Source: Archaeoglobales archaeon (GTDB lineage: Archaea; Halobacteriota; Archaeoglobi; Archaeoglobales; Archaeoglobaceae). From it: a DNA stretch of 47,959 nucleotides. The notes under the pieces are model-generated. The model was not told where the DNA came from. It saw only the letters and a program-made list of their open reading frames with translations, and ran no database searches. The stretch is taken from positions 1-47,959 of the forward strand of contig JASFYH010000013.1 in NCBI GenBank assembly GCA_030055595.1, written 5' to 3'. Position numbers and translations under genes: made by a program. Shown piece after piece: positions 1-47,959 of this stretch; the first letter of the stretch is position 1; each line of letters begins with the position of its first letter.

Positions 1-1
1 A

Positions 2-1180
2 ATAAATACTCAGGGAGGAATAATGGGTAGAAAACTCGTCTTCTATCATGATGACACACAGAGAAAGGTCGATCTTGCGATCACCGCTTACAGAAGTGCA
101 GTAGTTGAGAAGAAGTGCAAGATCGTATTTGTTGAGGGCGTCTCAGAGGAAGTCATGTCGATCATAGAGGAAGGGGCGAAGATGTATCCGTCGAGACCTC
201 ACATAGTCTTCTCCTCACAGGCGGGAATGGAGACGACGCAGAAGGTCATAAATGACTACGAAAAGTATAAGTTCTACTTCAGAAATCTACCTCCAGATCC
301 AGATCTTAACTACAACGTCGCAAAATGGTTCTTCGACATTGCAAAGAATGTTATAGGCGCAAAGAGGGTCGCTTTGATCCTTGAAGATGCGGCATGGACC
401 AAGTGTGCAAGAGAGGGTTGCTACTTCGAGACCAAGTTGGGACCGATCAGCTCAAAGCCAATGAGACAGTGGGTGCAGGATGAATTTGGATTGCAAGTTG
501 TCTACGTTGCACATGCGGCAGTGATGGAGAAGAACTTCTTGCCAATGCTTGAACAGATTGCAGCAAACAAAGCGGACTTTATATTCGTGCTTTCAAGCTG
601 GTATACAGACACAGTAACGCTTACAAAGCAGTGGGCAGCTTCAAGTGCGAGAAATATTCCACTCGCATTCTTCGGTGGAACCGCTCAGTGGATGGGTCAG
701 TGGAACCTTACTGGTGGAGCAAACCTTGGAACAATTGCCATGAACTATGATTACGAGGGAATCGCACCGATCAGTCCAACGACGATTCCTGTGATCAAGG
801 CACTGCATGCAAGAGGCATTTCGCTCGACACTTCCGCCCACTACTACTACTCTGAACTGTTCAGAATTAAAGAAGCCATGGAGAAAGTTGGCAATCCAGA
901 TGACATTGATGCGGTGATCAAAGCGATGGAAGAGCTTGAGTTTGTAAATCACTCCTCCATTCCAGTGAAGTGGAACTTCCTTGGCTACAAGAACGCTAAC
1001 TTCCACTCCTACACTGGAGGTCCAACGTTAAATGCTCAGATCCAATGCAACGGAATTCCAGTCTACATAATGAGACCAGAGGTCATGGAGGAACACGAGT
1101 GGCCTGAAGAGATCGTCAAGATGATGAATCCAAAGGCTTATAAGCCACCAGCGGAGCTTAGAAAGATCTGCGGAAGCTAA
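2..1180 (+). CDS. ABC transporter substrate-binding protein, 5'-truncated by window start
   Basis: Periplasmic-type binding protein of the branched-chain amino acid/amide family, expected to deliver a small solute to a membrane permease. It is closely related along its whole length to the next gene and ends in the same residues (PPAELRKICGS). The reading frame is open back to base 2, where INTQGGIMGRK matches INSAGGIAGRK inside the neighbour. The ATG at 23 is therefore internal, and the GGAGG before it is a pair of Gly codons rather than a ribosome site. The signal peptide and N-terminal lobe start lie outside the window. The substrate cannot be read from sequence, and no permease or ATPase gene is visible here. 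Confidence 0.85.
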   Translation: MNTQGGIMGRKLVFYHDDTQRKVDLAITAYRSAVVEKKCKIVFVEGVSEEVMSIIEEGAKMYPSRPHIVFSSQAGMETTQKVINDYEKYKFYFRNLPPDPDLNYNVAKWFFDIAKNVIGAKRVALILEDAAWTKCAREGCYFETKLGPISSKPMRQWVQDEFGLQVVYVAHAAVMEKNFLPMLEQIAANKADFIFVLSSWYTDTVTLTKQWAASSARNIPLAFFGGTAQWMGQWNLTGGANLGTIAMNYDYEGIAPISPTTIPVIKALHARGISLDTSAHYYYSELFRIKEAMEKVGNPDDIDAVIKAMEELEFVNHSSIPVKWNFLGYKNANFHSYTGGPTLNAQIQCNGIPVYIMRPEVMEEHEWPEEIVKMMNPKAYKPPAELRKICGS

Positions 1181-1327
1181 AATTTAAATACTTAAAATTT
1201 TTAAATTATTTTTAATGCTAAATGCCATTTAAATTTATAAAGTTTATTGCACTACTTTCGCCGTTTAGAAAGAATTTAACGCTCGCAATTGCTTGCAAAG
1301 CTCACAGAGATCGCCAAAATCAAAAAT

Positions 1328-1337
1328 TTTAAATATA
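1328..1337 (+). promoter_or_regulatory. TATA box of second binding-protein gene
   Basis: TTTAAATATA centred about 25 bases before ATG 1358. No Shine-Dalgarno lies between them, so the transcript should be leaderless. Confidence 0.55.
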
Positions 1338-1357
1338 ACAAAATAATGAACAATATC

Positions 1358-2857
1358 ATGGATTCGAAAAAGGTTGTATTGGGTTTAGGGTTGATCTTGG
1401 TTATAGCGTTCCTTGGTTGCGCAGAACAGCCTCCAGCAACGCCAACACCGACAACACCAGTTGTGACAACACCTGTGGTAACTACCCCGGTTGTGACAAC
1501 ACCTGTGGTAACCACCCCTCCACCCGCGACAACACCAACCGCAACTCCTGTCACAACTCCAGCTACTACGCCTCCAGTCTCAGGTGAGCCAGTGAAAGTT
1601 TGTGCGCTATTTGATCCAAGGGTTCCAGTTTTTAAGGGAAATACGGAAGTTATCAAAATGGCTGTAAATGAAATAAATTCTGCGGGAGGTATTGCAGGTA
1701 GAAAAGTTGAGTTCTACCACGAGGATACGCAAAGAAAAGTAGACATTGCGGTCACCGCATATCGAAAGGCAGTTCTGGAGCTTGGTTGTGATGTGATCTT
1801 CTTTGAAGGTGTTACCGAGGAGACCTTGGCTGTGATTGAAGAAGGAGCGAAACTATACAACACTAAGCCACATATTTTCATAACCTCAACCGCTGCAATG
1901 GAACAGACGTTATTCCCGCTTACCAATTATGAGAAGTATAAATTCGTCTTCAATGCTTTGCCTGTCGGACCAGATCATCACTATGGCTGGACAAAGCCGT
2001 TCTTTGAAGATGCAAAGCAGTATATGGGTGTTAAGAAAGTAGCTCTGTTTATTGAAGATGCAGCATGGACGGTTTGCTCAAGAGATGGTTGTAAATACGT
2101 TACACCTTTTGGAACAACTGAAACTAAGGCGATGAAAGAATGGATCAGGGATGAGGTTGGACTTGATGTAGTATATGTTACGAATATAGCGGTTGGAGAA
2201 AAGAACTTTTTACCAATGCTTGAAATGGCTAAATCGAGAGGAGCACAGTATATATTTGTGCGATCAAGCTGGTATACCGACACAGTAACGCTTACAAAGC
2301 AGTGGGCATCTTCAAGTGCGAGAGATGTCCCACTTGTTCTCTGGGGAGGTCCAAATCACTGGAGCGTCTTCTGGAATCTAACCGGTGGAGCAGCATTGGG
2401 AGTGATAACAAGCGGAGCATACGACGCTCCTAATATCCCGCCAGTTAGCCCACTAACGCGACCCTTCATCGAAAAGACAAGATCCCTTGGGCTGTCTGTT
2501 GATATATCTTCTCATAACTTCTATTCTGAAATGTATCGCATAAAAGAGGCGATGGAGAAAGCTGGAGATCCAAAGAATATTGATGAGGTCATAAAGACTA
2601 TAGAAGGACTTGAGTTCAAGAATCATACTCTCCTTCCACCTCATGCTGCATATCTCGGATATAAAGATCCAAGACTGCACTCCTATACAGGTATTCCAAT
2701 GCCCTTACCCGCTCAGATCCAATGCAACGGTCAGGCGGTGTTCATAAGCTCTCCTGAGAGGATAAAAGGAGCGGGATACTCAGAAGAAGTAGCCAACATG
2801 ATGCAACCAAATGCCTACAAGCCACCAGCGGAGCTTAGAAAGATCTGCGGAAGCTAA
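1358..2857 (+). CDS. ABC transporter substrate-binding lipoprotein, second tandem copy
   Basis: Extracytoplasmic solute-binding lipoprotein of the branched-chain amino acid/amide family, about 499 residues. A hydrophobic signal segment ends in a lipobox (FLGC), so the mature protein should be lipid-anchored. A Thr/Pro/Val-rich linker of about 50 residues follows, then the two-lobed binding domain. The start at 1358 is chosen because a TATA-like TTTAAATATA lies 25 bases upstream, giving a leaderless transcript; ATG 1346 and TTG 1289 are also in frame. Tandem paralogue of the preceding gene. No transport ATPase or permease gene follows. Family assignment is firm; the substrate is unknown. Confidence 0.85.
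   Translation: MDSKKVVLGLGLILVIAFLGCAEQPPATPTPTTPVVTTPVVTTPVVTTPVVTTPPPATTPTATPVTTPATTPPVSGEPVKVCALFDPRVPVFKGNTEVIKMAVNEINSAGGIAGRKVEFYHEDTQRKVDIAVTAYRKAVLELGCDVIFFEGVTEETLAVIEEGAKLYNTKPHIFITSTAAMEQTLFPLTNYEKYKFVFNALPVGPDHHYGWTKPFFEDAKQYMGVKKVALFIEDAAWTVCSRDGCKYVTPFGTTETKAMKEWIRDEVGLDVVYVTNIAVGEKNFLPMLEMAKSRGAQYIFVRSSWYTDTVTLTKQWASSSARDVPLVLWGGPNHWSVFWNLTGGAALGVITSGAYDAPNIPPVSPLTRPFIEKTRSLGLSVDISSHNFYSEMYRIKEAMEKAGDPKNIDEVIKTIEGLEFKNHTLLPPHAAYLGYKDPRLHSYTGIPMPLPAQIQCNGQAVFISSPERIKGAGYSEEVANMMQPNAYKPPAELRKICGS
1457..1516 (+). repeat. Two tandem 30-bp coding repeats in the lipoprotein linker
   Basis: Two adjacent 30-base units, each encoding PVVTTPVVTT, differ at two positions. They form the core of the Thr/Pro-rich tether between the lipobox and the binding domain. 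Length change by slippage would keep the reading frame. Confidence 0.8.
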
Positions 2858-2882
2858 AAATTATTTTATTTTTTTAAATTAA
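2858..2882 (+). terminator. T-rich terminator after binding-protein gene
   Basis: Directly after the stop codon comes an A/T run with long T tracts, typical of archaeal intrinsic termination. No hairpin is evident. Confidence 0.4.
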
Positions 2883-3014
2883 TTTATTAAACTCAACCTC
2901 TCCCGCCACTGGCTTACTGAGCAACTCTTTCAACTTTGATCATATCTATATTTACATCTAAAAATTAATTAGATTTTTTACAAAGGGCGGGATTTAATGT
3001 AGCCAAACCGAAAG

Positions 3015-3023
3015 TTTAATATT
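3015..3023 (+). promoter_or_regulatory. TATA box of symporter transcription unit
   Basis: TTTAATATT centred 26 bases before ATG 3045, so the small accessory gene would be the leaderless first gene of the symporter unit. Confidence 0.5.
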
Positions 3024-3044
3024 GCACAATTGAGTCAAACTGCC

Positions 3045-3140
3045 ATGCTCGGAATGGAATTTGAAACGTTTATGTGCTTTGCTATAACAATGCTCGTCCA
3101 GATCTTGCTTTTGCTGATCTGGGCACTTAGGTGGAGGTGA
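3045..3140 (+). CDS. Symporter small accessory protein, 31 aa
   Basis: Tiny membrane protein beginning MLGMEF. One hydrophobic helix (roughly residues 9-28) is followed by a basic end (RWR). It stops four bases before the symporter start, and its last codons, AGG TGG AGG TGA, form the symporter's ribosome-binding site, so translation is probably coupled. Short one-helix proteins starting MLG are known as accessory proteins beside sodium:solute symporters. The match here rests on size, start motif, helix and position. It may stabilise or regulate the transporter. Confidence 0.65.
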   Translation: MLGMEFETFMCFAITMLVQILLLLIWALRWR

Positions 3141-3144
3141 TCAA

Positions 3145-4665
3145 ATGCTTGCATGGGTTATCTTTGTAGCCTACCTAATTGCGGTGGCTATAATTGGCTA
3201 CTATGGAGCAAAAAGGACTAAGACTGTAGCGGATTTCGTAGCTGCGAGTGGTCAGCTTGGCTTCTGGACTTATTCACTGCTGATGATCGGAAGCGTTTTC
3301 AGCGGAATGACGCTAATTGGAGTTGCTGGACTTGCCTTTACTACTGGCTGGGCAAACATGTGGGAGCGAATAATTGGTCCGCCATTTGCTATTGCCTTTG
3401 GCACGATCCTAATTGCAAGCAGACTTTACAAAGTGAAGGCAAATGGGATCTTGACGATTCAGGACTACTTGGCATTTCGCTACAAGGATCCTAAGGTGAT
3501 GAGAGTCATTGCGGGAGCGGTTTCTGCACTGACTTGCTACATTTATCTCATCGGGCAATATACCGCAATTGGTGTTGCAAGCCACATAGTTTTGGGCATT
3601 CCATACTGGCTTGGTGCAGCGATCGCTGCTGTAATAGTGGTTTCCTACGTCATGAGTGGTGGAATGTTCTCAACCGCATGGACAACTTTTTTGCAGAGTC
3701 TTCTTATGATGCTCGGAGTTTACATAACTGTTCCAGTCATAATCGCTGGAATTGGAGGGTTTGAACAGCTCAACATAGCTTTGTCGAATATGCCTCAATT
3801 GCAGAACGAAACTCGTGGTGTGGCAACGAGTTACATGTTTGCAAACTATCTCTCAAAGCCTTTTGGACCAGCAGAAGTTCCGGTTGTTGGTTGGGTGTAT
3901 AATATCACGCTCTTCTTCATTACAGTTCCCCTTGGCTTAATGGTCGCTCCACATATTGTGAACAACATGCTGACTTTCAGAGATCGAAGCTATATTAGAT
4001 GGAGCCCGCTTGTGATGTATGTTTTTGGAGTTGCGATCATTCTGCTAACCGCACTCGCGGGAATGTCTGCGAGGGTTGCATGGGCTCAGGGAACGTTGAA
4101 TATTCCAGAACTTGATCTTGGTGTTACCAAGGTGACTTGGTCTGATATGGCGTATCCAGCGGTAGCCCAGAAATTGCTTCCTGAATGGCTCTTCTTGTTG
4201 CTATTGCCTACGATTCTTGCTGGTGTTATGTCCACCACTGATAGGCTGATCCTCACCGCGACGAACAGCATAAGCTATGACATTGTCAAAAATGCACTCG
4301 GCAAGGAGATCAGCGATAGAAAAATGAGGATCTTCAATGCAGTGCTCGTTGCAATTATAGGTTTTTCGTCTTTGCTTATTGCATTAACACCACAGCAAAT
4401 GCTCGCTTGGATCATATGGTCTGGGCTTGCTTTAATGGCAAACTGCTTTTTCTTCCCGATCATTCTTGGACTCTACTGGGATCGAATGACTAAGAATGCT
4501 GCAAGGCTCAGCATGCTTGTGGGACTTGTTGTGACCATAGTTTGCTTTGCAATTTACGGTAAAACGGTTCCAATCGCTGGAATTCCCGCATATGCTGCCT
4601 TCCCCGGCTTTGTTGCAAGCTTTTTGACCGCTGTGTTTGTCTCTCTTGTCGATAAGAAGGATTAA
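3145..4665 (+). CDS. Sodium/solute symporter (SSS family)
   Basis: Integral membrane protein of 506 residues with about 13 hydrophobic helices. It is a member of the SSS family, which moves organic acids, sugars or amino acids with sodium or protons. The N-terminal helix pair and the glycine-rich core around residues 40-120 fit the family, and full length is retained. A GGAGGTGA ribosome site overlaps the preceding 31-residue gene. The substrate cannot be assigned; an organic anion is plausible beside the binding proteins, but that is inference. T-rich sequence after the stop is a likely terminator. Confidence 0.85.
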   Translation: MLAWVIFVAYLIAVAIIGYYGAKRTKTVADFVAASGQLGFWTYSLLMIGSVFSGMTLIGVAGLAFTTGWANMWERIIGPPFAIAFGTILIASRLYKVKANGILTIQDYLAFRYKDPKVMRVIAGAVSALTCYIYLIGQYTAIGVASHIVLGIPYWLGAAIAAVIVVSYVMSGGMFSTAWTTFLQSLLMMLGVYITVPVIIAGIGGFEQLNIALSNMPQLQNETRGVATSYMFANYLSKPFGPAEVPVVGWVYNITLFFITVPLGLMVAPHIVNNMLTFRDRSYIRWSPLVMYVFGVAIILLTALAGMSARVAWAQGTLNIPELDLGVTKVTWSDMAYPAVAQKLLPEWLFLLLLPTILAGVMSTTDRLILTATNSISYDIVKNALGKEISDRKMRIFNAVLVAIIGFSSLLIALTPQQMLAWIIWSGLALMANCFFFPIILGLYWDRMTKNAARLSMLVGLVVTIVCFAIYGKTVPIAGIPAYAAFPGFVASFLTAVFVSLVDKKD

Positions 4666-4731
4666 ATTTTTCCTATTTTTTAAGGTCTTGAAAACCAAAA
4701 TAATAAAATAACATGAAGGAAGATTTTTAGC

Positions 4732-6153
4732 ATGGAGTTTGAATACATATTTGAGGAAGTGAAAGTTAAACCGAGCAATGCTCCGAAATTCGTCCTTAAC
4801 GGAGAGGAGGTAGACATATGGAGTGAAAATCTTTCTTATTATCACTCAAAGAGCATTTCCAACTATATTCGAGATAATTTGATGCGTTATGAGTCAAAAG
4901 GAAAAGATCCGTTCAATGAGATCGTTGGAAAGAAAGTTGAGAAGGATATGGTGAAAACTGCCCTCATGAGTGGTTCTAATATCCTGTTCAAAGGCAAGAA
5001 GGGCTATGGAAAGACTACTTTCTCGAAGAGCATTTCAAAGCTTTTGCCTGATAAGTTACTGGCGATAAAGGGTTGCAAGATCCACGATGATCCAACTCAG
5101 CCAGTCTGTTTCTCCTGCAAGAAAAAGGTGCTTGAAGCGGAGGAAGTTGAGCTCACTTTTATCCCAAGAAAATGGATCAGAATTCCAGGAGATCCGATGA
5201 CGACCACAAGACAGCTGATCGGGGGAATAAGCATTCAAAAGATCAAAGAAGGCTACGATCTCGATCATCCTGAGGTTTTTACCCCCGGGAGAGTTTTAAA
5301 AGCCCACAGGGGCATTGCATACTTTGACGAACTCGGTTCAATCCCTTCCGCTCTCCAAACACTCTTGCATGAACTTTTCGAAGAAAGACAGATCACAACA
5401 CCTGAAGGGGACATAGTGCCTATGAAGATCGACACACTTGTAGTTGCTTCTACGAATCCCGCTAATTATAAAGGTGTCTCGGATATAAAAGAGCCACTGC
5501 TCGACAGAATGGAACAGATCGACATAGGACCACCAGAAACTGCTGAGGAGGAGATCGAGATTGGGCTCAGGAACATGAATCTGAAAGAGGGGTCGATGAT
5601 CCCTGAGTGGCATCTTCGGATCCTTGTAAATGCGGTTCGTTGTATGCGAAATAAGAACTGCAGATATGCAAATAGAATCGAAGTAGAACCAAGTTGTAGG
5701 GCTACAATTAAGCTTTTTGACCACGTAAGAGCTTCAGCAACAAGAAAAGGACATGAGGCGGTGATGCTCTCTGATTATGGTGAGAACTTCGAGGTTGTAA
5801 AGCTTGCATTGAAGAGCAGGTTCGAAGTAGATTATGAAAATGAGATCTCGAAGGATGAGATCATCGAAGGCGTTTTGAATGATTCCATAGATGCCGTTTG
5901 CAGTTCAATTTATTCGATGATCCCGCGAAATACATTTGGGGACATGATCGAGGAGATCGCAAGACGAAAAATCGTAAATGCATACGATCTGAATGGGATC
6001 GTCACAAGCTTTGCCTCTTCGATTTGCAGTAGAAAAGAGGAGCTGAGATCTGCAATTGAAATAGTCTTGGAAGCGATCTCAAGGTGTTCTGGACTGATAG
6101 ATCGAGCGGGAGATGGAGTTTACGTTTATAAGGCTTATGATCGACAAACCTGA
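4732..6153 (+). CDS. AAA+ ATPase, MoxR/magnesium-chelatase I-like
   Basis: AAA+ ATPase of 473 residues. Walker A is GKKGYGKTT (about residues 88-96), Walker B is IAYFDE, and sensor-like ASTNP follows, all in the order seen in MoxR and BchI/ChlI proteins. Between Walker A and B is an insert with GCKIHDD and CFSCKKK, whose Cys and His residues could bind a metal. The overlapping downstream gene encodes a VWA protein. Such ATPase/VWA pairs act as chaperones or metal-insertion machines, as in Mg-chelatase BchI/BchD. No tetrapyrrole gene is nearby, so the client is unknown. Confidence 0.75.
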   Translation: MEFEYIFEEVKVKPSNAPKFVLNGEEVDIWSENLSYYHSKSISNYIRDNLMRYESKGKDPFNEIVGKKVEKDMVKTALMSGSNILFKGKKGYGKTTFSKSISKLLPDKLLAIKGCKIHDDPTQPVCFSCKKKVLEAEEVELTFIPRKWIRIPGDPMTTTRQLIGGISIQKIKEGYDLDHPEVFTPGRVLKAHRGIAYFDELGSIPSALQTLLHELFEERQITTPEGDIVPMKIDTLVVASTNPANYKGVSDIKEPLLDRMEQIDIGPPETAEEEIEIGLRNMNLKEGSMIPEWHLRILVNAVRCMRNKNCRYANRIEVEPSCRATIKLFDHVRASATRKGHEAVMLSDYGENFEVVKLALKSRFEVDYENEISKDEIIEGVLNDSIDAVCSSIYSMIPRNTFGDMIEEIARRKIVNAYDLNGIVTSFASSICSRKEELRSAIEIVLEAISRCSGLIDRAGDGVYVYKAYDRQT

Positions 6154-7336
6154 ATGCAGAGCCTGCCGAATGGAGCAAACCTTGGGAGACTTGGCTAATG
6201 ACCTTCTTTATTCTCTATTTAACCCCTACTATCGCGAAAAAGGTAATTTTGATACTAAAGAGCTGATAAAAAAGTATTTGAGGGAAGAATTGAGGCATTT
6301 TGATGATAATCCATTCTTTAGAGAGTTTTTAAAGGATCTTGGATTCAACGACGGTTATTGGACTGAGCAGATCGAGAAATACCAAATGGCTAAGAAGAAG
6401 GCTTGGGAAGAACTCAAAAATCTGCTCGAAACTGGTAAGTTGAGCAGAGAGGATCTGAGCATAGATCAGTTAGTTGAAAACTTCTTTGATGAGGTTGTTG
6501 ATGAATTGAAAAAGATTGGCTACATCGACTATGTCGAGGGAAAATTCCATAGAAGAGTGGTCAAATATAGGGCGATAGCAGAGAGGATCATAGGGGACAA
6601 GATCTTATCTATTGCTCTTGAAGAGCTCGATCAGAGGAGCAGGGGAGAAAATTTGACCGAAAAGGAGGGCATCTCTATTTTTAGTGGAGAGAATATTGTG
6701 GAATTCGACCCAACAACGCATTCTTTTGACAACATCGATCTTTGTGAAAGTCTTATAATGTCTGCAATTAAGGGAAGGCTTGAACTGGATGAAATTGTAG
6801 CAAGACAGCCGAAACATGCTGAGAAGTGCGTTTATGTAATGCTGATCGATGTTAGTGATTCAATGAGAGGAAAGAAGATTGTTGGAGCAATAGAAGCGGG
6901 AATTGCACTTAGAAGGGCAATAGAGAGAAAAGGGGGAGAGGATGAACTTGTGGTTTTAGCCTTCAACCACAGAGTTTCGAAAGTCAAGAAGGAGGAAATT
7001 TTGAATTTAGAACCGAGGGGTAGAACAGATATAGGGCTTGCTTTAAGGAAAGCTAGGGGTATTTTGAATGAAAAAAGTGGAACTGGCATAGTATTTCTAA
7101 TTAGCGATGGAGAACCGACTTCGAGCTACGATCCGAGATTAACACCTTGGGCTTGTGCTTTAAGAGAAGCAAAATTGCTCAGAAATGTCAGCGCTAAACT
7201 TCAAATCATCATGTTTGGGAGTGAGAGTAGATTTGTCGAGTTTTGCACAGCAATGGCTAAGCTTTGCAGAAACTCAAGGCTTTTGCACTTCTCAGATCCT
7301 CTGAATTTGAAAAAATATATTCTGAAAAGATTTTAG
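6113..7336 (+). CDS. VWA-domain protein, partner of the AAA+ ATPase
   Basis: About 407 residues. The C-terminal half is a von Willebrand A domain with a complete MIDAS: DVSDS (DxSxS), the Thr of RGRTDIG and the Asp of ISDGEP. The N-terminal half is helical and charged. The frame overlaps the ATPase gene by 41 bases. Starts at ATG 6113, 6137 or 6170 are all possible, and 6137 has a weak AAGG upstream. The intact MIDAS implies Mg-dependent partner binding, as in BchD or CoxE. The stop overlaps the stop of the opposing KaiC-like gene by four bases. Confidence 0.72.
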   Translation: MEFTFIRLMIDKPECRACRMEQTLGDLANDLLYSLFNPYYREKGNFDTKELIKKYLREELRHFDDNPFFREFLKDLGFNDGYWTEQIEKYQMAKKKAWEELKNLLETGKLSREDLSIDQLVENFFDEVVDELKKIGYIDYVEGKFHRRVVKYRAIAERIIGDKILSIALEELDQRSRGENLTEKEGISIFSGENIVEFDPTTHSFDNIDLCESLIMSAIKGRLELDEIVARQPKHAEKCVYVMLIDVSDSMRGKKIVGAIEAGIALRRAIERKGGEDELVVLAFNHRVSKVKKEEILNLEPRGRTDIGLALRKARGILNEKSGTGIVFLISDGEPTSSYDPRLTPWACALREAKLLRNVSAKLQIIMFGSESRFVEFCTAMAKLCRNSRLLHFSDPLNLKKYILKRF

Positions 7337-8067
7337 AGTAATTCCTCTTTTGAATATACTACTATGCCTTTATTCGTGATCTCGAAGGGGTGTATTTTCT
7401 TGCTATGATTCGTGCCTCGCATTTTGAAGATCTCAATGCTCCTCATTCTTGTATTTTCAACTCTTGTGTAGTATAGCACGATCGTGCCCTCTACGACGAA
7501 GTTCTCAACTCCAAATCTGCTGATCCTATCGGGTCCATTTTCAATCACTTCGCATGTAAGCAATGAAGTCAAACCAAGGATCTCCATTGTTGTCGAAATT
7601 TTAAGCAATTCTACCCTGAATTTCGCTGGATCTGCTATTGTAAACCCTATAGAGGTTGTTGAGTCTACCGTGGCTCTTTTTGCCCCGATCTCATCTTGAA
7701 TCGTTATGATCTGGTCGAGCAGTGATCTCGTATCAAAGGGACGAACATCTATGTATTTCTCATCAGAAGGCAATCCGATCTTTGTAGAAGTCGCATCGAC
7801 GATTGCAAGCATATTTTCATCTTCAAATTTTTCGAGATCCCATCCAAAGCTCATGAAGTGTTCTCTAATGTGTTGCGGTCTCTCTTCTGTTGCAACAAAG
7901 ATTCCCGGTTCGCTGAATTGCTCAATACCATTCACCAAATACTGCATTGCAAATACAGTCTTTCCTGAGCCTGAAGGACCAGAGATCAGGTAGCTTCTGT
8001 CCCTTAATAAACCACCATCGCAGATTTCATCAAAACCGGGTATGCCTGTAGGCACTCTTTCCAACAT
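7333..8067 (-). CDS. KaiC/RecA-like ATPase, single domain
   Basis: RecA-superfamily ATPase of 244 residues with Walker A SGPSGSGKT (about residues 29-37) and the early ERVPTGIPGFDEICDGG pattern typical of KaiC-like archaeal proteins. Only one KaiC domain is present, against two in cyanobacterial KaiC. Archaeal single-domain members are linked to signalling and motility (FlaH-like) or have unknown roles. The gene diverges from fbp through a shared 60-base promoter region. Function beyond ATP binding is not readable. Confidence 0.75.
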   Translation of the reverse strand: MLERVPTGIPGFDEICDGGLLRDRSYLISGPSGSGKTVFAMQYLVNGIEQFSEPGIFVATEERPQHIREHFMSFGWDLEKFEDENMLAIVDATSTKIGLPSDEKYIDVRPFDTRSLLDQIITIQDEIGAKRATVDSTTSIGFTIADPAKFRVELLKISTTMEILGLTSLLTCEVIENGPDRISRFGVENFVVEGTIVLYYTRVENTRMRSIEIFKMRGTNHSKKIHPFEITNKGIVVYSKEELL

Positions 8068-8090
8068 ATTATCACACTAACCATTTCAAA

Positions 8091-8108
8091 ACCTTAAAGT
8101 TTAAATTA
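8091..8108. promoter_or_regulatory. Overlapping divergent TATA boxes, kaiC-like gene / fbp
   Basis: TTTAAATTA (8100-8108) sits 24 bases before fbp ATG 8128. On the other strand ACTTTAAGGT (8091-8100) sits about 28 bases before the KaiC-like start. The two boxes touch, so TBP binding for one could exclude the other. Confidence 0.5.
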
Positions 8109-8127
8109 TTTACGCCAAATTCAACAC

Positions 8128-9234
8128 ATGAAGGCTACCATCTCTTTGATAAAAGCGGATGTAGGAAGTGTCGCTGGACATGCTATTGTTCCAGAAGATC
8201 TAAAAAAACTGGCAGAAGAAAGCTTAAAAGAGGCTGTAGAAACCGGCACAATTATTGATTTTCGTGTTTTTAATGCTGGAGACGATCTTGAATTGCTCAT
8301 GACCCACAGAAAAGGCGTCGATTGTCAAGAGATCCATGGATTAGCATGGGAAGTTTTCAAGAGGTGTGCAGAGAAGGCTAAGGAAATGAAGCTATACGGA
8401 GCGGGACAGGACCTGCTTAAAGATGCTTTTTCTGGGAATATAAGGGGTCTTGGTCCTGGAATCGCTGAGATGGAGTTCACAGAGCGAAAAGCAGAGCCAT
8501 TTTTAGTGTTTATGATGGATAAAACTGAGCCGGGGGCATTTAATTTGCCAATTTTCAAGATCTTTGCAGATCCCTTCAACACCGCTGGGCTTGTAATAGA
8601 TCCTTCGATGCATTCTGGCTTCGTATTCGAGATCTGGGACATTCTGGAGCATAAAAAGGTATTTATGAGGTGTCCAGAAGAGCTTTACAGTGTTCTTGCA
8701 TTAATCGGGGCTAAGAGCAGGTTCGTAATTAAGAGAGTCTATCCAAAGGGTGGAAAATTGCCCGCTGAAGAGCCTGTTGCGGTGATAAGCACGGAAAAGC
8801 TTTATCAAGTGGCGGGGGAATATGTAGGTAAGGACGATCCAGTTGCAATCGTCAGAGCCCAGAGCGGTTTGCCTGCGGTTGGAGAAGTTCTCGAAGCGTT
8901 TGCATTTCCTCACTTGGTCAGTGGATGGATGCGTGGAAGCCACAATGGACCAATAATGCCTGTGCCCTTTAGAGCTTCCAAGTGCACCCGCTTTGACGGT
9001 CCACCAAGGTGCATTTGTGCTGGTTTTCAGCTTTGCAATGGTAAGCTGATCGGTCCGGTAGACATGTTCGACGATCCCGCCTTTGATCATACGAGGCAAA
9101 AGGCAAACGAGATCGCTGATTATATGCGCAGACATGGACCTTTTGAACCTCACAGGCTATCTGCAGAAGATATGGAATATACAACTCTGCCAAAAGTTCT
9201 TGAAGCTCTCAAGGGGAGATTTGAGGAGGTATGA
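8128..9234 (+). CDS. fbp: Fructose-1,6-bisphosphate aldolase/phosphatase (class V FBPase)
   Basis: Bifunctional gluconeogenic enzyme of 368 residues that condenses triose phosphates and dephosphorylates the product to fructose 6-phosphate. The N-terminus (ISLIKADVGSVAGH), the metal-binding DDLELLMTH, YGAGQDLL and the DPFNTAGL region fit the class V family. EYVGKDDP carries the Tyr and Schiff-base Lys (about Tyr232 and Lys235 here), matched from knowledge of the family. Full length. Leaderless start downstream of TTTAAATTA. The ThiF-like gene overlaps its stop by four bases. Confidence 0.95.
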   Translation: MKATISLIKADVGSVAGHAIVPEDLKKLAEESLKEAVETGTIIDFRVFNAGDDLELLMTHRKGVDCQEIHGLAWEVFKRCAEKAKEMKLYGAGQDLLKDAFSGNIRGLGPGIAEMEFTERKAEPFLVFMMDKTEPGAFNLPIFKIFADPFNTAGLVIDPSMHSGFVFEIWDILEHKKVFMRCPEELYSVLALIGAKSRFVIKRVYPKGGKLPAEEPVAVISTEKLYQVAGEYVGKDDPVAIVRAQSGLPAVGEVLEAFAFPHLVSGWMRGSHNGPIMPVPFRASKCTRFDGPPRCICAGFQLCNGKLIGPVDMFDDPAFDHTRQKANEIADYMRRHGPFEPHRLSAEDMEYTTLPKVLEALKGRFEEV

Positions 9235-9830
9235 AGCACGTATTCTGGCAGTCTATAATGGATAAACAAAAAATCGATTATTTGGAGAAGTATAGTGTAG
9301 CGGTTGTAGGTAGTAGAATGGTTGTCGAGCTTCTCTGGCGTTCAGGAATTGGATGCATTCGCTACGTTTCTGACTTCGTTTCGCAACTTGAGACACTTGT
9401 GGACTGCACCCTCGATCCTATGGAGGCAAATCAGTATGATATCGTGAACCCAAAATCGGATGAGAGCTGTGTGATCTCTTATTTGTTACCGGAGGATCGT
9501 TCAGAACTCAAGAAGATCATGAAAGGCGTTGACATGGTAGTAGCTCATAAGAACATGCTCGAAATCTCAAAAATAGCGGAAGAAATTGGGATCCCCTTTG
9601 TTCCAGATCTCGTGACGACTTTTTTGCCTGATGGAGTGAAATACTGGGAAGTGGAGTATCCAAGGATCGATAGAGATCCGATTAGCTATACTATAACATG
9701 TGGGCTTCAGGCACTGGAGATCATTAAAACCCTTGCGGGATACAAGCCAATTTTGGCTCCTGAGGCGATTTTGGTCGATCTAAAGGGGGGAATAAGGAGA
9801 ATATGTCTGAAGAAAATTGGCACGGCTTAA
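9231..9830 (+). CDS. Degenerate ThiF/MoeB (E1)-like protein
   Basis: About 199 residues. YSVAVVGSRMVVELLWRSGIG followed by VSDF resembles the start of the ThiF/MoeB Rossmann fold, and SYTITCGLQALEIIKTLAGYKP resembles its C-terminal helix. The glycine loop GxGxxG is replaced by GSRMVV and the CxxC zinc pairs are absent, so adenylating activity is doubtful. The start may be ATG 9231, which overlaps the fbp stop, or ATG 9258. It overlaps gatE by 28 bases, which suggests co-translation with the amidotransferase. Role unknown. Confidence 0.6.
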   Translation: MKHVFWQSIMDKQKIDYLEKYSVAVVGSRMVVELLWRSGIGCIRYVSDFVSQLETLVDCTLDPMEANQYDIVNPKSDESCVISYLLPEDRSELKKIMKGVDMVVAHKNMLEISKIAEEIGIPFVPDLVTTFLPDGVKYWEVEYPRIDRDPISYTITCGLQALEIIKTLAGYKPILAPEAILVDLKGGIRRICLKKIGTA

Positions 9831-11653
9831 AAGTGGGAATAGAGATCCATCAACAGCTTGACACCGCGGAGAAGTTATTCTGCAGATGTCCTACCGAGTC
9901 TTCTGAAGATCCGAAACTTGAAATAAAACGCTATCTAAGGCTAAAGAAAAGCGAAATGGGTGAAGAAGATAGAGCTGCGAAAGAAGAAGTGGAGAGAAGG
10001 AAGAGTTTTCATTACCAGTTCTACAATTCAACATGCCTCGTTGAGGCTGATGAAGAACCACCGACCGAGATGAACAGAGAAGCTTTGAAGATCGCGGTTC
10101 AGGTTGCGAAAATGCTGAGAATGACGATCCTTGACGAAATTCATGTGATGAGAAAGATCGTAATTGACGGTAGCAATACTACCGGATTTCAAAGAACCGC
10201 TTTGGTTGCTGTAGATGGAGAAATTGAAGTTAAAGAAGAAAAAATTGGAATTGCAACTCTTTGCCTCGAAGAGGAAGCTTGCAGGAAAATTGGGGAAGGC
10301 GAGGGCTTTATAGTATATTCTTTAGACAGACTGGGAATCCCGCTGATCGAGATAGGAACAAAGCCAGATATAAAAACTCCTGAAATTGCAAAGGAAACTG
10401 CAAAGAAGCTTGGAATGATTCTCAGATCGACTGGAAGAGTCAAGAGAGGTATTGGAACTATAAGACAGGACGTGAACATTAGCATAAAAGACGGGGCAAG
10501 AGTTGAGATAAAAGGGGTTCAGGATCTCGAATTGATTGATAAGGTTGTCGAAAACGAGGTTTTGAGGCAATTAAACCTACTTAAAATAAAAGAAGATCTT
10601 CAGAAAGGGAATGGAAAAGTCGTTGAAGAGATCTACGATGTAACGGATATTTTCAGAAACACGAAATCAAATATTATTAAGGGGAAGAAAGTTAAAGCGA
10701 TCGTGCTAAAAAATTTTGCTGGGATCGTTGGAAGAGAAATTCAGCCTAATAGAAGGCTTGGCAGTGAATTTGCAGATATCGCAAAGGTCTTCGGCTTGGG
10801 TGGAATTTTTCACACCGATGAGCTTCCCGCCTACGGGATAACCGCTGAAGAAGTCAGAGAGCTAAGAAAAAAGCTGGGGGCGACTGAGAAAGACGCAATT
10901 GTATTCGGAACAGGCGATTCAGAAAGAGTTGAAAGGGCATTGAGGAGAATAATTGAAAGAGCAAAATTCTGCCTTATTGGTGTGCCCGAAGAGACAAGAA
11001 AAGCTAATGAAGATGCCACAACCTCTTATCTTCGTCCGCTTCCGGGCTCTGCAAGAATGTATCCTGAAACAGATGTCCCACCAGTTCTTTCTTCTGATTT
11101 CCTAACTGTAGAGCTTCCAGAGTTGATTGAAGAAAGAGCAAAGAGATATGGAAAGCTATTGCCTCCAGATCTTGCCCTCGAAATTGCAGATTCCAAGCAC
11201 TATAGGCTATTTGAGGAATTCTGCAGTTTTCTTCCACCGACGATCATTGCAAGGGTTATTCACGTAATACCGATAGAACTGAAGAGAGAAGGTCTCAATG
11301 TTGACCTGTTAAACGAAGAGCATTTTAAGATGGTTCTGGAGCTTATAAAAAGCGGAGAGATAGCAAAAGAAGGTGCAGAGAACGCTTTAAGACTGCTAAT
11401 TGAAAAACCCTCAGCAAAAAGGGATCAATTAAAGAGTGCGATTTGTTCGAAGAGCGATGTTGACGGTTTTATTCAGAGGCTCTTGGAAGAAAAAAAGGAT
11501 CTGATCGCTGAGAAAGGTGAGAATGCCTTTAAACCTTTGATGGGCATAGTGATGGGAGAATTCAGAGGCAAGGTGGATGGAAAGGTTATTGCGGAAAAGC
11601 TGAGAGAAGCAATTGCGAAGAAAATCAGAGAAACGAGACCGCAAAATTCATAA
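9803..11653 (+). CDS. gatE: Glutamyl-tRNA(Gln) amidotransferase subunit E
   Basis: Archaeal GatE of 616 residues, which with GatD converts Glu-tRNA(Gln) to Gln-tRNA(Gln). The N-terminus LKVGIEIHQQLDTAEKLFCRCP and the ROSARMYPETDVPP-type segment (seen here as GSARMYPETDVPP) are GatB/GatE signatures. The C-terminal YqeY-like helical tail is present. A good ribosome site (AAGGAG) precedes ATG 9803. gatD is not in this window, so the two subunits are unlinked here or lie further away. tRNA-Val follows 22 bases downstream. Confidence 0.96.
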   Translation: MSEENWHGLKVGIEIHQQLDTAEKLFCRCPTESSEDPKLEIKRYLRLKKSEMGEEDRAAKEEVERRKSFHYQFYNSTCLVEADEEPPTEMNREALKIAVQVAKMLRMTILDEIHVMRKIVIDGSNTTGFQRTALVAVDGEIEVKEEKIGIATLCLEEEACRKIGEGEGFIVYSLDRLGIPLIEIGTKPDIKTPEIAKETAKKLGMILRSTGRVKRGIGTIRQDVNISIKDGARVEIKGVQDLELIDKVVENEVLRQLNLLKIKEDLQKGNGKVVEEIYDVTDIFRNTKSNIIKGKKVKAIVLKNFAGIVGREIQPNRRLGSEFADIAKVFGLGGIFHTDELPAYGITAEEVRELRKKLGATEKDAIVFGTGDSERVERALRRIIERAKFCLIGVPEETRKANEDATTSYLRPLPGSARMYPETDVPPVLSSDFLTVELPELIEERAKRYGKLLPPDLALEIADSKHYRLFEEFCSFLPPTIIARVIHVIPIELKREGLNVDLLNEEHFKMVLELIKSGEIAKEGAENALRLLIEKPSAKRDQLKSAICSKSDVDGFIQRLLEEKKDLIAEKGENAFKPLMGIVMGEFRGKVDGKVIAEKLREAIAKKIRETRPQNS

Positions 11654-11675
11654 GTCAAAAATGCTAAGCTTCTTA

Positions 11676-11748
11676 GGGCTCGTGGTCTAGTGGTTATGAC
11701 GTCGCCTTGACACGGCGAAGTTCCCCGGTTCGAATCCGGGCGAGCCCA
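11676..11748 (+). tRNA. tRNA-Val (GAC)
   Basis: Cloverleaf with acceptor GGGCTCG/CGAGCCC, anticodon stem TCGCC/GGCGA, loop TTGACAC (anticodon GAC) and T-arm CCGGTTCGAATCCGG. No CCA is encoded. Its 3' half was used as an integration site: an integrase N-terminal remnant abuts the 3' end on the opposite strand. Confidence 0.95.
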
Positions 11749-12157
11749 TTTCTTGCTGGAATTTGAGCAATTTAAGATGCTCTCTTTAAATTCTCGATTT
11801 TTTGGATGGCTTGATTTTCGGTCTGAAGGTTTGGGGTTTATTTTTGTTTGGAATACTCTCGAAGTTGGCAACTCGGTTGGCAACTATGTGTATGAAAAAC
11901 CAGTCTTCAAACCTGTAGATCTCCGCTTCACGACCGATAAGCTTAGGCAATTCCATAGTAAAGCTAAGAATTGGGCATTCGAAGCTCTTATTAGCTTTTA
12001 AAGAGTTATCTATTGCGAGAGAACCGTTTTTTCGTTTGGGTTTTTGAATTACCCAAGATCTCCCTAAGATAGCTCCATCGATCTTCGGTATTAACTTGGG
12101 GCTTTCTTTTTGAGGTTTTTTTCTCCAATCTACCGTAAGAAGCACCAAAGTCCGCAA
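11749..12157 (-). pseudogene. Frameshifted integrase N-terminal remnant, int(N), at tRNA-Val
   Basis: On the minus strand, MELPKLIGREAEIYRFEDWF and then IVANRVANFE closely match the remnant beside tRNA-Ala (VEFSELIGCKAEIYRDREWF, IVANRVANSE). The match then jumps frame: PKPSDRKSSHPKNRE continues in another frame, and that frame runs on through the antisense of tRNA-Val (WARPDSNRG). Against the tRNA-Ala copy, two bases are missing between about 11830 and 11855. The layout is that expected for the N-terminal piece of an SSV-type integrase left after integration into the tRNA. That identity is inference from position; no catalytic residue lies in this piece. Confidence 0.6.
11791..11956. repeat. 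165-bp repeat, copy 1 (next to tRNA-Val)
   Basis: Strongly similar to 28833-29000 next to tRNA-Ala, in the same orientation relative to the tRNA. The shared block contains TTGGCAACTCGGTTGGCAAC. Most differences are substitutions, plus a two-base gap that breaks the frame in this copy. Confidence 0.8.
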
Positions 12158-12404
12158 GACTCATCCATCCGGTCTTGGATTGGACAAAGTCTCGGATTCT
12201 ATAAGCTTTTTTTCTTTTTTCAAAACGTTTACCAATGATCAGGGTCATTAAAAGGCAGGTTATTGTTAAAAATGCAGTCAATTGCCATGAAAGTCCAAAA
12301 AAAGAGCGAAAAATAGTGAAAGCTGGGAGTAATATGCAACCGAGCACAACCAAGGTGGCGAAGGCAAGGAGATGAATGTGAGAGTTTCTCTCTCTGTCGT
12401 GCAT
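12006..12404 (-). CDS. Small two-helix membrane protein, unknown function
   Basis: 132 residues. Two hydrophobic segments (about residues 11-32 and 37-57) are followed by a basic, charged tail. A TATA-like TTATATTTAA lies about 24 bases before ATG 12404 on this strand, which supports a real leaderless gene. The 3' part overlaps the integrase remnant in another frame, so it could belong to the lost element or be a host gene whose end was altered by integration. I do not recognise a family. Confidence 0.5.
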   Translation of the reverse strand: MHDRERNSHIHLLAFATLVVLGCILLPAFTIFRSFFGLSWQLTAFLTITCLLMTLIIGKRFEKRKKAYRIRDFVQSKTGWMSLADFGASYGRLEKKTSKRKPQVNTEDRWSYLREILGNSKTQTKKRFSRNR

Positions 12405-12422
12405 GAAATATGTTTACATGAG

Positions 12423-12432
12423 TTAAATATAA
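12423..12432 (-). promoter_or_regulatory. TATA box of the 132-aa membrane protein gene
   Basis: TTATATTTAA read on the minus strand, about 24 bases before the start codon, with no ribosome site between. Confidence 0.4.
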
Positions 12433-12498
12433 CTTTTTGCTTTACTTCAAATTTAGATCTAAAATTTCAAAACTCTCCGAACCTTTTGGAGCCAAAAA

Positions 12499-12507
12499 TT
12501 TTTAAGT
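12499..12507 (+). promoter_or_regulatory. TATA box of pyrK
   Basis: TTTTTAAGT centred 25 bases before ATG 12528. It identifies that ATG, rather than earlier in-frame codons, as the start. Confidence 0.55.
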
Positions 12508-12527
12508 GTCTAAAAGCAATTCTGAGC

Positions 12528-13229
12528 ATGTTTACAGTGAAGATCGCCAAGATCATAAGGCACTCAAAGAATATTGCTACTATTTGTTTTGATAGAGAAA
12601 TCCCTTCTTATCCAGGTCAGTTTGTGATGTTCAACCTCTTTGGCTATGAAGAGATTCCTCTCAGCCTATCTTCTCCAAACTCTGTCACTGTAAAAGCGGT
12701 CGGCGAGACAACGGAGGCAATCGTTGGGGCTGAATTTGACAAAGTAGGGATTCGTGGAGCGTTTGGTAAACCCTTTACACCTTCAAATAACTCGCTGATC
12801 ATTGCGGGAGGAATTGGTGTAGCTCCTTTGAAGTATCTATATGACTTCCTGAAGACAAGGGGGTATGATGTGGATGTGATCTATGGAGCAAAGAACTTTG
12901 AAGAACTTATTTGGGTAGAAGAGTTTAAAAATGCAGTTTTTGCAACCGAAGACGGTAGCTTTGGTTCAAAGGGAACAGTTTTGAATTTGTTGAAGGATCT
13001 AAGAGTTGAGAAATTCGATAAGATCTACTGCTGTGGAAAAGAGGAAATGATTAAAGAGGTTTACAAACTGCTTAAAGCGAAAAATTGCCTAATTAAAGCA
13101 GAATTTTCGCTTGAGAGATATATGCGATGTGGAATTGGTGTTTGTGGATCATGTGTTCTTAAAAATGGTCTCAGAGTTTGTAGAGATGGTCCAGTTTTTA
13201 AGGGAGCCGAATTGGAAGATCTTTTCTGA
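12528..13229 (+). CDS. pyrK: Dihydroorotate dehydrogenase electron-transfer subunit
   Basis: Iron-sulfur flavoprotein of 233 residues that passes electrons from dihydroorotate oxidation (PyrD type B) to NAD. Domains in order are an FAD-binding barrel (GQFVMFNLFGYEEIPLSLSS), an NAD-binding lobe (IIAGGIGVAPLKYL) and a C-terminal [2Fe-2S] motif (CGIGVCGSC then C in RVC). The frame is open further upstream to 12372, but the TATA box and the conserved FTVKIAKI start favour 12528. pyrD is not in the window. It is transcribed apart from the following cbf5 unit. Confidence 0.9.
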   Translation: MFTVKIAKIIRHSKNIATICFDREIPSYPGQFVMFNLFGYEEIPLSLSSPNSVTVKAVGETTEAIVGAEFDKVGIRGAFGKPFTPSNNSLIIAGGIGVAPLKYLYDFLKTRGYDVDVIYGAKNFEELIWVEEFKNAVFATEDGSFGSKGTVLNLLKDLRVEKFDKIYCCGKEEMIKEVYKLLKAKNCLIKAEFSLERYMRCGIGVCGSCVLKNGLRVCRDGPVFKGAELEDLF

Positions 13230-13275
13230 ATTTAAAATTGTTAAGGGAGTAATTCTTGCCTAAGTCTTCATCAAA

Positions 13276-13284
13276 CTTTTAAAC
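13276..13284 (+). promoter_or_regulatory. TATA box of cbf5 and the ribosomal gene cluster
   Basis: CTTTTAAAC centred 26 bases before GTG 13306. No intergenic gap large enough for another clear promoter occurs from here to 28658, so it may drive the whole run of ribosomal genes. Confidence 0.5.
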
Positions 13285-13305
13285 TCCGAAGTTCTCTTTA
13301 TTGCT

Positions 13306-14280
13306 GTGAGAGCGGACAGGTTCATTGTAATAGAAGAAGTCGAGAGCGATGAGAGATACGGCTGTCACCCCTCAAAGCGGAGTATTGAGGAGCATATAAA
13401 GAAAGGATTTGTTTGCATAGACAAGCCTATGGGTCCAACGAGTCATGAAGTTGTTGTATGGGTTCGAAGAATTCTTGGAGTGCAGAAAACTGGACATGCA
13501 GGCACCTTGGATCCAAGGGTAACCGGAGTGCTACCCGTTTTTATAGAGACAGCGACGAAGCTCGTTAAATTCTTGCAAGAGTCTGGGAAGGAGTATGTCT
13601 GTCTTATGAGGCTTCATAGCGATGTTGCGGAGGGAAAAATAAATGAAGTTTTCAGGATGTTTACAGGGAAGATCTTCCAGAAACCGCCATTAAAATCTGC
13701 AGTTAAAAAGCAGTTGAGAGTAAGGGAGATTTACAGCATGGAGGTCATCGAGATCTATGGGCGAGACGTTCTTTTCAAAGTCTCAACAGAGTCAGGAACT
13801 TATATCAGGAAGTTATGCAAGGATCTGGGTGAAGTCCTCGGAGTTGGAGCACATATGCAAGAGCTGAGGAGAACAAGGACGGGGATTTTTAAAGAAGAGG
13901 ATTGCTATACACTTCAAGATCTGCTGGATGCGACGATCTTTTGGAAGGAAGATGGAGAGGAGAAATACCTTCGCGAGATCATAAAGCCAATGGAGACAGC
14001 GGTAGCGGAAATTCCTAAGATCGTGATCAAGGACACAGCTGTGGATGCGATCTGTCATGGAGCAAATCTGTCTATAAAGGGCGTGGCTTATATCGAGAAA
14101 ACGGTCAAGGAGGGTGATAAAGTTGCAATTCTTACGGCGAAAGGAGAGCTTGTAGCTCTTGGAAAAGCCTTGATGACCGCAGAAGACATGGTTGAACTGA
14201 AGAAGGGTTTCGTTGTAGATCTAGAGCGCGTGGTAATGGATCGTGGAGTTTATCCGAGTGTATGGAAAAGCTCGCAGTAG
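13306..14280 (+). CDS. cbf5: tRNA/rRNA pseudouridine synthase, H/ACA catalytic subunit
   Basis: Archaeal Cbf5 (dyskerin/TruB family), 324 residues. It isomerises uridine in rRNA guided by H/ACA RNAs, with Nop10, Gar1 and L7Ae. The TruB core begins GFVCIDKPMGPTSHEVV; GHAGTLDPRVTGVL holds the catalytic Asp (about Asp69). A C-terminal PUA domain spans about residues 225-300. Leaderless GTG start below CTTTTAAAC. It overlaps the next gene by 19 bases and stands at the head of the ribosomal cluster, where I would more often expect it near the far end. Confidence 0.95.
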   Translation: MRADRFIVIEEVESDERYGCHPSKRSIEEHIKKGFVCIDKPMGPTSHEVVVWVRRILGVQKTGHAGTLDPRVTGVLPVFIETATKLVKFLQESGKEYVCLMRLHSDVAEGKINEVFRMFTGKIFQKPPLKSAVKKQLRVREIYSMEVIEIYGRDVLFKVSTESGTYIRKLCKDLGEVLGVGAHMQELRRTRTGIFKEEDCYTLQDLLDATIFWKEDGEEKYLREIIKPMETAVAEIPKIVIKDTAVDAICHGANLSIKGVAYIEKTVKEGDKVAILTAKGELVALGKALMTAEDMVELKKGFVVDLERVVMDRGVYPSVWKSSQ

Positions 14281-15035
14281 CTATTCCCTCTTCTGCATTG
14301 ATAAACGAAACTGATGAGAAGATTAAGATCTACAAGATCGGCATAATTGCGAGAACTTTGGCGATCTTTGGAGTTGAGGAGGCTATAATATATAGAGATC
14401 CGATTCTCGACGAAACTGAGCTGATTAGAGAAGTTCTTGAATATCTTGAAACTCCGCAATACTTGAGGAAAGGTCTAATTCCGATAAGCGAAAGACTCAG
14501 ATTCGTTGGGGTTATACCTCCATTGGCAATTCCATCTCACAAGTCGAAACATTTAAAAATCGGTGAGTTGAGGGAAGGGGTCGTAAAAAGGGTGGCTCCT
14601 GACGGAACGCGATGGGTGGATATAGGAGTCGAAGCCCTTGCACCCTTGAAGTGCGAGGAGCCAAAGGGTGCACGCGTAACCGTTAGGGTCGTTTCGAAGA
14701 CCCCGTTGCTCGTCGAGAAGTCGAAGGCAGATGAATACTGGGGTTATAAGGTAAAAGAAGCGGGACTGGAAGAAGTCCTTAAAAGAAAGGATGTAATCGT
14801 AGCTTCCCGGAAAGGAAGAGTTCCGAAAGTAGATGAATTAAGAAGAGGCACCTTCGTATTCGGAAATCCGAAGGAAGGTGTCTTCGAGATCATGAAGAGG
14901 ATGGGAATAGATATGGAAGTAGAAGCATGGAACACGATCCCCATGCAGGGGGTTAGGACTGTTCGCTTAGAGGAAGCTATAATTAGCACTCTTGCAATAG
15001 TCAACTTCTTCTCATTCTGGGGTGATTTGAGATGA
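14262..15035 (+). CDS. SPOUT-class RNA methyltransferase (DUF171 family)
   Basis: 257 residues, related to the archaeal/eukaryotic DUF171 (SPOUT1-like) family. AVAIPSSALINETDEKIKIYKIG opens the knotted methyltransferase domain. A small OB-like insert (about residues 100-165) follows, and the C-terminal knot region includes FGNPKEGVFEIM and IPMQGVRTVRLEEAI. The neighbouring L3 and Cbf5 genes suggest rRNA as target; that is inference. It overlaps the L3 start by four bases. Confidence 0.85.
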   Translation: MEKLAVAIPSSALINETDEKIKIYKIGIIARTLAIFGVEEAIIYRDPILDETELIREVLEYLETPQYLRKGLIPISERLRFVGVIPPLAIPSHKSKHLKIGELREGVVKRVAPDGTRWVDIGVEALAPLKCEEPKGARVTVRVVSKTPLLVEKSKADEYWGYKVKEAGLEEVLKRKDVIVASRKGRVPKVDELRRGTFVFGNPKEGVFEIMKRMGIDMEVEAWNTIPMQGVRTVRLEEAIISTLAIVNFFSFWGDLR

Positions 15036-16018
15036 AGGAGCATAGACCAAAGCGTGGTTCTTTAGCGTTCTCTCCAAGAAAGAGGGCAAAGAGAATAGTT
15101 CCAAGGATCAGAAGCTGGCCAGAGTGCAACGAAGTTCGATTGCAGGGATTTGCGGGATACAAGGCGGGAATGACACATATTGTAATGATCGACGACAGAA
15201 AGAACTCTTTAAGCTATGGGGAGGAGGTAATAATCCCTGTAACGGTTATCGAGACTCCTCCAATGAAAGTTGCGGGAATAAGAGTTTACAAGAAAACACA
15301 GTATGGTTTGAAGATCCTAAAGGAAGTCTGGGCAAATGGTCTCGATCAGTTTTTGGATCGTAGAGTAAAGATTCCAAAGAACTCAACAAACGTGGATCAG
15401 CTAAAAGAAGTTGAGGGAGATGAAGTTCGAGTTGTGACTTACACTCAGCCTTATTTGATTACGGGAGTGCCAAAAAAAGTTCCTGACCTGATGGAGCAAA
15501 AAGTTGGCGGTTCTTTTAAAGAGGCTTTGGAATACGCAATTTCAAAGCTTGGCAAAGAAGTTACGGTTTCTGAAGTCTTTAAAGAAGGCAGTATTGTAGA
15601 TGTTAGCGCAATAACAAAAGGAAAGGGTTTTGAGGGTGTTGTGAAGAGATGGGGAGTTATAACGATGAATGCAAAGCATGCAAGAAGCAGTAAAGGCAGG
15701 AGGGTTGGAACACTTGGTCCATGGCTTCCTCACCGCATAAGATGGACTGTTCCGCAGTATGGACAGATGGGATTCCATCAAAGACTTGAGTTCAACAAGA
15801 GAATTTTGAAAATTGGAAACAATGGTGAAGAAGTGACTCCAAAGGGAGGTTTTCCGCACTACGGAGTTGTTAGAGGAAATTACGTTCTAATCGCTGGCAC
15901 TGTTCCCGGAACAGTAAAAAGGCTTGTTAGAATGAGAGACGCAATTAGACCGCCTAAGGCTGAGTTTGCTGGTGTTAATCTTGTTTATGTTAGCACAAGC
16001 TCGAAGCAGGGGAAGTGA
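15032..16018 (+). CDS. rpl3: 50S ribosomal protein L3
   Basis: uL3, 328 residues, a core 23S rRNA-binding protein near the peptidyl-transferase centre. RPKRGSLAFSPRKRAKRIVPRIRSWP is split here between an N-terminal archaeal/eukaryotic motif and the barrel; TLGPWLPHRIRWTVPQYGQMG marks the loop reaching the active site. Its ATG overlaps the upstream stop by four bases. Confidence 0.97.
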   Translation: MKEHRPKRGSLAFSPRKRAKRIVPRIRSWPECNEVRLQGFAGYKAGMTHIVMIDDRKNSLSYGEEVIIPVTVIETPPMKVAGIRVYKKTQYGLKILKEVWANGLDQFLDRRVKIPKNSTNVDQLKEVEGDEVRVVTYTQPYLITGVPKKVPDLMEQKVGGSFKEALEYAISKLGKEVTVSEVFKEGSIVDVSAITKGKGFEGVVKRWGVITMNAKHARSSKGRRVGTLGPWLPHRIRWTVPQYGQMGFHQRLEFNKRILKIGNNGEEVTPKGGFPHYGVVRGNYVLIAGTVPGTVKRLVRMRDAIRPPKAEFAGVNLVYVSTSSKQGK

Positions 16019-16019
16019 T

Positions 16020-16778
16020 ATGAAGGCGAGTGTTCTTAATCTGAAAGGAGAAGTTGTGGAAGAGATCGAATTGCCTGAGGTCTTCAATGAGGAGTTTAGA
16101 CCAGATCTAATAAAGAAGGCGGTGCTTTCAATTCAATCTCATCGCAGACAGCCTTATGGACCAAATCCGTTAAGTGGTGTCAACTATGCATGGGAGAACT
16201 GGGGTCCAGGGCATGGATATGCAAGAGTTCCGAGATGGAAACTCGGTTTAAGGTCTGTGGTAGTTCCTCAGGCAGTTGGAGGCAGAGAAGCTCATCCTCC
16301 AAAGGTTCAGAAGAAATGGGAAGAAAAGATCAACAAAAAGGAGATGAGAAAAGCTCTTCGCTCAGCTATTTCCGCTACTGCCATTGAAGAACTTGTCCGC
16401 TCAAGAAACCATGTTTTCGAGGGAAAATTGCCCAAGGTTGTTGTTGACGATTTTGAAGCGTTAACCAAAACAAAAGATGTGGTTGCGGTTCTCAAGGCGA
16501 TTGGTGTATACAGCGATTTAGAGAGAGCAAAGGAGAGAAAGAGACAAAGATCAGGAGTAGGAAAGATGCGTGGCAGGAGATACGTGGCAAAGAAGAGTGT
16601 GCTGATCGTGGTTGGCGAGAACAAAGGGATCATGAATTCTGCAAAAAGCCTGCCTGGAGTTGACGTTGTGCTTGCCAAGGATCTGAATGTTGAAATGCTC
16701 GCTCCTGGTTGTCATGCGGGAAGACTTGTTGTCTGGACTAAATCCGCATTAAAAGCGGTGGGTGAGAGGTTATGCTGA
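16020..16778 (+). CDS. rpl4: 50S ribosomal protein L4
   Basis: Archaeal uL4 (L4/L1e type), 252 residues, lining the exit tunnel. The tunnel loop with RRQPYGPNPLSG and RVPRWKLG is visible. The start at ATG 16020 is chosen because GGGGAAGTGAT precedes it and because upstream in-frame codons lie inside L3. It overlaps L23 by seven bases. Confidence 0.96.
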   Translation: MKASVLNLKGEVVEEIELPEVFNEEFRPDLIKKAVLSIQSHRRQPYGPNPLSGVNYAWENWGPGHGYARVPRWKLGLRSVVVPQAVGGREAHPPKVQKKWEEKINKKEMRKALRSAISATAIEELVRSRNHVFEGKLPKVVVDDFEALTKTKDVVAVLKAIGVYSDLERAKERKRQRSGVGKMRGRRYVAKKSVLIVVGENKGIMNSAKSLPGVDVVLAKDLNVEMLAPGCHAGRLVVWTKSALKAVGERLC

Positions 16779-17017
16779 TCAAAAACTTCCTTGTAACAGA
16801 AAAATCGACAGTGGAACTTGAGAAGAATGTGATAACTGCGATCGTGAGTTTGAGTGCGGGGAAGGAGGACATAAAGAGAGAGATCGAAGAGCTCTTTGAT
16901 GTTGAAGTTGAAAGAATAAACACGCTCATAACTCCAAAGGGTGAAAAGAAAGCTTACATCAAGCTGAAGCCTGATTACTCCGCAGAGGAGATACTTTCAA
17001 AGCTTGGTGTGTTCTGA
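16772..17017 (+). CDS. rpl23: 50S ribosomal protein L23
   Basis: uL23, 81 residues, the short archaeal form, located at the tunnel exit where it docks SRP and the Sec translocon. VTEKSTVELEKN and the C-terminal KKAYIKLKPDYSAEEIL are typical. It starts inside the last codons of L4. Confidence 0.96.
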   Translation: MLIKNFLVTEKSTVELEKNVITAIVSLSAGKEDIKREIEELFDVEVERINTLITPKGEKKAYIKLKPDYSAEEILSKLGVF

Positions 17018-17026
17018 GGTGGTGAT

Positions 17027-17740
17027 ATGGGTAAACGCATAATTTCCCAGAATCGTGGAAAAGGATCTCCAACTTACATCGCTCCATCACACAGATATAA
17101 GGCACAGATAAGACATCTTCCTTTCAAAGCTGAAACGATTGCTGCAAAAGTAGTTGATATAGAGCATGACCCAGTCAGAAACGGACCCATTGCACTCGTT
17201 AGATTACCTGACGGCAATGAGAGATACGTTTTAGCAATCGAGGGTATTGGAACCGGTGACTGGATCTACGCTGGTGAATCGGTAGAAATAGTGCCCGGAA
17301 ATTCGACTTATCTCAAGAACGTTCCCGAAGGGACCCCGATCTGTAACATAGAAGCCAAACCCGGAGATCTTGGGAGGTTTGTTAAGGCAAGTGGTGCTTT
17401 TGCTTTGGTCTTATCAAGAGAAGAAGACAAGGTTCTTGTTCAGATGCCTTCTGGTAAGCTTAAATGGTTCCACCCGATGTGTAGAGCTACCATAGGCATC
17501 GTAGCGGGTGGAGGAAGGGTCGATAAACCATTCGTAAAAGCGGGGAAGAAGTTTTACAAGATGAGAAGCAAGGCGGGCAAATGGCCAAGGGTTCGTGGAG
17601 TTGCGATGTGCGCAGTTTATCATCCATTCGGTGGAGGAAAGCATCAGCATGTTGGAAGAGCAAAAACTGTGGGCAGAAACGCTCCTCCCGGGAGAAAGGT
17701 TGGGAGCATAGCTTCAAGAAGAACTGGAGCAAAGAGGTGA
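17027..17740 (+). CDS. rpl2: 50S ribosomal protein L2
   Basis: uL2, 237 residues, needed for subunit joining and peptidyl transfer. GKRIISQNRGKGSPTYIAP opens the protein, and the conserved VRGVAMCAVYHPFGGGKHQH loop near the end holds the universally conserved His region. Ribosome site GGTGGTGAT lies just upstream. Confidence 0.97.
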   Translation: MGKRIISQNRGKGSPTYIAPSHRYKAQIRHLPFKAETIAAKVVDIEHDPVRNGPIALVRLPDGNERYVLAIEGIGTGDWIYAGESVEIVPGNSTYLKNVPEGTPICNIEAKPGDLGRFVKASGAFALVLSREEDKVLVQMPSGKLKWFHPMCRATIGIVAGGGRVDKPFVKAGKKFYKMRSKAGKWPRVRGVAMCAVYHPFGGGKHQHVGRAKTVGRNAPPGRKVGSIASRRTGAKR

Positions 17741-17744
17741 TTGA

Positions 17745-18146
17745 ATGGCTTTAAAGAGCAAGGTTGTTAGGGCAAAAGAATTCGCATTCCGCGGTTACAC
17801 TTTCGATGAAATTCAAAAGATGCCATTAGAGGATTTCATGAAGCTGATCCCTTCGAGGGAGAGAAGAAAGCTTAAAAGAGGGCTAACAGAGCAAGAAGAA
17901 ATTTTGCTAAGGAAATTGAGAAAGAAAGGATCTGCAAGGACCCACTGCAGAGACATGGTTATAATTCCCGAAATGGTGGGCAAAGTTGTATTCATTCACA
18001 ACGGTAAAGATTTTGTTAGAGTTGAGATAAAGCCAGAGATGCTTGGACACAAGCTCGGAGAATTTGCTCAAACTAGAAGGTTTGAGAAGCACAGTGGTCC
18101 TGGAGTTGGTGCTACGAGAAGCAGTAAATTCGTTCCGCTGAAGTGA
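17745..18146 (+). CDS. rps19: 30S ribosomal protein S19
   Basis: uS19, 133 residues, in the small-subunit head. The archaeal N-terminal extension ([19 protein letters not shown]) precedes the core with [23 protein letters not shown] and the C-terminal [27 protein letters not shown] precedes the ATG. Confidence 0.97.
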
Positions 18147-18151
18147 TGCGT

Positions 18152-18610
18152 ATGGCGAGGATTGGTTACTCCTACAAACCACAAGACGAAACGAGGGCGG
18201 TTAGAGCAATGGGTTATGAGATACCAATGAGCTTCAAGCATGCAATGGAGATCTGCAGGGCGATCAGGGGAAAGAAGGTGCCACAGGCGATCTCTTATCT
18301 CGAAGGCGTTGTAGATCTAAAGTTTCCAGTTCCGATGAAGACGCACAAGAAAAAGGTTGCACACAAAAACATTCCGGGCTGGTATGCGGGTAGGTATCCT
18401 CAGAAGACCGCAAAAGAAATTTTGAAGGTTCTGAAGAATCTCAAGGCAAATGCAGAATACAAGGGACTGAATTTGGATGAGCTTGTAATCGTTCATGCTC
18501 AAGCAAAGAAGGGTAGATCGATAGTTAGATACACTCCGAGAGCTTTTGGAAGGGCGGTTCCAAAGGTAAAACAGTTTACAACTGTTGAATTCGTGGCAGA
18601 GGTGAGATAA
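18152..18610 (+). CDS. rpl22: 50S ribosomal protein L22
   Basis: uL22, 152 residues, lining the exit tunnel. ARIGYSYKPQDETRAVRAMG is the archaeal start; the beta-hairpin region and GRSIVRYTPRAFGRA follow. ATG 18152 is preferred because GAAGTGAT sits four bases before it; in-frame GTG 18143 and ATG 18146 overlap the S19 stop and lack a spaced ribosome site. Confidence 0.95.
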   Translation: MARIGYSYKPQDETRAVRAMGYEIPMSFKHAMEICRAIRGKKVPQAISYLEGVVDLKFPVPMKTHKKKVAHKNIPGWYAGRYPQKTAKEILKVLKNLKANAEYKGLNLDELVIVHAQAKKGRSIVRYTPRAFGRAVPKVKQFTTVEFVAEVR

Positions 18611-19290
18611 TGGCGGTAGAAAGAAAATTTGTTCAAGATAAAGTCAGAAAAATGATGGTCAAGGAGTGGATCAAAGACGAGGTGAAGAGTGCAGGCTTTG
18701 GTGGAGTTGACATTCTCAGAACTCCGCTTGGAACTCAGGTAACTCTTTTTGTAGAGCGACCGGGAATTGTGATTGGAAAAGGAGGAAGAAGAATAAAAAC
18801 GATAACCGAAAAGCTAAAGGAATTCGGAATTGACAATCCTCAGGTTAGCGTTGATGAAGTCGAAAAGCCAGAGTTCAATGCCCAGTTAATGGCTTCTTTG
18901 CTTGCAAGAGCTCTTGAAAGAGGCTGGTATTTCCGCAGAGCGGGTTACAGGTTTCTATACAGGATCATGGAAGCGGGAGCCAAAGGCTGTGAGATCGAGA
19001 TCAGTGGAAAGCTCGTAAGTGAGAGAGCAAGGAAAGAAAAATTCCTTGCAGGAACGATTATTCACACCGGCGATCCGGCTTATACTGTTGTAAAGAAGGG
19101 ATTTGATGTTGCGGTGAAGAAGTTGGGAGTTCTTGGAGTTAGTGTTCGCATAATTCCGCCCGATGTTCAACTTCCAGATGAATTCGAGATAAGAGGTGTT
19201 GAAAATGAAAATGAGGGAAATAAGGGAGATGAGCAAAGAGGAGATGGAGAAAAAGCTGAAGGAACTGGAAATCGAGTTGCTGAAGCTTAG
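18610..19290 (+). CDS. rps3: 30S ribosomal protein S3
   Basis: uS3, 226 residues, at the mRNA entry site. The KH domain has GIVIGKGGRRIKTI; the C-terminal domain ends near DEFEIRGV. The last 28 residues (ENENEGNKGDEQRG onward) are read from the same DNA as the first codons of L29 in another frame, an 86-base overlap. The tail is low in complexity and may not be under strong constraint. Confidence 0.95.
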   Translation: MAVERKFVQDKVRKMMVKEWIKDEVKSAGFGGVDILRTPLGTQVTLFVERPGIVIGKGGRRIKTITEKLKEFGIDNPQVSVDEVEKPEFNAQLMASLLARALERGWYFRRAGYRFLYRIMEAGAKGCEIEISGKLVSERARKEKFLAGTIIHTGDPAYTVVKKGFDVAVKKLGVLGVSVRIIPPDVQLPDEFEIRGVENENEGNKGDEQRGDGEKAEGTGNRVAEA

Positions 19291-19387
19291 AACTCTCGTA
19301 AGAAGCGGAGGAGCAATTAAGAATCCCGGAAGAATAAGACAGATAAGGAGGGACATTGCGAGGTTAAAGATGCTATGCGGGAAGTGA
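19205..19387 (+). CDS. rpl29: 50S ribosomal protein L29
   Basis: uL29, 60 residues, a two-helix protein at the tunnel exit. MSKEEMEKKLKELEIELLKLR and KNPGRIRQIRRDIARLKML are typical. ATG 19205 is chosen because GAGGTG ends six bases before it. Nearly half of the gene lies inside the S3 frame. It overlaps the RNase P gene by 13 bases. Confidence 0.93.
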   Translation: MKMREIREMSKEEMEKKLKELEIELLKLRTLVRSGGAIKNPGRIRQIRRDIARLKMLCGK

Positions 19388-19680
19388 GGCTTGCTGAGTT
19401 AATTGCGAGAGACTGGATCGGTTTGGAAGTTGAAGTTATTGGAAGTCCTAATGAGTGTGAGGTTGGCATTAAAGGAGATGTAGTTGATGAAAGTGAAAAA
19501 ACCTTCAAGATCATGACTGAAAAAGGTTTAAAAGTCGTAGCAAAGAAAGGGAGAAGCTTTAGAGTGTGGTATGGAGAAAGAGTAGTAGACGTTGAAGGTG
19601 ATTTGACCGCCTTTAAGCCAGAGGAGAGAATAACAAAAGGTTTGAAGCTCATAAGAAGGTCAAAGGGGGTAGTGGTATGA
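19375..19680 (+). CDS. rnp1: RNase P protein component 1 (Rpp29/Pop4)
   Basis: 101 residues. Archaeal Rpp29, a Sm-like barrel that with Rpp21 supports the RNase P ribozyme in tRNA 5' maturation. The IGLEVEVIGSPNECEVGIKGDVVDESEKTF core is characteristic, split here by barrel strands. Its position between L29 and S17 is the usual archaeal one. I see no eIF1 (SUI1) gene between L29 and this gene, where many archaea have one. Confidence 0.93.
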   Translation: MREVRLAELIARDWIGLEVEVIGSPNECEVGIKGDVVDESEKTFKIMTEKGLKVVAKKGRSFRVWYGERVVDVEGDLTAFKPEERITKGLKLIRRSKGVVV

Positions 19681-19994
19681 GAAATATAGGAATAGAGGTT
19701 AAACCGCCAGAAGGAGTGTGCAACGATGAAAGATGCCCATTTCATGGAACATTGTCGATAAGAGGGCAAGTATTAAGTGGTAGAGTTCTGAGAGTCTATG
19801 GAAAAACCGCGGTTATCGAAAGAGAGCTCATTAAATTCGTTCCGAAGTATGAGAGATATATGAGAAAGCGTTCAAGAATTCACGCTCATAATCCAGACTG
19901 CATTAGAGCCAAGCCTGGTGACGTGGTTAGAATTGCAGAGTGCAGACCCATAAGCAAGACTAAGAGTTTTGTGATTATTGAGGTGGTCAAATGA
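19677..19994 (+). CDS. rps17: 30S ribosomal protein S17
   Basis: uS17, 105 residues, an OB-fold primary 16S rRNA binder. [18 protein letters not shown] and the [11 protein letters not shown] segment of archaeal members are visible. ATGA overlap with the RNase P subunit upstream and L14 downstream. Confidence 0.96.
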
Positions 19995-20389
19995 AGGCTT
20001 TAAAGGCTAAAATTCCGAGAGCCTTGCCCACGGGTGCGATGCTCGTTTGCGCAGACAATAGCGGTGCAAGGGAGGTTCAGATCATTTCGGTGATTGGCTA
20101 TAAAGGTGTAAGGCGAAGGTATCCTGCAGCTGGTATTGGAGATATGGTCGTAGTAAGCGTTAAAAAAGGATTGCCAGAGATAAGGAAGCAGGTGCACTAT
20201 GCGGTCATAATAAGGCAGAGAAAGGAGTTCAGAAGACCGAATGGGGACAGAATAAAATTTGAAGACAATGCAGCGGTTCTTGTTAACGAGAAAGGGGAGC
20301 CAAAGGGCACGGAGATTAGAGGTCCTGTTGCAAGGGAAGCGGCTGAGAGATTTGCGAAGATTGCGACAATTGCAACTACAATAGTGTGA
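19991..20389 (+). CDS. rpl14: 50S ribosomal protein L14
   Basis: uL14, 132 residues, which binds 23S rRNA at the subunit interface. [21 protein letters not shown] and [12 protein letters not shown] are the family signatures. The ATG overlaps the S17 stop. Confidence 0.97.
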
Positions 20390-20394
20390 TGGTT

Positions 20395-20739
20395 ATGCAG
20401 GCGAGAAAGCAGAGAAGATGGCTTTACAAAACTTCAAAGCTCCATGAAAAGCACAAGTTACTCCATGCCACTCTTTCGGACGAGCTAAGAGAGAAATATA
20501 AGAGAAGATCCGCAAGAGTTTGTAAAGGAGACAAAGTGCGTGTTATGCGTGGAGATTTCGCTGGGCATGAAGGGAAAGTGCTTGAAGTAGACATGAAAAA
20601 CTGCAGAATAACGATCGAAGGGGTTACGACGACCAAGGTTAATGGCACAGAAGTCGCTGTGCCAGTTCATCCTTCAAATGTAATGATCATAAGCTTTGGA
20701 GAAGTTGATGAGATAAGGAGAAAGGCTTTGGAGAGGTGA
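20395..20739 (+). CDS. rpl24: 50S ribosomal protein L24
   Basis: uL24, 114 residues, an assembly initiator. A basic archaeal N-terminus (ARKQRRWLYKTSKLHEKHK) is followed by a KOW motif (GDKVRVMRGDFAGHEGKV). ATG 20395 lies behind GTGATGG; in-frame GTG 20386 and ATG 20389 overlap the L14 stop. Confidence 0.95.
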   Translation: MQARKQRRWLYKTSKLHEKHKLLHATLSDELREKYKRRSARVCKGDKVRVMRGDFAGHEGKVLEVDMKNCRITIEGVTTTKVNGTEVAVPVHPSNVMIISFGEVDEIRRKALER

Positions 20740-20743
20740 TACA

Positions 20744-21442
20744 ATGCATCAGAAAAGACTTTCAGCACCTAAAACATACAAAGTTCCGAGAAAAGCTGGG
20801 AAGTGGGTGATAAAGCCCTCTCCCGGACCGCATGATAAAACTGCAATTCCGCTTGCGGTAGTTCTTAGGGACCTATTGCAGATTGCGGACACTGCAAGAG
20901 AAGCTCGTAAGATAATTTCTGCTGGAGAAGTGCTCGTGGATGGTGTTGTCAGAAGGGACTACAAATTCCCTGCCGGACTTTTTGATGTGGTGAGGATCCC
21001 AAAGCTTGACAAAAGCTACAGAGTTCTTTTCGATGAAAAAGGTCGATTCGTTTTGAAAGAAATAGAAGATGATGATAAGAAACTCTTCAGGGTAGAAGGC
21101 AAAACGATCGTTAAAGGTGGAAAAGTCCAGCTAAATCTTTTTGACGGCTCCAACATTTTAGCGACGAATGAATACAAAACAAAGGACAGTGTGCTTCTTA
21201 AGATCCCTGAAAAGCAGATTCTTGATCACCTAAAGTTCGAAGAGGGGGCACTGATCATGATCGTTGGTGGAACTCACGCGGGAGAGATTGGGAAAGTAAA
21301 GGGATACAAAGTTGTGAAGGGTTCTGGTTCGAACCTTGTAACTGTAGAGACTACAAGAGGAGAAATAACGACGGTTCAAGACTATGTCTTCGTAGTTGGA
21401 AAGAAGGGTAGCGACAAACCTGTGATTGATTTAGGGGTGTAA
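20744..21442 (+). CDS. rps4e: 30S ribosomal protein S4e
   Basis: eS4, 232 residues, archaeal/eukaryotic only. The S4 RNA-binding fold (about residues 40-100, KIISAGEVLVDGVVRRDYKF) precedes a KOW-like segment with GGTHAGEIGKVKGYKV. Placed between L24 and L5 as usual in archaea. AGGTGAT precedes ATG 20744. Confidence 0.97.
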   Translation: MHQKRLSAPKTYKVPRKAGKWVIKPSPGPHDKTAIPLAVVLRDLLQIADTAREARKIISAGEVLVDGVVRRDYKFPAGLFDVVRIPKLDKSYRVLFDEKGRFVLKEIEDDDKKLFRVEGKTIVKGGKVQLNLFDGSNILATNEYKTKDSVLLKIPEKQILDHLKFEEGALIMIVGGTHAGEIGKVKGYKVVKGSGSNLVTVETTRGEITTVQDYVFVVGKKGSDKPVIDLGV

Positions 21443-21444
21443 AT

Positions 21445-21963
21445 ATGTTGGAAGTGAAAAAAGAGAACCCCATGAGAGAAATACTCCTCGATAAGGTCGT
21501 TATAAATCTGGGGATTGGAGAGAGTGGAGAAAAGCTTCAGAGAGCGGGAAAGATGCTTTCAGCTCTAGTCTCCCAGAAACCGGCAACTACGATCGCAAGA
21601 AAGACAATAAAGAACTTTGGAATAAGGAAGAAAGAAACAATTGGGCTGAAAGTGACTTTGCGGGGAGAAAAGGCTATGGAATTTCTCCAAAAAGCTCTGC
21701 AAGTAAAGGAAATGAAATTAAACAGAAGGTCGATAAATGCGGGTAACTTCTCATTTGGAATTGCAGAACATATAGATCTTCCGGGTGTGGAATACGATCC
21801 AGATATAGGAGTTTTTGGAATGGATGTTTGTGTAATCCTCAGGAGAAGGGGATATAGAGTTTCTGATCGGAGAATAAGAAATAGTAAGGTGGGTAGCTCT
21901 CATAGAATCACAAAAGAGGAAACAATTGGTTGGCTTGAAAACTTAGGGGTGGTGGTAGAATGA
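21445..21963 (+). CDS. rpl5: 50S ribosomal protein L5
   Basis: uL5, 172 residues, which binds 5S rRNA in the central protuberance. [24 protein letters not shown] and [16 protein letters not shown] are typical. It overlaps the S14 start by four bases. Confidence 0.97.
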
Positions 21964-22115
21964 GCAAGACAAGGACAAAGAAATACGGGCGAGGAGCGAA
22001 TTTTTGCAAGAGGTGTGGCAGAAAGAGAGGTCTTGTGAGAAAATACGGCATATTTCTCTGCAGACAGTGCTTCAGAGAGACAGCGATGGAGCTTGGATTT
22101 AAGAAATATTGGTGA
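21960..22115 (+). CDS. rps14: 30S ribosomal protein S14 (zinc form)
   Basis: uS14 of 51 residues, too short to stand out in a simple ORF scan. [20 protein letters not shown] opens the protein. Zinc ligands are Cys16/Cys19 and Cys34/Cys37 (CKRC and CRQC). It sits in the canonical L5-S14-S8 order, with ATGA overlap to L5 and the S8 start six bases after its stop. Confidence 0.96.
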
Positions 22116-22120
22116 TGGTT

Positions 22121-22510
22121 ATGGCAATTGACACGCTTTCTGGTGCTATGATTGCGATAAAAAATGCAGAAATGGTTGGAAAAAGGATCTGCGAGATTAG
22201 ACCTGCTTCAAAGCTAGTAAGTAATGTTTTAAAGGTTCTAAAGAATCACGGATATATAAAGAGCTTCGAATTCGTAAAAGAGAACGTTGGCGGAAAGTTT
22301 GTTGTAGAGCTGACAGGAAACATAAACAACTGTGGAGCGATAAGACCAAGATTCTCTTCGAAAGCTACGGAGTATGAGTTCTATGAGCGGAGATTTCTGC
22401 CAGCGAGGGGCTTTGGAATCCTAATAGTTTCAACTACAAAGGGTATTATGAGTCAGAGAGAAGCGATAGAGCTCGGTTTGGGGGGTGTTCTACTTGCTTA
22501 CGTCTACTGA
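22121..22510 (+). CDS. rps8: 30S ribosomal protein S8
   Basis: uS8, 129 residues, which binds the 16S rRNA central domain. DTLSGAMIAIKNAEMVGK and the C-terminal STTKGIMSQREAIELGLGG are typical. ATG 22121 follows GGTGAT at good spacing; ATG 22115 overlaps the S14 stop. Confidence 0.96.
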   Translation: MAIDTLSGAMIAIKNAEMVGKRICEIRPASKLVSNVLKVLKNHGYIKSFEFVKENVGGKFVVELTGNINNCGAIRPRFSSKATEYEFYERRFLPARGFGILIVSTTKGIMSQREAIELGLGGVLLAYVY

Positions 22511-23045
22511 ATATTCCACCATTGTCAAGATCCCGGAAGGAGTAGAAGTGGCGATAGAAGGCGATCCGATCGCCGGTTATAAATTGATAGCCAAGGGACC
22601 CTTAGGAGAGAATACATTGCTCCTTAAGTTCAGAGATGTTTTCATCGAAAGATCCGGGGATGGGATTAGGGTATATACCCCAGTAGCGAAGGCAAAGTAT
22701 AAGGCGGTAGTTGGAACTTATACCGCTCATATTAATAATCTGATCAAAGGCGTTAAAGAGGGTTTTGAGTATAAGCTCAAGGTCTTTTACGCTCACTTCC
22801 CTGTAAAGCTTAGGGTTTCGGGTAATGAAGTGATCATCGAGAATTTTCTTGGAGAAACAACACCAAGGAAGGCGAAGATCGTTGGAAGAGCTAAGGTGGA
22901 GATAAAAGGGCAGGAGATCACAGTGAAAGGAGTAGACATAGAAGAATGTGGGCAAACTGCAGCAAATCTTGAAAGGGCAACGAAGATTAGAGATAAGGAT
23001 CGCAGAGTGTTTCAGGATGGGATCTATATTGTGAAAAAGCCATAG
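22494..23045 (+). CDS. rpl6: 50S ribosomal protein L6, TTG start
   Basis: uL6, about 183 residues, with two repeated folds. VKIPEGVEVAIEGD and the C-terminal GVDIEECGQTAANLERATKIRDKDRRVFQDGIYIV pattern (read in two stretches) identify it. No ATG exists near the start. TTG 22494 lies six bases after GGGGTG, which makes it better than GTG 22485. The start lies inside S8. Confidence 0.92.
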   Translation: MLTSTEYSTIVKIPEGVEVAIEGDPIAGYKLIAKGPLGENTLLLKFRDVFIERSGDGIRVYTPVAKAKYKAVVGTYTAHINNLIKGVKEGFEYKLKVFYAHFPVKLRVSGNEVIIENFLGETTPRKAKIVGRAKVEIKGQEITVKGVDIEECGQTAANLERATKIRDKDRRVFQDGIYIVKKP

Positions 23046-23054
23046 GTGATCGAA

Positions 23055-23438
23055 ATGAGGGCACTTCTCAGACTTAGAAAGAGGTTGAAGTCGAGAAAAC
23101 CAGAATTTAAGAGATATTGCTGGGATCGAAAGCTGAAGCTTAGGAGAAAAAGCTGGAGAAAGCCTCGTGGTTTGGATAATGCAATGAGAATCGAATATGG
23201 TGGAAAGTGGTCTGGAAAGAAGAGGGTGAAGGTTGGCTTTAAGAGTCCATTAGCGGTTCGCGGTCTTCATCCAAGTGGCTATGAAGATGTTTTAGTTTAC
23301 AACCTCAAGGATCTTGAAAAACTCAATCCTCAGAGACAGGCAATAAGGATCGCGAGCTGTGTTGGACTTAGAAAAAGGCTCGAAATCGAGAAGAGGGCGA
23401 ATGAAATGGGATTAAAGATCTTGAATCCTTCAAGGTGA
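23055..23438 (+). CDS. rpl32e: 50S ribosomal protein L32e
   Basis: eL32, 127 residues, absent from bacteria. KRYCWDRKLKLRRKSWRKPRG and GFKSPLAVRGLHPSGYEDVLV are typical. ATG 23055 follows AGGTGAT; the GTG at 23046 belongs to that ribosome site. Confidence 0.96.
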   Translation: MRALLRLRKRLKSRKPEFKRYCWDRKLKLRRKSWRKPRGLDNAMRIEYGGKWSGKKRVKVGFKSPLAVRGLHPSGYEDVLVYNLKDLEKLNPQRQAIRIASCVGLRKRLEIEKRANEMGLKILNPSR

Positions 23439-23442
23439 TCTT

Positions 23443-23883
23443 ATGGACTTGAGAATTCAAAGAAGACTTGCTGCGGAATTGTTGACATGTGGGCAGAACA
23501 GGGTTTGGTTTGATCCTGAGGCACTCGACGAGATCTCCACCGCTTCGACAAAGCAAGATCTAAGGGAATTGATTGAAAAAGGCTTAATAAAGAAAAAAGC
23601 TGTGAAGGGCGTTTGTAGAGCAAGGATAAATCAAATGAGGCTGAAGAAGAGAAAGGGAAGAAGATCTGGGCATGGAAGCAGAAAAGGCAAAAAAACCGCG
23701 AGAATGCCTAGAAAAAGACTGTGGGTTATCAGGATCAGGGCGATAAGGAGAAGATTAAGGGAGCTAAAGACAAGTGGTCAGATTGACACCAGAACTTACA
23801 GAATGCTATACAGGAAGGCGAAAGGGGGAGAATTCAGGAGCGTTGCTCATCTTAATGCGTTTATTGAGGAAATAAAAAGGTGA
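23443..23883 (+). CDS. rpl19e: 50S ribosomal protein L19e
   Basis: eL19, 146 residues, archaeal/eukaryotic. [23 protein letters not shown] opens the globular part; the basic helix with [18 protein letters not shown] follows. GGTGATCTT precedes the ATG. Confidence 0.96.
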
Positions 23884-23887
23884 TCGT

Positions 23888-24451
23888 ATGGCTAAAGGAG
23901 CGAGATACAAGCTTCCAAACAGAAGGAGAAGAGAGGGTTATACTAACTATAGGAGAAGACTGAAGCTACTTCTATCTAAGAAAACGAGATTTGTTGTCAG
24001 GATAACGAATCAGAGAGTTTTAGTTCAGTTGGTGAGCTATAGTCCCGGGGGAGACAGAGTTTTGGTTTCCGTGAGTTCTGAAAAGCTTAGAGAATACGGC
24101 TGGAAAGGCGATTTGAATAATACTCCTGCAGCATATTTAACAGGATTGCTTGCTGGAAAAGAGGCTCTAAAGTCTGGGATCAAGGAGGCTATTCTTGATA
24201 TAGGCTTGAAGTCACCAGTTAAAGGATCAAGGGTTTTTGCGGTTCTAAAGGGTGCTGTGGATGCGGGTATGGAAATTCCACACAATGAAGAAGTTTTGCC
24301 TGACGATTCAAGGATCCTTGGAGAGCATATTTCGAAGTTTTATGAAATGAATCCCGCTAAATTTGGAGAGTATGAGAGAAGAGGATTGAAACCCTCTGAT
24401 CTACCTTCTCATGTTGAAGAAGTTAAGAGTAAGATCATGGTGATAGGATGA
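23888..24451 (+). CDS. rpl18: 50S ribosomal protein L18
   Basis: uL18, 187 residues, a 5S rRNA binder of the longer archaeal/eukaryotic (L5-type) form. The [28 protein letters not shown] region and the [13 protein letters not shown] segment are seen. AGGTGAT precedes ATG 23888. It overlaps S5 by four bases. Confidence 0.96.
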
Positions 24452-25041
24452 GCGAGTGGATCCCGAAAACGAGACTTGGAAAACTGGTTGCGGAAGGGAA
24501 AATAAAGACAATGGAGGACGCTCTGTCGAGTGGATTGCCGATAAAGGAACCAGAAATCGTCGATGTTCTCCTCCCAGAGCTTGAGGAAGACATACTCGAG
24601 ATCTCGATGGTTCAGAGGGTCACGGATAGCGGAAGGAGGACGAAGTTTAGGGTAACCGCAGTAGTTGGCAATAGAAATGGATACATTGGCATAGGCATGG
24701 GTAAAGCCTCGCAAGTTGCCCCAGCGATCCAAAAAGCAATAGAGAATGCGAAAATAAACATTTTCGGCGTGATGAGAGGCTGTGGCTCATGGGAGTGTGG
24801 CTGTGGTTCCGCTCATTCAGTTCCATTCAGAGTCTCGGGCGAATGTGGTAGTGTTAAAGTCACTCTAATTCCTGGACCAAAGGGGCTTGGAATAGTTGCT
24901 GCTGATACCGCAAAGAGGATCATAGAGCTGGCGGGTGTCAAGGACGTTTGGACTATAACTTCTGGAGAAACGAGGACGACTTTAAACTTTGCCTTGGCAA
25001 CTTTCGATGCCCTTAGAAGGACATTTTTCATTAAGAGGTGA
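24448..25041 (+). CDS. rps5: 30S ribosomal protein S5
   Basis: uS5, 197 residues, involved in decoding fidelity. The dsRNA-binding-like domain has [25 protein letters not shown]; the C-terminal domain has [23 protein letters not shown]. An archaeal [14 protein letters not shown] loop is present. Confidence 0.97.
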
Positions 25042-25045
25042 GATC

Positions 25046-25501
25046 ATGCTCGCAGTTGTCAGGTTGAGGGGCACAATTGATGTTCATGGAAAGATAAGCG
25101 AAACTCTCAAACTTTTAAGACTGCATAGAAGATATCACTGCGTCGTTATCCCTGATACACCGTCTTATAGGGGAATGCTTCAAGTTGTAAAAGACTACGT
25201 AGCATTCGGAGAGATCGATCAGGAGACTTTAGCTTTGCTTTTGAGAAGTAGGGGGGAACTTGAAGGCAATAAGCGTTTGACTGATGAGTATGTGAATGAA
25301 AAAACGGGTTATGGTTCCATAGAGGAGTTCGCTAAAGCGGTTATAGAAGGGAAGGCAAAACTTTCCGATTTACCGGGATTAAAGCCTGTATTTAGACTTC
25401 ATTCCCCAAGAAAGGGGTTGAAGAACATAAAGTGGCATTATCCGCGTGGAGATCTTGGTTATCACAAAGGAATAAAGGATCTACTGTATAGGATGAGGTG
25501 A
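25046..25501 (+). CDS. rpl30: 50S ribosomal protein L30
   Basis: uL30, 151 residues, the long archaeal form (L7e type). VVRLRGTIDVHGKISETLKLLRLHRRYHCVV is characteristic. ATG 25046 follows GAGGTGAGATC; earlier in-frame codons lie inside S5. Confidence 0.96.
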   Translation: MLAVVRLRGTIDVHGKISETLKLLRLHRRYHCVVIPDTPSYRGMLQVVKDYVAFGEIDQETLALLLRSRGELEGNKRLTDEYVNEKTGYGSIEEFAKAVIEGKAKLSDLPGLKPVFRLHSPRKGLKNIKWHYPRGDLGYHKGIKDLLYRMR

Positions 25502-25506
25502 TAAAA

Positions 25507-26031
25507 ATGCCAAAGCTTAAGGTTAAGAAATTCAGAGGCTCTCGAACATGCGGTGGTGGCAGTCATAAGAAGAAAAGAGGAGCAGGACATAGAGGAGGCA
25601 GGGGAAATGCTGGGGTGCATAAACACAAGTATCTGAAGTTCCTAAAGCTTGAGAGGCTTGGCTTGTATGAATTTGGAGATCACGGATTTACAAGACCGAG
25701 AGCGGTCGTTAAGGAGCTCAACCAAGAGAAAAACATTAAAGAAACTTTGAAGGCTCTAAGAGAAGAGGGGAAACTTGATGATAACATCTACAAGTTCTTA
25801 TACTCCAGAGTTGAACTAAATGTCGGAGATCTTTCCAAAATAATAGAAAAATTAGCCAATTTGGGCATTGCTGAGAAGAAGGGAGATAAATATCTTATTG
25901 ATCTCGGCGTTTTGGGTTACTCGAAACTATTGGGAGCGGGAGATGTGAATAAGGCTATTGAGGTCAGGGTTGAGACCGCAACTCCGAAGGCTGTGGAGAA
26001 GCTGAGATCCGCGGGTGGAGGGGTAGTGTAG
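25507..26031 (+). CDS. rpl15: 50S ribosomal protein L15
   Basis: uL15, 174 residues. The basic glycine-rich N-terminus (GGGSHKKKRGAGHRGGRGNAG) threads into 23S rRNA. ATG 25507 follows GAGGTGATAAA. It ends two bases before secY. Confidence 0.96.
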   Translation: MPKLKVKKFRGSRTCGGGSHKKKRGAGHRGGRGNAGVHKHKYLKFLKLERLGLYEFGDHGFTRPRAVVKELNQEKNIKETLKALREEGKLDDNIYKFLYSRVELNVGDLSKIIEKLANLGIAEKKGDKYLIDLGVLGYSKLLGAGDVNKAIEVRVETATPKAVEKLRSAGGGVV

Positions 26032-26032
26032 A

Positions 26033-27511
26033 ATGGATTCCCTCATAAGGAGTCTTAAACCATACTTAGAGAGAATTCCGAGTGTAGAGAGACCAAAAGG
26101 GCACGTTCACTTCAAGCAGAAGTTCATGTGGACCTCTGCAGTCTTAATTCTTTATTTCATTCTCGTAAATGTCCCGGTTTTTGGGCTTTCTAAGGACTCT
26201 GTGGACATTTTTCAGGCTTACAGAGCTCTCTTTGCTGGAGCTACTGGGTCTATTTTGGCCTTGGGCATAGGTCCAATAGTCACCGCTTCGATCATTCTGC
26301 AGTTACTTGTAGGAGCGGGAATAATAAAACTCGATCTGACGAATCCGGATGACAGAGCAGCTTATCAGGAATTCCAAAGATTTCTTGTGTTTATCATGAT
26401 CGCAGTCGAAGCTCTTCCGCAGATAGGAGCGGGACTGTTGATGCCAGATCTGGATCTTTCGGAAAGGCTTGGGGTTTCTCCCGGAGTAATCTCACTTCTG
26501 ATCTTCATTCAGCTCTTTGTCGGAGGCGTTCTGATCGTTTACATGGACGAAGTCGTTTCTAAGTGGGGAATCGGAAGTGGTGTTAGTCTTTTCATACTTG
26601 CGGGGATTGCTCAGGCTATAGTAGTTGGACTATTCAACTGGATCGTCCCGCCTGGAAGCGTTTTACCCGCGGGAATAATCCCCAGGTGGGTTTACTTTGC
26701 CCAAAATTACTCTCTTGAACAACTATTGAGCGGTAGCGGTTTTGCAATGCTAATGCTCGAAGGCGGTATTTTGGCTCTTGTCACAACCGCAGTCATAATA
26801 CTCTTAGTAGTCTTCTTCGAAGGCACAAGAGTTGAAATACCAATGGCACATGCAATGGTTAGAGGAGCAAGGGGAAGATTTCCAATAAAGCTGATCTACG
26901 CAAGTGTTTTGCCGATGATCTTCGTCCGAGCCTTGCAGGCTAACATAGTTATGATCGGACAAATTTTGCATGCAAGAGGCGTAACGATCTTTGGTGAATT
27001 TGTCAATGGACACCCAGTGAGTGGTTTAATGTTCTATTTGTCCCCAGTCAACAGCCCCTACGACTGGGTTCCAGAGCTTGTAAGAAGTAAAGGCGCAGCT
27101 TTTGCCACGATTCCAGACTGGGCGATCTATCTCCACTTGCTCATCGACGCACTAATCTTGATAGCGGGAGGAATAATCTTTGCAATATTCTGGGTTCAAA
27201 CGACAGGAATGGATGCAAAAACTGTGGCAAGGCAAATCGCAAAGTCTGGAATGCAAATTCCTGGATTTAGGAAGTCACCAGTTGTTCTTGAAAAGCTCTT
27301 CGAACGCTACATCCCGAAGGTTACGATCATTGGAGGCGCTCTAATAGGAATTCTAACGCTTGTTTCAAACATGCTCGGAACAATTGGTAATGTTAGTGGA
27401 ACTGGTTTGCTTTTAGCTGTGAGCATAGCATATAGATTCTACGAGGATCTCGCAAAGCAACAGCTCACCGAGATGCATCCACTCTTGCGTAGAGTTCTCG
27501 GGGAGGAGTGA
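26033..27511 (+). CDS. secY: Protein translocase subunit SecY
   Basis: Sec61-alpha/SecY, 492 residues with ten transmembrane helices; the membrane channel for protein export with SecE and Sec-beta. GPIVTASIILQLLVGAGII is the second-helix region and PMAHAMVRGARGRFPIKLIYASVLPMI marks the cytoplasmic loop. A plug-like external loop between helices 1 and 2 is present. Last but two in the cluster; its stop overlaps the next start by one base. Confidence 0.97.
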   Translation: MDSLIRSLKPYLERIPSVERPKGHVHFKQKFMWTSAVLILYFILVNVPVFGLSKDSVDIFQAYRALFAGATGSILALGIGPIVTASIILQLLVGAGIIKLDLTNPDDRAAYQEFQRFLVFIMIAVEALPQIGAGLLMPDLDLSERLGVSPGVISLLIFIQLFVGGVLIVYMDEVVSKWGIGSGVSLFILAGIAQAIVVGLFNWIVPPGSVLPAGIIPRWVYFAQNYSLEQLLSGSGFAMLMLEGGILALVTTAVIILLVVFFEGTRVEIPMAHAMVRGARGRFPIKLIYASVLPMIFVRALQANIVMIGQILHARGVTIFGEFVNGHPVSGLMFYLSPVNSPYDWVPELVRSKGAAFATIPDWAIYLHLLIDALILIAGGIIFAIFWVQTTGMDAKTVARQIAKSGMQIPGFRKSPVVLEKLFERYIPKVTIIGGALIGILTLVSNMLGTIGNVSGTGLLLAVSIAYRFYEDLAKQQLTEMHPLLRRVLGEE

Positions 27512-28146
27512 TGAGAGGCGTCATCTCAAGATTTGCTTCAATTCTCGGTTTTCTGATCTTTTTTGGTCTTATCTTCAGCTACGATTTCCGAGTTACACTG
27601 GCGCTAATTGTAGAGAAAATTTTCTTTCCGCTCTCAGCTCTGAAATTCTTTGAAGTTGTTCTTGTAATGTCGATTTTAACGGGTTTCTATTCAAACCTAA
27701 TTCAGAAGTATGCGGTAGATCACAAAAGACTCAAAGAGCTTCAGAAGAAGATAAGCGAATATCAGAAGGAATATATGGATGCAGTTAAGAAAAAAAATCA
27801 ATTTAAGCTAAAACAATTAGAAAGCAAGAAAGAAGAAATGAAAATGCTTCAGAGTGAGCTGATGAGCATGCAGTTTAAACCTATGTCTTATACTTTCATC
27901 GTTTCTATCCCGATCTGGGCTTGGCTCTGGGAGAAAGCATATCTCAGCTATCAAAGTGTCAAATTTGGGGCGAAAGTAGAGTTATTTAATTTAGATAACA
28001 ATTTGTTCTTCATAACAACCCCCTTTTGGGGCACTATTCATGTAAATGAGTTTGTTGCGATCTTTCCTTGGTGGCTACTTTGGTATTTGGTCTGTTCGGT
28101 GATGTTTGGACAATTGATGAAAAAACTCATGAAGGTGGGTGTGTGA
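27511..28146 (+). CDS. EMC3/TMCO1-family membrane insertase (DUF106)
   Basis: 211 residues. Three hydrophobic helices flank a charged coiled coil (about residues 68-115, KRLKELQKKISEYQKEY onward), the layout of archaeal DUF106 proteins that belong to the Oxa1/YidC superfamily with EMC3, TMCO1 and Get1. A role in membrane protein insertion is known for the superfamily. Location beside secY fits. ATG 27511 overlaps the secY stop and follows GGGGAGGAG. Confidence 0.9.
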   Translation: MRGVISRFASILGFLIFFGLIFSYDFRVTLALIVEKIFFPLSALKFFEVVLVMSILTGFYSNLIQKYAVDHKRLKELQKKISEYQKEYMDAVKKKNQFKLKQLESKKEEMKMLQSELMSMQFKPMSYTFIVSIPIWAWLWEKAYLSYQSVKFGAKVELFNLDNNLFFITTPFWGTIHVNEFVAIFPWWLLWYLVCSVMFGQLMKKLMKVGV

Positions 28147-28658
28147 AGATCACGATCTCAGGACCTCCGGGAAGTGGAAAGACAACTGTTGCTAAGCTTC
28201 TAAGTGAAAAGCTAAAAATCAAGCTAATCTCCGCGGGAGAGGTCTTTAGACAATTGGCTTTTGATAGAGGTATGGGTTTGGAGGATTTTAGCAGATTTGC
28301 TGAATCCAATCCCGAAATCGACATTATGATCGACAGAGTTCAGAGAGAATTGGCGGAAAAGGAGAAAGAAGCGATCGTCGAGGGGAGACTGTCTGGGTGG
28401 ATGATTAGGGATGCTGATCTGAAGGTATATATCTTCGCAGATCCTGAGGTTCGATATAGCAGAATAGCTAAACGAGAGGGTAAAGACATCTCTACAGTCA
28501 AGAGAGAAACTAAGCTAAGGGAGGAAATAGAAAAAAGAAGGTATCATAAATTTTATAGCATAGATCTTGAAGACTGGAGGATCTACGATCTGATCATAAA
28601 TTCCAGTCGATTTCCACCAGAGAAAATAGTAGAAATGATCTTAGTTGCGATAAGATGA
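28143..28658 (+). CDS. cmk: Cytidylate kinase (archaeal)
   Basis: P-loop nucleotide kinase of 171 residues that phosphorylates CMP/dCMP. KITISGPPGSGKTTVAKLLSEKL holds Walker A; ISAGEVFRQLA and VEGRLSGWMI fit the archaeal Cmk family. GTG 28143 overlaps the previous stop and follows GAAGGTGGGT; the upstream in-frame ATG 28068 lies within the insertase gene. Last gene of the ribosomal run. Confidence 0.9.
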   Translation: MKITISGPPGSGKTTVAKLLSEKLKIKLISAGEVFRQLAFDRGMGLEDFSRFAESNPEIDIMIDRVQRELAEKEKEAIVEGRLSGWMIRDADLKVYIFADPEVRYSRIAKREGKDISTVKRETKLREEIEKRRYHKFYSIDLEDWRIYDLIINSSRFPPEKIVEMILVAIR

Positions 28659-28718
28659 GGCAAATTTAGAATTTGTGCTAAAGCGTAAAATTTATCTGAT
28701 AGGTAACAAAAAAGTAAT

Positions 28719-28790
28719 GGGCTCGTAGCTCAGCGGTAGAGCGCCGCCTTCGCGAGGCGGAGGCCCCGGGTTCAAATCCCGGCGAGTCCA
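28719..28790 (+). tRNA. tRNA-Ala (CGC)
   Basis: Cloverleaf with acceptor GGGCTCG/CGAGTCC containing G3-U70, the alanine identity pair. Anticodon stem CCGCC/GGCGG with loop TTCGCGA (anticodon CGC); T-arm CCGGGTTCAAATCCCGG. No CCA is encoded. An integrase N-terminal remnant overlaps it on the opposite strand. Confidence 0.96.
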
Positions 28791-28832
28791 TGATTCGTGA
28801 GAATTGGAGATCTCTTTAAGACTATTGTTAGA

Positions 28833-29000
28833 TTCTCGATTTTTTGAATGGCTTGATTTTCGGTTTGAAGGCTGTAGAGTTTTATTTTCGCTTGGAATGT
28901 TTTCAGAGTTGGCAACTCGGTTGGCAACTATGCGTATGAAAAACCACTCTCTATCACGGTAAATCTCAGCTTTACAACCGATAAGCTCGGAAAATTCCAC
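28833..29000. repeat. 165-bp repeat, copy 2 (next to tRNA-Ala)
   Basis: Matches 11791-11956 near tRNA-Val at most positions. Contains GTTGGCAACT at 28908-28917 and 28920-28929; a third copy of GTTGGCAACT lies at 29088-29097, outside the block. Confidence 0.8.
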
Positions 29001-29230
29001 AGGCAACCGCAAATAGGGGTATTCTAAGCCTTCTTTGGCTTTATTTTTTCGAATAACCACCTTTGCAACAACATCTATAAAACCACGGTTGGCAACTAAA
29101 GCAATGAGAGGAAGTAGATCCATGGCTTTTCCTTTCCACGCAGAATAAGACATTTGCTTTAAACCGACTTTTCATTCTCTCTTTAACCAATTCTGCACAT
29201 TCCTGCGTGAGTCTCAAATTTTACCTTAAG

Positions 29231-29239
29231 ATTATATGC
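29231..29239 (+). promoter_or_regulatory. TATA box of the 138-aa membrane protein gene
   Basis: ATTATATGC centred 25 bases before ATG 29260, with no ribosome site between. Confidence 0.45.
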
Positions 29240-29259
29240 TCCCATTACCAACTTAAAAC

Positions 29260-29676
29260 ATGAAACTAAAAATCGCTGTCGTGACAGCTGGAACGTGGCT
29301 GATCTTTCTGCTTCTTGCCATAATCAATGCTATTACTCGTGAAAGCCTATACAAGCCATTTCTTGGCGATTTGCTTGCTCATCAGCTCAGCTCGGTAATT
29401 TTCATTTTGCTTGTTCTTTTTCTGACTTACGCAGTTTTAAGAATTGGCAAGCTTGAGCTCCATAACACTGAAGCATTTCTCATGGGCACCACATGGCTGG
29501 TCGCAACGATCGTATTTGAATTCATTGCAGGGCATTATGTTTTTGGAAATCCATGGGAAAAGCTCTTTGCGGATTACAATCTACTCGAAGGTAGAATCTG
29601 GGCTCTTGTTCTGCTAAATATTTTCATCGCACCGTATATCGCAAATAAAATACTGCGGAGTAGAAAAATTAAATAA
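29260..29676 (+). CDS. Conserved four-helix membrane protein
   Basis: 138 residues with four hydrophobic helices. The segment EFIAGHYVFGNPWEKLFADYNLLEGRIW contains charged and aromatic residues that recur, from memory, in uncharacterised bacterial membrane proteins (FEF..GHY..G..W..L..DYN...GR.W). That conservation implies function, but none is known to me. The gene stands alone, downstream of the integrase remnant, with its own leaderless promoter. Confidence 0.7.
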   Translation: MKLKIAVVTAGTWLIFLLLAIINAITRESLYKPFLGDLLAHQLSSVIFILLVLFLTYAVLRIGKLELHNTEAFLMGTTWLVATIVFEFIAGHYVFGNPWEKLFADYNLLEGRIWALVLLNIFIAPYIANKILRSRKIK

Positions 29677-29698
29677 ATAAAAGTAAAATCAAAAATAT

Positions 29699-30052
29699 TT
29701 ACTTCTTCATAAGCTCCTCAATAGCCTCTCTGCACGCTGCAACCGCCTGAGCACCGCCTGCAACGAAGATCACCCGAATTGCCTCAACAATTTCCTCTCT
29801 CGTAGCTCCACGGTTCATCGCGCCTCGCATTGCTGAAGTGACGCATTCCTTGCAATGCCTTTGGGCTCCCATTGCCATAACCAGCATGAGCTTGAACTTC
29901 GCAGGCAGAGCTCCGTCTTCCTGTATTGCTTTATCGCAGAACTCATAGAACTCAACAGCCTTCGGATCAAGCTCTTTAACAAGCTTCATAATTCCCGGGG
30001 CAAAACCCATCTTCTTCTCTATGCTTTTAACAACCTTTTCGTGCTGAGTCAT
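29699..30052 (-). CDS. Carboxymuconolactone decarboxylase/AhpD-family protein
   Basis: About 117 residues. The AhpD-like core motif is visible as LVMAMGAQRHCKECVTSAMRGAMNRGATREEI, with CxxC at HCKEC. Small archaeal members of this family act as thiol peroxidase-type or reductase partners; the exact role is not assignable. ATG 30052 is preferred because GGTGGT precedes it and the TATA-like TTATATATA (30080-30088) lies about 32 bases upstream. ATG 30073 is too close to that box. Confidence 0.85.
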   Translation of the reverse strand: MTQHEKVVKSIEKKMGFAPGIMKLVKELDPKAVEFYEFCDKAIQEDGALPAKFKLMLVMAMGAQRHCKECVTSAMRGAMNRGATREEIVEAIRVIFVAGGAQAVAACREAIEELMKK

Positions 30053-30079
30053 ATAACCACCAATCATAATCAATAATTG

Positions 30080-30088
30080 TATATATAA
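30080..30088 (-). promoter_or_regulatory. TATA box of the AhpD-like gene
   Basis: TTATATATA on the minus strand, placing transcription start near 30058, a few bases before ATG 30052. Confidence 0.5.
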
Positions 30089-30127
30089 CTCTATTCCTCC
30101 TTTTCAATCAATTCGAAGACCGCACAA

Positions 30128-30137
30128 TTTTTTAAAG
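30128..30137 (+). promoter_or_regulatory. TATA box of hypF
   Basis: TTTTTTAAAG centred 27 bases before ATG 30160, supporting a leaderless start there rather than TTG 30139. Confidence 0.5.
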
Positions 30138-30159
30138 TTTGCAAGCTCAGAATTTGCAA

Positions 30160-32454
30160 ATGCTCAAAGCTCTCAGAATCAAGCTCATCGGAGTTGTTCA
30201 GGGAGTTGGTTTAAGACCCTTTGTTTACCGCTTAGCTGTAGCCAAAGCTCTTAATGGCTACGTTCGAAATATGGGGGGCAGTGAAGTCGAAATTCTTGTA
30301 GAGGGTTCTGACGAAGACTTAAAATCCTTTATAGATAGACTGCAAAAGGAAAAACCGATTTCCGCAAGGTTCGAGCAAGTTATCATCGAAGAAGTTGAGC
30401 CTTGTGGCTATAAGGATTTCAAAATTCTAAAAAGCGATTCGAAATTTGAGGAAAGAAGCATAATCCCGCCAGACTTTGCAATCTGCAAAGACTGTGCACA
30501 AGAAATCTTGAGCTCAGGCAGTAGATTCTATCGCTACCACTGGAACAGCTGTGCTTGGTGCGGTCCGAGATTTTCCATGCTCTATCGTTTGCCATATGAC
30601 CGTGAAAACACCGCAATGAACCAATTTCCTCTTTGCGAAGAATGCTCAAGCGATTATGGCAATCCAGAGAATTTGAGAAGATTTCATGCTCAGGGAATAA
30701 GTTGTCCAAAGTGTGGTCCGAAAACGCTCGTTTACGATTTGAATGGAAAAAGAATGATTGTGGGGGATGCGGTTGATTTTGCGGTCGAGAAGCTCCTTGA
30801 AGGTAAGATTCTCGCTATAAAGGGAATTGGTGGTTATCACATAGCCTGTCTGGGCTCAGACGATTCCATCGTCTTGGAGCTGAGGAAGAGAAAAAGAAGG
30901 GAGAACAAACCATTTGCCCTAATGGCAAAAGATTATAGTGTAGTCGAGAAAATTGCAGACCCGCCCTCGGGGGCAAAAGAGCTTTTGGAGTCTCCAGAAA
31001 GACCAATAGTTGTGATGCCAAAGAAAGGCTCTTCGGTTTCTGAATTCGTTGCTCCGGGGCTTTCCACAATCGGAATAATGCTTCCTTACTCCGCTTTTCA
31101 GATTCTTCTTCTAAGCGAAATCCCAGACGGATTTCTAATAATGACGAGCGGAAATGTTCACGGAAAGCCGATGTGCAGAAACCTTGAAGAAGTTTTTTCA
31201 CAGCTTTCTGGCATTGTTGACTACGTTGTTGAGCATGAAAGGGAAATCGTGCACAGGGTTGATGACAGCGTTCTGAGATTCACAGATGGTGAGCCTGTTT
31301 TCCTGCGAAGAGGCAGGGGCTATGCTCCAGAGTGGATTAAAGTCTGCAGAGATTTGCCCAATGGCATAGCTCTTGGAGCAGAGCTACAAACCGCTGGAGC
31401 AATTTCCTTTGATAACAAGGTCGTTTTAACGCAATTCATTGGAGACCTTGATGAAATCGAGAATCTTGAGGCAATGAAGAGCGAAATAAGCTGGCTTGTT
31501 GAGAATTACCGAATAAAGCCCGAATTCATAGCCATTGACATGCATCCGCTTTATCACAACAGAAAATTGCTCAAAGATTTTCCTTCAGCCCCAGTTTTTG
31601 AAGTCCAGCACCATCATGCTCACGCAGTGTCTGCAATTGCAGAACTCGGCTTGGAACCAGAAGATAAGGCTTTAGCAATCACAATCGACGGAACTGGTTA
31701 TGGCGACGACGGGGCTATTTGGGGCGGAGAAGTGCTGATTGCAAACTGGAAAGAATACGAAAGGATTGTAAGCCTTAAGCCATTCAACCTTCCTGGCGGA
31801 GACAGCTCCGCAAAATATCCCACAAAATCCCTGATTGCCCTAATGAGCTCTTGTGGGTTTAAAGAGGATGAAATTCTTGAGCTTCTGAATGAAAGAAACC
31901 TAATCGATTCTTTGCCCTATGGTTTAAGGGAAGCTGAAATCACATGCATGCTTGCAAAGAAAGGAAAAGGAGTTGCAACTACAAGCTTGGGAAGGATTTT
32001 AGATGCCTTTTCAGCACTGCTTGGCATTTGCACCGAAAGAACCTACGAAGGAGAGCCACCGATGAAGCTCGAAGCCTTGGCAGACTTTGGAAAGGACTTT
32101 AAGCTAACTGCGAAGCTTTGCAAAGAAGACAGAATCCTTATAGACGTTAAGAACTTGCTCGAATGGGCAATTGAAAGCGAAGCTAAAAAAGAAGACATCG
32201 CAAGAACAGTTTTGCAGGGAATAGGGAGGGCACTTGGCTTAACCGCACTCGAGGTTCTCAGGCAAAGGAATCTGGAATACGAAAAAGTTATTGTAACTGG
32301 CGGAGCGGGAGTAAATACATACATCGTTAAAGGAATTCGGGAAATTCTCTTTGCAGAAGAAATTGAGGTTTATTTGCCCAGAAAAACCCCCCTTGGAGAC
32401 GGCGGAATCGCTTTGGGGCAAATACTTATAGCTTCAGCCAATTTGATGCTTTAA
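30160..32454 (+). CDS. hypF: Carbamoyltransferase HypF
   Basis: NiFe-hydrogenase maturation enzyme of 764 residues that activates carbamoyl phosphate and transfers the group to the HypE C-terminal Cys for cyanide synthesis. Domains in order: acylphosphatase (1-85, GVVQGVGLRPFVYR), two zinc fingers (CKDC/CAWC and CEEC/CPKC), a YrdC-like domain (about 195-375) and a Kae1-like carbamoyltransferase domain with metal-binding HHHAH (about residue 485). All motifs are intact. Its 3' end overlaps the opposing synthetase-like gene by 21 bases. hypD, hypC and hypE lie beyond on the other strand; hypA and hypB are not in the window. Confidence 0.96.
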   Translation: MLKALRIKLIGVVQGVGLRPFVYRLAVAKALNGYVRNMGGSEVEILVEGSDEDLKSFIDRLQKEKPISARFEQVIIEEVEPCGYKDFKILKSDSKFEERSIIPPDFAICKDCAQEILSSGSRFYRYHWNSCAWCGPRFSMLYRLPYDRENTAMNQFPLCEECSSDYGNPENLRRFHAQGISCPKCGPKTLVYDLNGKRMIVGDAVDFAVEKLLEGKILAIKGIGGYHIACLGSDDSIVLELRKRKRRENKPFALMAKDYSVVEKIADPPSGAKELLESPERPIVVMPKKGSSVSEFVAPGLSTIGIMLPYSAFQILLLSEIPDGFLIMTSGNVHGKPMCRNLEEVFSQLSGIVDYVVEHEREIVHRVDDSVLRFTDGEPVFLRRGRGYAPEWIKVCRDLPNGIALGAELQTAGAISFDNKVVLTQFIGDLDEIENLEAMKSEISWLVENYRIKPEFIAIDMHPLYHNRKLLKDFPSAPVFEVQHHHAHAVSAIAELGLEPEDKALAITIDGTGYGDDGAIWGGEVLIANWKEYERIVSLKPFNLPGGDSSAKYPTKSLIALMSSCGFKEDEILELLNERNLIDSLPYGLREAEITCMLAKKGKGVATTSLGRILDAFSALLGICTERTYEGEPPMKLEALADFGKDFKLTAKLCKEDRILIDVKNLLEWAIESEAKKEDIARTVLQGIGRALGLTALEVLRQRNLEYEKVIVTGGAGVNTYIVKGIREILFAEEIEVYLPRKTPLGDGGIALGQILIASANLML

Positions 32455-34149
32455 GATTTCATAAACTTTACTCAGGTCTCTTTTTTCTCTAAGAGCGTTC
32501 TTTAAAGTCCTTCTGATTTCATTTTTGTCTCCCTGAATTCTTTCAACACTCACGACTGTGTAGGGTTTGATAAAGGCTCCAAATCGTTCTGAAATTTTTC
32601 TCTTTATGTCTTCATCGCTAATTGCTCCTTCAACAATCACGATCGGCAATTCATCTCCATCTTCGTCTTTAATCCCAACAACAACCGCCTTCTTCGTGTC
32701 ATCAAATTCTATCGCGCTCTCAATTGCCCCGGGACTCAATCTGTAGCCTTTAATTCTCAAAACGCTGTCCCTTCTGCCAAATGAGAAGATGTAGCCGTCA
32801 TCGTTTATGAGCCCGAGGTTCATCGTGTCATAAAAGCCATTTTTCAATAAAGCCCTGAATTCACGATCCAGAGGCATTGCAGGCCAAGGTGCTCTAACAA
32901 TGAGCCTTCCGATCTTGTTTCTGATCGAAAAAGCCCCATTAACCACGTCGAGCAAAAATCCCGGCATAGCTTTGCCAACTGAACCTGAAGGAGTTTGAGC
33001 ATTGGAATTCGTTACAAAGCTTCCAAGCTCGCCCTGAATGAACATCACTCTTAGCTGTGCTTCTCCAAAAATTCTCTGAATTTTGCTTAGGACTTCCGCG
33101 TTTAGCATGTCGGGGGTTGAGAATACCGCCTTAAGGCATAGATCTCTGCTAAAATCCCTTTCTGAAAGAATTCTTAAAATTCCGCCCGCAGTTATGAAAA
33201 CCGTTGCCTTGTGCTTTTCAATCAATTCAAGATATCGATTCCAATTGGGGTAATCTGGAGCTCCTTCGTAGCTCAGAATTGTTGAACCAAGCATTAAAGG
33301 TGCAAAAATACCGTAAGTGGCTCCAGTGATCCAGCAAGGCCAGATCGTGCAGAAAATAGTGTCGGATGAGCTAATTCCGAGCATTTTGGCTGTTGAAATC
33401 GCCTGAACCAGAAATCCTCCAGCTGAATGAGTTACTGGCTTGAATTCCTCTTCATAGCCAACATGCAATCCGAAAAGCGGATCTTGGGAATCAAAGATTG
33501 CAGATCTTCCAGAACCTTTGCCAAGAAGCTCTTCGAATGCCAATTCATTGTAAAGCTTCGAGCCAAGTCTGTTATGGACTATGACTTTTGGCTTAAATTT
33601 TAGGAAATCCAAAACCTTCCTTAAGGTTTTTAAAGGCTCTACGATTTTCTTGTTTCTATAAAATCCATCTACAGTAAAAACAATTCTCGGTTTTCTTAGT
33701 GAAATTCTCTTCGCCACCTCAAGCCAGCCAAAACCAGTAAAAACTACCTCGAACGGAGAGCAAAGCTTAACTCCCGCTAAGATCGTTGCAAACGACTCTA
33801 TGCATGGGGGAGCATATATCAGGAGCCAATCTCCTGCTTGCAATCCATTATCCTTTAATCCTGAAGCTATTCTGTCTGCAAGCTGATTCAATTCCGCATA
33901 GCTTATTTTTCTGACTTCTCCAATCTCATTTTCGCTGATTATTGCAGTCTTGTTCCAGTTCTCCGTCTTGGAATGCTTTTTGATCAAGTTCTCGTATACA
34001 TTGATCCTACCGCCCAAAAACCACTTGGCACTGCATAGATCCCCCTCTAAAACTCGATCGAACTTCTTTTTCCAGATCAGGCTTTTAGCTTCGTTAATCC
34101 AAAACTCTTCTAACTCCACTTTCTGAGCAGAGAAAGCATTTATGGACAT
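32434..34149 (-). CDS. Acetyl-CoA synthetase-like protein with lost catalytic motifs
   Basis: 571 residues aligning in order with acyl/acetyl-CoA synthetases (ANL superfamily). The N-terminal YENLIKKHS and RISYAELNQLADRIASGL, the central PWPAMPLDREF and the C-terminal DGYIFSFGRRDSVLRIKGYRLSPGAIESAI are all recognisable. Three activity motifs are altered. The P-loop TSGSTGKPKG position reads HVGYEEEFKPV (229-239), TGD reads TMN (442-444), and the C-terminal SGK Lys motif reads DKNEIRR (541-547). Adenylation is therefore unlikely. The gene lies 14 bases after hypE and probably shares its transcript. A structural or acyl-binding role is possible but speculative. Confidence 0.8.
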   Translation of the reverse strand: MSINAFSAQKVELEEFWINEAKSLIWKKKFDRVLEGDLCSAKWFLGGRINVYENLIKKHSKTENWNKTAIISENEIGEVRKISYAELNQLADRIASGLKDNGLQAGDWLLIYAPPCIESFATILAGVKLCSPFEVVFTGFGWLEVAKRISLRKPRIVFTVDGFYRNKKIVEPLKTLRKVLDFLKFKPKVIVHNRLGSKLYNELAFEELLGKGSGRSAIFDSQDPLFGLHVGYEEEFKPVTHSAGGFLVQAISTAKMLGISSSDTIFCTIWPCWITGATYGIFAPLMLGSTILSYEGAPDYPNWNRYLELIEKHKATVFITAGGILRILSERDFSRDLCLKAVFSTPDMLNAEVLSKIQRIFGEAQLRVMFIQGELGSFVTNSNAQTPSGSVGKAMPGFLLDVVNGAFSIRNKIGRLIVRAPWPAMPLDREFRALLKNGFYDTMNLGLINDDGYIFSFGRRDSVLRIKGYRLSPGAIESAIEFDDTKKAVVVGIKDEDGDELPIVIVEGAISDEDIKRKISERFGAFIKPYTVVSVERIQGDKNEIRRTLKNALREKRDLSKVYEILKHQIG

Positions 34150-34163
34150 GGATCTTCGAGAGT

Positions 34164-35198
34164 TCAGCAGATCCTTGGAACAAGCTCTCCTCTCGGGGGC
34201 TCGACAATTCTGAAGCCACCTACAGCAGTTTTCATGAGCACATAGCCCTTGTATTTCTCGCTCTTTCGGACTTCTCCGATCAAGCGAGCATTCTCAAAGC
34301 CTTGCTTTTTTAGAGCCTCAAGAAACTCTTCAGCAACTTCAGAGCTAACAGAGAAAAGTGCAGAGCCCTCGCTTGCTAAGTAGATCGGATCTATGCCAAG
34401 CATTTCGGAATATCTTTTGACTGGTTCCTTTATTGGCAGATCGCTGTCGATAACAAGCACAGCTTCAACATTTTTAGCCCAGTCGTTAAGCACACCTCCA
34501 AGTCCGCCCCTTGTAATGTCTCTGCATGCGTTTATGTGCTCAGAGTAAGCGTTAATGACTGGCAGAAGTGCTGTAAGTGGATTTGCATCGCTCCTGAGCA
34601 TTCCGCATTTAAGCTCTTCCACATCGCTGAGACCCATCTGGAGCATCATTATCACCGCTCCGTGATCGCCCACGTAGTCTGTTATAATCAGCAGATCTCC
34701 TTCTTTCGGCAGATCGACAATTGGTCTCTCAGCGATCCCAAGAACCGTGGTTGTAATCACTATTCTGTCAATTCCCCCTTTTGGCATGACTTTAAAGTCA
34801 CCACCAACCAGTGCAACGCCTTCTTTTTTGAAAACTTCAATCAGCGAATCGACTATGGTCTTTAGATCTTCAATCGGAAAACCCTCTTCGACTATGATCG
34901 AATCAAGCCCCGCTATTGGCTTTGCCCCCATAACAACAACGTCGTTGATCGAGCCTATCGCTGAGAGCATTCCTATATTGCCCCCGGGGAAAAATGGGGG
35001 GTTTACCGTGTATGAGTCCGTAGAAACAACGATCTTTGAGTTTTTTACAGGAATCACCGCACCGTCATCGGGAAGATCAATCCCAAGTCCTTCAGGGACC
35101 TTCTTTAATCTTTCTGGAACCTTAGAGAACAGAATTTCGTTAAGCAACTCTCCAGTTTCTTCTCCGCCAGACCCATGGGCTAATTTAACGAATTTCAC
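34164..35198 (-). CDS. hypE: Hydrogenase maturation protein HypE
   Basis: 344 residues, related to PurM/ThiL-type ATP-binding enzymes. It dehydrates the thiocarbamate on its C-terminal Cys to thiocyanate for the NiFe centre. LAHGSGGEETGELLNEI opens the protein, GIDLPDDGAVIPV and GGDFKVM are ATP-domain motifs, and the chain ends PRIC, giving the essential terminal Cys. ATGA-type overlap with hypC. Confidence 0.96.
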   Translation of the reverse strand: MKFVKLAHGSGGEETGELLNEILFSKVPERLKKVPEGLGIDLPDDGAVIPVKNSKIVVSTDSYTVNPPFFPGGNIGMLSAIGSINDVVVMGAKPIAGLDSIIVEEGFPIEDLKTIVDSLIEVFKKEGVALVGGDFKVMPKGGIDRIVITTTVLGIAERPIVDLPKEGDLLIITDYVGDHGAVIMMLQMGLSDVEELKCGMLRSDANPLTALLPVINAYSEHINACRDITRGGLGGVLNDWAKNVEAVLVIDSDLPIKEPVKRYSEMLGIDPIYLASEGSALFSVSSEVAEEFLEALKKQGFENARLIGEVRKSEKYKGYVLMKTAVGGFRIVEPPRGELVPRIC

Positions 35199-35485
35199 TC
35201 TTTCACCTCTTTAGAGAGTTTCAGAATTCTCTCGTAATGTTCAAGCAGATCAGAGCTTTCTCCAGCGGTTCTTGCTATGTCTCTGAGCATTTCCGCAGTT
35301 GTGCTTGCATCTTCGAAGCTCAGCTTTGTGATTATGACACCCGCATGCACGATCACAAGATCCCCTTTATTCAGCTTCTCTTCCGCTATGCCAACAATGA
35401 CCTTTCTAAGCACTCCGTCACCGTAGTCGATCTCAGCGAATTCGCCTTCGATCTTGCGCACAACCGCAGGCACTCCCCAGCACAT
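35195..35485 (-). CDS. hypC: Hydrogenase maturation chaperone HypC
   Basis: 96 residues, slightly longer than usual for HypC. It starts MCWGVPAVV, whose Cys2 carries the iron precursor with HypD. GVLRKVIVG and the NKGDLVIVHAGVIITKL barrel segment are typical. AGGTGAG precedes the start. Four bases separate it from the hypD stop. Confidence 0.95.
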   Translation of the reverse strand: MCWGVPAVVRKIEGEFAEIDYGDGVLRKVIVGIAEEKLNKGDLVIVHAGVIITKLSFEDASTTAEMLRDIARTAGESSDLLEHYERILKLSKEVKE

Positions 35486-35489
35486 TTTC

Positions 35490-36692
35490 TCACCTCAGCT
35501 CAAGCTCATCAGCAATTCGATCCGCCAAGCCATTTGCCCCAAATCTTGCCCAGATCGCACACGTGCCTTCCAGAGAGACCATGCAGGGTCCGACAGGCGA
35601 AGAGGGTGTGCACTTTTTCATAAAAAGTGGACAGTTAGTTGGCTTTTCTTTGCCTATAACCACTTCAGCACATCTACAGCCCTTTGGCAAATCCGCTTGA
35701 CAGCTTTCAGGAGCAATCTCTGGAATTTCATACTCCCTGAAGGCGTCGAATGAAGCAAAGCGATCCGAAATCCTTAAACCGCTTTCTGGCAAAAACCCGA
35801 TTCCACGCCAAGCGTCTTCAACAACTTTAAAAGCCCTGCAAATCATTTCCTGAGCCTTCAAATCACCTTCCCAGCTAACCGCTCTTGTGTATTCTATCGA
35901 AACCTTGGCTTCCCCTTTTACAAGCTGTTTTAAAATTTCCGCTATAGCAATGAGCACGTCTATTGGCTCAAAGCCCGTAACGACTACTGGTATCTTGTGC
36001 CTGTCTGCAACAGGCTTCCAGGACTTTGCTCCAATGATCGTTGAAACATGCCCGGGAGCTATAATTCCCTTGACTGAATTTTCTTCCTCTTTTTCAAGTA
36101 TATCGACTGTTGCAATCATTGCGGGTGGTGTTAACTTTACCAAGCTCATCAGCTTCAGATTTTCAGGCAAAAGATTGCTTATGAGTGTCTGTGCATAGCC
36201 AGAGGCGACGGTTTCGAAGCCAATTCCCAAAAATACCGCCTCTTTACCATGAGCTCTTGCGTCAAGTATTGCATCTCCTATTCCAGTTACGATCTTTATT
36301 TCAGCACCCAAAGCCTTCGCCTCAGCTAAAGAACTTGCACCATTTAAAGGCTTAAGGCTCGGAAGTCTATAAACGTCGCCGTAGGTGTAAATTACAATCC
36401 CTTCAAAGCCTAATCGGATTGCATTTTCTATATAGTAAGATGGAGTAACGCAAACTGGACATCCAGGACCAGCAACAAGCTCCAAGCCTTCAGGCATCAG
36501 GCTTCGCAGCCCATAGTGCGTTATCGTCCACTCATGCGTTCCGCAGAAGTCCATGATCTTAAAGCTCCCGAAATCTTTCTGCAATTTGCTGTAAAACTTG
36601 TCAATATAACCCACGAGAGTTTTGGCTAAGTTCGCATTGTTTCTGAAGATTTTTTCAAGACTTTTTATTGTTTCAGAGGCTTCTTCACTCAT
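35490..36692 (-). CDS. hypD: Hydrogenase maturation protein HypD
   Basis: 400-residue [4Fe-4S] protein that assembles the Fe(CN)2CO unit with HypC. FCGTHEWTI and GPGCPVCVTP hold the catalytic cysteines; the C-terminal cluster ligands are among the cysteines in GCRCAE, NCPLFMKKC and VGPCMV. ATG 36692 is chosen because a TATA-like TTTTTAAATA (36717-36726) lies about 29 bases upstream; an in-frame TTG 36701 is less likely. First gene of a hypD-hypC-hypE-synthetase-like unit. Confidence 0.96.
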   Translation of the reverse strand: MSEEASETIKSLEKIFRNNANLAKTLVGYIDKFYSKLQKDFGSFKIMDFCGTHEWTITHYGLRSLMPEGLELVAGPGCPVCVTPSYYIENAIRLGFEGIVIYTYGDVYRLPSLKPLNGASSLAEAKALGAEIKIVTGIGDAILDARAHGKEAVFLGIGFETVASGYAQTLISNLLPENLKLMSLVKLTPPAMIATVDILEKEEENSVKGIIAPGHVSTIIGAKSWKPVADRHKIPVVVTGFEPIDVLIAIAEILKQLVKGEAKVSIEYTRAVSWEGDLKAQEMICRAFKVVEDAWRGIGFLPESGLRISDRFASFDAFREYEIPEIAPESCQADLPKGCRCAEVVIGKEKPTNCPLFMKKCTPSSPVGPCMVSLEGTCAIWARFGANGLADRIADELELR

Positions 36693-36716
36693 TTTTCTCA
36701 AACAGAATTTGCAACC

Positions 36717-36726
36717 TATTTAAAAA
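36717..36726 (-). promoter_or_regulatory. TATA box of hypD unit
   Basis: TTTTTAAATA on the minus strand, about 29 bases before ATG 36692. It sits in the 43-base gap after the Cys-rich gene, so hypD can be transcribed independently. Confidence 0.45.
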
Positions 36727-36735
36727 CTTTTCAGC

Positions 36736-37770
36736 TCAATCCTCATCAGAACTCGGAAACCTCTTTGCTGGAGATGGCTTTAAAATTTTGCTTCCATTTG
36801 ATGTTATCAGCATATTGGTGAGCGCACTGAGAGAGCAAAGGGTTCCTCTGCCCACAATACCTTCTCCAGGGATCTTTGCAACTATAAAACCCTCGGAGGT
36901 AACTTCAATCTCGGTTCCAAGCTCCGAAAGGCGGTGAAGCACGATGTTGCCCATAGCCCCCATTGACTTCTCCATCCAGCAGTGCTTCATCGGGCAAAGG
37001 TTGCAATACGCTTTGAACCTCCTTGCACTCTCCTGAGAAACTAAGCCCGCAGTAATTTCAGCTTTTGTGGTTGAATAGGCTATGCAACAGCCAAGAACTC
37101 GATCCGCAAGCACCTTCTCTCCTTTAAGAATGCTTGCCCTAACTGCGCCCCCTTTTGCCTCGTATCTGTTCTCAACTCCTTCTTCGAACTTAAGCTTTCC
37201 AGTATTCCGAGCATTTTTTAGCTTTTCCTTCACGAATTCCGTAAGCTGATCGTTTTTGATAATTGCCTTCACAATTGCACACGTGGGGCAATAAGAGACC
37301 GAAGACTGGGCAATCAGCCTATCTTCTTTATCGTAAAGCCTTGCCACGACGCCAATCCCTTCCCTTCTTATAAGAGTTCTTCCTCCAAGCTCATTAACGA
37401 ACTGTAGTGCGATGACTGATGGCGTTACAACCCTTCCGTAGCCATAAAGTTCTGCAATAGCTTTAATCTCATCTTCATCGCTCAAAGCTTGCCTCAACTT
37501 GTCTTCAAGCCTTTCTGGAACAAGCTTTGCGTTTATTTCCGCCTCAAGGATCGCTGGAGACCAGACAATGTCGAAGCCTTCTCCAATGACGTTGCCCTCA
37601 TTGTCTTTTATCACAGCCAAGATCCCATTGGGTTTTTCATATGCACAAACGACTCCATTCTCTTCTGTGATAGCCTCAAGCGTTCCGTGGCAGATTCCAC
37701 ATGCTCCTTCGATCTCTCTCAGCTTTTCTGTCTGCTTTCTCACTCTTTTTCTAAAGTCCTCAGAGCTCAT
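36736..37770 (-). CDS. Cysteine-rich protein of unknown function, upstream of hypD
   Basis: About 344 residues from ATG 37770; in-frame TTG 37839 would add 23. Cysteine motifs appear as ACGICHG, YCPTCAIVKA, LGCCIAY and YCNLCPMKHCW, suggesting one or more metal sites or Fe-S clusters. There is no signal peptide or membrane helix. Near the end, VGRGTLCSLSALTNMLI is followed by a basic tail. I do not recognise the family. Position directly before hypD and divergent from methanogenesis marker 11 suggests a link to metal-centre maturation, as inference only. The TATA sequence at 37851-37860 read on this strand gives a leader of about 58 bases to ATG 37770. Confidence 0.65.
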   Translation of the reverse strand: MSSEDFRKRVRKQTEKLREIEGACGICHGTLEAITEENGVVCAYEKPNGILAVIKDNEGNVIGEGFDIVWSPAILEAEINAKLVPERLEDKLRQALSDEDEIKAIAELYGYGRVVTPSVIALQFVNELGGRTLIRREGIGVVARLYDKEDRLIAQSSVSYCPTCAIVKAIIKNDQLTEFVKEKLKNARNTGKLKFEEGVENRYEAKGGAVRASILKGEKVLADRVLGCCIAYSTTKAEITAGLVSQESARRFKAYCNLCPMKHCWMEKSMGAMGNIVLHRLSELGTEIEVTSEGFIVAKIPGEGIVGRGTLCSLSALTNMLITSNGSKILKPSPAKRFPSSDED

Positions 37771-37850
37771 CTTTTTCAATTCTTTCCAAGCCAAGATAAG
37801 TCTTTCGAGGTCTTGGAAAAGAAATAAAACAATCTTCAATGGATAAAAAT

Positions 37851-37860
37851 ATATTTAAAT
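37851..37860. promoter_or_regulatory. Shared bidirectional TATA sequence, mmp11 / Cys-rich gene
   Basis: ATATTTAAAT is centred 25 bases before ATG 37881 on the plus strand. Its near-symmetrical complement ATTTAAATAT faces the Cys-rich gene. One site may therefore serve both directions. Confidence 0.45.
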
Positions 37861-37880
37861 CAACCCCACGAATGTTGAGC

Positions 37881-38819
37881 ATGAGTTACCTTAGCAAGGA
37901 GGAGCTGATCAGACAATACGGAAGCTTACCTTGGGTCTCACCTTATTCAAGAGTTGTCGCAATGACTGACGGCGAGCTTGTGGAATTGCACGAGTTTCAT
38001 GCTCGCGAAAGATGCTATGGCGGAGCTTCTTGGGAAGTTCTGCACTATCCGAGGGTTAGCGATCTTGTGTTGTGGGCAAGAAGAGAGGGTGCAAGAAACA
38101 TTTTTGTTTTAAAGCCCGGAAAGACTGAGTTGAAGCTAATTCCCGGCGTAGCGGGAGCGGGAATTGAGGAAGTAAAGCTGACGGACAGAATCGAGATAAC
38201 CTACGCTGGCTTGGCAGGCGGTGGAATTGCCGCAACAGTTTGCAGAGGAATGGCTGAAGACGTTGACGGCATTGAAATTGTAGAGCTTGGAGGCGGAGCA
38301 AAGCTTGGAAAAGCAAAGATCAGACTTAAGAAGTATTCTAAGGTTGTAATAGGCGTTGACGACACTGACAACAAGGAGAAGGGGGCAACATGGGCTCTTG
38401 TTAACGAGATCGCTTACAAGCTTGAAAAAGCGGGCTATGGCTACTATCTGCTTCATACGATCACACAGCTATACACCAAGAATCCCGCAAAGACCACAAA
38501 TTGCGTTTCGATCTCAGTGAGCTTTGCAACTGAAAAGCCAGAAGAGCTTGTTAAGGCATTCAGAAAGGAGCTCGAGAGAACAACGCTCAGTGATAACACT
38601 GCAATGGTTGTTTACAGAAAAATTTCAATTCCTGAAAAGCTTAGAAAATATGGAGAAAAGGTGAAATCTCAGCTTGTTGAGCTTGAAGAGGCTAAGAGAA
38701 TTGCAGAAGAACTCGGAATAGAGACCATAGTAATAACTGGCGAGAGAGGTCTCATAGGAGCGGTAGCAGCTTTGGCATTCTCGAATTCGCCAGAAGAAGC
38801 TGTAAAGATCTATGCTTGA
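37881..38819 (+). CDS. mmp11: Methanogenesis marker protein 11
   Basis: 312 residues matching the marker 11 family: WVSPYSRVVAMTDGELVELHEFH, CYGGASWEVLHY, GLAGGGIAATVCRGMAE and VVIGVDDTDNKEKGATWALVNEIA. The last resembles the TiaS/DUF1743 fold. The family is known from methanogens and some relatives; its biochemical role is unknown. Leaderless start at ATG 37881 by the TATA position; ATG 37872 and 37839 are also in frame. The radical SAM gene overlaps its 3' end by eight bases, so the two are co-translated. Confidence 0.85.
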   Translation: MSYLSKEELIRQYGSLPWVSPYSRVVAMTDGELVELHEFHARERCYGGASWEVLHYPRVSDLVLWARREGARNIFVLKPGKTELKLIPGVAGAGIEEVKLTDRIEITYAGLAGGGIAATVCRGMAEDVDGIEIVELGGGAKLGKAKIRLKKYSKVVIGVDDTDNKEKGATWALVNEIAYKLEKAGYGYYLLHTITQLYTKNPAKTTNCVSISVSFATEKPEELVKAFRKELERTTLSDNTAMVVYRKISIPEKLRKYGEKVKSQLVELEEAKRIAEELGIETIVITGERGLIGAVAALAFSNSPEEAVKIYA

Positions 38820-39849
38820 TTACAGAACAAAGCTTGAATTGCTCGTTCTTGGCGTAAGAAGCTCTTTATCACCTTTGCGCCGTGGAGGAGGAGGACCAGT
38901 AGGCGGAATTGGGTTTGCAGTTAGGGATTCAATAGTCTCCGCTCCAGCGGTGCAATCTTTTGCAAAGGAGTCGCCCTATGTGCTTTTAGAGAAGGACAAT
39001 GGCGTATGGCTTTACAAAGGGCACGAGAGGATAGGCAAAGTCAAGCTTCCGACAGCGAAATACTATGAGCACATGATAAAGGGCATCTCTGCGGGCAGAT
39101 ATGTCGCCCTTGACGGAGTTAACGCTCTCGTCACCGCGGTGACAAGAAAATGCGTGCATGTCGATGCGGGCAAAAAATGCGTTTTCTGCGTGATTGAAGA
39201 AAACGTCCCAGAGAAGCAGATCTTTGAAAAGAACCCGGAAGATATTGCTGAAGCCGTGAAGGTTGCCTATTTGGAAGACAAATCGAGACACTTGACTTTA
39301 ACAACAGGGACGCCAAATCTTGTGGACAAAGGAGCGATTAGATATTCAGAAGTTGCTAAGAAAATTCGTGAAGAAGTTGAAATTCCAATCCATGCACAGA
39401 TTGAGCCAATCAACAGGGAATACTTGGAGCTTCTTTACTCTTCAGGAGTTGACACCATTGGGATTCACGTCGAGACTTTTGACGAAAGAATACGAAATGC
39501 GGTAGTGCCCGGAAAGCCCGCAATAGAGGAATACCTTAAAGCGTGGGAAAATGCGGTTGAAGTTTTTGGAGAGTGGAACGTATCATCTTGGATCCTTGTA
39601 GGCTTGGGGGAAAGCGTTGAAAGCGTTGTTAAAGGTTTCAGAGCCATGGCTGAGCGGGGAGTTTATCCCTACATCGCCCCTTATCGTCCGCCACCCAGCT
39701 CAGCGGATCGCACAGATCTAAGGCATGTGCTCAAAGTATACGAAAGCCTTTCAGAGCTTAAGGGAGAATACAAGATCAGGTTAAAGTTCAAAGCGGGTTG
39801 CCCGAGATGCACGGGTTGCTCAGCCATATTAGAGCTTCTCAGTCATTAA
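38812..39849 (+). CDS. Radical SAM protein, MSMEG_0568-like
   Basis: 345 residues. The radical SAM core has the ligands in CVHVDAGKKCVFC, a CxxxxxxxxCxxC spacing rather than the common CxxxCxxC. TLTTGTPN, IHAQIEPI, GIHVETFDE and ILVGLGE follow in barrel order. The pattern, including the RRGGGGPVGGIGF N-terminus, resembles the MSMEG_0568 family of bacteria. A Cys pair near the end (CPRCTGC) may bind a second cluster. The reaction is unknown. Overlap with mmp11 implies a shared pathway; its 3' end overlaps the opposing tfuA by 21 bases. Confidence 0.8.
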   Translation: MLDYRTKLELLVLGVRSSLSPLRRGGGGPVGGIGFAVRDSIVSAPAVQSFAKESPYVLLEKDNGVWLYKGHERIGKVKLPTAKYYEHMIKGISAGRYVALDGVNALVTAVTRKCVHVDAGKKCVFCVIEENVPEKQIFEKNPEDIAEAVKVAYLEDKSRHLTLTTGTPNLVDKGAIRYSEVAKKIREEVEIPIHAQIEPINREYLELLYSSGVDTIGIHVETFDERIRNAVVPGKPAIEEYLKAWENAVEVFGEWNVSSWILVGLGESVESVVKGFRAMAERGVYPYIAPYRPPPSSADRTDLRHVLKVYESLSELKGEYKIRLKFKAGCPRCTGCSAILELLSH

Positions 39850-40494
39850 GCAGATCTCTTTAACTTTTTCGACAACTTTTATTGCGTCGAGCTTTTTGAG
39901 GTTGACTTTATTCTCATTTATAGCGTTCAAAAGCTTTTCAGCCCCACTCTTAGCAATAAAACCCTCTCGAATTGCCTTCTCAATCAGAGTTTCGTAGCTT
40001 CGCCTTGAGTAATGCAGTCTTTTTGCGATCTCAATCAATCTGTCTCTCTTCTCTACCTCAATTAAGCCCTTTGTAACTAAAGCAGAAAGAGTTGCCCTTA
40101 TGTTCACCAAAGGCTCTGAGAGTGCTTCAAAAGTCTCCGGATTGACAACAACCGCTACCTCATCGTCAGATTCAAGCTCTCCTCCTTTGAACATTCTGAA
40201 GATCTCACCAACACCGATCATTCCAAGTTCGCAGAGTTCCGCAGCTCTCAGAGCACCAATGCTTCCACCGCCAACAACGATCACACCCTCTCTGAGCACT
40301 TCCATGATCTCCCTTGGAGAGATCGCTACATCCTGCAAAAAAACGCCGTCTATGATCCCCAGGATCTTGGCACCATCTTTGAGAGCTTTTAAAGCATCTC
40401 CACGCTTTATCGGTGGTCTGTATTCCGCTTGAACAAAGATCTTTCTTGCCTCTTCATGGCTAAGGCTTGGTCCAGTGAAGATCACAGCCTTCAT
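39829..40494 (-). CDS. tfuA: TfuA-like protein, partner of YcaO
   Basis: 221 residues. VIFTGPSLSHEEARKIF opens a TfuA core domain, with GIIDGVFLQDVAISPREIMEVLREG and VGGGSIGALRAAELCELGMIGVG following. TfuA is thought to supply the sulfur donor that lets YcaO form thioamides, as in thioglycine of methyl-coenzyme M reductase. The C-terminal half is helical. It overlaps the ycaO stop by four bases. Confidence 0.9.
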   Translation of the reverse strand: MKAVIFTGPSLSHEEARKIFVQAEYRPPIKRGDALKALKDGAKILGIIDGVFLQDVAISPREIMEVLREGVIVVGGGSIGALRAAELCELGMIGVGEIFRMFKGGELESDDEVAVVVNPETFEALSEPLVNIRATLSALVTKGLIEVEKRDRLIEIAKRLHYSRRSYETLIEKAIREGFIAKSGAEKLLNAINENKVNLKKLDAIKVVEKVKEICLMTEKL

Positions 40495-41696
40495 TTCTTC
40501 AGAAAGCTAAGAGCTCTCTCGCCTATCCTTGTTGGATCCATTCCAAAAACTTCCAACCCTGGCACTATTACGCGGACTGTAGGAATTCCGAGCTCTTCTC
40601 TTGTCAGATCAACCACTATAGCCCTTTCAAATCCTTTTTTCTTTAGCAAGCTCAACGTGATCTCTATGTCCTCTCTTAGATCCTCCGTGGAGAACTTTGG
40701 AAGCTTGCGGAGCTCGACTTCTTCGCTTCTTTCAAACCAGTGCCTGTTTATCCTTTTCATTCTCTCATAACCCGCTCTTCTCATTACTTCAGCCTTTACT
40801 GTGTCTTCTCTTGCTCCTTGGATCTGAACAAGCCTGCTCTGGGCAACCTCCAAAATTGCCCTTATGCATGCAACTTCAGGCTCAGAATGAGCACCAAAGC
40901 CAAGCGTTAACAATGCGGGATCCTTTAAGGTCACGTCGTCAGAAACTGCAGAAACAACAGGAATTTTAAGATCGCTTGTGAGATCCCTTAAGAAGATCTC
41001 AATTCCCGCTTTTTTGAACTTCTCAATTAATTCCTGGATCAATGGATCGTCAGTTTCGATCACTTTACCGCCATTTCTGCAGAGCTCCGCAATGCTCCAA
41101 GCATCTCTTTCAACGACTTCCATCAAGCCGTGCAGAATGGCTTCCTCAATAGTATTTCCAGAAGCAAGACCATTCGTTGAAGTCCTGAATAGATGTAGAT
41201 CTCCAATGGGAGAATAGGGATGAAAGACCGCACTTACCGGCACGAGGATCTCTTCATTCTGAATTAGATCATAGCCCCATACCCATCTAAGCACCACATC
41301 TTCGGTGAAAGGAGTCTCTCTTGGAAGGATCAGAAGTCGGGGATCAATTGCATTGTATTCTTCTGAGATCTGCCTATAATTTCCCTTGATCGTCTTTTCA
41401 TTCCTAAACTCCGCGGAGTATCTCTCGAAGCTCTCCATTATTGCGGAGATCTTTGCCAAAGTTTCTGTTAGACCCTTGCCAGAATAAACGGACACCGCCC
41501 CTTCAGCAGCAGTTGGCCTTATCGCTGAAAATATTGGGATCCCTATTCTGTCCAGCCCAGTTATATTTGCAAGTCTTGTAATCCCAGCGATTTTTATTTT
41601 TGGCTCAATCCAGCTTAGAGTTTCTTCAGGCTTTCTCGCCCTATGTGTGCCGTCCTTGAACGCTTTTTTGACACTTCTGAGCTCAATCTTAGCCAT
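40491..41696 (-). CDS. ycaO: YcaO-family thioamidation enzyme (marker 1 type)
   Basis: 401 residues. ATP-dependent cyclodehydratase-like enzyme that activates a backbone amide. GTHRARKPEETLSWI, ITRLANITGLDRIGIPIFSAIRP and MESFERYSAE fit the archaeal YcaO type called methanogenesis marker 1, and ATP/Mg ligands in MEVVERDAW are present. With TfuA, it makes thioglycine in McrA of methanogens. No mcr gene lies here. ATG 41696 is chosen because a TATA-like TTTTTAACC (41717-41725) lies 25 bases upstream; upstream in-frame codons cover that box. Confidence 0.92.
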   Translation of the reverse strand: MAKIELRSVKKAFKDGTHRARKPEETLSWIEPKIKIAGITRLANITGLDRIGIPIFSAIRPTAAEGAVSVYSGKGLTETLAKISAIMESFERYSAEFRNEKTIKGNYRQISEEYNAIDPRLLILPRETPFTEDVVLRWVWGYDLIQNEEILVPVSAVFHPYSPIGDLHLFRTSTNGLASGNTIEEAILHGLMEVVERDAWSIAELCRNGGKVIETDDPLIQELIEKFKKAGIEIFLRDLTSDLKIPVVSAVSDDVTLKDPALLTLGFGAHSEPEVACIRAILEVAQSRLVQIQGAREDTVKAEVMRRAGYERMKRINRHWFERSEEVELRKLPKFSTEDLREDIEITLSLLKKKGFERAIVVDLTREELGIPTVRVIVPGLEVFGMDPTRIGERALSFLKK

Positions 41697-41716
41697 CGCT
41701 TTTGATTTTAGATCTG

Positions 41717-41725
41717 GGTTAAAAA
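41717..41725 (-). promoter_or_regulatory. TATA box of ycaO-tfuA
   Basis: TTTTTAACC on the minus strand, 25 bases before ATG 41696, giving a leaderless first gene. Confidence 0.5.
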
Positions 41726-41801
41726 GATTAATTGAAAATCCCACGCAGAGTGTTGACGAAAAATTAACAAATCTTCTGTCAAATATTAACTGGGTGATTT
41801 T

Positions 41802-42095
41802 TTGATTGCGGTGGAACTCATAGAGATTGGAGGAAAGAAAGCCCTCGGGCTTAAGGTTGAGCTACCGAATGCTCCTTTGCTTCTCATGATCTTTGGAGAG
41901 CTTGTAATTGGTTGCGGATACATAAGCATTGAGGCGATGGAAAAACTTGGGAATTGCGCATGTGTTGTTAAAGGTGTTAGAAGCTTCGAGGACATGCTAA
42001 ATGCGGAGATAGCAGGGCTTACTTCGAAAGCGGAAAAGCTTGGAGCAAGAAAAGGCATGAGAGTCAGCGAGTTTTTGGAAAGAATCGAGATTTGA
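41802..42095 (+). CDS. DUF1805 (YunC-like) protein, TTG start
   Basis: 97 residues. IAVELIEIGGKKALGLKVELPNAPLLLMIFG and VIGCGYISIEAMEKLGN match DUF1805 proteins, a small family of unknown function whose Bacillus member is YunC. TTG 41802 is preceded by GGGTGAT at good spacing, and no ATG is near. Divergent from ycaO with a 105-base gap. Confidence 0.8.
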   Translation: MIAVELIEIGGKKALGLKVELPNAPLLLMIFGELVIGCGYISIEAMEKLGNCACVVKGVRSFEDMLNAEIAGLTSKAEKLGARKGMRVSEFLERIEI

Positions 42096-42133
42096 TTAAG
42101 TATAGAAAAAATTTGTTGCTACAGATCTCAAAA

Positions 42134-42148
42134 CCCGCAAAAAGCGGG
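42134..42148 (-). terminator. GC-rich hairpin at the 3' end of tRNA-Lys
   Basis: CCCGC AAAAA GCGGG forms a perfect five-base stem that overlaps the last bases of tRNA-Lys. It could end transcription or compete with the acceptor stem during folding. Confidence 0.4.
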
Positions 42149-42218
42149 CCGGGAGGGATTTGAACCCACGACTGCGGGATTAAGAGTCCCGCGCTCTTCC
42201 TGGCTAAGCTACCGGCCC
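42145..42218 (-). tRNA. tRNA-Lys (CTT)
   Basis: Acceptor GGGCCGG/CCGGCCC with discriminator G, anticodon stem CGGGA/TCCCG and loop CTCTTAA (anticodon CTT). The T-arm is GTGGG TTCAAAT CCCTC with a T50-T64 mismatch. CCA is not encoded. Confidence 0.93.
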
Positions 42219-42297
42219 TTTTAGTTAGAACCAATTAGAGTTTCCCGTCAGCTTTTACTTGGTTTAGGTTTATAAGGATATCGAAATAGGAGATAAA

Positions 42298-42307
42298 TTT
42301 TTAAATA
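42298..42307 (+). promoter_or_regulatory. TATA box of the membrane/PIN-like gene trio
   Basis: TTTTTAAATA centred about 25 bases before ATG 42327. Confidence 0.5.
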
Positions 42308-42326
42308 CAAACTCTTTTTTTGTCTT

Positions 42327-42998
42327 ATGAGGTTCTTTACGATCCTCTTGATCCTATTAATCGCTTCAGCTTCAGCCCAGAAAGTTGAAGAAATAACGAA
42401 TTTGAACCTAACTGTTTTAGTGGACAATAAGGCTCATTTTAAATATGAGTTTACGATCAAGAACCTGATCGATAAGCCACTGGTTCCGGGAATTAGTGAA
42501 ATGAGACTCCAGAAAGTTGAACCAATTAATTTTCTTATTGTTCCCATTCCGTTTACTGAACACAGAAGTGCGGTCAAAGTTGATAATTTGAGAGCTTATT
42601 CTGGAAATATGAATTTCAAAACGAGTTTCGAAGAGAAAGAAGATTATTCCATAATCTATTACGAGATCTGGTATCCAATAGAGCCATACAGCGAGATGAG
42701 GTTAGTATTAGAATTCGATGCAGATCTCGTGGATCAGGGAATCCTATTCAAAAGTGTAACCGTGCCCGTTGGGGGAGATGTGGATATAAGAAACATAAAT
42801 TTAGACATTAGATCTGACTGGAAAACTTGCTACATCGAGCCAAAAGAGCTAAAATCAATTCCGGCGGGTCATTTAGCCTTTATAACTGCAGAATTCTCTT
42901 TGTTGCCATTGCCCATGCTACCGATTAGAGGTTACATACTATTCTGGGGGTTCGTGATCTTAGTTCTGGGAATAGCAGTGGTGTTTAGGAGAAAATGA
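42327..42998 (+). CDS. Secreted, C-terminally anchored membrane protein
   Basis: 223 residues. A signal peptide (ends near ASASA) is followed by an extracytoplasmic beta-rich domain of about 165 residues, then one C-terminal helix and a RRK stop-transfer end. I do not recognise the domain; its first part (NLNLTVLVDNKAHFKYEFTI) reads like an immunoglobulin-like or envelope-repeat fold. The next gene starts four bases before its stop, and both have signal peptides, so they probably assemble together in the cell envelope. Confidence 0.7.
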   Translation: MRFFTILLILLIASASAQKVEEITNLNLTVLVDNKAHFKYEFTIKNLIDKPLVPGISEMRLQKVEPINFLIVPIPFTEHRSAVKVDNLRAYSGNMNFKTSFEEKEDYSIIYYEIWYPIEPYSEMRLVLEFDADLVDQGILFKSVTVPVGGDVDIRNINLDIRSDWKTCYIEPKELKSIPAGHLAFITAEFSLLPLPMLPIRGYILFWGFVILVLGIAVVFRRK

Positions 42999-44407
42999 GA
43001 CTCTTTGCTATCATTCTACTGCTACTACTCGAGATCGCCAATGCCTGTGTGTTGGAGATAAGAGAAACGACTTTTTACGTTAATGGGACTCAGGAAGTGA
43101 GTAGAGACTGGATCGTGGTTAACTTCACGAATGAGTATCCCTACGAGATCTACGATGTTCAGATTGGGGAAATTGCCCAAATGCCCGCAGTTTTACCTGG
43201 ACAGAATGTCAAGATCGATCCATATCTAACTCTTGAACCTATAGAATTCCCAGTAGTGTTTAGGGCAAATTTTGAGGATCTGGGTAGCAAGAGTATAGTA
43301 GAGTATTCTGTGGTAAATCTGGGGGAAGAGCAATTGGAAATTTTAATTTCTTTTCCGAAGTTCGACAGTTTTCTGGGTTGTGAAGGCTGTGAGATCGATG
43401 AACGAATAAATTTTAACCTTTCAGTCTCTCCGAAGTCCTCTAAGAATTTTACAATACATGTAACTCGAAGTTTTCAAATTCCAGATGCGGAAGTGGGCTT
43501 TAAGTTTGTGAAGAGTCAAAACGTGAGTTTTGGCTTAAAAGTTCCAATGAGCATAGAGAAAGGAAACAAAGGTGAATGGATCGCAAGATTTCAAACTTCG
43601 AACCCAATTGACAGAGAAATCGACTTGGAAGTTAATGCTTGGGCAGATCTTTGTGGAAATAGAGTTGAAATTCTAAATGAAAGTATGAAGTTACCGCCGA
43701 AAGGAATTTTTTTGAATTCTACAGAGTTAAAAAGTGCTTGTGTCCCGATCTTCTTCTTCAAAGTCAGTGCAAGAGTAGAAGATCTTTGTAAATTCGAGAT
43801 CGTTCCGAGCTCGCTTATTGGAGGGAGATATGTTGTAGGTTATGCCACTCTAAAGGGACTCTCTTACGCCCCAATGACACCCGCAATACCAAATCCTCCG
43901 ATCGCGGGACCTTTTGCACCCACACCCATAATACCGCCCACAATACCACCTACTCCGCCCCCTCAAGCTCAACCAACTCCAAGCTCATTTACAACTGGTG
44001 TAGAAGTAGAAATTCCAAGTCCAAGGGCGTTAACTTTTGAGATTGCCGTAGTTTATGCAGCCATACTCCCTCCCGCTACATTCGGAGCTTTCTTGGCAAT
44101 GGTCTTTTTCCCGGTTTACAGCAGAAGGGGTATTGTGCTCTCCGGTAGAGATGCAAAAATAGCAGAGAGACTTGCTTTAAAGATAAGAGTTTACACGATC
44201 CCCTCAAATCCTGCAAGGAGAGGAATTTTAGTTGAACCCGATCGAGAGGTCGTCTCGGCTCTTATGTCCGCCGGCTTAGAATTGGAGGATGCGGAGTTGA
44301 TCGCAGTTGCCATAAAGGTTAAAAAGCCAATCATAACAAGAAATCAAATGGCGGTTAGATTTGCGTTATATTGTGGAGTTCCGGTGGTTGGTTATGGAAG
44401 ATCTTGA
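42995..44407 (+). CDS. Membrane protein with extracytoplasmic domains and a cytoplasmic PIN-like tail
   Basis: 470 residues. A signal peptide ends near ANAC. Beta-rich extracytoplasmic domains of about 290 residues follow, with Cys pairs such as CEGC that may form disulfides. Then come a Pro-rich stretch (about 295-335), one membrane helix (about 350-375) and a cytoplasmic tail of about 95 residues. The tail reads LELEDAELIAVAIKVKKPIITRN then CGVPVVGYG, like the C-terminal half of a PIN nuclease fold. It overlaps the preceding and following genes. Function unknown. Confidence 0.65.
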   Translation: MRLFAIILLLLLEIANACVLEIRETTFYVNGTQEVSRDWIVVNFTNEYPYEIYDVQIGEIAQMPAVLPGQNVKIDPYLTLEPIEFPVVFRANFEDLGSKSIVEYSVVNLGEEQLEILISFPKFDSFLGCEGCEIDERINFNLSVSPKSSKNFTIHVTRSFQIPDAEVGFKFVKSQNVSFGLKVPMSIEKGNKGEWIARFQTSNPIDREIDLEVNAWADLCGNRVEILNESMKLPPKGIFLNSTELKSACVPIFFFKVSARVEDLCKFEIVPSSLIGGRYVVGYATLKGLSYAPMTPAIPNPPIAGPFAPTPIIPPTIPPTPPPQAQPTPSSFTTGVEVEIPSPRALTFEIAVVYAAILPPATFGAFLAMVFFPVYSRRGIVLSGRDAKIAERLALKIRVYTIPSNPARRGILVEPDREVVSALMSAGLELEDAELIAVAIKVKKPIITRNQMAVRFALYCGVPVVGYGRS

Positions 44408-44933
44408 TACTTTAATGGAAGAAGTCCTTAGAAAAATGAGGATCCGAGATACGATCTCCGCTGTTCTGATCGCTTCAGCCTTTGTCATATTCGGTCTTCT
44501 CATGCTCGTTCTTTTAGACATTATTTTTGTCGAAAGTGCTCTAAAAAGCACGATCTCTATAATACTCCTGTGCGTGACATGGGCTCTTATGGTTAGTGGT
44601 ATATATATTCTAACCTCTATGCCAATCCCCAAACTTCCTCCAAAGCTCGTTGCAGACTCTTCCGGATTAATTGGGCTTCTTAAGAAAAAATATCCTGGAA
44701 AGATCTATGTATCGAGAGAAACTTTCAAAAAAATCCCACCAGCGGTTGGTCTGAGAGCAAATCTTGAGGTTTTAGATGTAGATCCAGAAGAGGTTAAAAA
44801 ATTTAGCAAATATGGAGAGGAGTTGGCTAATGCAATTGTAGCAGCAAAAAAGCTTAAAGGAAAAGTTGTAAGCTCTGAAAGAAAGAAAGTAGAAGATGTT
44901 GAAGTCATAATACCTGACGATCTTAAAATTTAG
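44394..44933 (+). CDS. Two-helix membrane protein with PIN-like cytoplasmic domain
   Basis: 179 residues. A short charged N-terminus is followed by two membrane helices (about 18-75), then a soluble domain with KLVADSSGLIGLLKKKYP and ELANAIVAAKKLKGKVVSSE. The order VADSSGLI, beta/alpha units and an A..A.KL.GKVV strand suggests a PIN fold, in which the usual acidic residue of the late motif is Asn here, so nuclease activity is uncertain. ATG 44394 follows GGTGG; the frame is open further upstream inside the previous gene. Confidence 0.65.
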   Translation: MEDLDTLMEEVLRKMRIRDTISAVLIASAFVIFGLLMLVLLDIIFVESALKSTISIILLCVTWALMVSGIYILTSMPIPKLPPKLVADSSGLIGLLKKKYPGKIYVSRETFKKIPPAVGLRANLEVLDVDPEEVKKFSKYGEELANAIVAAKKLKGKVVSSERKKVEDVEVIIPDDLKI

Positions 44934-44956
44934 TTTTCTGCAAATACTGCGAAAAG

Positions 44957-44966
44957 TTTATTAAAT
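44957..44966 (+). promoter_or_regulatory. TATA box of the universal stress protein gene
   Basis: TTTATTAAAT centred 25 bases before ATG 44986. Confidence 0.5.
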
Positions 44967-44985
44967 TCACACATTTTTTCTTTTT

Positions 44986-45381
44986 ATGGCGATATTGGTA
45001 GCGTTAGATGAAAAGTCGAAGAGAACGGAAAGGGTCGTTAGTTTCTCGGTTGAGGAGGCAAGATTAAGAAAGGAGAAACTAATTTTTGTGCACTCACTCT
45101 TTGGTGGCGAAAGAACTGAGCAAAAGGAGATCGATGCGGGAGAGGAACTTTTGAAGTGGGCAGAAGAGACTGTGAAGAAGTCAGGAGTAGATTGTGAAAC
45201 AAGGCTCCTTATTAGAGGAAAAGAAGCCGCAGAGGACATAGTTGAGCTTGCAGACGAGATCAAAGCAAGCATGATCGTTATAGGTGTTAGAAAAAGAAGA
45301 CCCGCGGGTAAAGTTTTGTTTGGAAGCGTTGCTCAAGACGTGATTCTGAACGCAAACCAACCCGTTATATGTATAAAGTAG
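44986..45381 (+). CDS. Universal stress protein (UspA) family
   Basis: 131 residues with the alpha/beta UspA fold. ILVALDEKSKRTERVV opens the chain, and VIGVRKRRPAGKVLFGSVAQDVI lies near the C-terminus. In ATP-binding members the pattern is GxxG then nine residues then G(S/T); here the second Gly is Lys, so nucleotide binding is uncertain. Leaderless promoter and its own transcript. Role in stress is family knowledge only. Confidence 0.88.
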   Translation: MAILVALDEKSKRTERVVSFSVEEARLRKEKLIFVHSLFGGERTEQKEIDAGEELLKWAEETVKKSGVDCETRLLIRGKEAAEDIVELADEIKASMIVIGVRKRRPAGKVLFGSVAQDVILNANQPVICIK

Positions 45382-45385
45382 TGGT

Positions 45386-45412
45386 AATATAAAAAATTTT
45401 TTATTTTAACTC
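45386..45412. terminator. Convergent A/T-rich terminator
   Basis: Between the stress-protein stop and the opposing gene's end lies an A/T block (AATATAAAAAATTTTTTATT) that gives T runs on both strands, suited to terminating both genes. Confidence 0.45.
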
Positions 45413-46582
45413 GTCCCACTTTCTCCTCTTCTTGAACCTAATTATGAAATTAATTGTGAATGCTAGCAAAATGATTAGAAACACCGCAATTAAGTAGCCC
45501 GAATAAGCCCTCAATGTTGATATGATGTCGAAACCTCCATTCTCCTTTGTAGAGGAAACTTCGTTAGCCAAATTCTCCACATCGTCCTTTAATTTGTAAA
45601 CAGCACTTTCAATCTTCTTAATTTCCTCGTAAGCCTTTGTGAACTTTTCCTGATCGATGTAATCTTTTATGCTCCGAAGACTTGTTTTTAAATCCTCATT
45701 GGTCGCTTTCAGGCTTGCATACCTTGAGCTCAGGTTTTTAAAATTCTCTGTCCCTCGAAGAGCTTGGATCAGAATTTCCAACTCATTAAGCTTTAAAGTT
45801 GCATTGCTTGCAATATCACTAAGTTTTTTATAAATCTCCTCTGCTCTAAGTTTATCTGCAAGACTTGTTAATTTCGATAAGACATCCTCTGCATTTTTAA
45901 GCTTCTCGTCAGCGGAACCGTAGTCACCCGCATTAAAATCTTTTTCACCAGAACTCAGAAGATTTTCGACATTCTGGAAATCTTTTTCATCGTATTTAAC
46001 ACCCTCAGCATCAAGTTTACTCCTAATTTCGGACAATTTTTGCTTAAGCGAATTTAGAGCTATATTAAATGCTGTTTTGTTCACAACTTTGATCTTTACG
46101 TCTTTTAGAGCATCTGAAGTCGCCTCCTCAGCCCTTGCGATCAGTATACTAATTTCTGAAAGCCTCAATGCAGTATCTGGAACCTTTCCTGTAAGGTTTG
46201 CAGAAATGTAATCAACTCCTTCTCGCCCTTCTTCGGAGATCGAGTAGTATTTAACTTCGATCGTGATAGAAGGATCTTCGAAGTCTTGTTTGACTCCAGA
46301 AACTCCAGCATATTTGATCTCTAAAGTCCAACTTGGATTTAACAACGTCGTTCGGAAATAGTAGCTTCTTGGATTTCCTTGTTCTCCTCCAATTTTTAGC
46401 TTCTCGCTTGAGGTTTTTGGGGATATGATATAATTCACTTGAATTGTATCTCCAGCGAAGAAATGATCTTTTTCCGGAGAAATTTTTATGTCTATGCTGA
46501 AATTAGCGGGAGTTAAAGTTTCCAGAGCTATTGCTGTGTGCATTAGTATTAGGACAATTGTCGCTCCGATTAGCATTCGCAT
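45401..46582 (-). CDS. Secreted coiled-coil protein with C-terminal membrane anchor
   Basis: 393 residues from ATG 46582. A signal peptide (ends near AIA) is followed by an extracytoplasmic beta-rich domain of about 110 residues (SIDIKISPEKDHFFAGDTIQVNYII), a long helical coiled-coil region (about 140-345) and one C-terminal helix with a basic end. This looks like a cell-envelope protein that reaches out from the membrane. A TATA-like TTTTTAAATC lies 25 bases before the start. Family unknown to me. Confidence 0.7.
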   Translation of the reverse strand: MRMLIGATIVLILMHTAIALETLTPANFSIDIKISPEKDHFFAGDTIQVNYIISPKTSSEKLKIGGEQGNPRSYYFRTTLLNPSWTLEIKYAGVSGVKQDFEDPSITIEVKYYSISEEGREGVDYISANLTGKVPDTALRLSEISILIARAEEATSDALKDVKIKVVNKTAFNIALNSLKQKLSEIRSKLDAEGVKYDEKDFQNVENLLSSGEKDFNAGDYGSADEKLKNAEDVLSKLTSLADKLRAEEIYKKLSDIASNATLKLNELEILIQALRGTENFKNLSSRYASLKATNEDLKTSLRSIKDYIDQEKFTKAYEEIKKIESAVYKLKDDVENLANEVSSTKENGGFDIISTLRAYSGYLIAVFLIILLAFTINFIIRFKKRRKWDELK

Positions 46583-46602
46583 GGAAAAAGTTTGCAATAT
46601 AG

Positions 46603-46612
46603 ATTTAAAAAA
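46603..46612 (-). promoter_or_regulatory. TATA box of the coiled-coil protein gene
   Basis: TTTTTAAATC on the minus strand, 25 bases before ATG 46582. Confidence 0.45.
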
Positions 46613-46699
46613 TTTTTCTTTCCCAATACTTTTTCATATTAATGTGTGAATGGAAAATGAAACTAAAATAAAAAATGCATTTTTTGTTTTGAGACGGAG

Positions 46700-46708
46700 A
46701 TAAATATT
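46700..46708 (+). promoter_or_regulatory. TATA-like box before the integrase frame
   Basis: ATAAATATT is centred 24 bases before ATG 46728, in DNA inferred to be chromosomal. It may have arisen by chance, but it would allow expression of the integrase part. Confidence 0.35.
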
Positions 46709-46727
46709 CTAAAATAGATCCTTGCAA

Positions 46728-47732
46728 ATGCCCGGAGCCGGATTTGAACCGGCGACTATGCGGTCTTCAGCCGTAGAAACCACTAAAACGGAGATTTACG
46801 AGAAAGAAGCCATTAAACCAGAGATAACCGAGACACAATATAAGACAACATATAGCAAGCCAAAATTTGATGACATCGATAAAGAAGACTTTATTAGATT
46901 TTGGACATCGGAAAGAAAACAAAAAACGAATGTTAATCGGGCTCAGAAGTTATATAATGTTCTCAAGAAGGTTCTTAATGGCAAAGAAATAAGCTTAGAT
47001 TCTCTTAGGGAAGGATTCCACAACACAACGAATAAAAAAGATTATGTAAATGCTGTAAGAGTTCTTTTGGATTACCTCAGGAATAGAAAAGTAATTAGCA
47101 GACAGGAATACGAGGATATGCTTGAGGTTGATTTCTTGACTCCGATTAAATCAGAGCCCGAAATAGTTCCAGAAGCTACAAAAGAGGAGGCTGACAAAGA
47201 CATTAAGAAAGCCTTAGAATGGATAAAGGAAAAATGGAATAATGATGAATTTACTGTAAACTTCTTTAAGCTTATAGTATTCAGTGGAATAAGAGATGAC
47301 CATGCCTATAAGCTATTAACTACCTTTGATCAAGCAAATTTGGAAATAAACGAGAAATTAGGAATAGCTCGATATAGAACCATGAAAATAGGAACAAAGA
47401 TTAAAAGGAGTTTTTACGCATTTATGCCTTTGGAGTTTGCAAAGAAGCTTAAACGTTATGAAAACGTCTTAGACCTTTCGACTTATCGGAATAGAATAAA
47501 TCCGAAACAGTGGAAGCCTAAAAAACCTGAATGGCGAAATACATGGATAAATGGGCATAATATAAGAAAATGGTTTCCAAATTTCCTTAAACGCCATGGT
47601 GTAGAGCTGATTTATAGAAAATTCTTTATGGGTCATTCAATCGGGGAAGTCATTGAACATTATGAAAACATTGAACAAAACAGCTGGAAAGAATACGCTA
47701 AAGTTGTGGACAGGTTTCCGATTGAGCCTTAA
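46728..47732 (+). CDS. int: SSV-type tyrosine integrase, C-terminal part beginning in the att core
   Basis: 334 residues from ATG 46728 (TTG 46722 is also open). The first 17 codons (PGAGFEPATMRSSAV) are the antisense of the tRNA-Phe half. A helical core-binding region (about 50-150) follows, then the catalytic domain with Arg189 in SGIRDD, His277 and Arg280 in HNIR, His303 in MGH and Tyr312 in EHYENI. All catalytic residues are present. By SSV logic this is int(C), and the true N-terminus lies at the element's other end. If that is right, the chromosome ends at about 46728 and element DNA runs rightward. Confidence 0.82.
   Translation: MPGAGFEPATMRSSAVETTKTEIYEKEAIKPEITETQYKTTYSKPKFDDIDKEDFIRFWTSERKQKTNVNRAQKLYNVLKKVLNGKEISLDSLREGFHNTTNKKDYVNAVRVLLDYLRNRKVISRQEYEDMLEVDFLTPIKSEPEIVPEATKEEADKDIKKALEWIKEKWNNDEFTVNFFKLIVFSGIRDDHAYKLLTTFDQANLEINEKLGIARYRTMKIGTKIKRSFYAFMPLEFAKKLKRYENVLDLSTYRNRINPKQWKPKKPEWRNTWINGHNIRKWFPNFLKRHGVELIYRKFFMGHSIGEVIEHYENIEQNSWKEYAKVVDRFPIEP
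46729..46773 (-). other. Attachment site: 3' half of tRNA-Phe (GAA)
   Basis: On the minus strand the sequence reads anticodon loop CTGAAGA (GAA), stem base CCGCA, variable TAGTC, T-arm GCCGGTTCAAATCCGGC, acceptor 3' strand TCCGGGC and discriminator A. The 5' half is missing, and pairing of the anticodon stem fails after three bases. A half-tRNA of about 45 bases fused to an integrase gene is the duplicate att core of an SSV-type integration. The intact tRNA-Phe should lie to the right, outside the window. Confidence 0.75.
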
Positions 47733-47860
47733 TTTTTTAATCTTCTTTCTATAAAACCTTTTATTTTTTGAGTTCAGTCTTCTGAAAACGAAAAAGCCTT
47801 TAGGATTTTTATCGGATTGCTTATTTTAAGCTATAACCGCATTCTTGAAGGTGGAAAAGG

Positions 47861-47959
47861 TTAAACTCTTCTCCTATAATAACCCCTTACGTAAACTCTT
47901 CTTCCCTTTACTTTTCGGTAATGTGGCTTAATGTAAACCACATCGCTTGTGATAACGGA
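47861..47959 (-). CDS. C-terminal end of a basic element protein, cut by window end
   Basis: The minus-strand frame is open from the window edge to a stop at 47861-47863, giving 32 residues that end YRKVKGRRVYVRGYYRRRV. The Arg/Lys/Tyr-rich tail with HYRKVKG and VRGYYRRR resembles C-termini I recall from archaeal plasmid or virus proteins of unknown role. Only the end is visible, so no function is given. Confidence 0.45.
   Translation of the reverse strand, partial: SVITSDVVYIKPHYRKVKGRRVYVRGYYRRRV

Follow-up and report, generated by a model that had tools for sequence, protein, structure and literature searches.

The right end of the window, the whole 47,959-bp contig (C4) analysed here, is very probably the left boundary, carrying int(C), of an integrated element with a suicidal tyrosine integrase. 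Integration by such enzymes at the 3′ half of a tRNA gene splits the integrase gene into two pieces, int(N) and int(C) (PMC8371274); here the tRNA is tRNA-Phe. The contig belongs to an assembly of 32 contigs and 1.55 Mb that is 99% complete. The relatives with which it was compared are Archaeoglobaceae.

A half tRNA-Phe opens the integrase gene

The junction is marked by a 45-bp att core (TGCCCGGAGCCGGATTTGAACCGGCGACTATGCGGTCTTCAGCCG), 100% identical to positions 30-74 of the intact tRNA-Phe(gaa) genes of relatives. The match ends at 46774, where the window reads TAGAAACC and the intact genes read CACGCTCT. On sequence grounds, chance is ruled out for an exact match of this length. The preliminary description had reported the 3′ half of a tRNA-Phe with no 5′ half, and the comparison bears this out as a perfect copy; ARAGORN calls no tRNA at these positions. 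The att is thus a tRNA 3′ half, on the side of the SSV and pT26-2 enzymes rather than that of pTN3: pTN3-like enzymes use the 5′ half of the tRNA as att (PMC8371274).

The att site lies within the integrase gene itself, where the core encodes the opening residues of int(C). The reading frame runs through the half tRNA and starts at ATG 46728 (inside the att core), with TTG 46722 as an alternative. Its product matches PF16795 (Phage_integr_3) with E=6.8e-22 and 78.5 bits, against a cut-off of 27 bits, and the integrase family phrog_5127 with E=7.9e-15. The catalytic residues R191 and K228 (window numbering) are kept in all 26 relatives compared; R282, within the motif HNIR, and the nucleophile Y314 are each kept in 25 of the 26. 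The catalytic H305 sits in a GHS motif. With a PF16795 frame and R191, K228, R282, H305 and Y314 all in place, the earlier claim that the half tRNA forms the first codons of an integrase with all catalytic residues holds.

PF16795 marks the SSV, pTN3 and pT26-2 families (PMC8371274). Together with the geometry of the insertion, it is the basis on which we place the window integrase, as a putative member, among them; the pT26-2 family proper is delimited by at least 30% identity over 60% to IntpT26-2. About 30 integrases of the family were found, and nearly all start on or beside half tRNAs, which are of many kinds. When 26 of the family's integrases were placed in a tree, the five at tRNA-Phe (the window's and four others) form one clade with support of 100/99, while nearly all the rest start on halves of other tRNAs. 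Matches in the phage collection reach 28-34% identity only, and the plasmid collection gave a single match, at 26%, to a Pyrococcus abyssi plasmid integrase. Neither the viral-contig scan nor a sequence search of the PDB returned a match. The AlphaFold model of the enzyme is poor, with a mean pLDDT of 54.

Two variants were seen among related integrases. Three of them (L043, L044 and L062) adjoin matches to 5′ halves (positions 1-43 or 1-37) of tRNA-Arg, tRNA-Leu and tRNA-Gly, in the pTN3-like manner. In two more (L040 in G019, L042 in G057) the catalytic part follows the N-terminal part in the same open frame; these are possibly unsplit copies.

Table 1 Features at and around the junction (positions in the window).
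Feature	Position	Strand	Basis or remarks
Chromosomal left flank genes	42297..46633	.	blastp, 64-91% identity; orthologues next to intact tRNA-Phe in G003 and G001
int(C), catalytic part of a suicidal (SSV/pT26-2-type) tyrosine integrase, 336 aa	46722..47732	+	PF16795; phrog_5127; catalytic residues
att core	46729..46773	-	3′ half of tRNA-Phe(GAA), 45 bp, anticodon region to discriminator base; no 5′ half
Linker just after the att core	46803..46858	+	blastn, DNA 84% identical to the G007 tRNA-Gly element
int(C) 3′ end and element DNA behind it	47687..47959	.	blastn/alignment, 93% over 274 bp to the G007 tRNA-Gly element
Convergent element gene, C-terminal end (SVITSDVVYIKPHYRKVKGRRVYVRGYYRRRV), cut by the contig end	47864..47959	-	97% to the end of a G007 ORF

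Chromosome to the left, element to the right

Two genomes of the same genus, G001 and G003, have an uninterrupted tRNA-Phe site without an element. On the 3′ side of its intact tRNA-Phe, G003 carries the full set of the left flank genes of the window (Table 1); at the same place G001 carries orthologues of stress-protein-like 44986-45381 and 45401-46597. Since an intact tRNA-Phe lies next to the same left-hand genes in both, the DNA left of 46729 is chromosome.

On the other side, the comparison is with a complete element of about 15.4 kb in G007, also of the same genus. At one end its int(C) starts on a half tRNA-Gly; at the opposite end its int(N) reads into an intact tRNA-Gly. Its cargo (L150:5595-17702, C1) is a type I restriction-modification system with two methylase genes, an S subunit and HsdR. 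Over its last 274 bases the window is 93% identical to this bounded element, and for this reason the DNA right of 46729 is taken as element DNA. The 227 bases behind the integrase match at 93%, and the convergent gene end corresponds to the end of an 81-aa ORF at the same place in G007; it is also 45% identical to an ORF of the G024 element. The linker after the att core is similar too. The two elements differ in their target tRNA, and their integrases, about 25% identical overall, have divergent cores. Both sides of the junction are therefore as the preliminary description had assigned them, and among the relatives we found none in which the same sequence is uninterrupted chromosome, the observation it had named as contrary to its reading.

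Complete copies in relatives

The SSV-type geometry is complete end to end in two relatives. G010 has a half tRNA-Phe with int(C), an 8.6-kb element and then an int(N) in frame with an intact tRNA-Phe; G022 has the same order around an element of 15.3 kb. They share with the window copy the tRNA, the 45-bp core and the orientation, and their integrases are about 47-48% identical to that of the window; both carry type I restriction-modification-like cargo. In G010, G022 and G007, the in-frame int(N) stops exactly at the att core of the other boundary, and joining the ends of each element yields a single open frame of 432, 432 and 456 codons, respectively. In G040, G007 and G004, an open frame enters the 3′ end of tRNA-Phe in the same frame; those of G040 and G007 match int(N) by tblastn. 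The int(N) pieces look like ribbon-helix-helix domains by eye, a fold that Pfam did not confirm: the best relevant hit, to the BrnA antitoxin, has E=0.098 and falls below the cut-off.

Other relatives carry remains at such sites. In G040 (L131) and G012 (L129), genomes with no match to a tRNA-Phe int(C), int(N)-like remnants adjoin tRNA-Phe, and in G024 (L123) another lies to the left of a half tRNA. These remnants suggest that the same site has been used repeatedly. In G045, two tRNA-Phe cores enclose a stretch of 20.4 kb, and the left copy lacks an intact integrase ORF. This stretch (C19, L121:2743 to L122:3269) encodes HmaA/HmaB/HmaC-like proteins (helicase, methylase, ATPase) and, by eye, HEPN/nucleotidyltransferase-like pairs; we read it as a defence island at tRNA-Phe.

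The closest relative of the window integrase sits on a viral-looking element at L123 (G024:C14, about 1-13.3 kb). That element encodes a HerA/FtsK-like ATPase, together with a 328-aa protein that has homologues in nine genomes of the family, some of them near integrases; a weak match occurs in G014. Neither the ATPase nor the 328-aa protein has a match in the phage collection.

The far end of the window copy

The contig ends 1,186 bases past the half tRNA, and the element is visible over those 1,186 bases only. A pattern search of the assembly, allowing up to 2 mismatches, found no intact tRNA-Phe elsewhere; RF00005 identified 42 tRNAs in the assembly, with no tRNA-Phe among them. Since a cell requires a tRNA-Phe, its absence from a 99%-complete assembly is counted in favour of an integrated element, which would account for the missing gene. 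No int(N) matching the window element occurs in the assembly either. Because the contig stops so soon and the assembly holds no intact tRNA-Phe, the tRNA-Phe and int(N) predicted for the far end cannot be read in this genome. The lack of a second tRNA-Phe copy to the right, which the preliminary description had also named as contrary to its reading, does not count against it here, the DNA on that side being unassembled. The right boundary of the element presumably lies in unassembled DNA beyond 47959.

In G001 and G006, the usual right-hand neighbour of tRNA-Phe is a NAC-like gene. In the assembly of the window, 315 bp separate this gene from the end of contig C1, an arrangement consistent with a gap that contains the element and the tRNA-Phe. 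The join to the chromosome on the right is not a clean one, however: the outer 141 bp of C1 have no counterpart at the tRNA-Phe side in relatives, and something extra is present at the C1 end. C1 was also considered as the direct continuation of the element, a candidate weakened by the same 141 bp, which are unlike the tRNA-Phe side of relatives. None of the element genes of relatives is present on the small contigs C16 and C18-C21.

Model of integration and alternative readings

In the free circle, the integrase gene would consist of a short int(N) (about 76-105 aa in relatives), the att stretch corresponding to the tRNA-Phe 3′ half, and the catalytic part. The integrase would recombine this attP with the tRNA-Phe gene of the host. 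After integration, the left boundary would read chromosome, half tRNA-Phe and int(C), and the right boundary int(N) and a restored, intact tRNA-Phe. The window copy was probably integrated by its own integrase, and its far boundary is probably also present. By analogy, the split enzyme would allow no excision unless a complete integrase were supplied in trans; such rescue by a related, complete enzyme is known for SSV2 and TKV4 (PMC8371274).

The visible stretch is short, and the 1,186 bases could be a decayed remnant: an int(C) end and half tRNA that outlasted the deletion of most of the element, so that nothing functional follows on the right. Remnants are indeed common, with orphan int(N) pieces at tRNA-Met, tRNA-Ser and tRNA-Leu (the last with a stop) in the window's own genome, and broken integrases in G028, G038 and G053. 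Against this, the window integrase is unbroken and retains every catalytic residue, and the 227 bases that follow it closely resemble part of a complete element. We consider such a fossil unlikely.

Since ATG 46728 falls exactly at the edge of the tRNA half and the 336-aa ORF seems complete on its own, the att core might instead mark the true start of the gene, integration leaving the integrase whole in the classical, pNOB8-like manner. The relatives speak strongly against an unsplit gene: in G010, G022 and G007 the int(N) ends at the att core and joining produces one long frame, and the frames entering the tRNA-Phe 3′ end in G040, G007 and G004 include two, in G040 and G007, that match int(N). 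PF16795 is moreover a mark of the suicidal families (PMC8371274), and we regard this reading as highly improbable. Even less credible, by a little, is an artefact of assembly or binning that misjoined an integrase end to the chromosome. The contig does stop soon after the junction, and the assembly lacks tRNA-Phe, but the junction falls at the base expected for integration into tRNA-Phe and lies beside the genes that flank tRNA-Phe in two genomes of the same genus, and the same kind of junction recurs in several genomes. The integrated element with a split integrase is thus the reading we retain.

Relation to known systems

The mechanism is already established and the arrangement well known, a split SSV-like integrase having been described in Archaeoglobus veneficus (PMC4158269). 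The suicidal integrases of the SSV and pT26-2 families share with the present enzyme the PF16795 catalytic domain, an att within the gene that corresponds to a tRNA 3′ half, and the split into int(N) and int(C); within these families closely related enzymes use many different tRNAs (PMC8371274). The target of the window integrase is tRNA-Phe. The pT26-2 integrases listed in the same review include ones from Archaeoglobales (PMC8371274). Provirus ArcVen-P3 of A. veneficus resides in the same host family and has an SSV-like integrase split at both ends of the element, at a tRNA gene; its target is tRNA-Ser, with 55-bp repeats, and its gene content is viral (PMC4158269). The Archaeoglobus pleomorphic (pro)viruses BK065154 and BK065155 share the host family and have a distantly related integrase (28-34% identity), but of a different lineage. 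For AvPV1 the att is 27 bp long and lies at tRNA-Gly, and no split of the integrase is described (PMC10919331). The present case contributes to Archaeoglobaceae a clade of suicidal integrases specific to tRNA-Phe, for which related genomes supply uninterrupted sites, complete copies and int(N) leftovers.

A possible mosaic integrase

One fresh point is the composition of the integrase gene. Between the linker (84%) and the 3′ end with the DNA downstream (93%), the cores of the window and G007 tRNA-Gly integrases are unrelated at the DNA level. The gene thus looks like a mosaic: its core groups with the tRNA-Phe integrases, and the DNA on both sides resembles the tRNA-Gly element. It is possible, though we propose it tentatively from these alignments, that the two elements are recently related and that their integrase cores were exchanged between edges that stayed conserved; the alternative is common ancestry followed by uneven divergence. 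If a swap took place, joint replacement of att and core would have given the element a new target tRNA, a natural example of the chimeric-integrase model, in which targets change by exchange of parts, proposed for Thermococcales (reported in PMC8371274). The likeness between int(N) pieces at tRNA-Met and tRNA-Gly, described below, fits the same model. The copies described here would form a small natural data set on how suicidal integrases change their target tRNA.

Traces of other integrations in the same genome

The genome of the window (G000) contains further int(N)-like ORFs: one at tRNA-Met (C26:18728-18976; L134:1486-1734), one at tRNA-Ser(gct) (C10:28147-28365; L136) and one, with a stop codon, at tRNA-Leu(taa) (C14; L026). 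No PF16795 int(C) matching any of the three was found in this genome, and these orphan ORFs are traces of other integrations. Although the two have different targets, the DNA of the tRNA-Met orphan is 85% identical over 281 bp to that of the G007 int(N) at tRNA-Gly.
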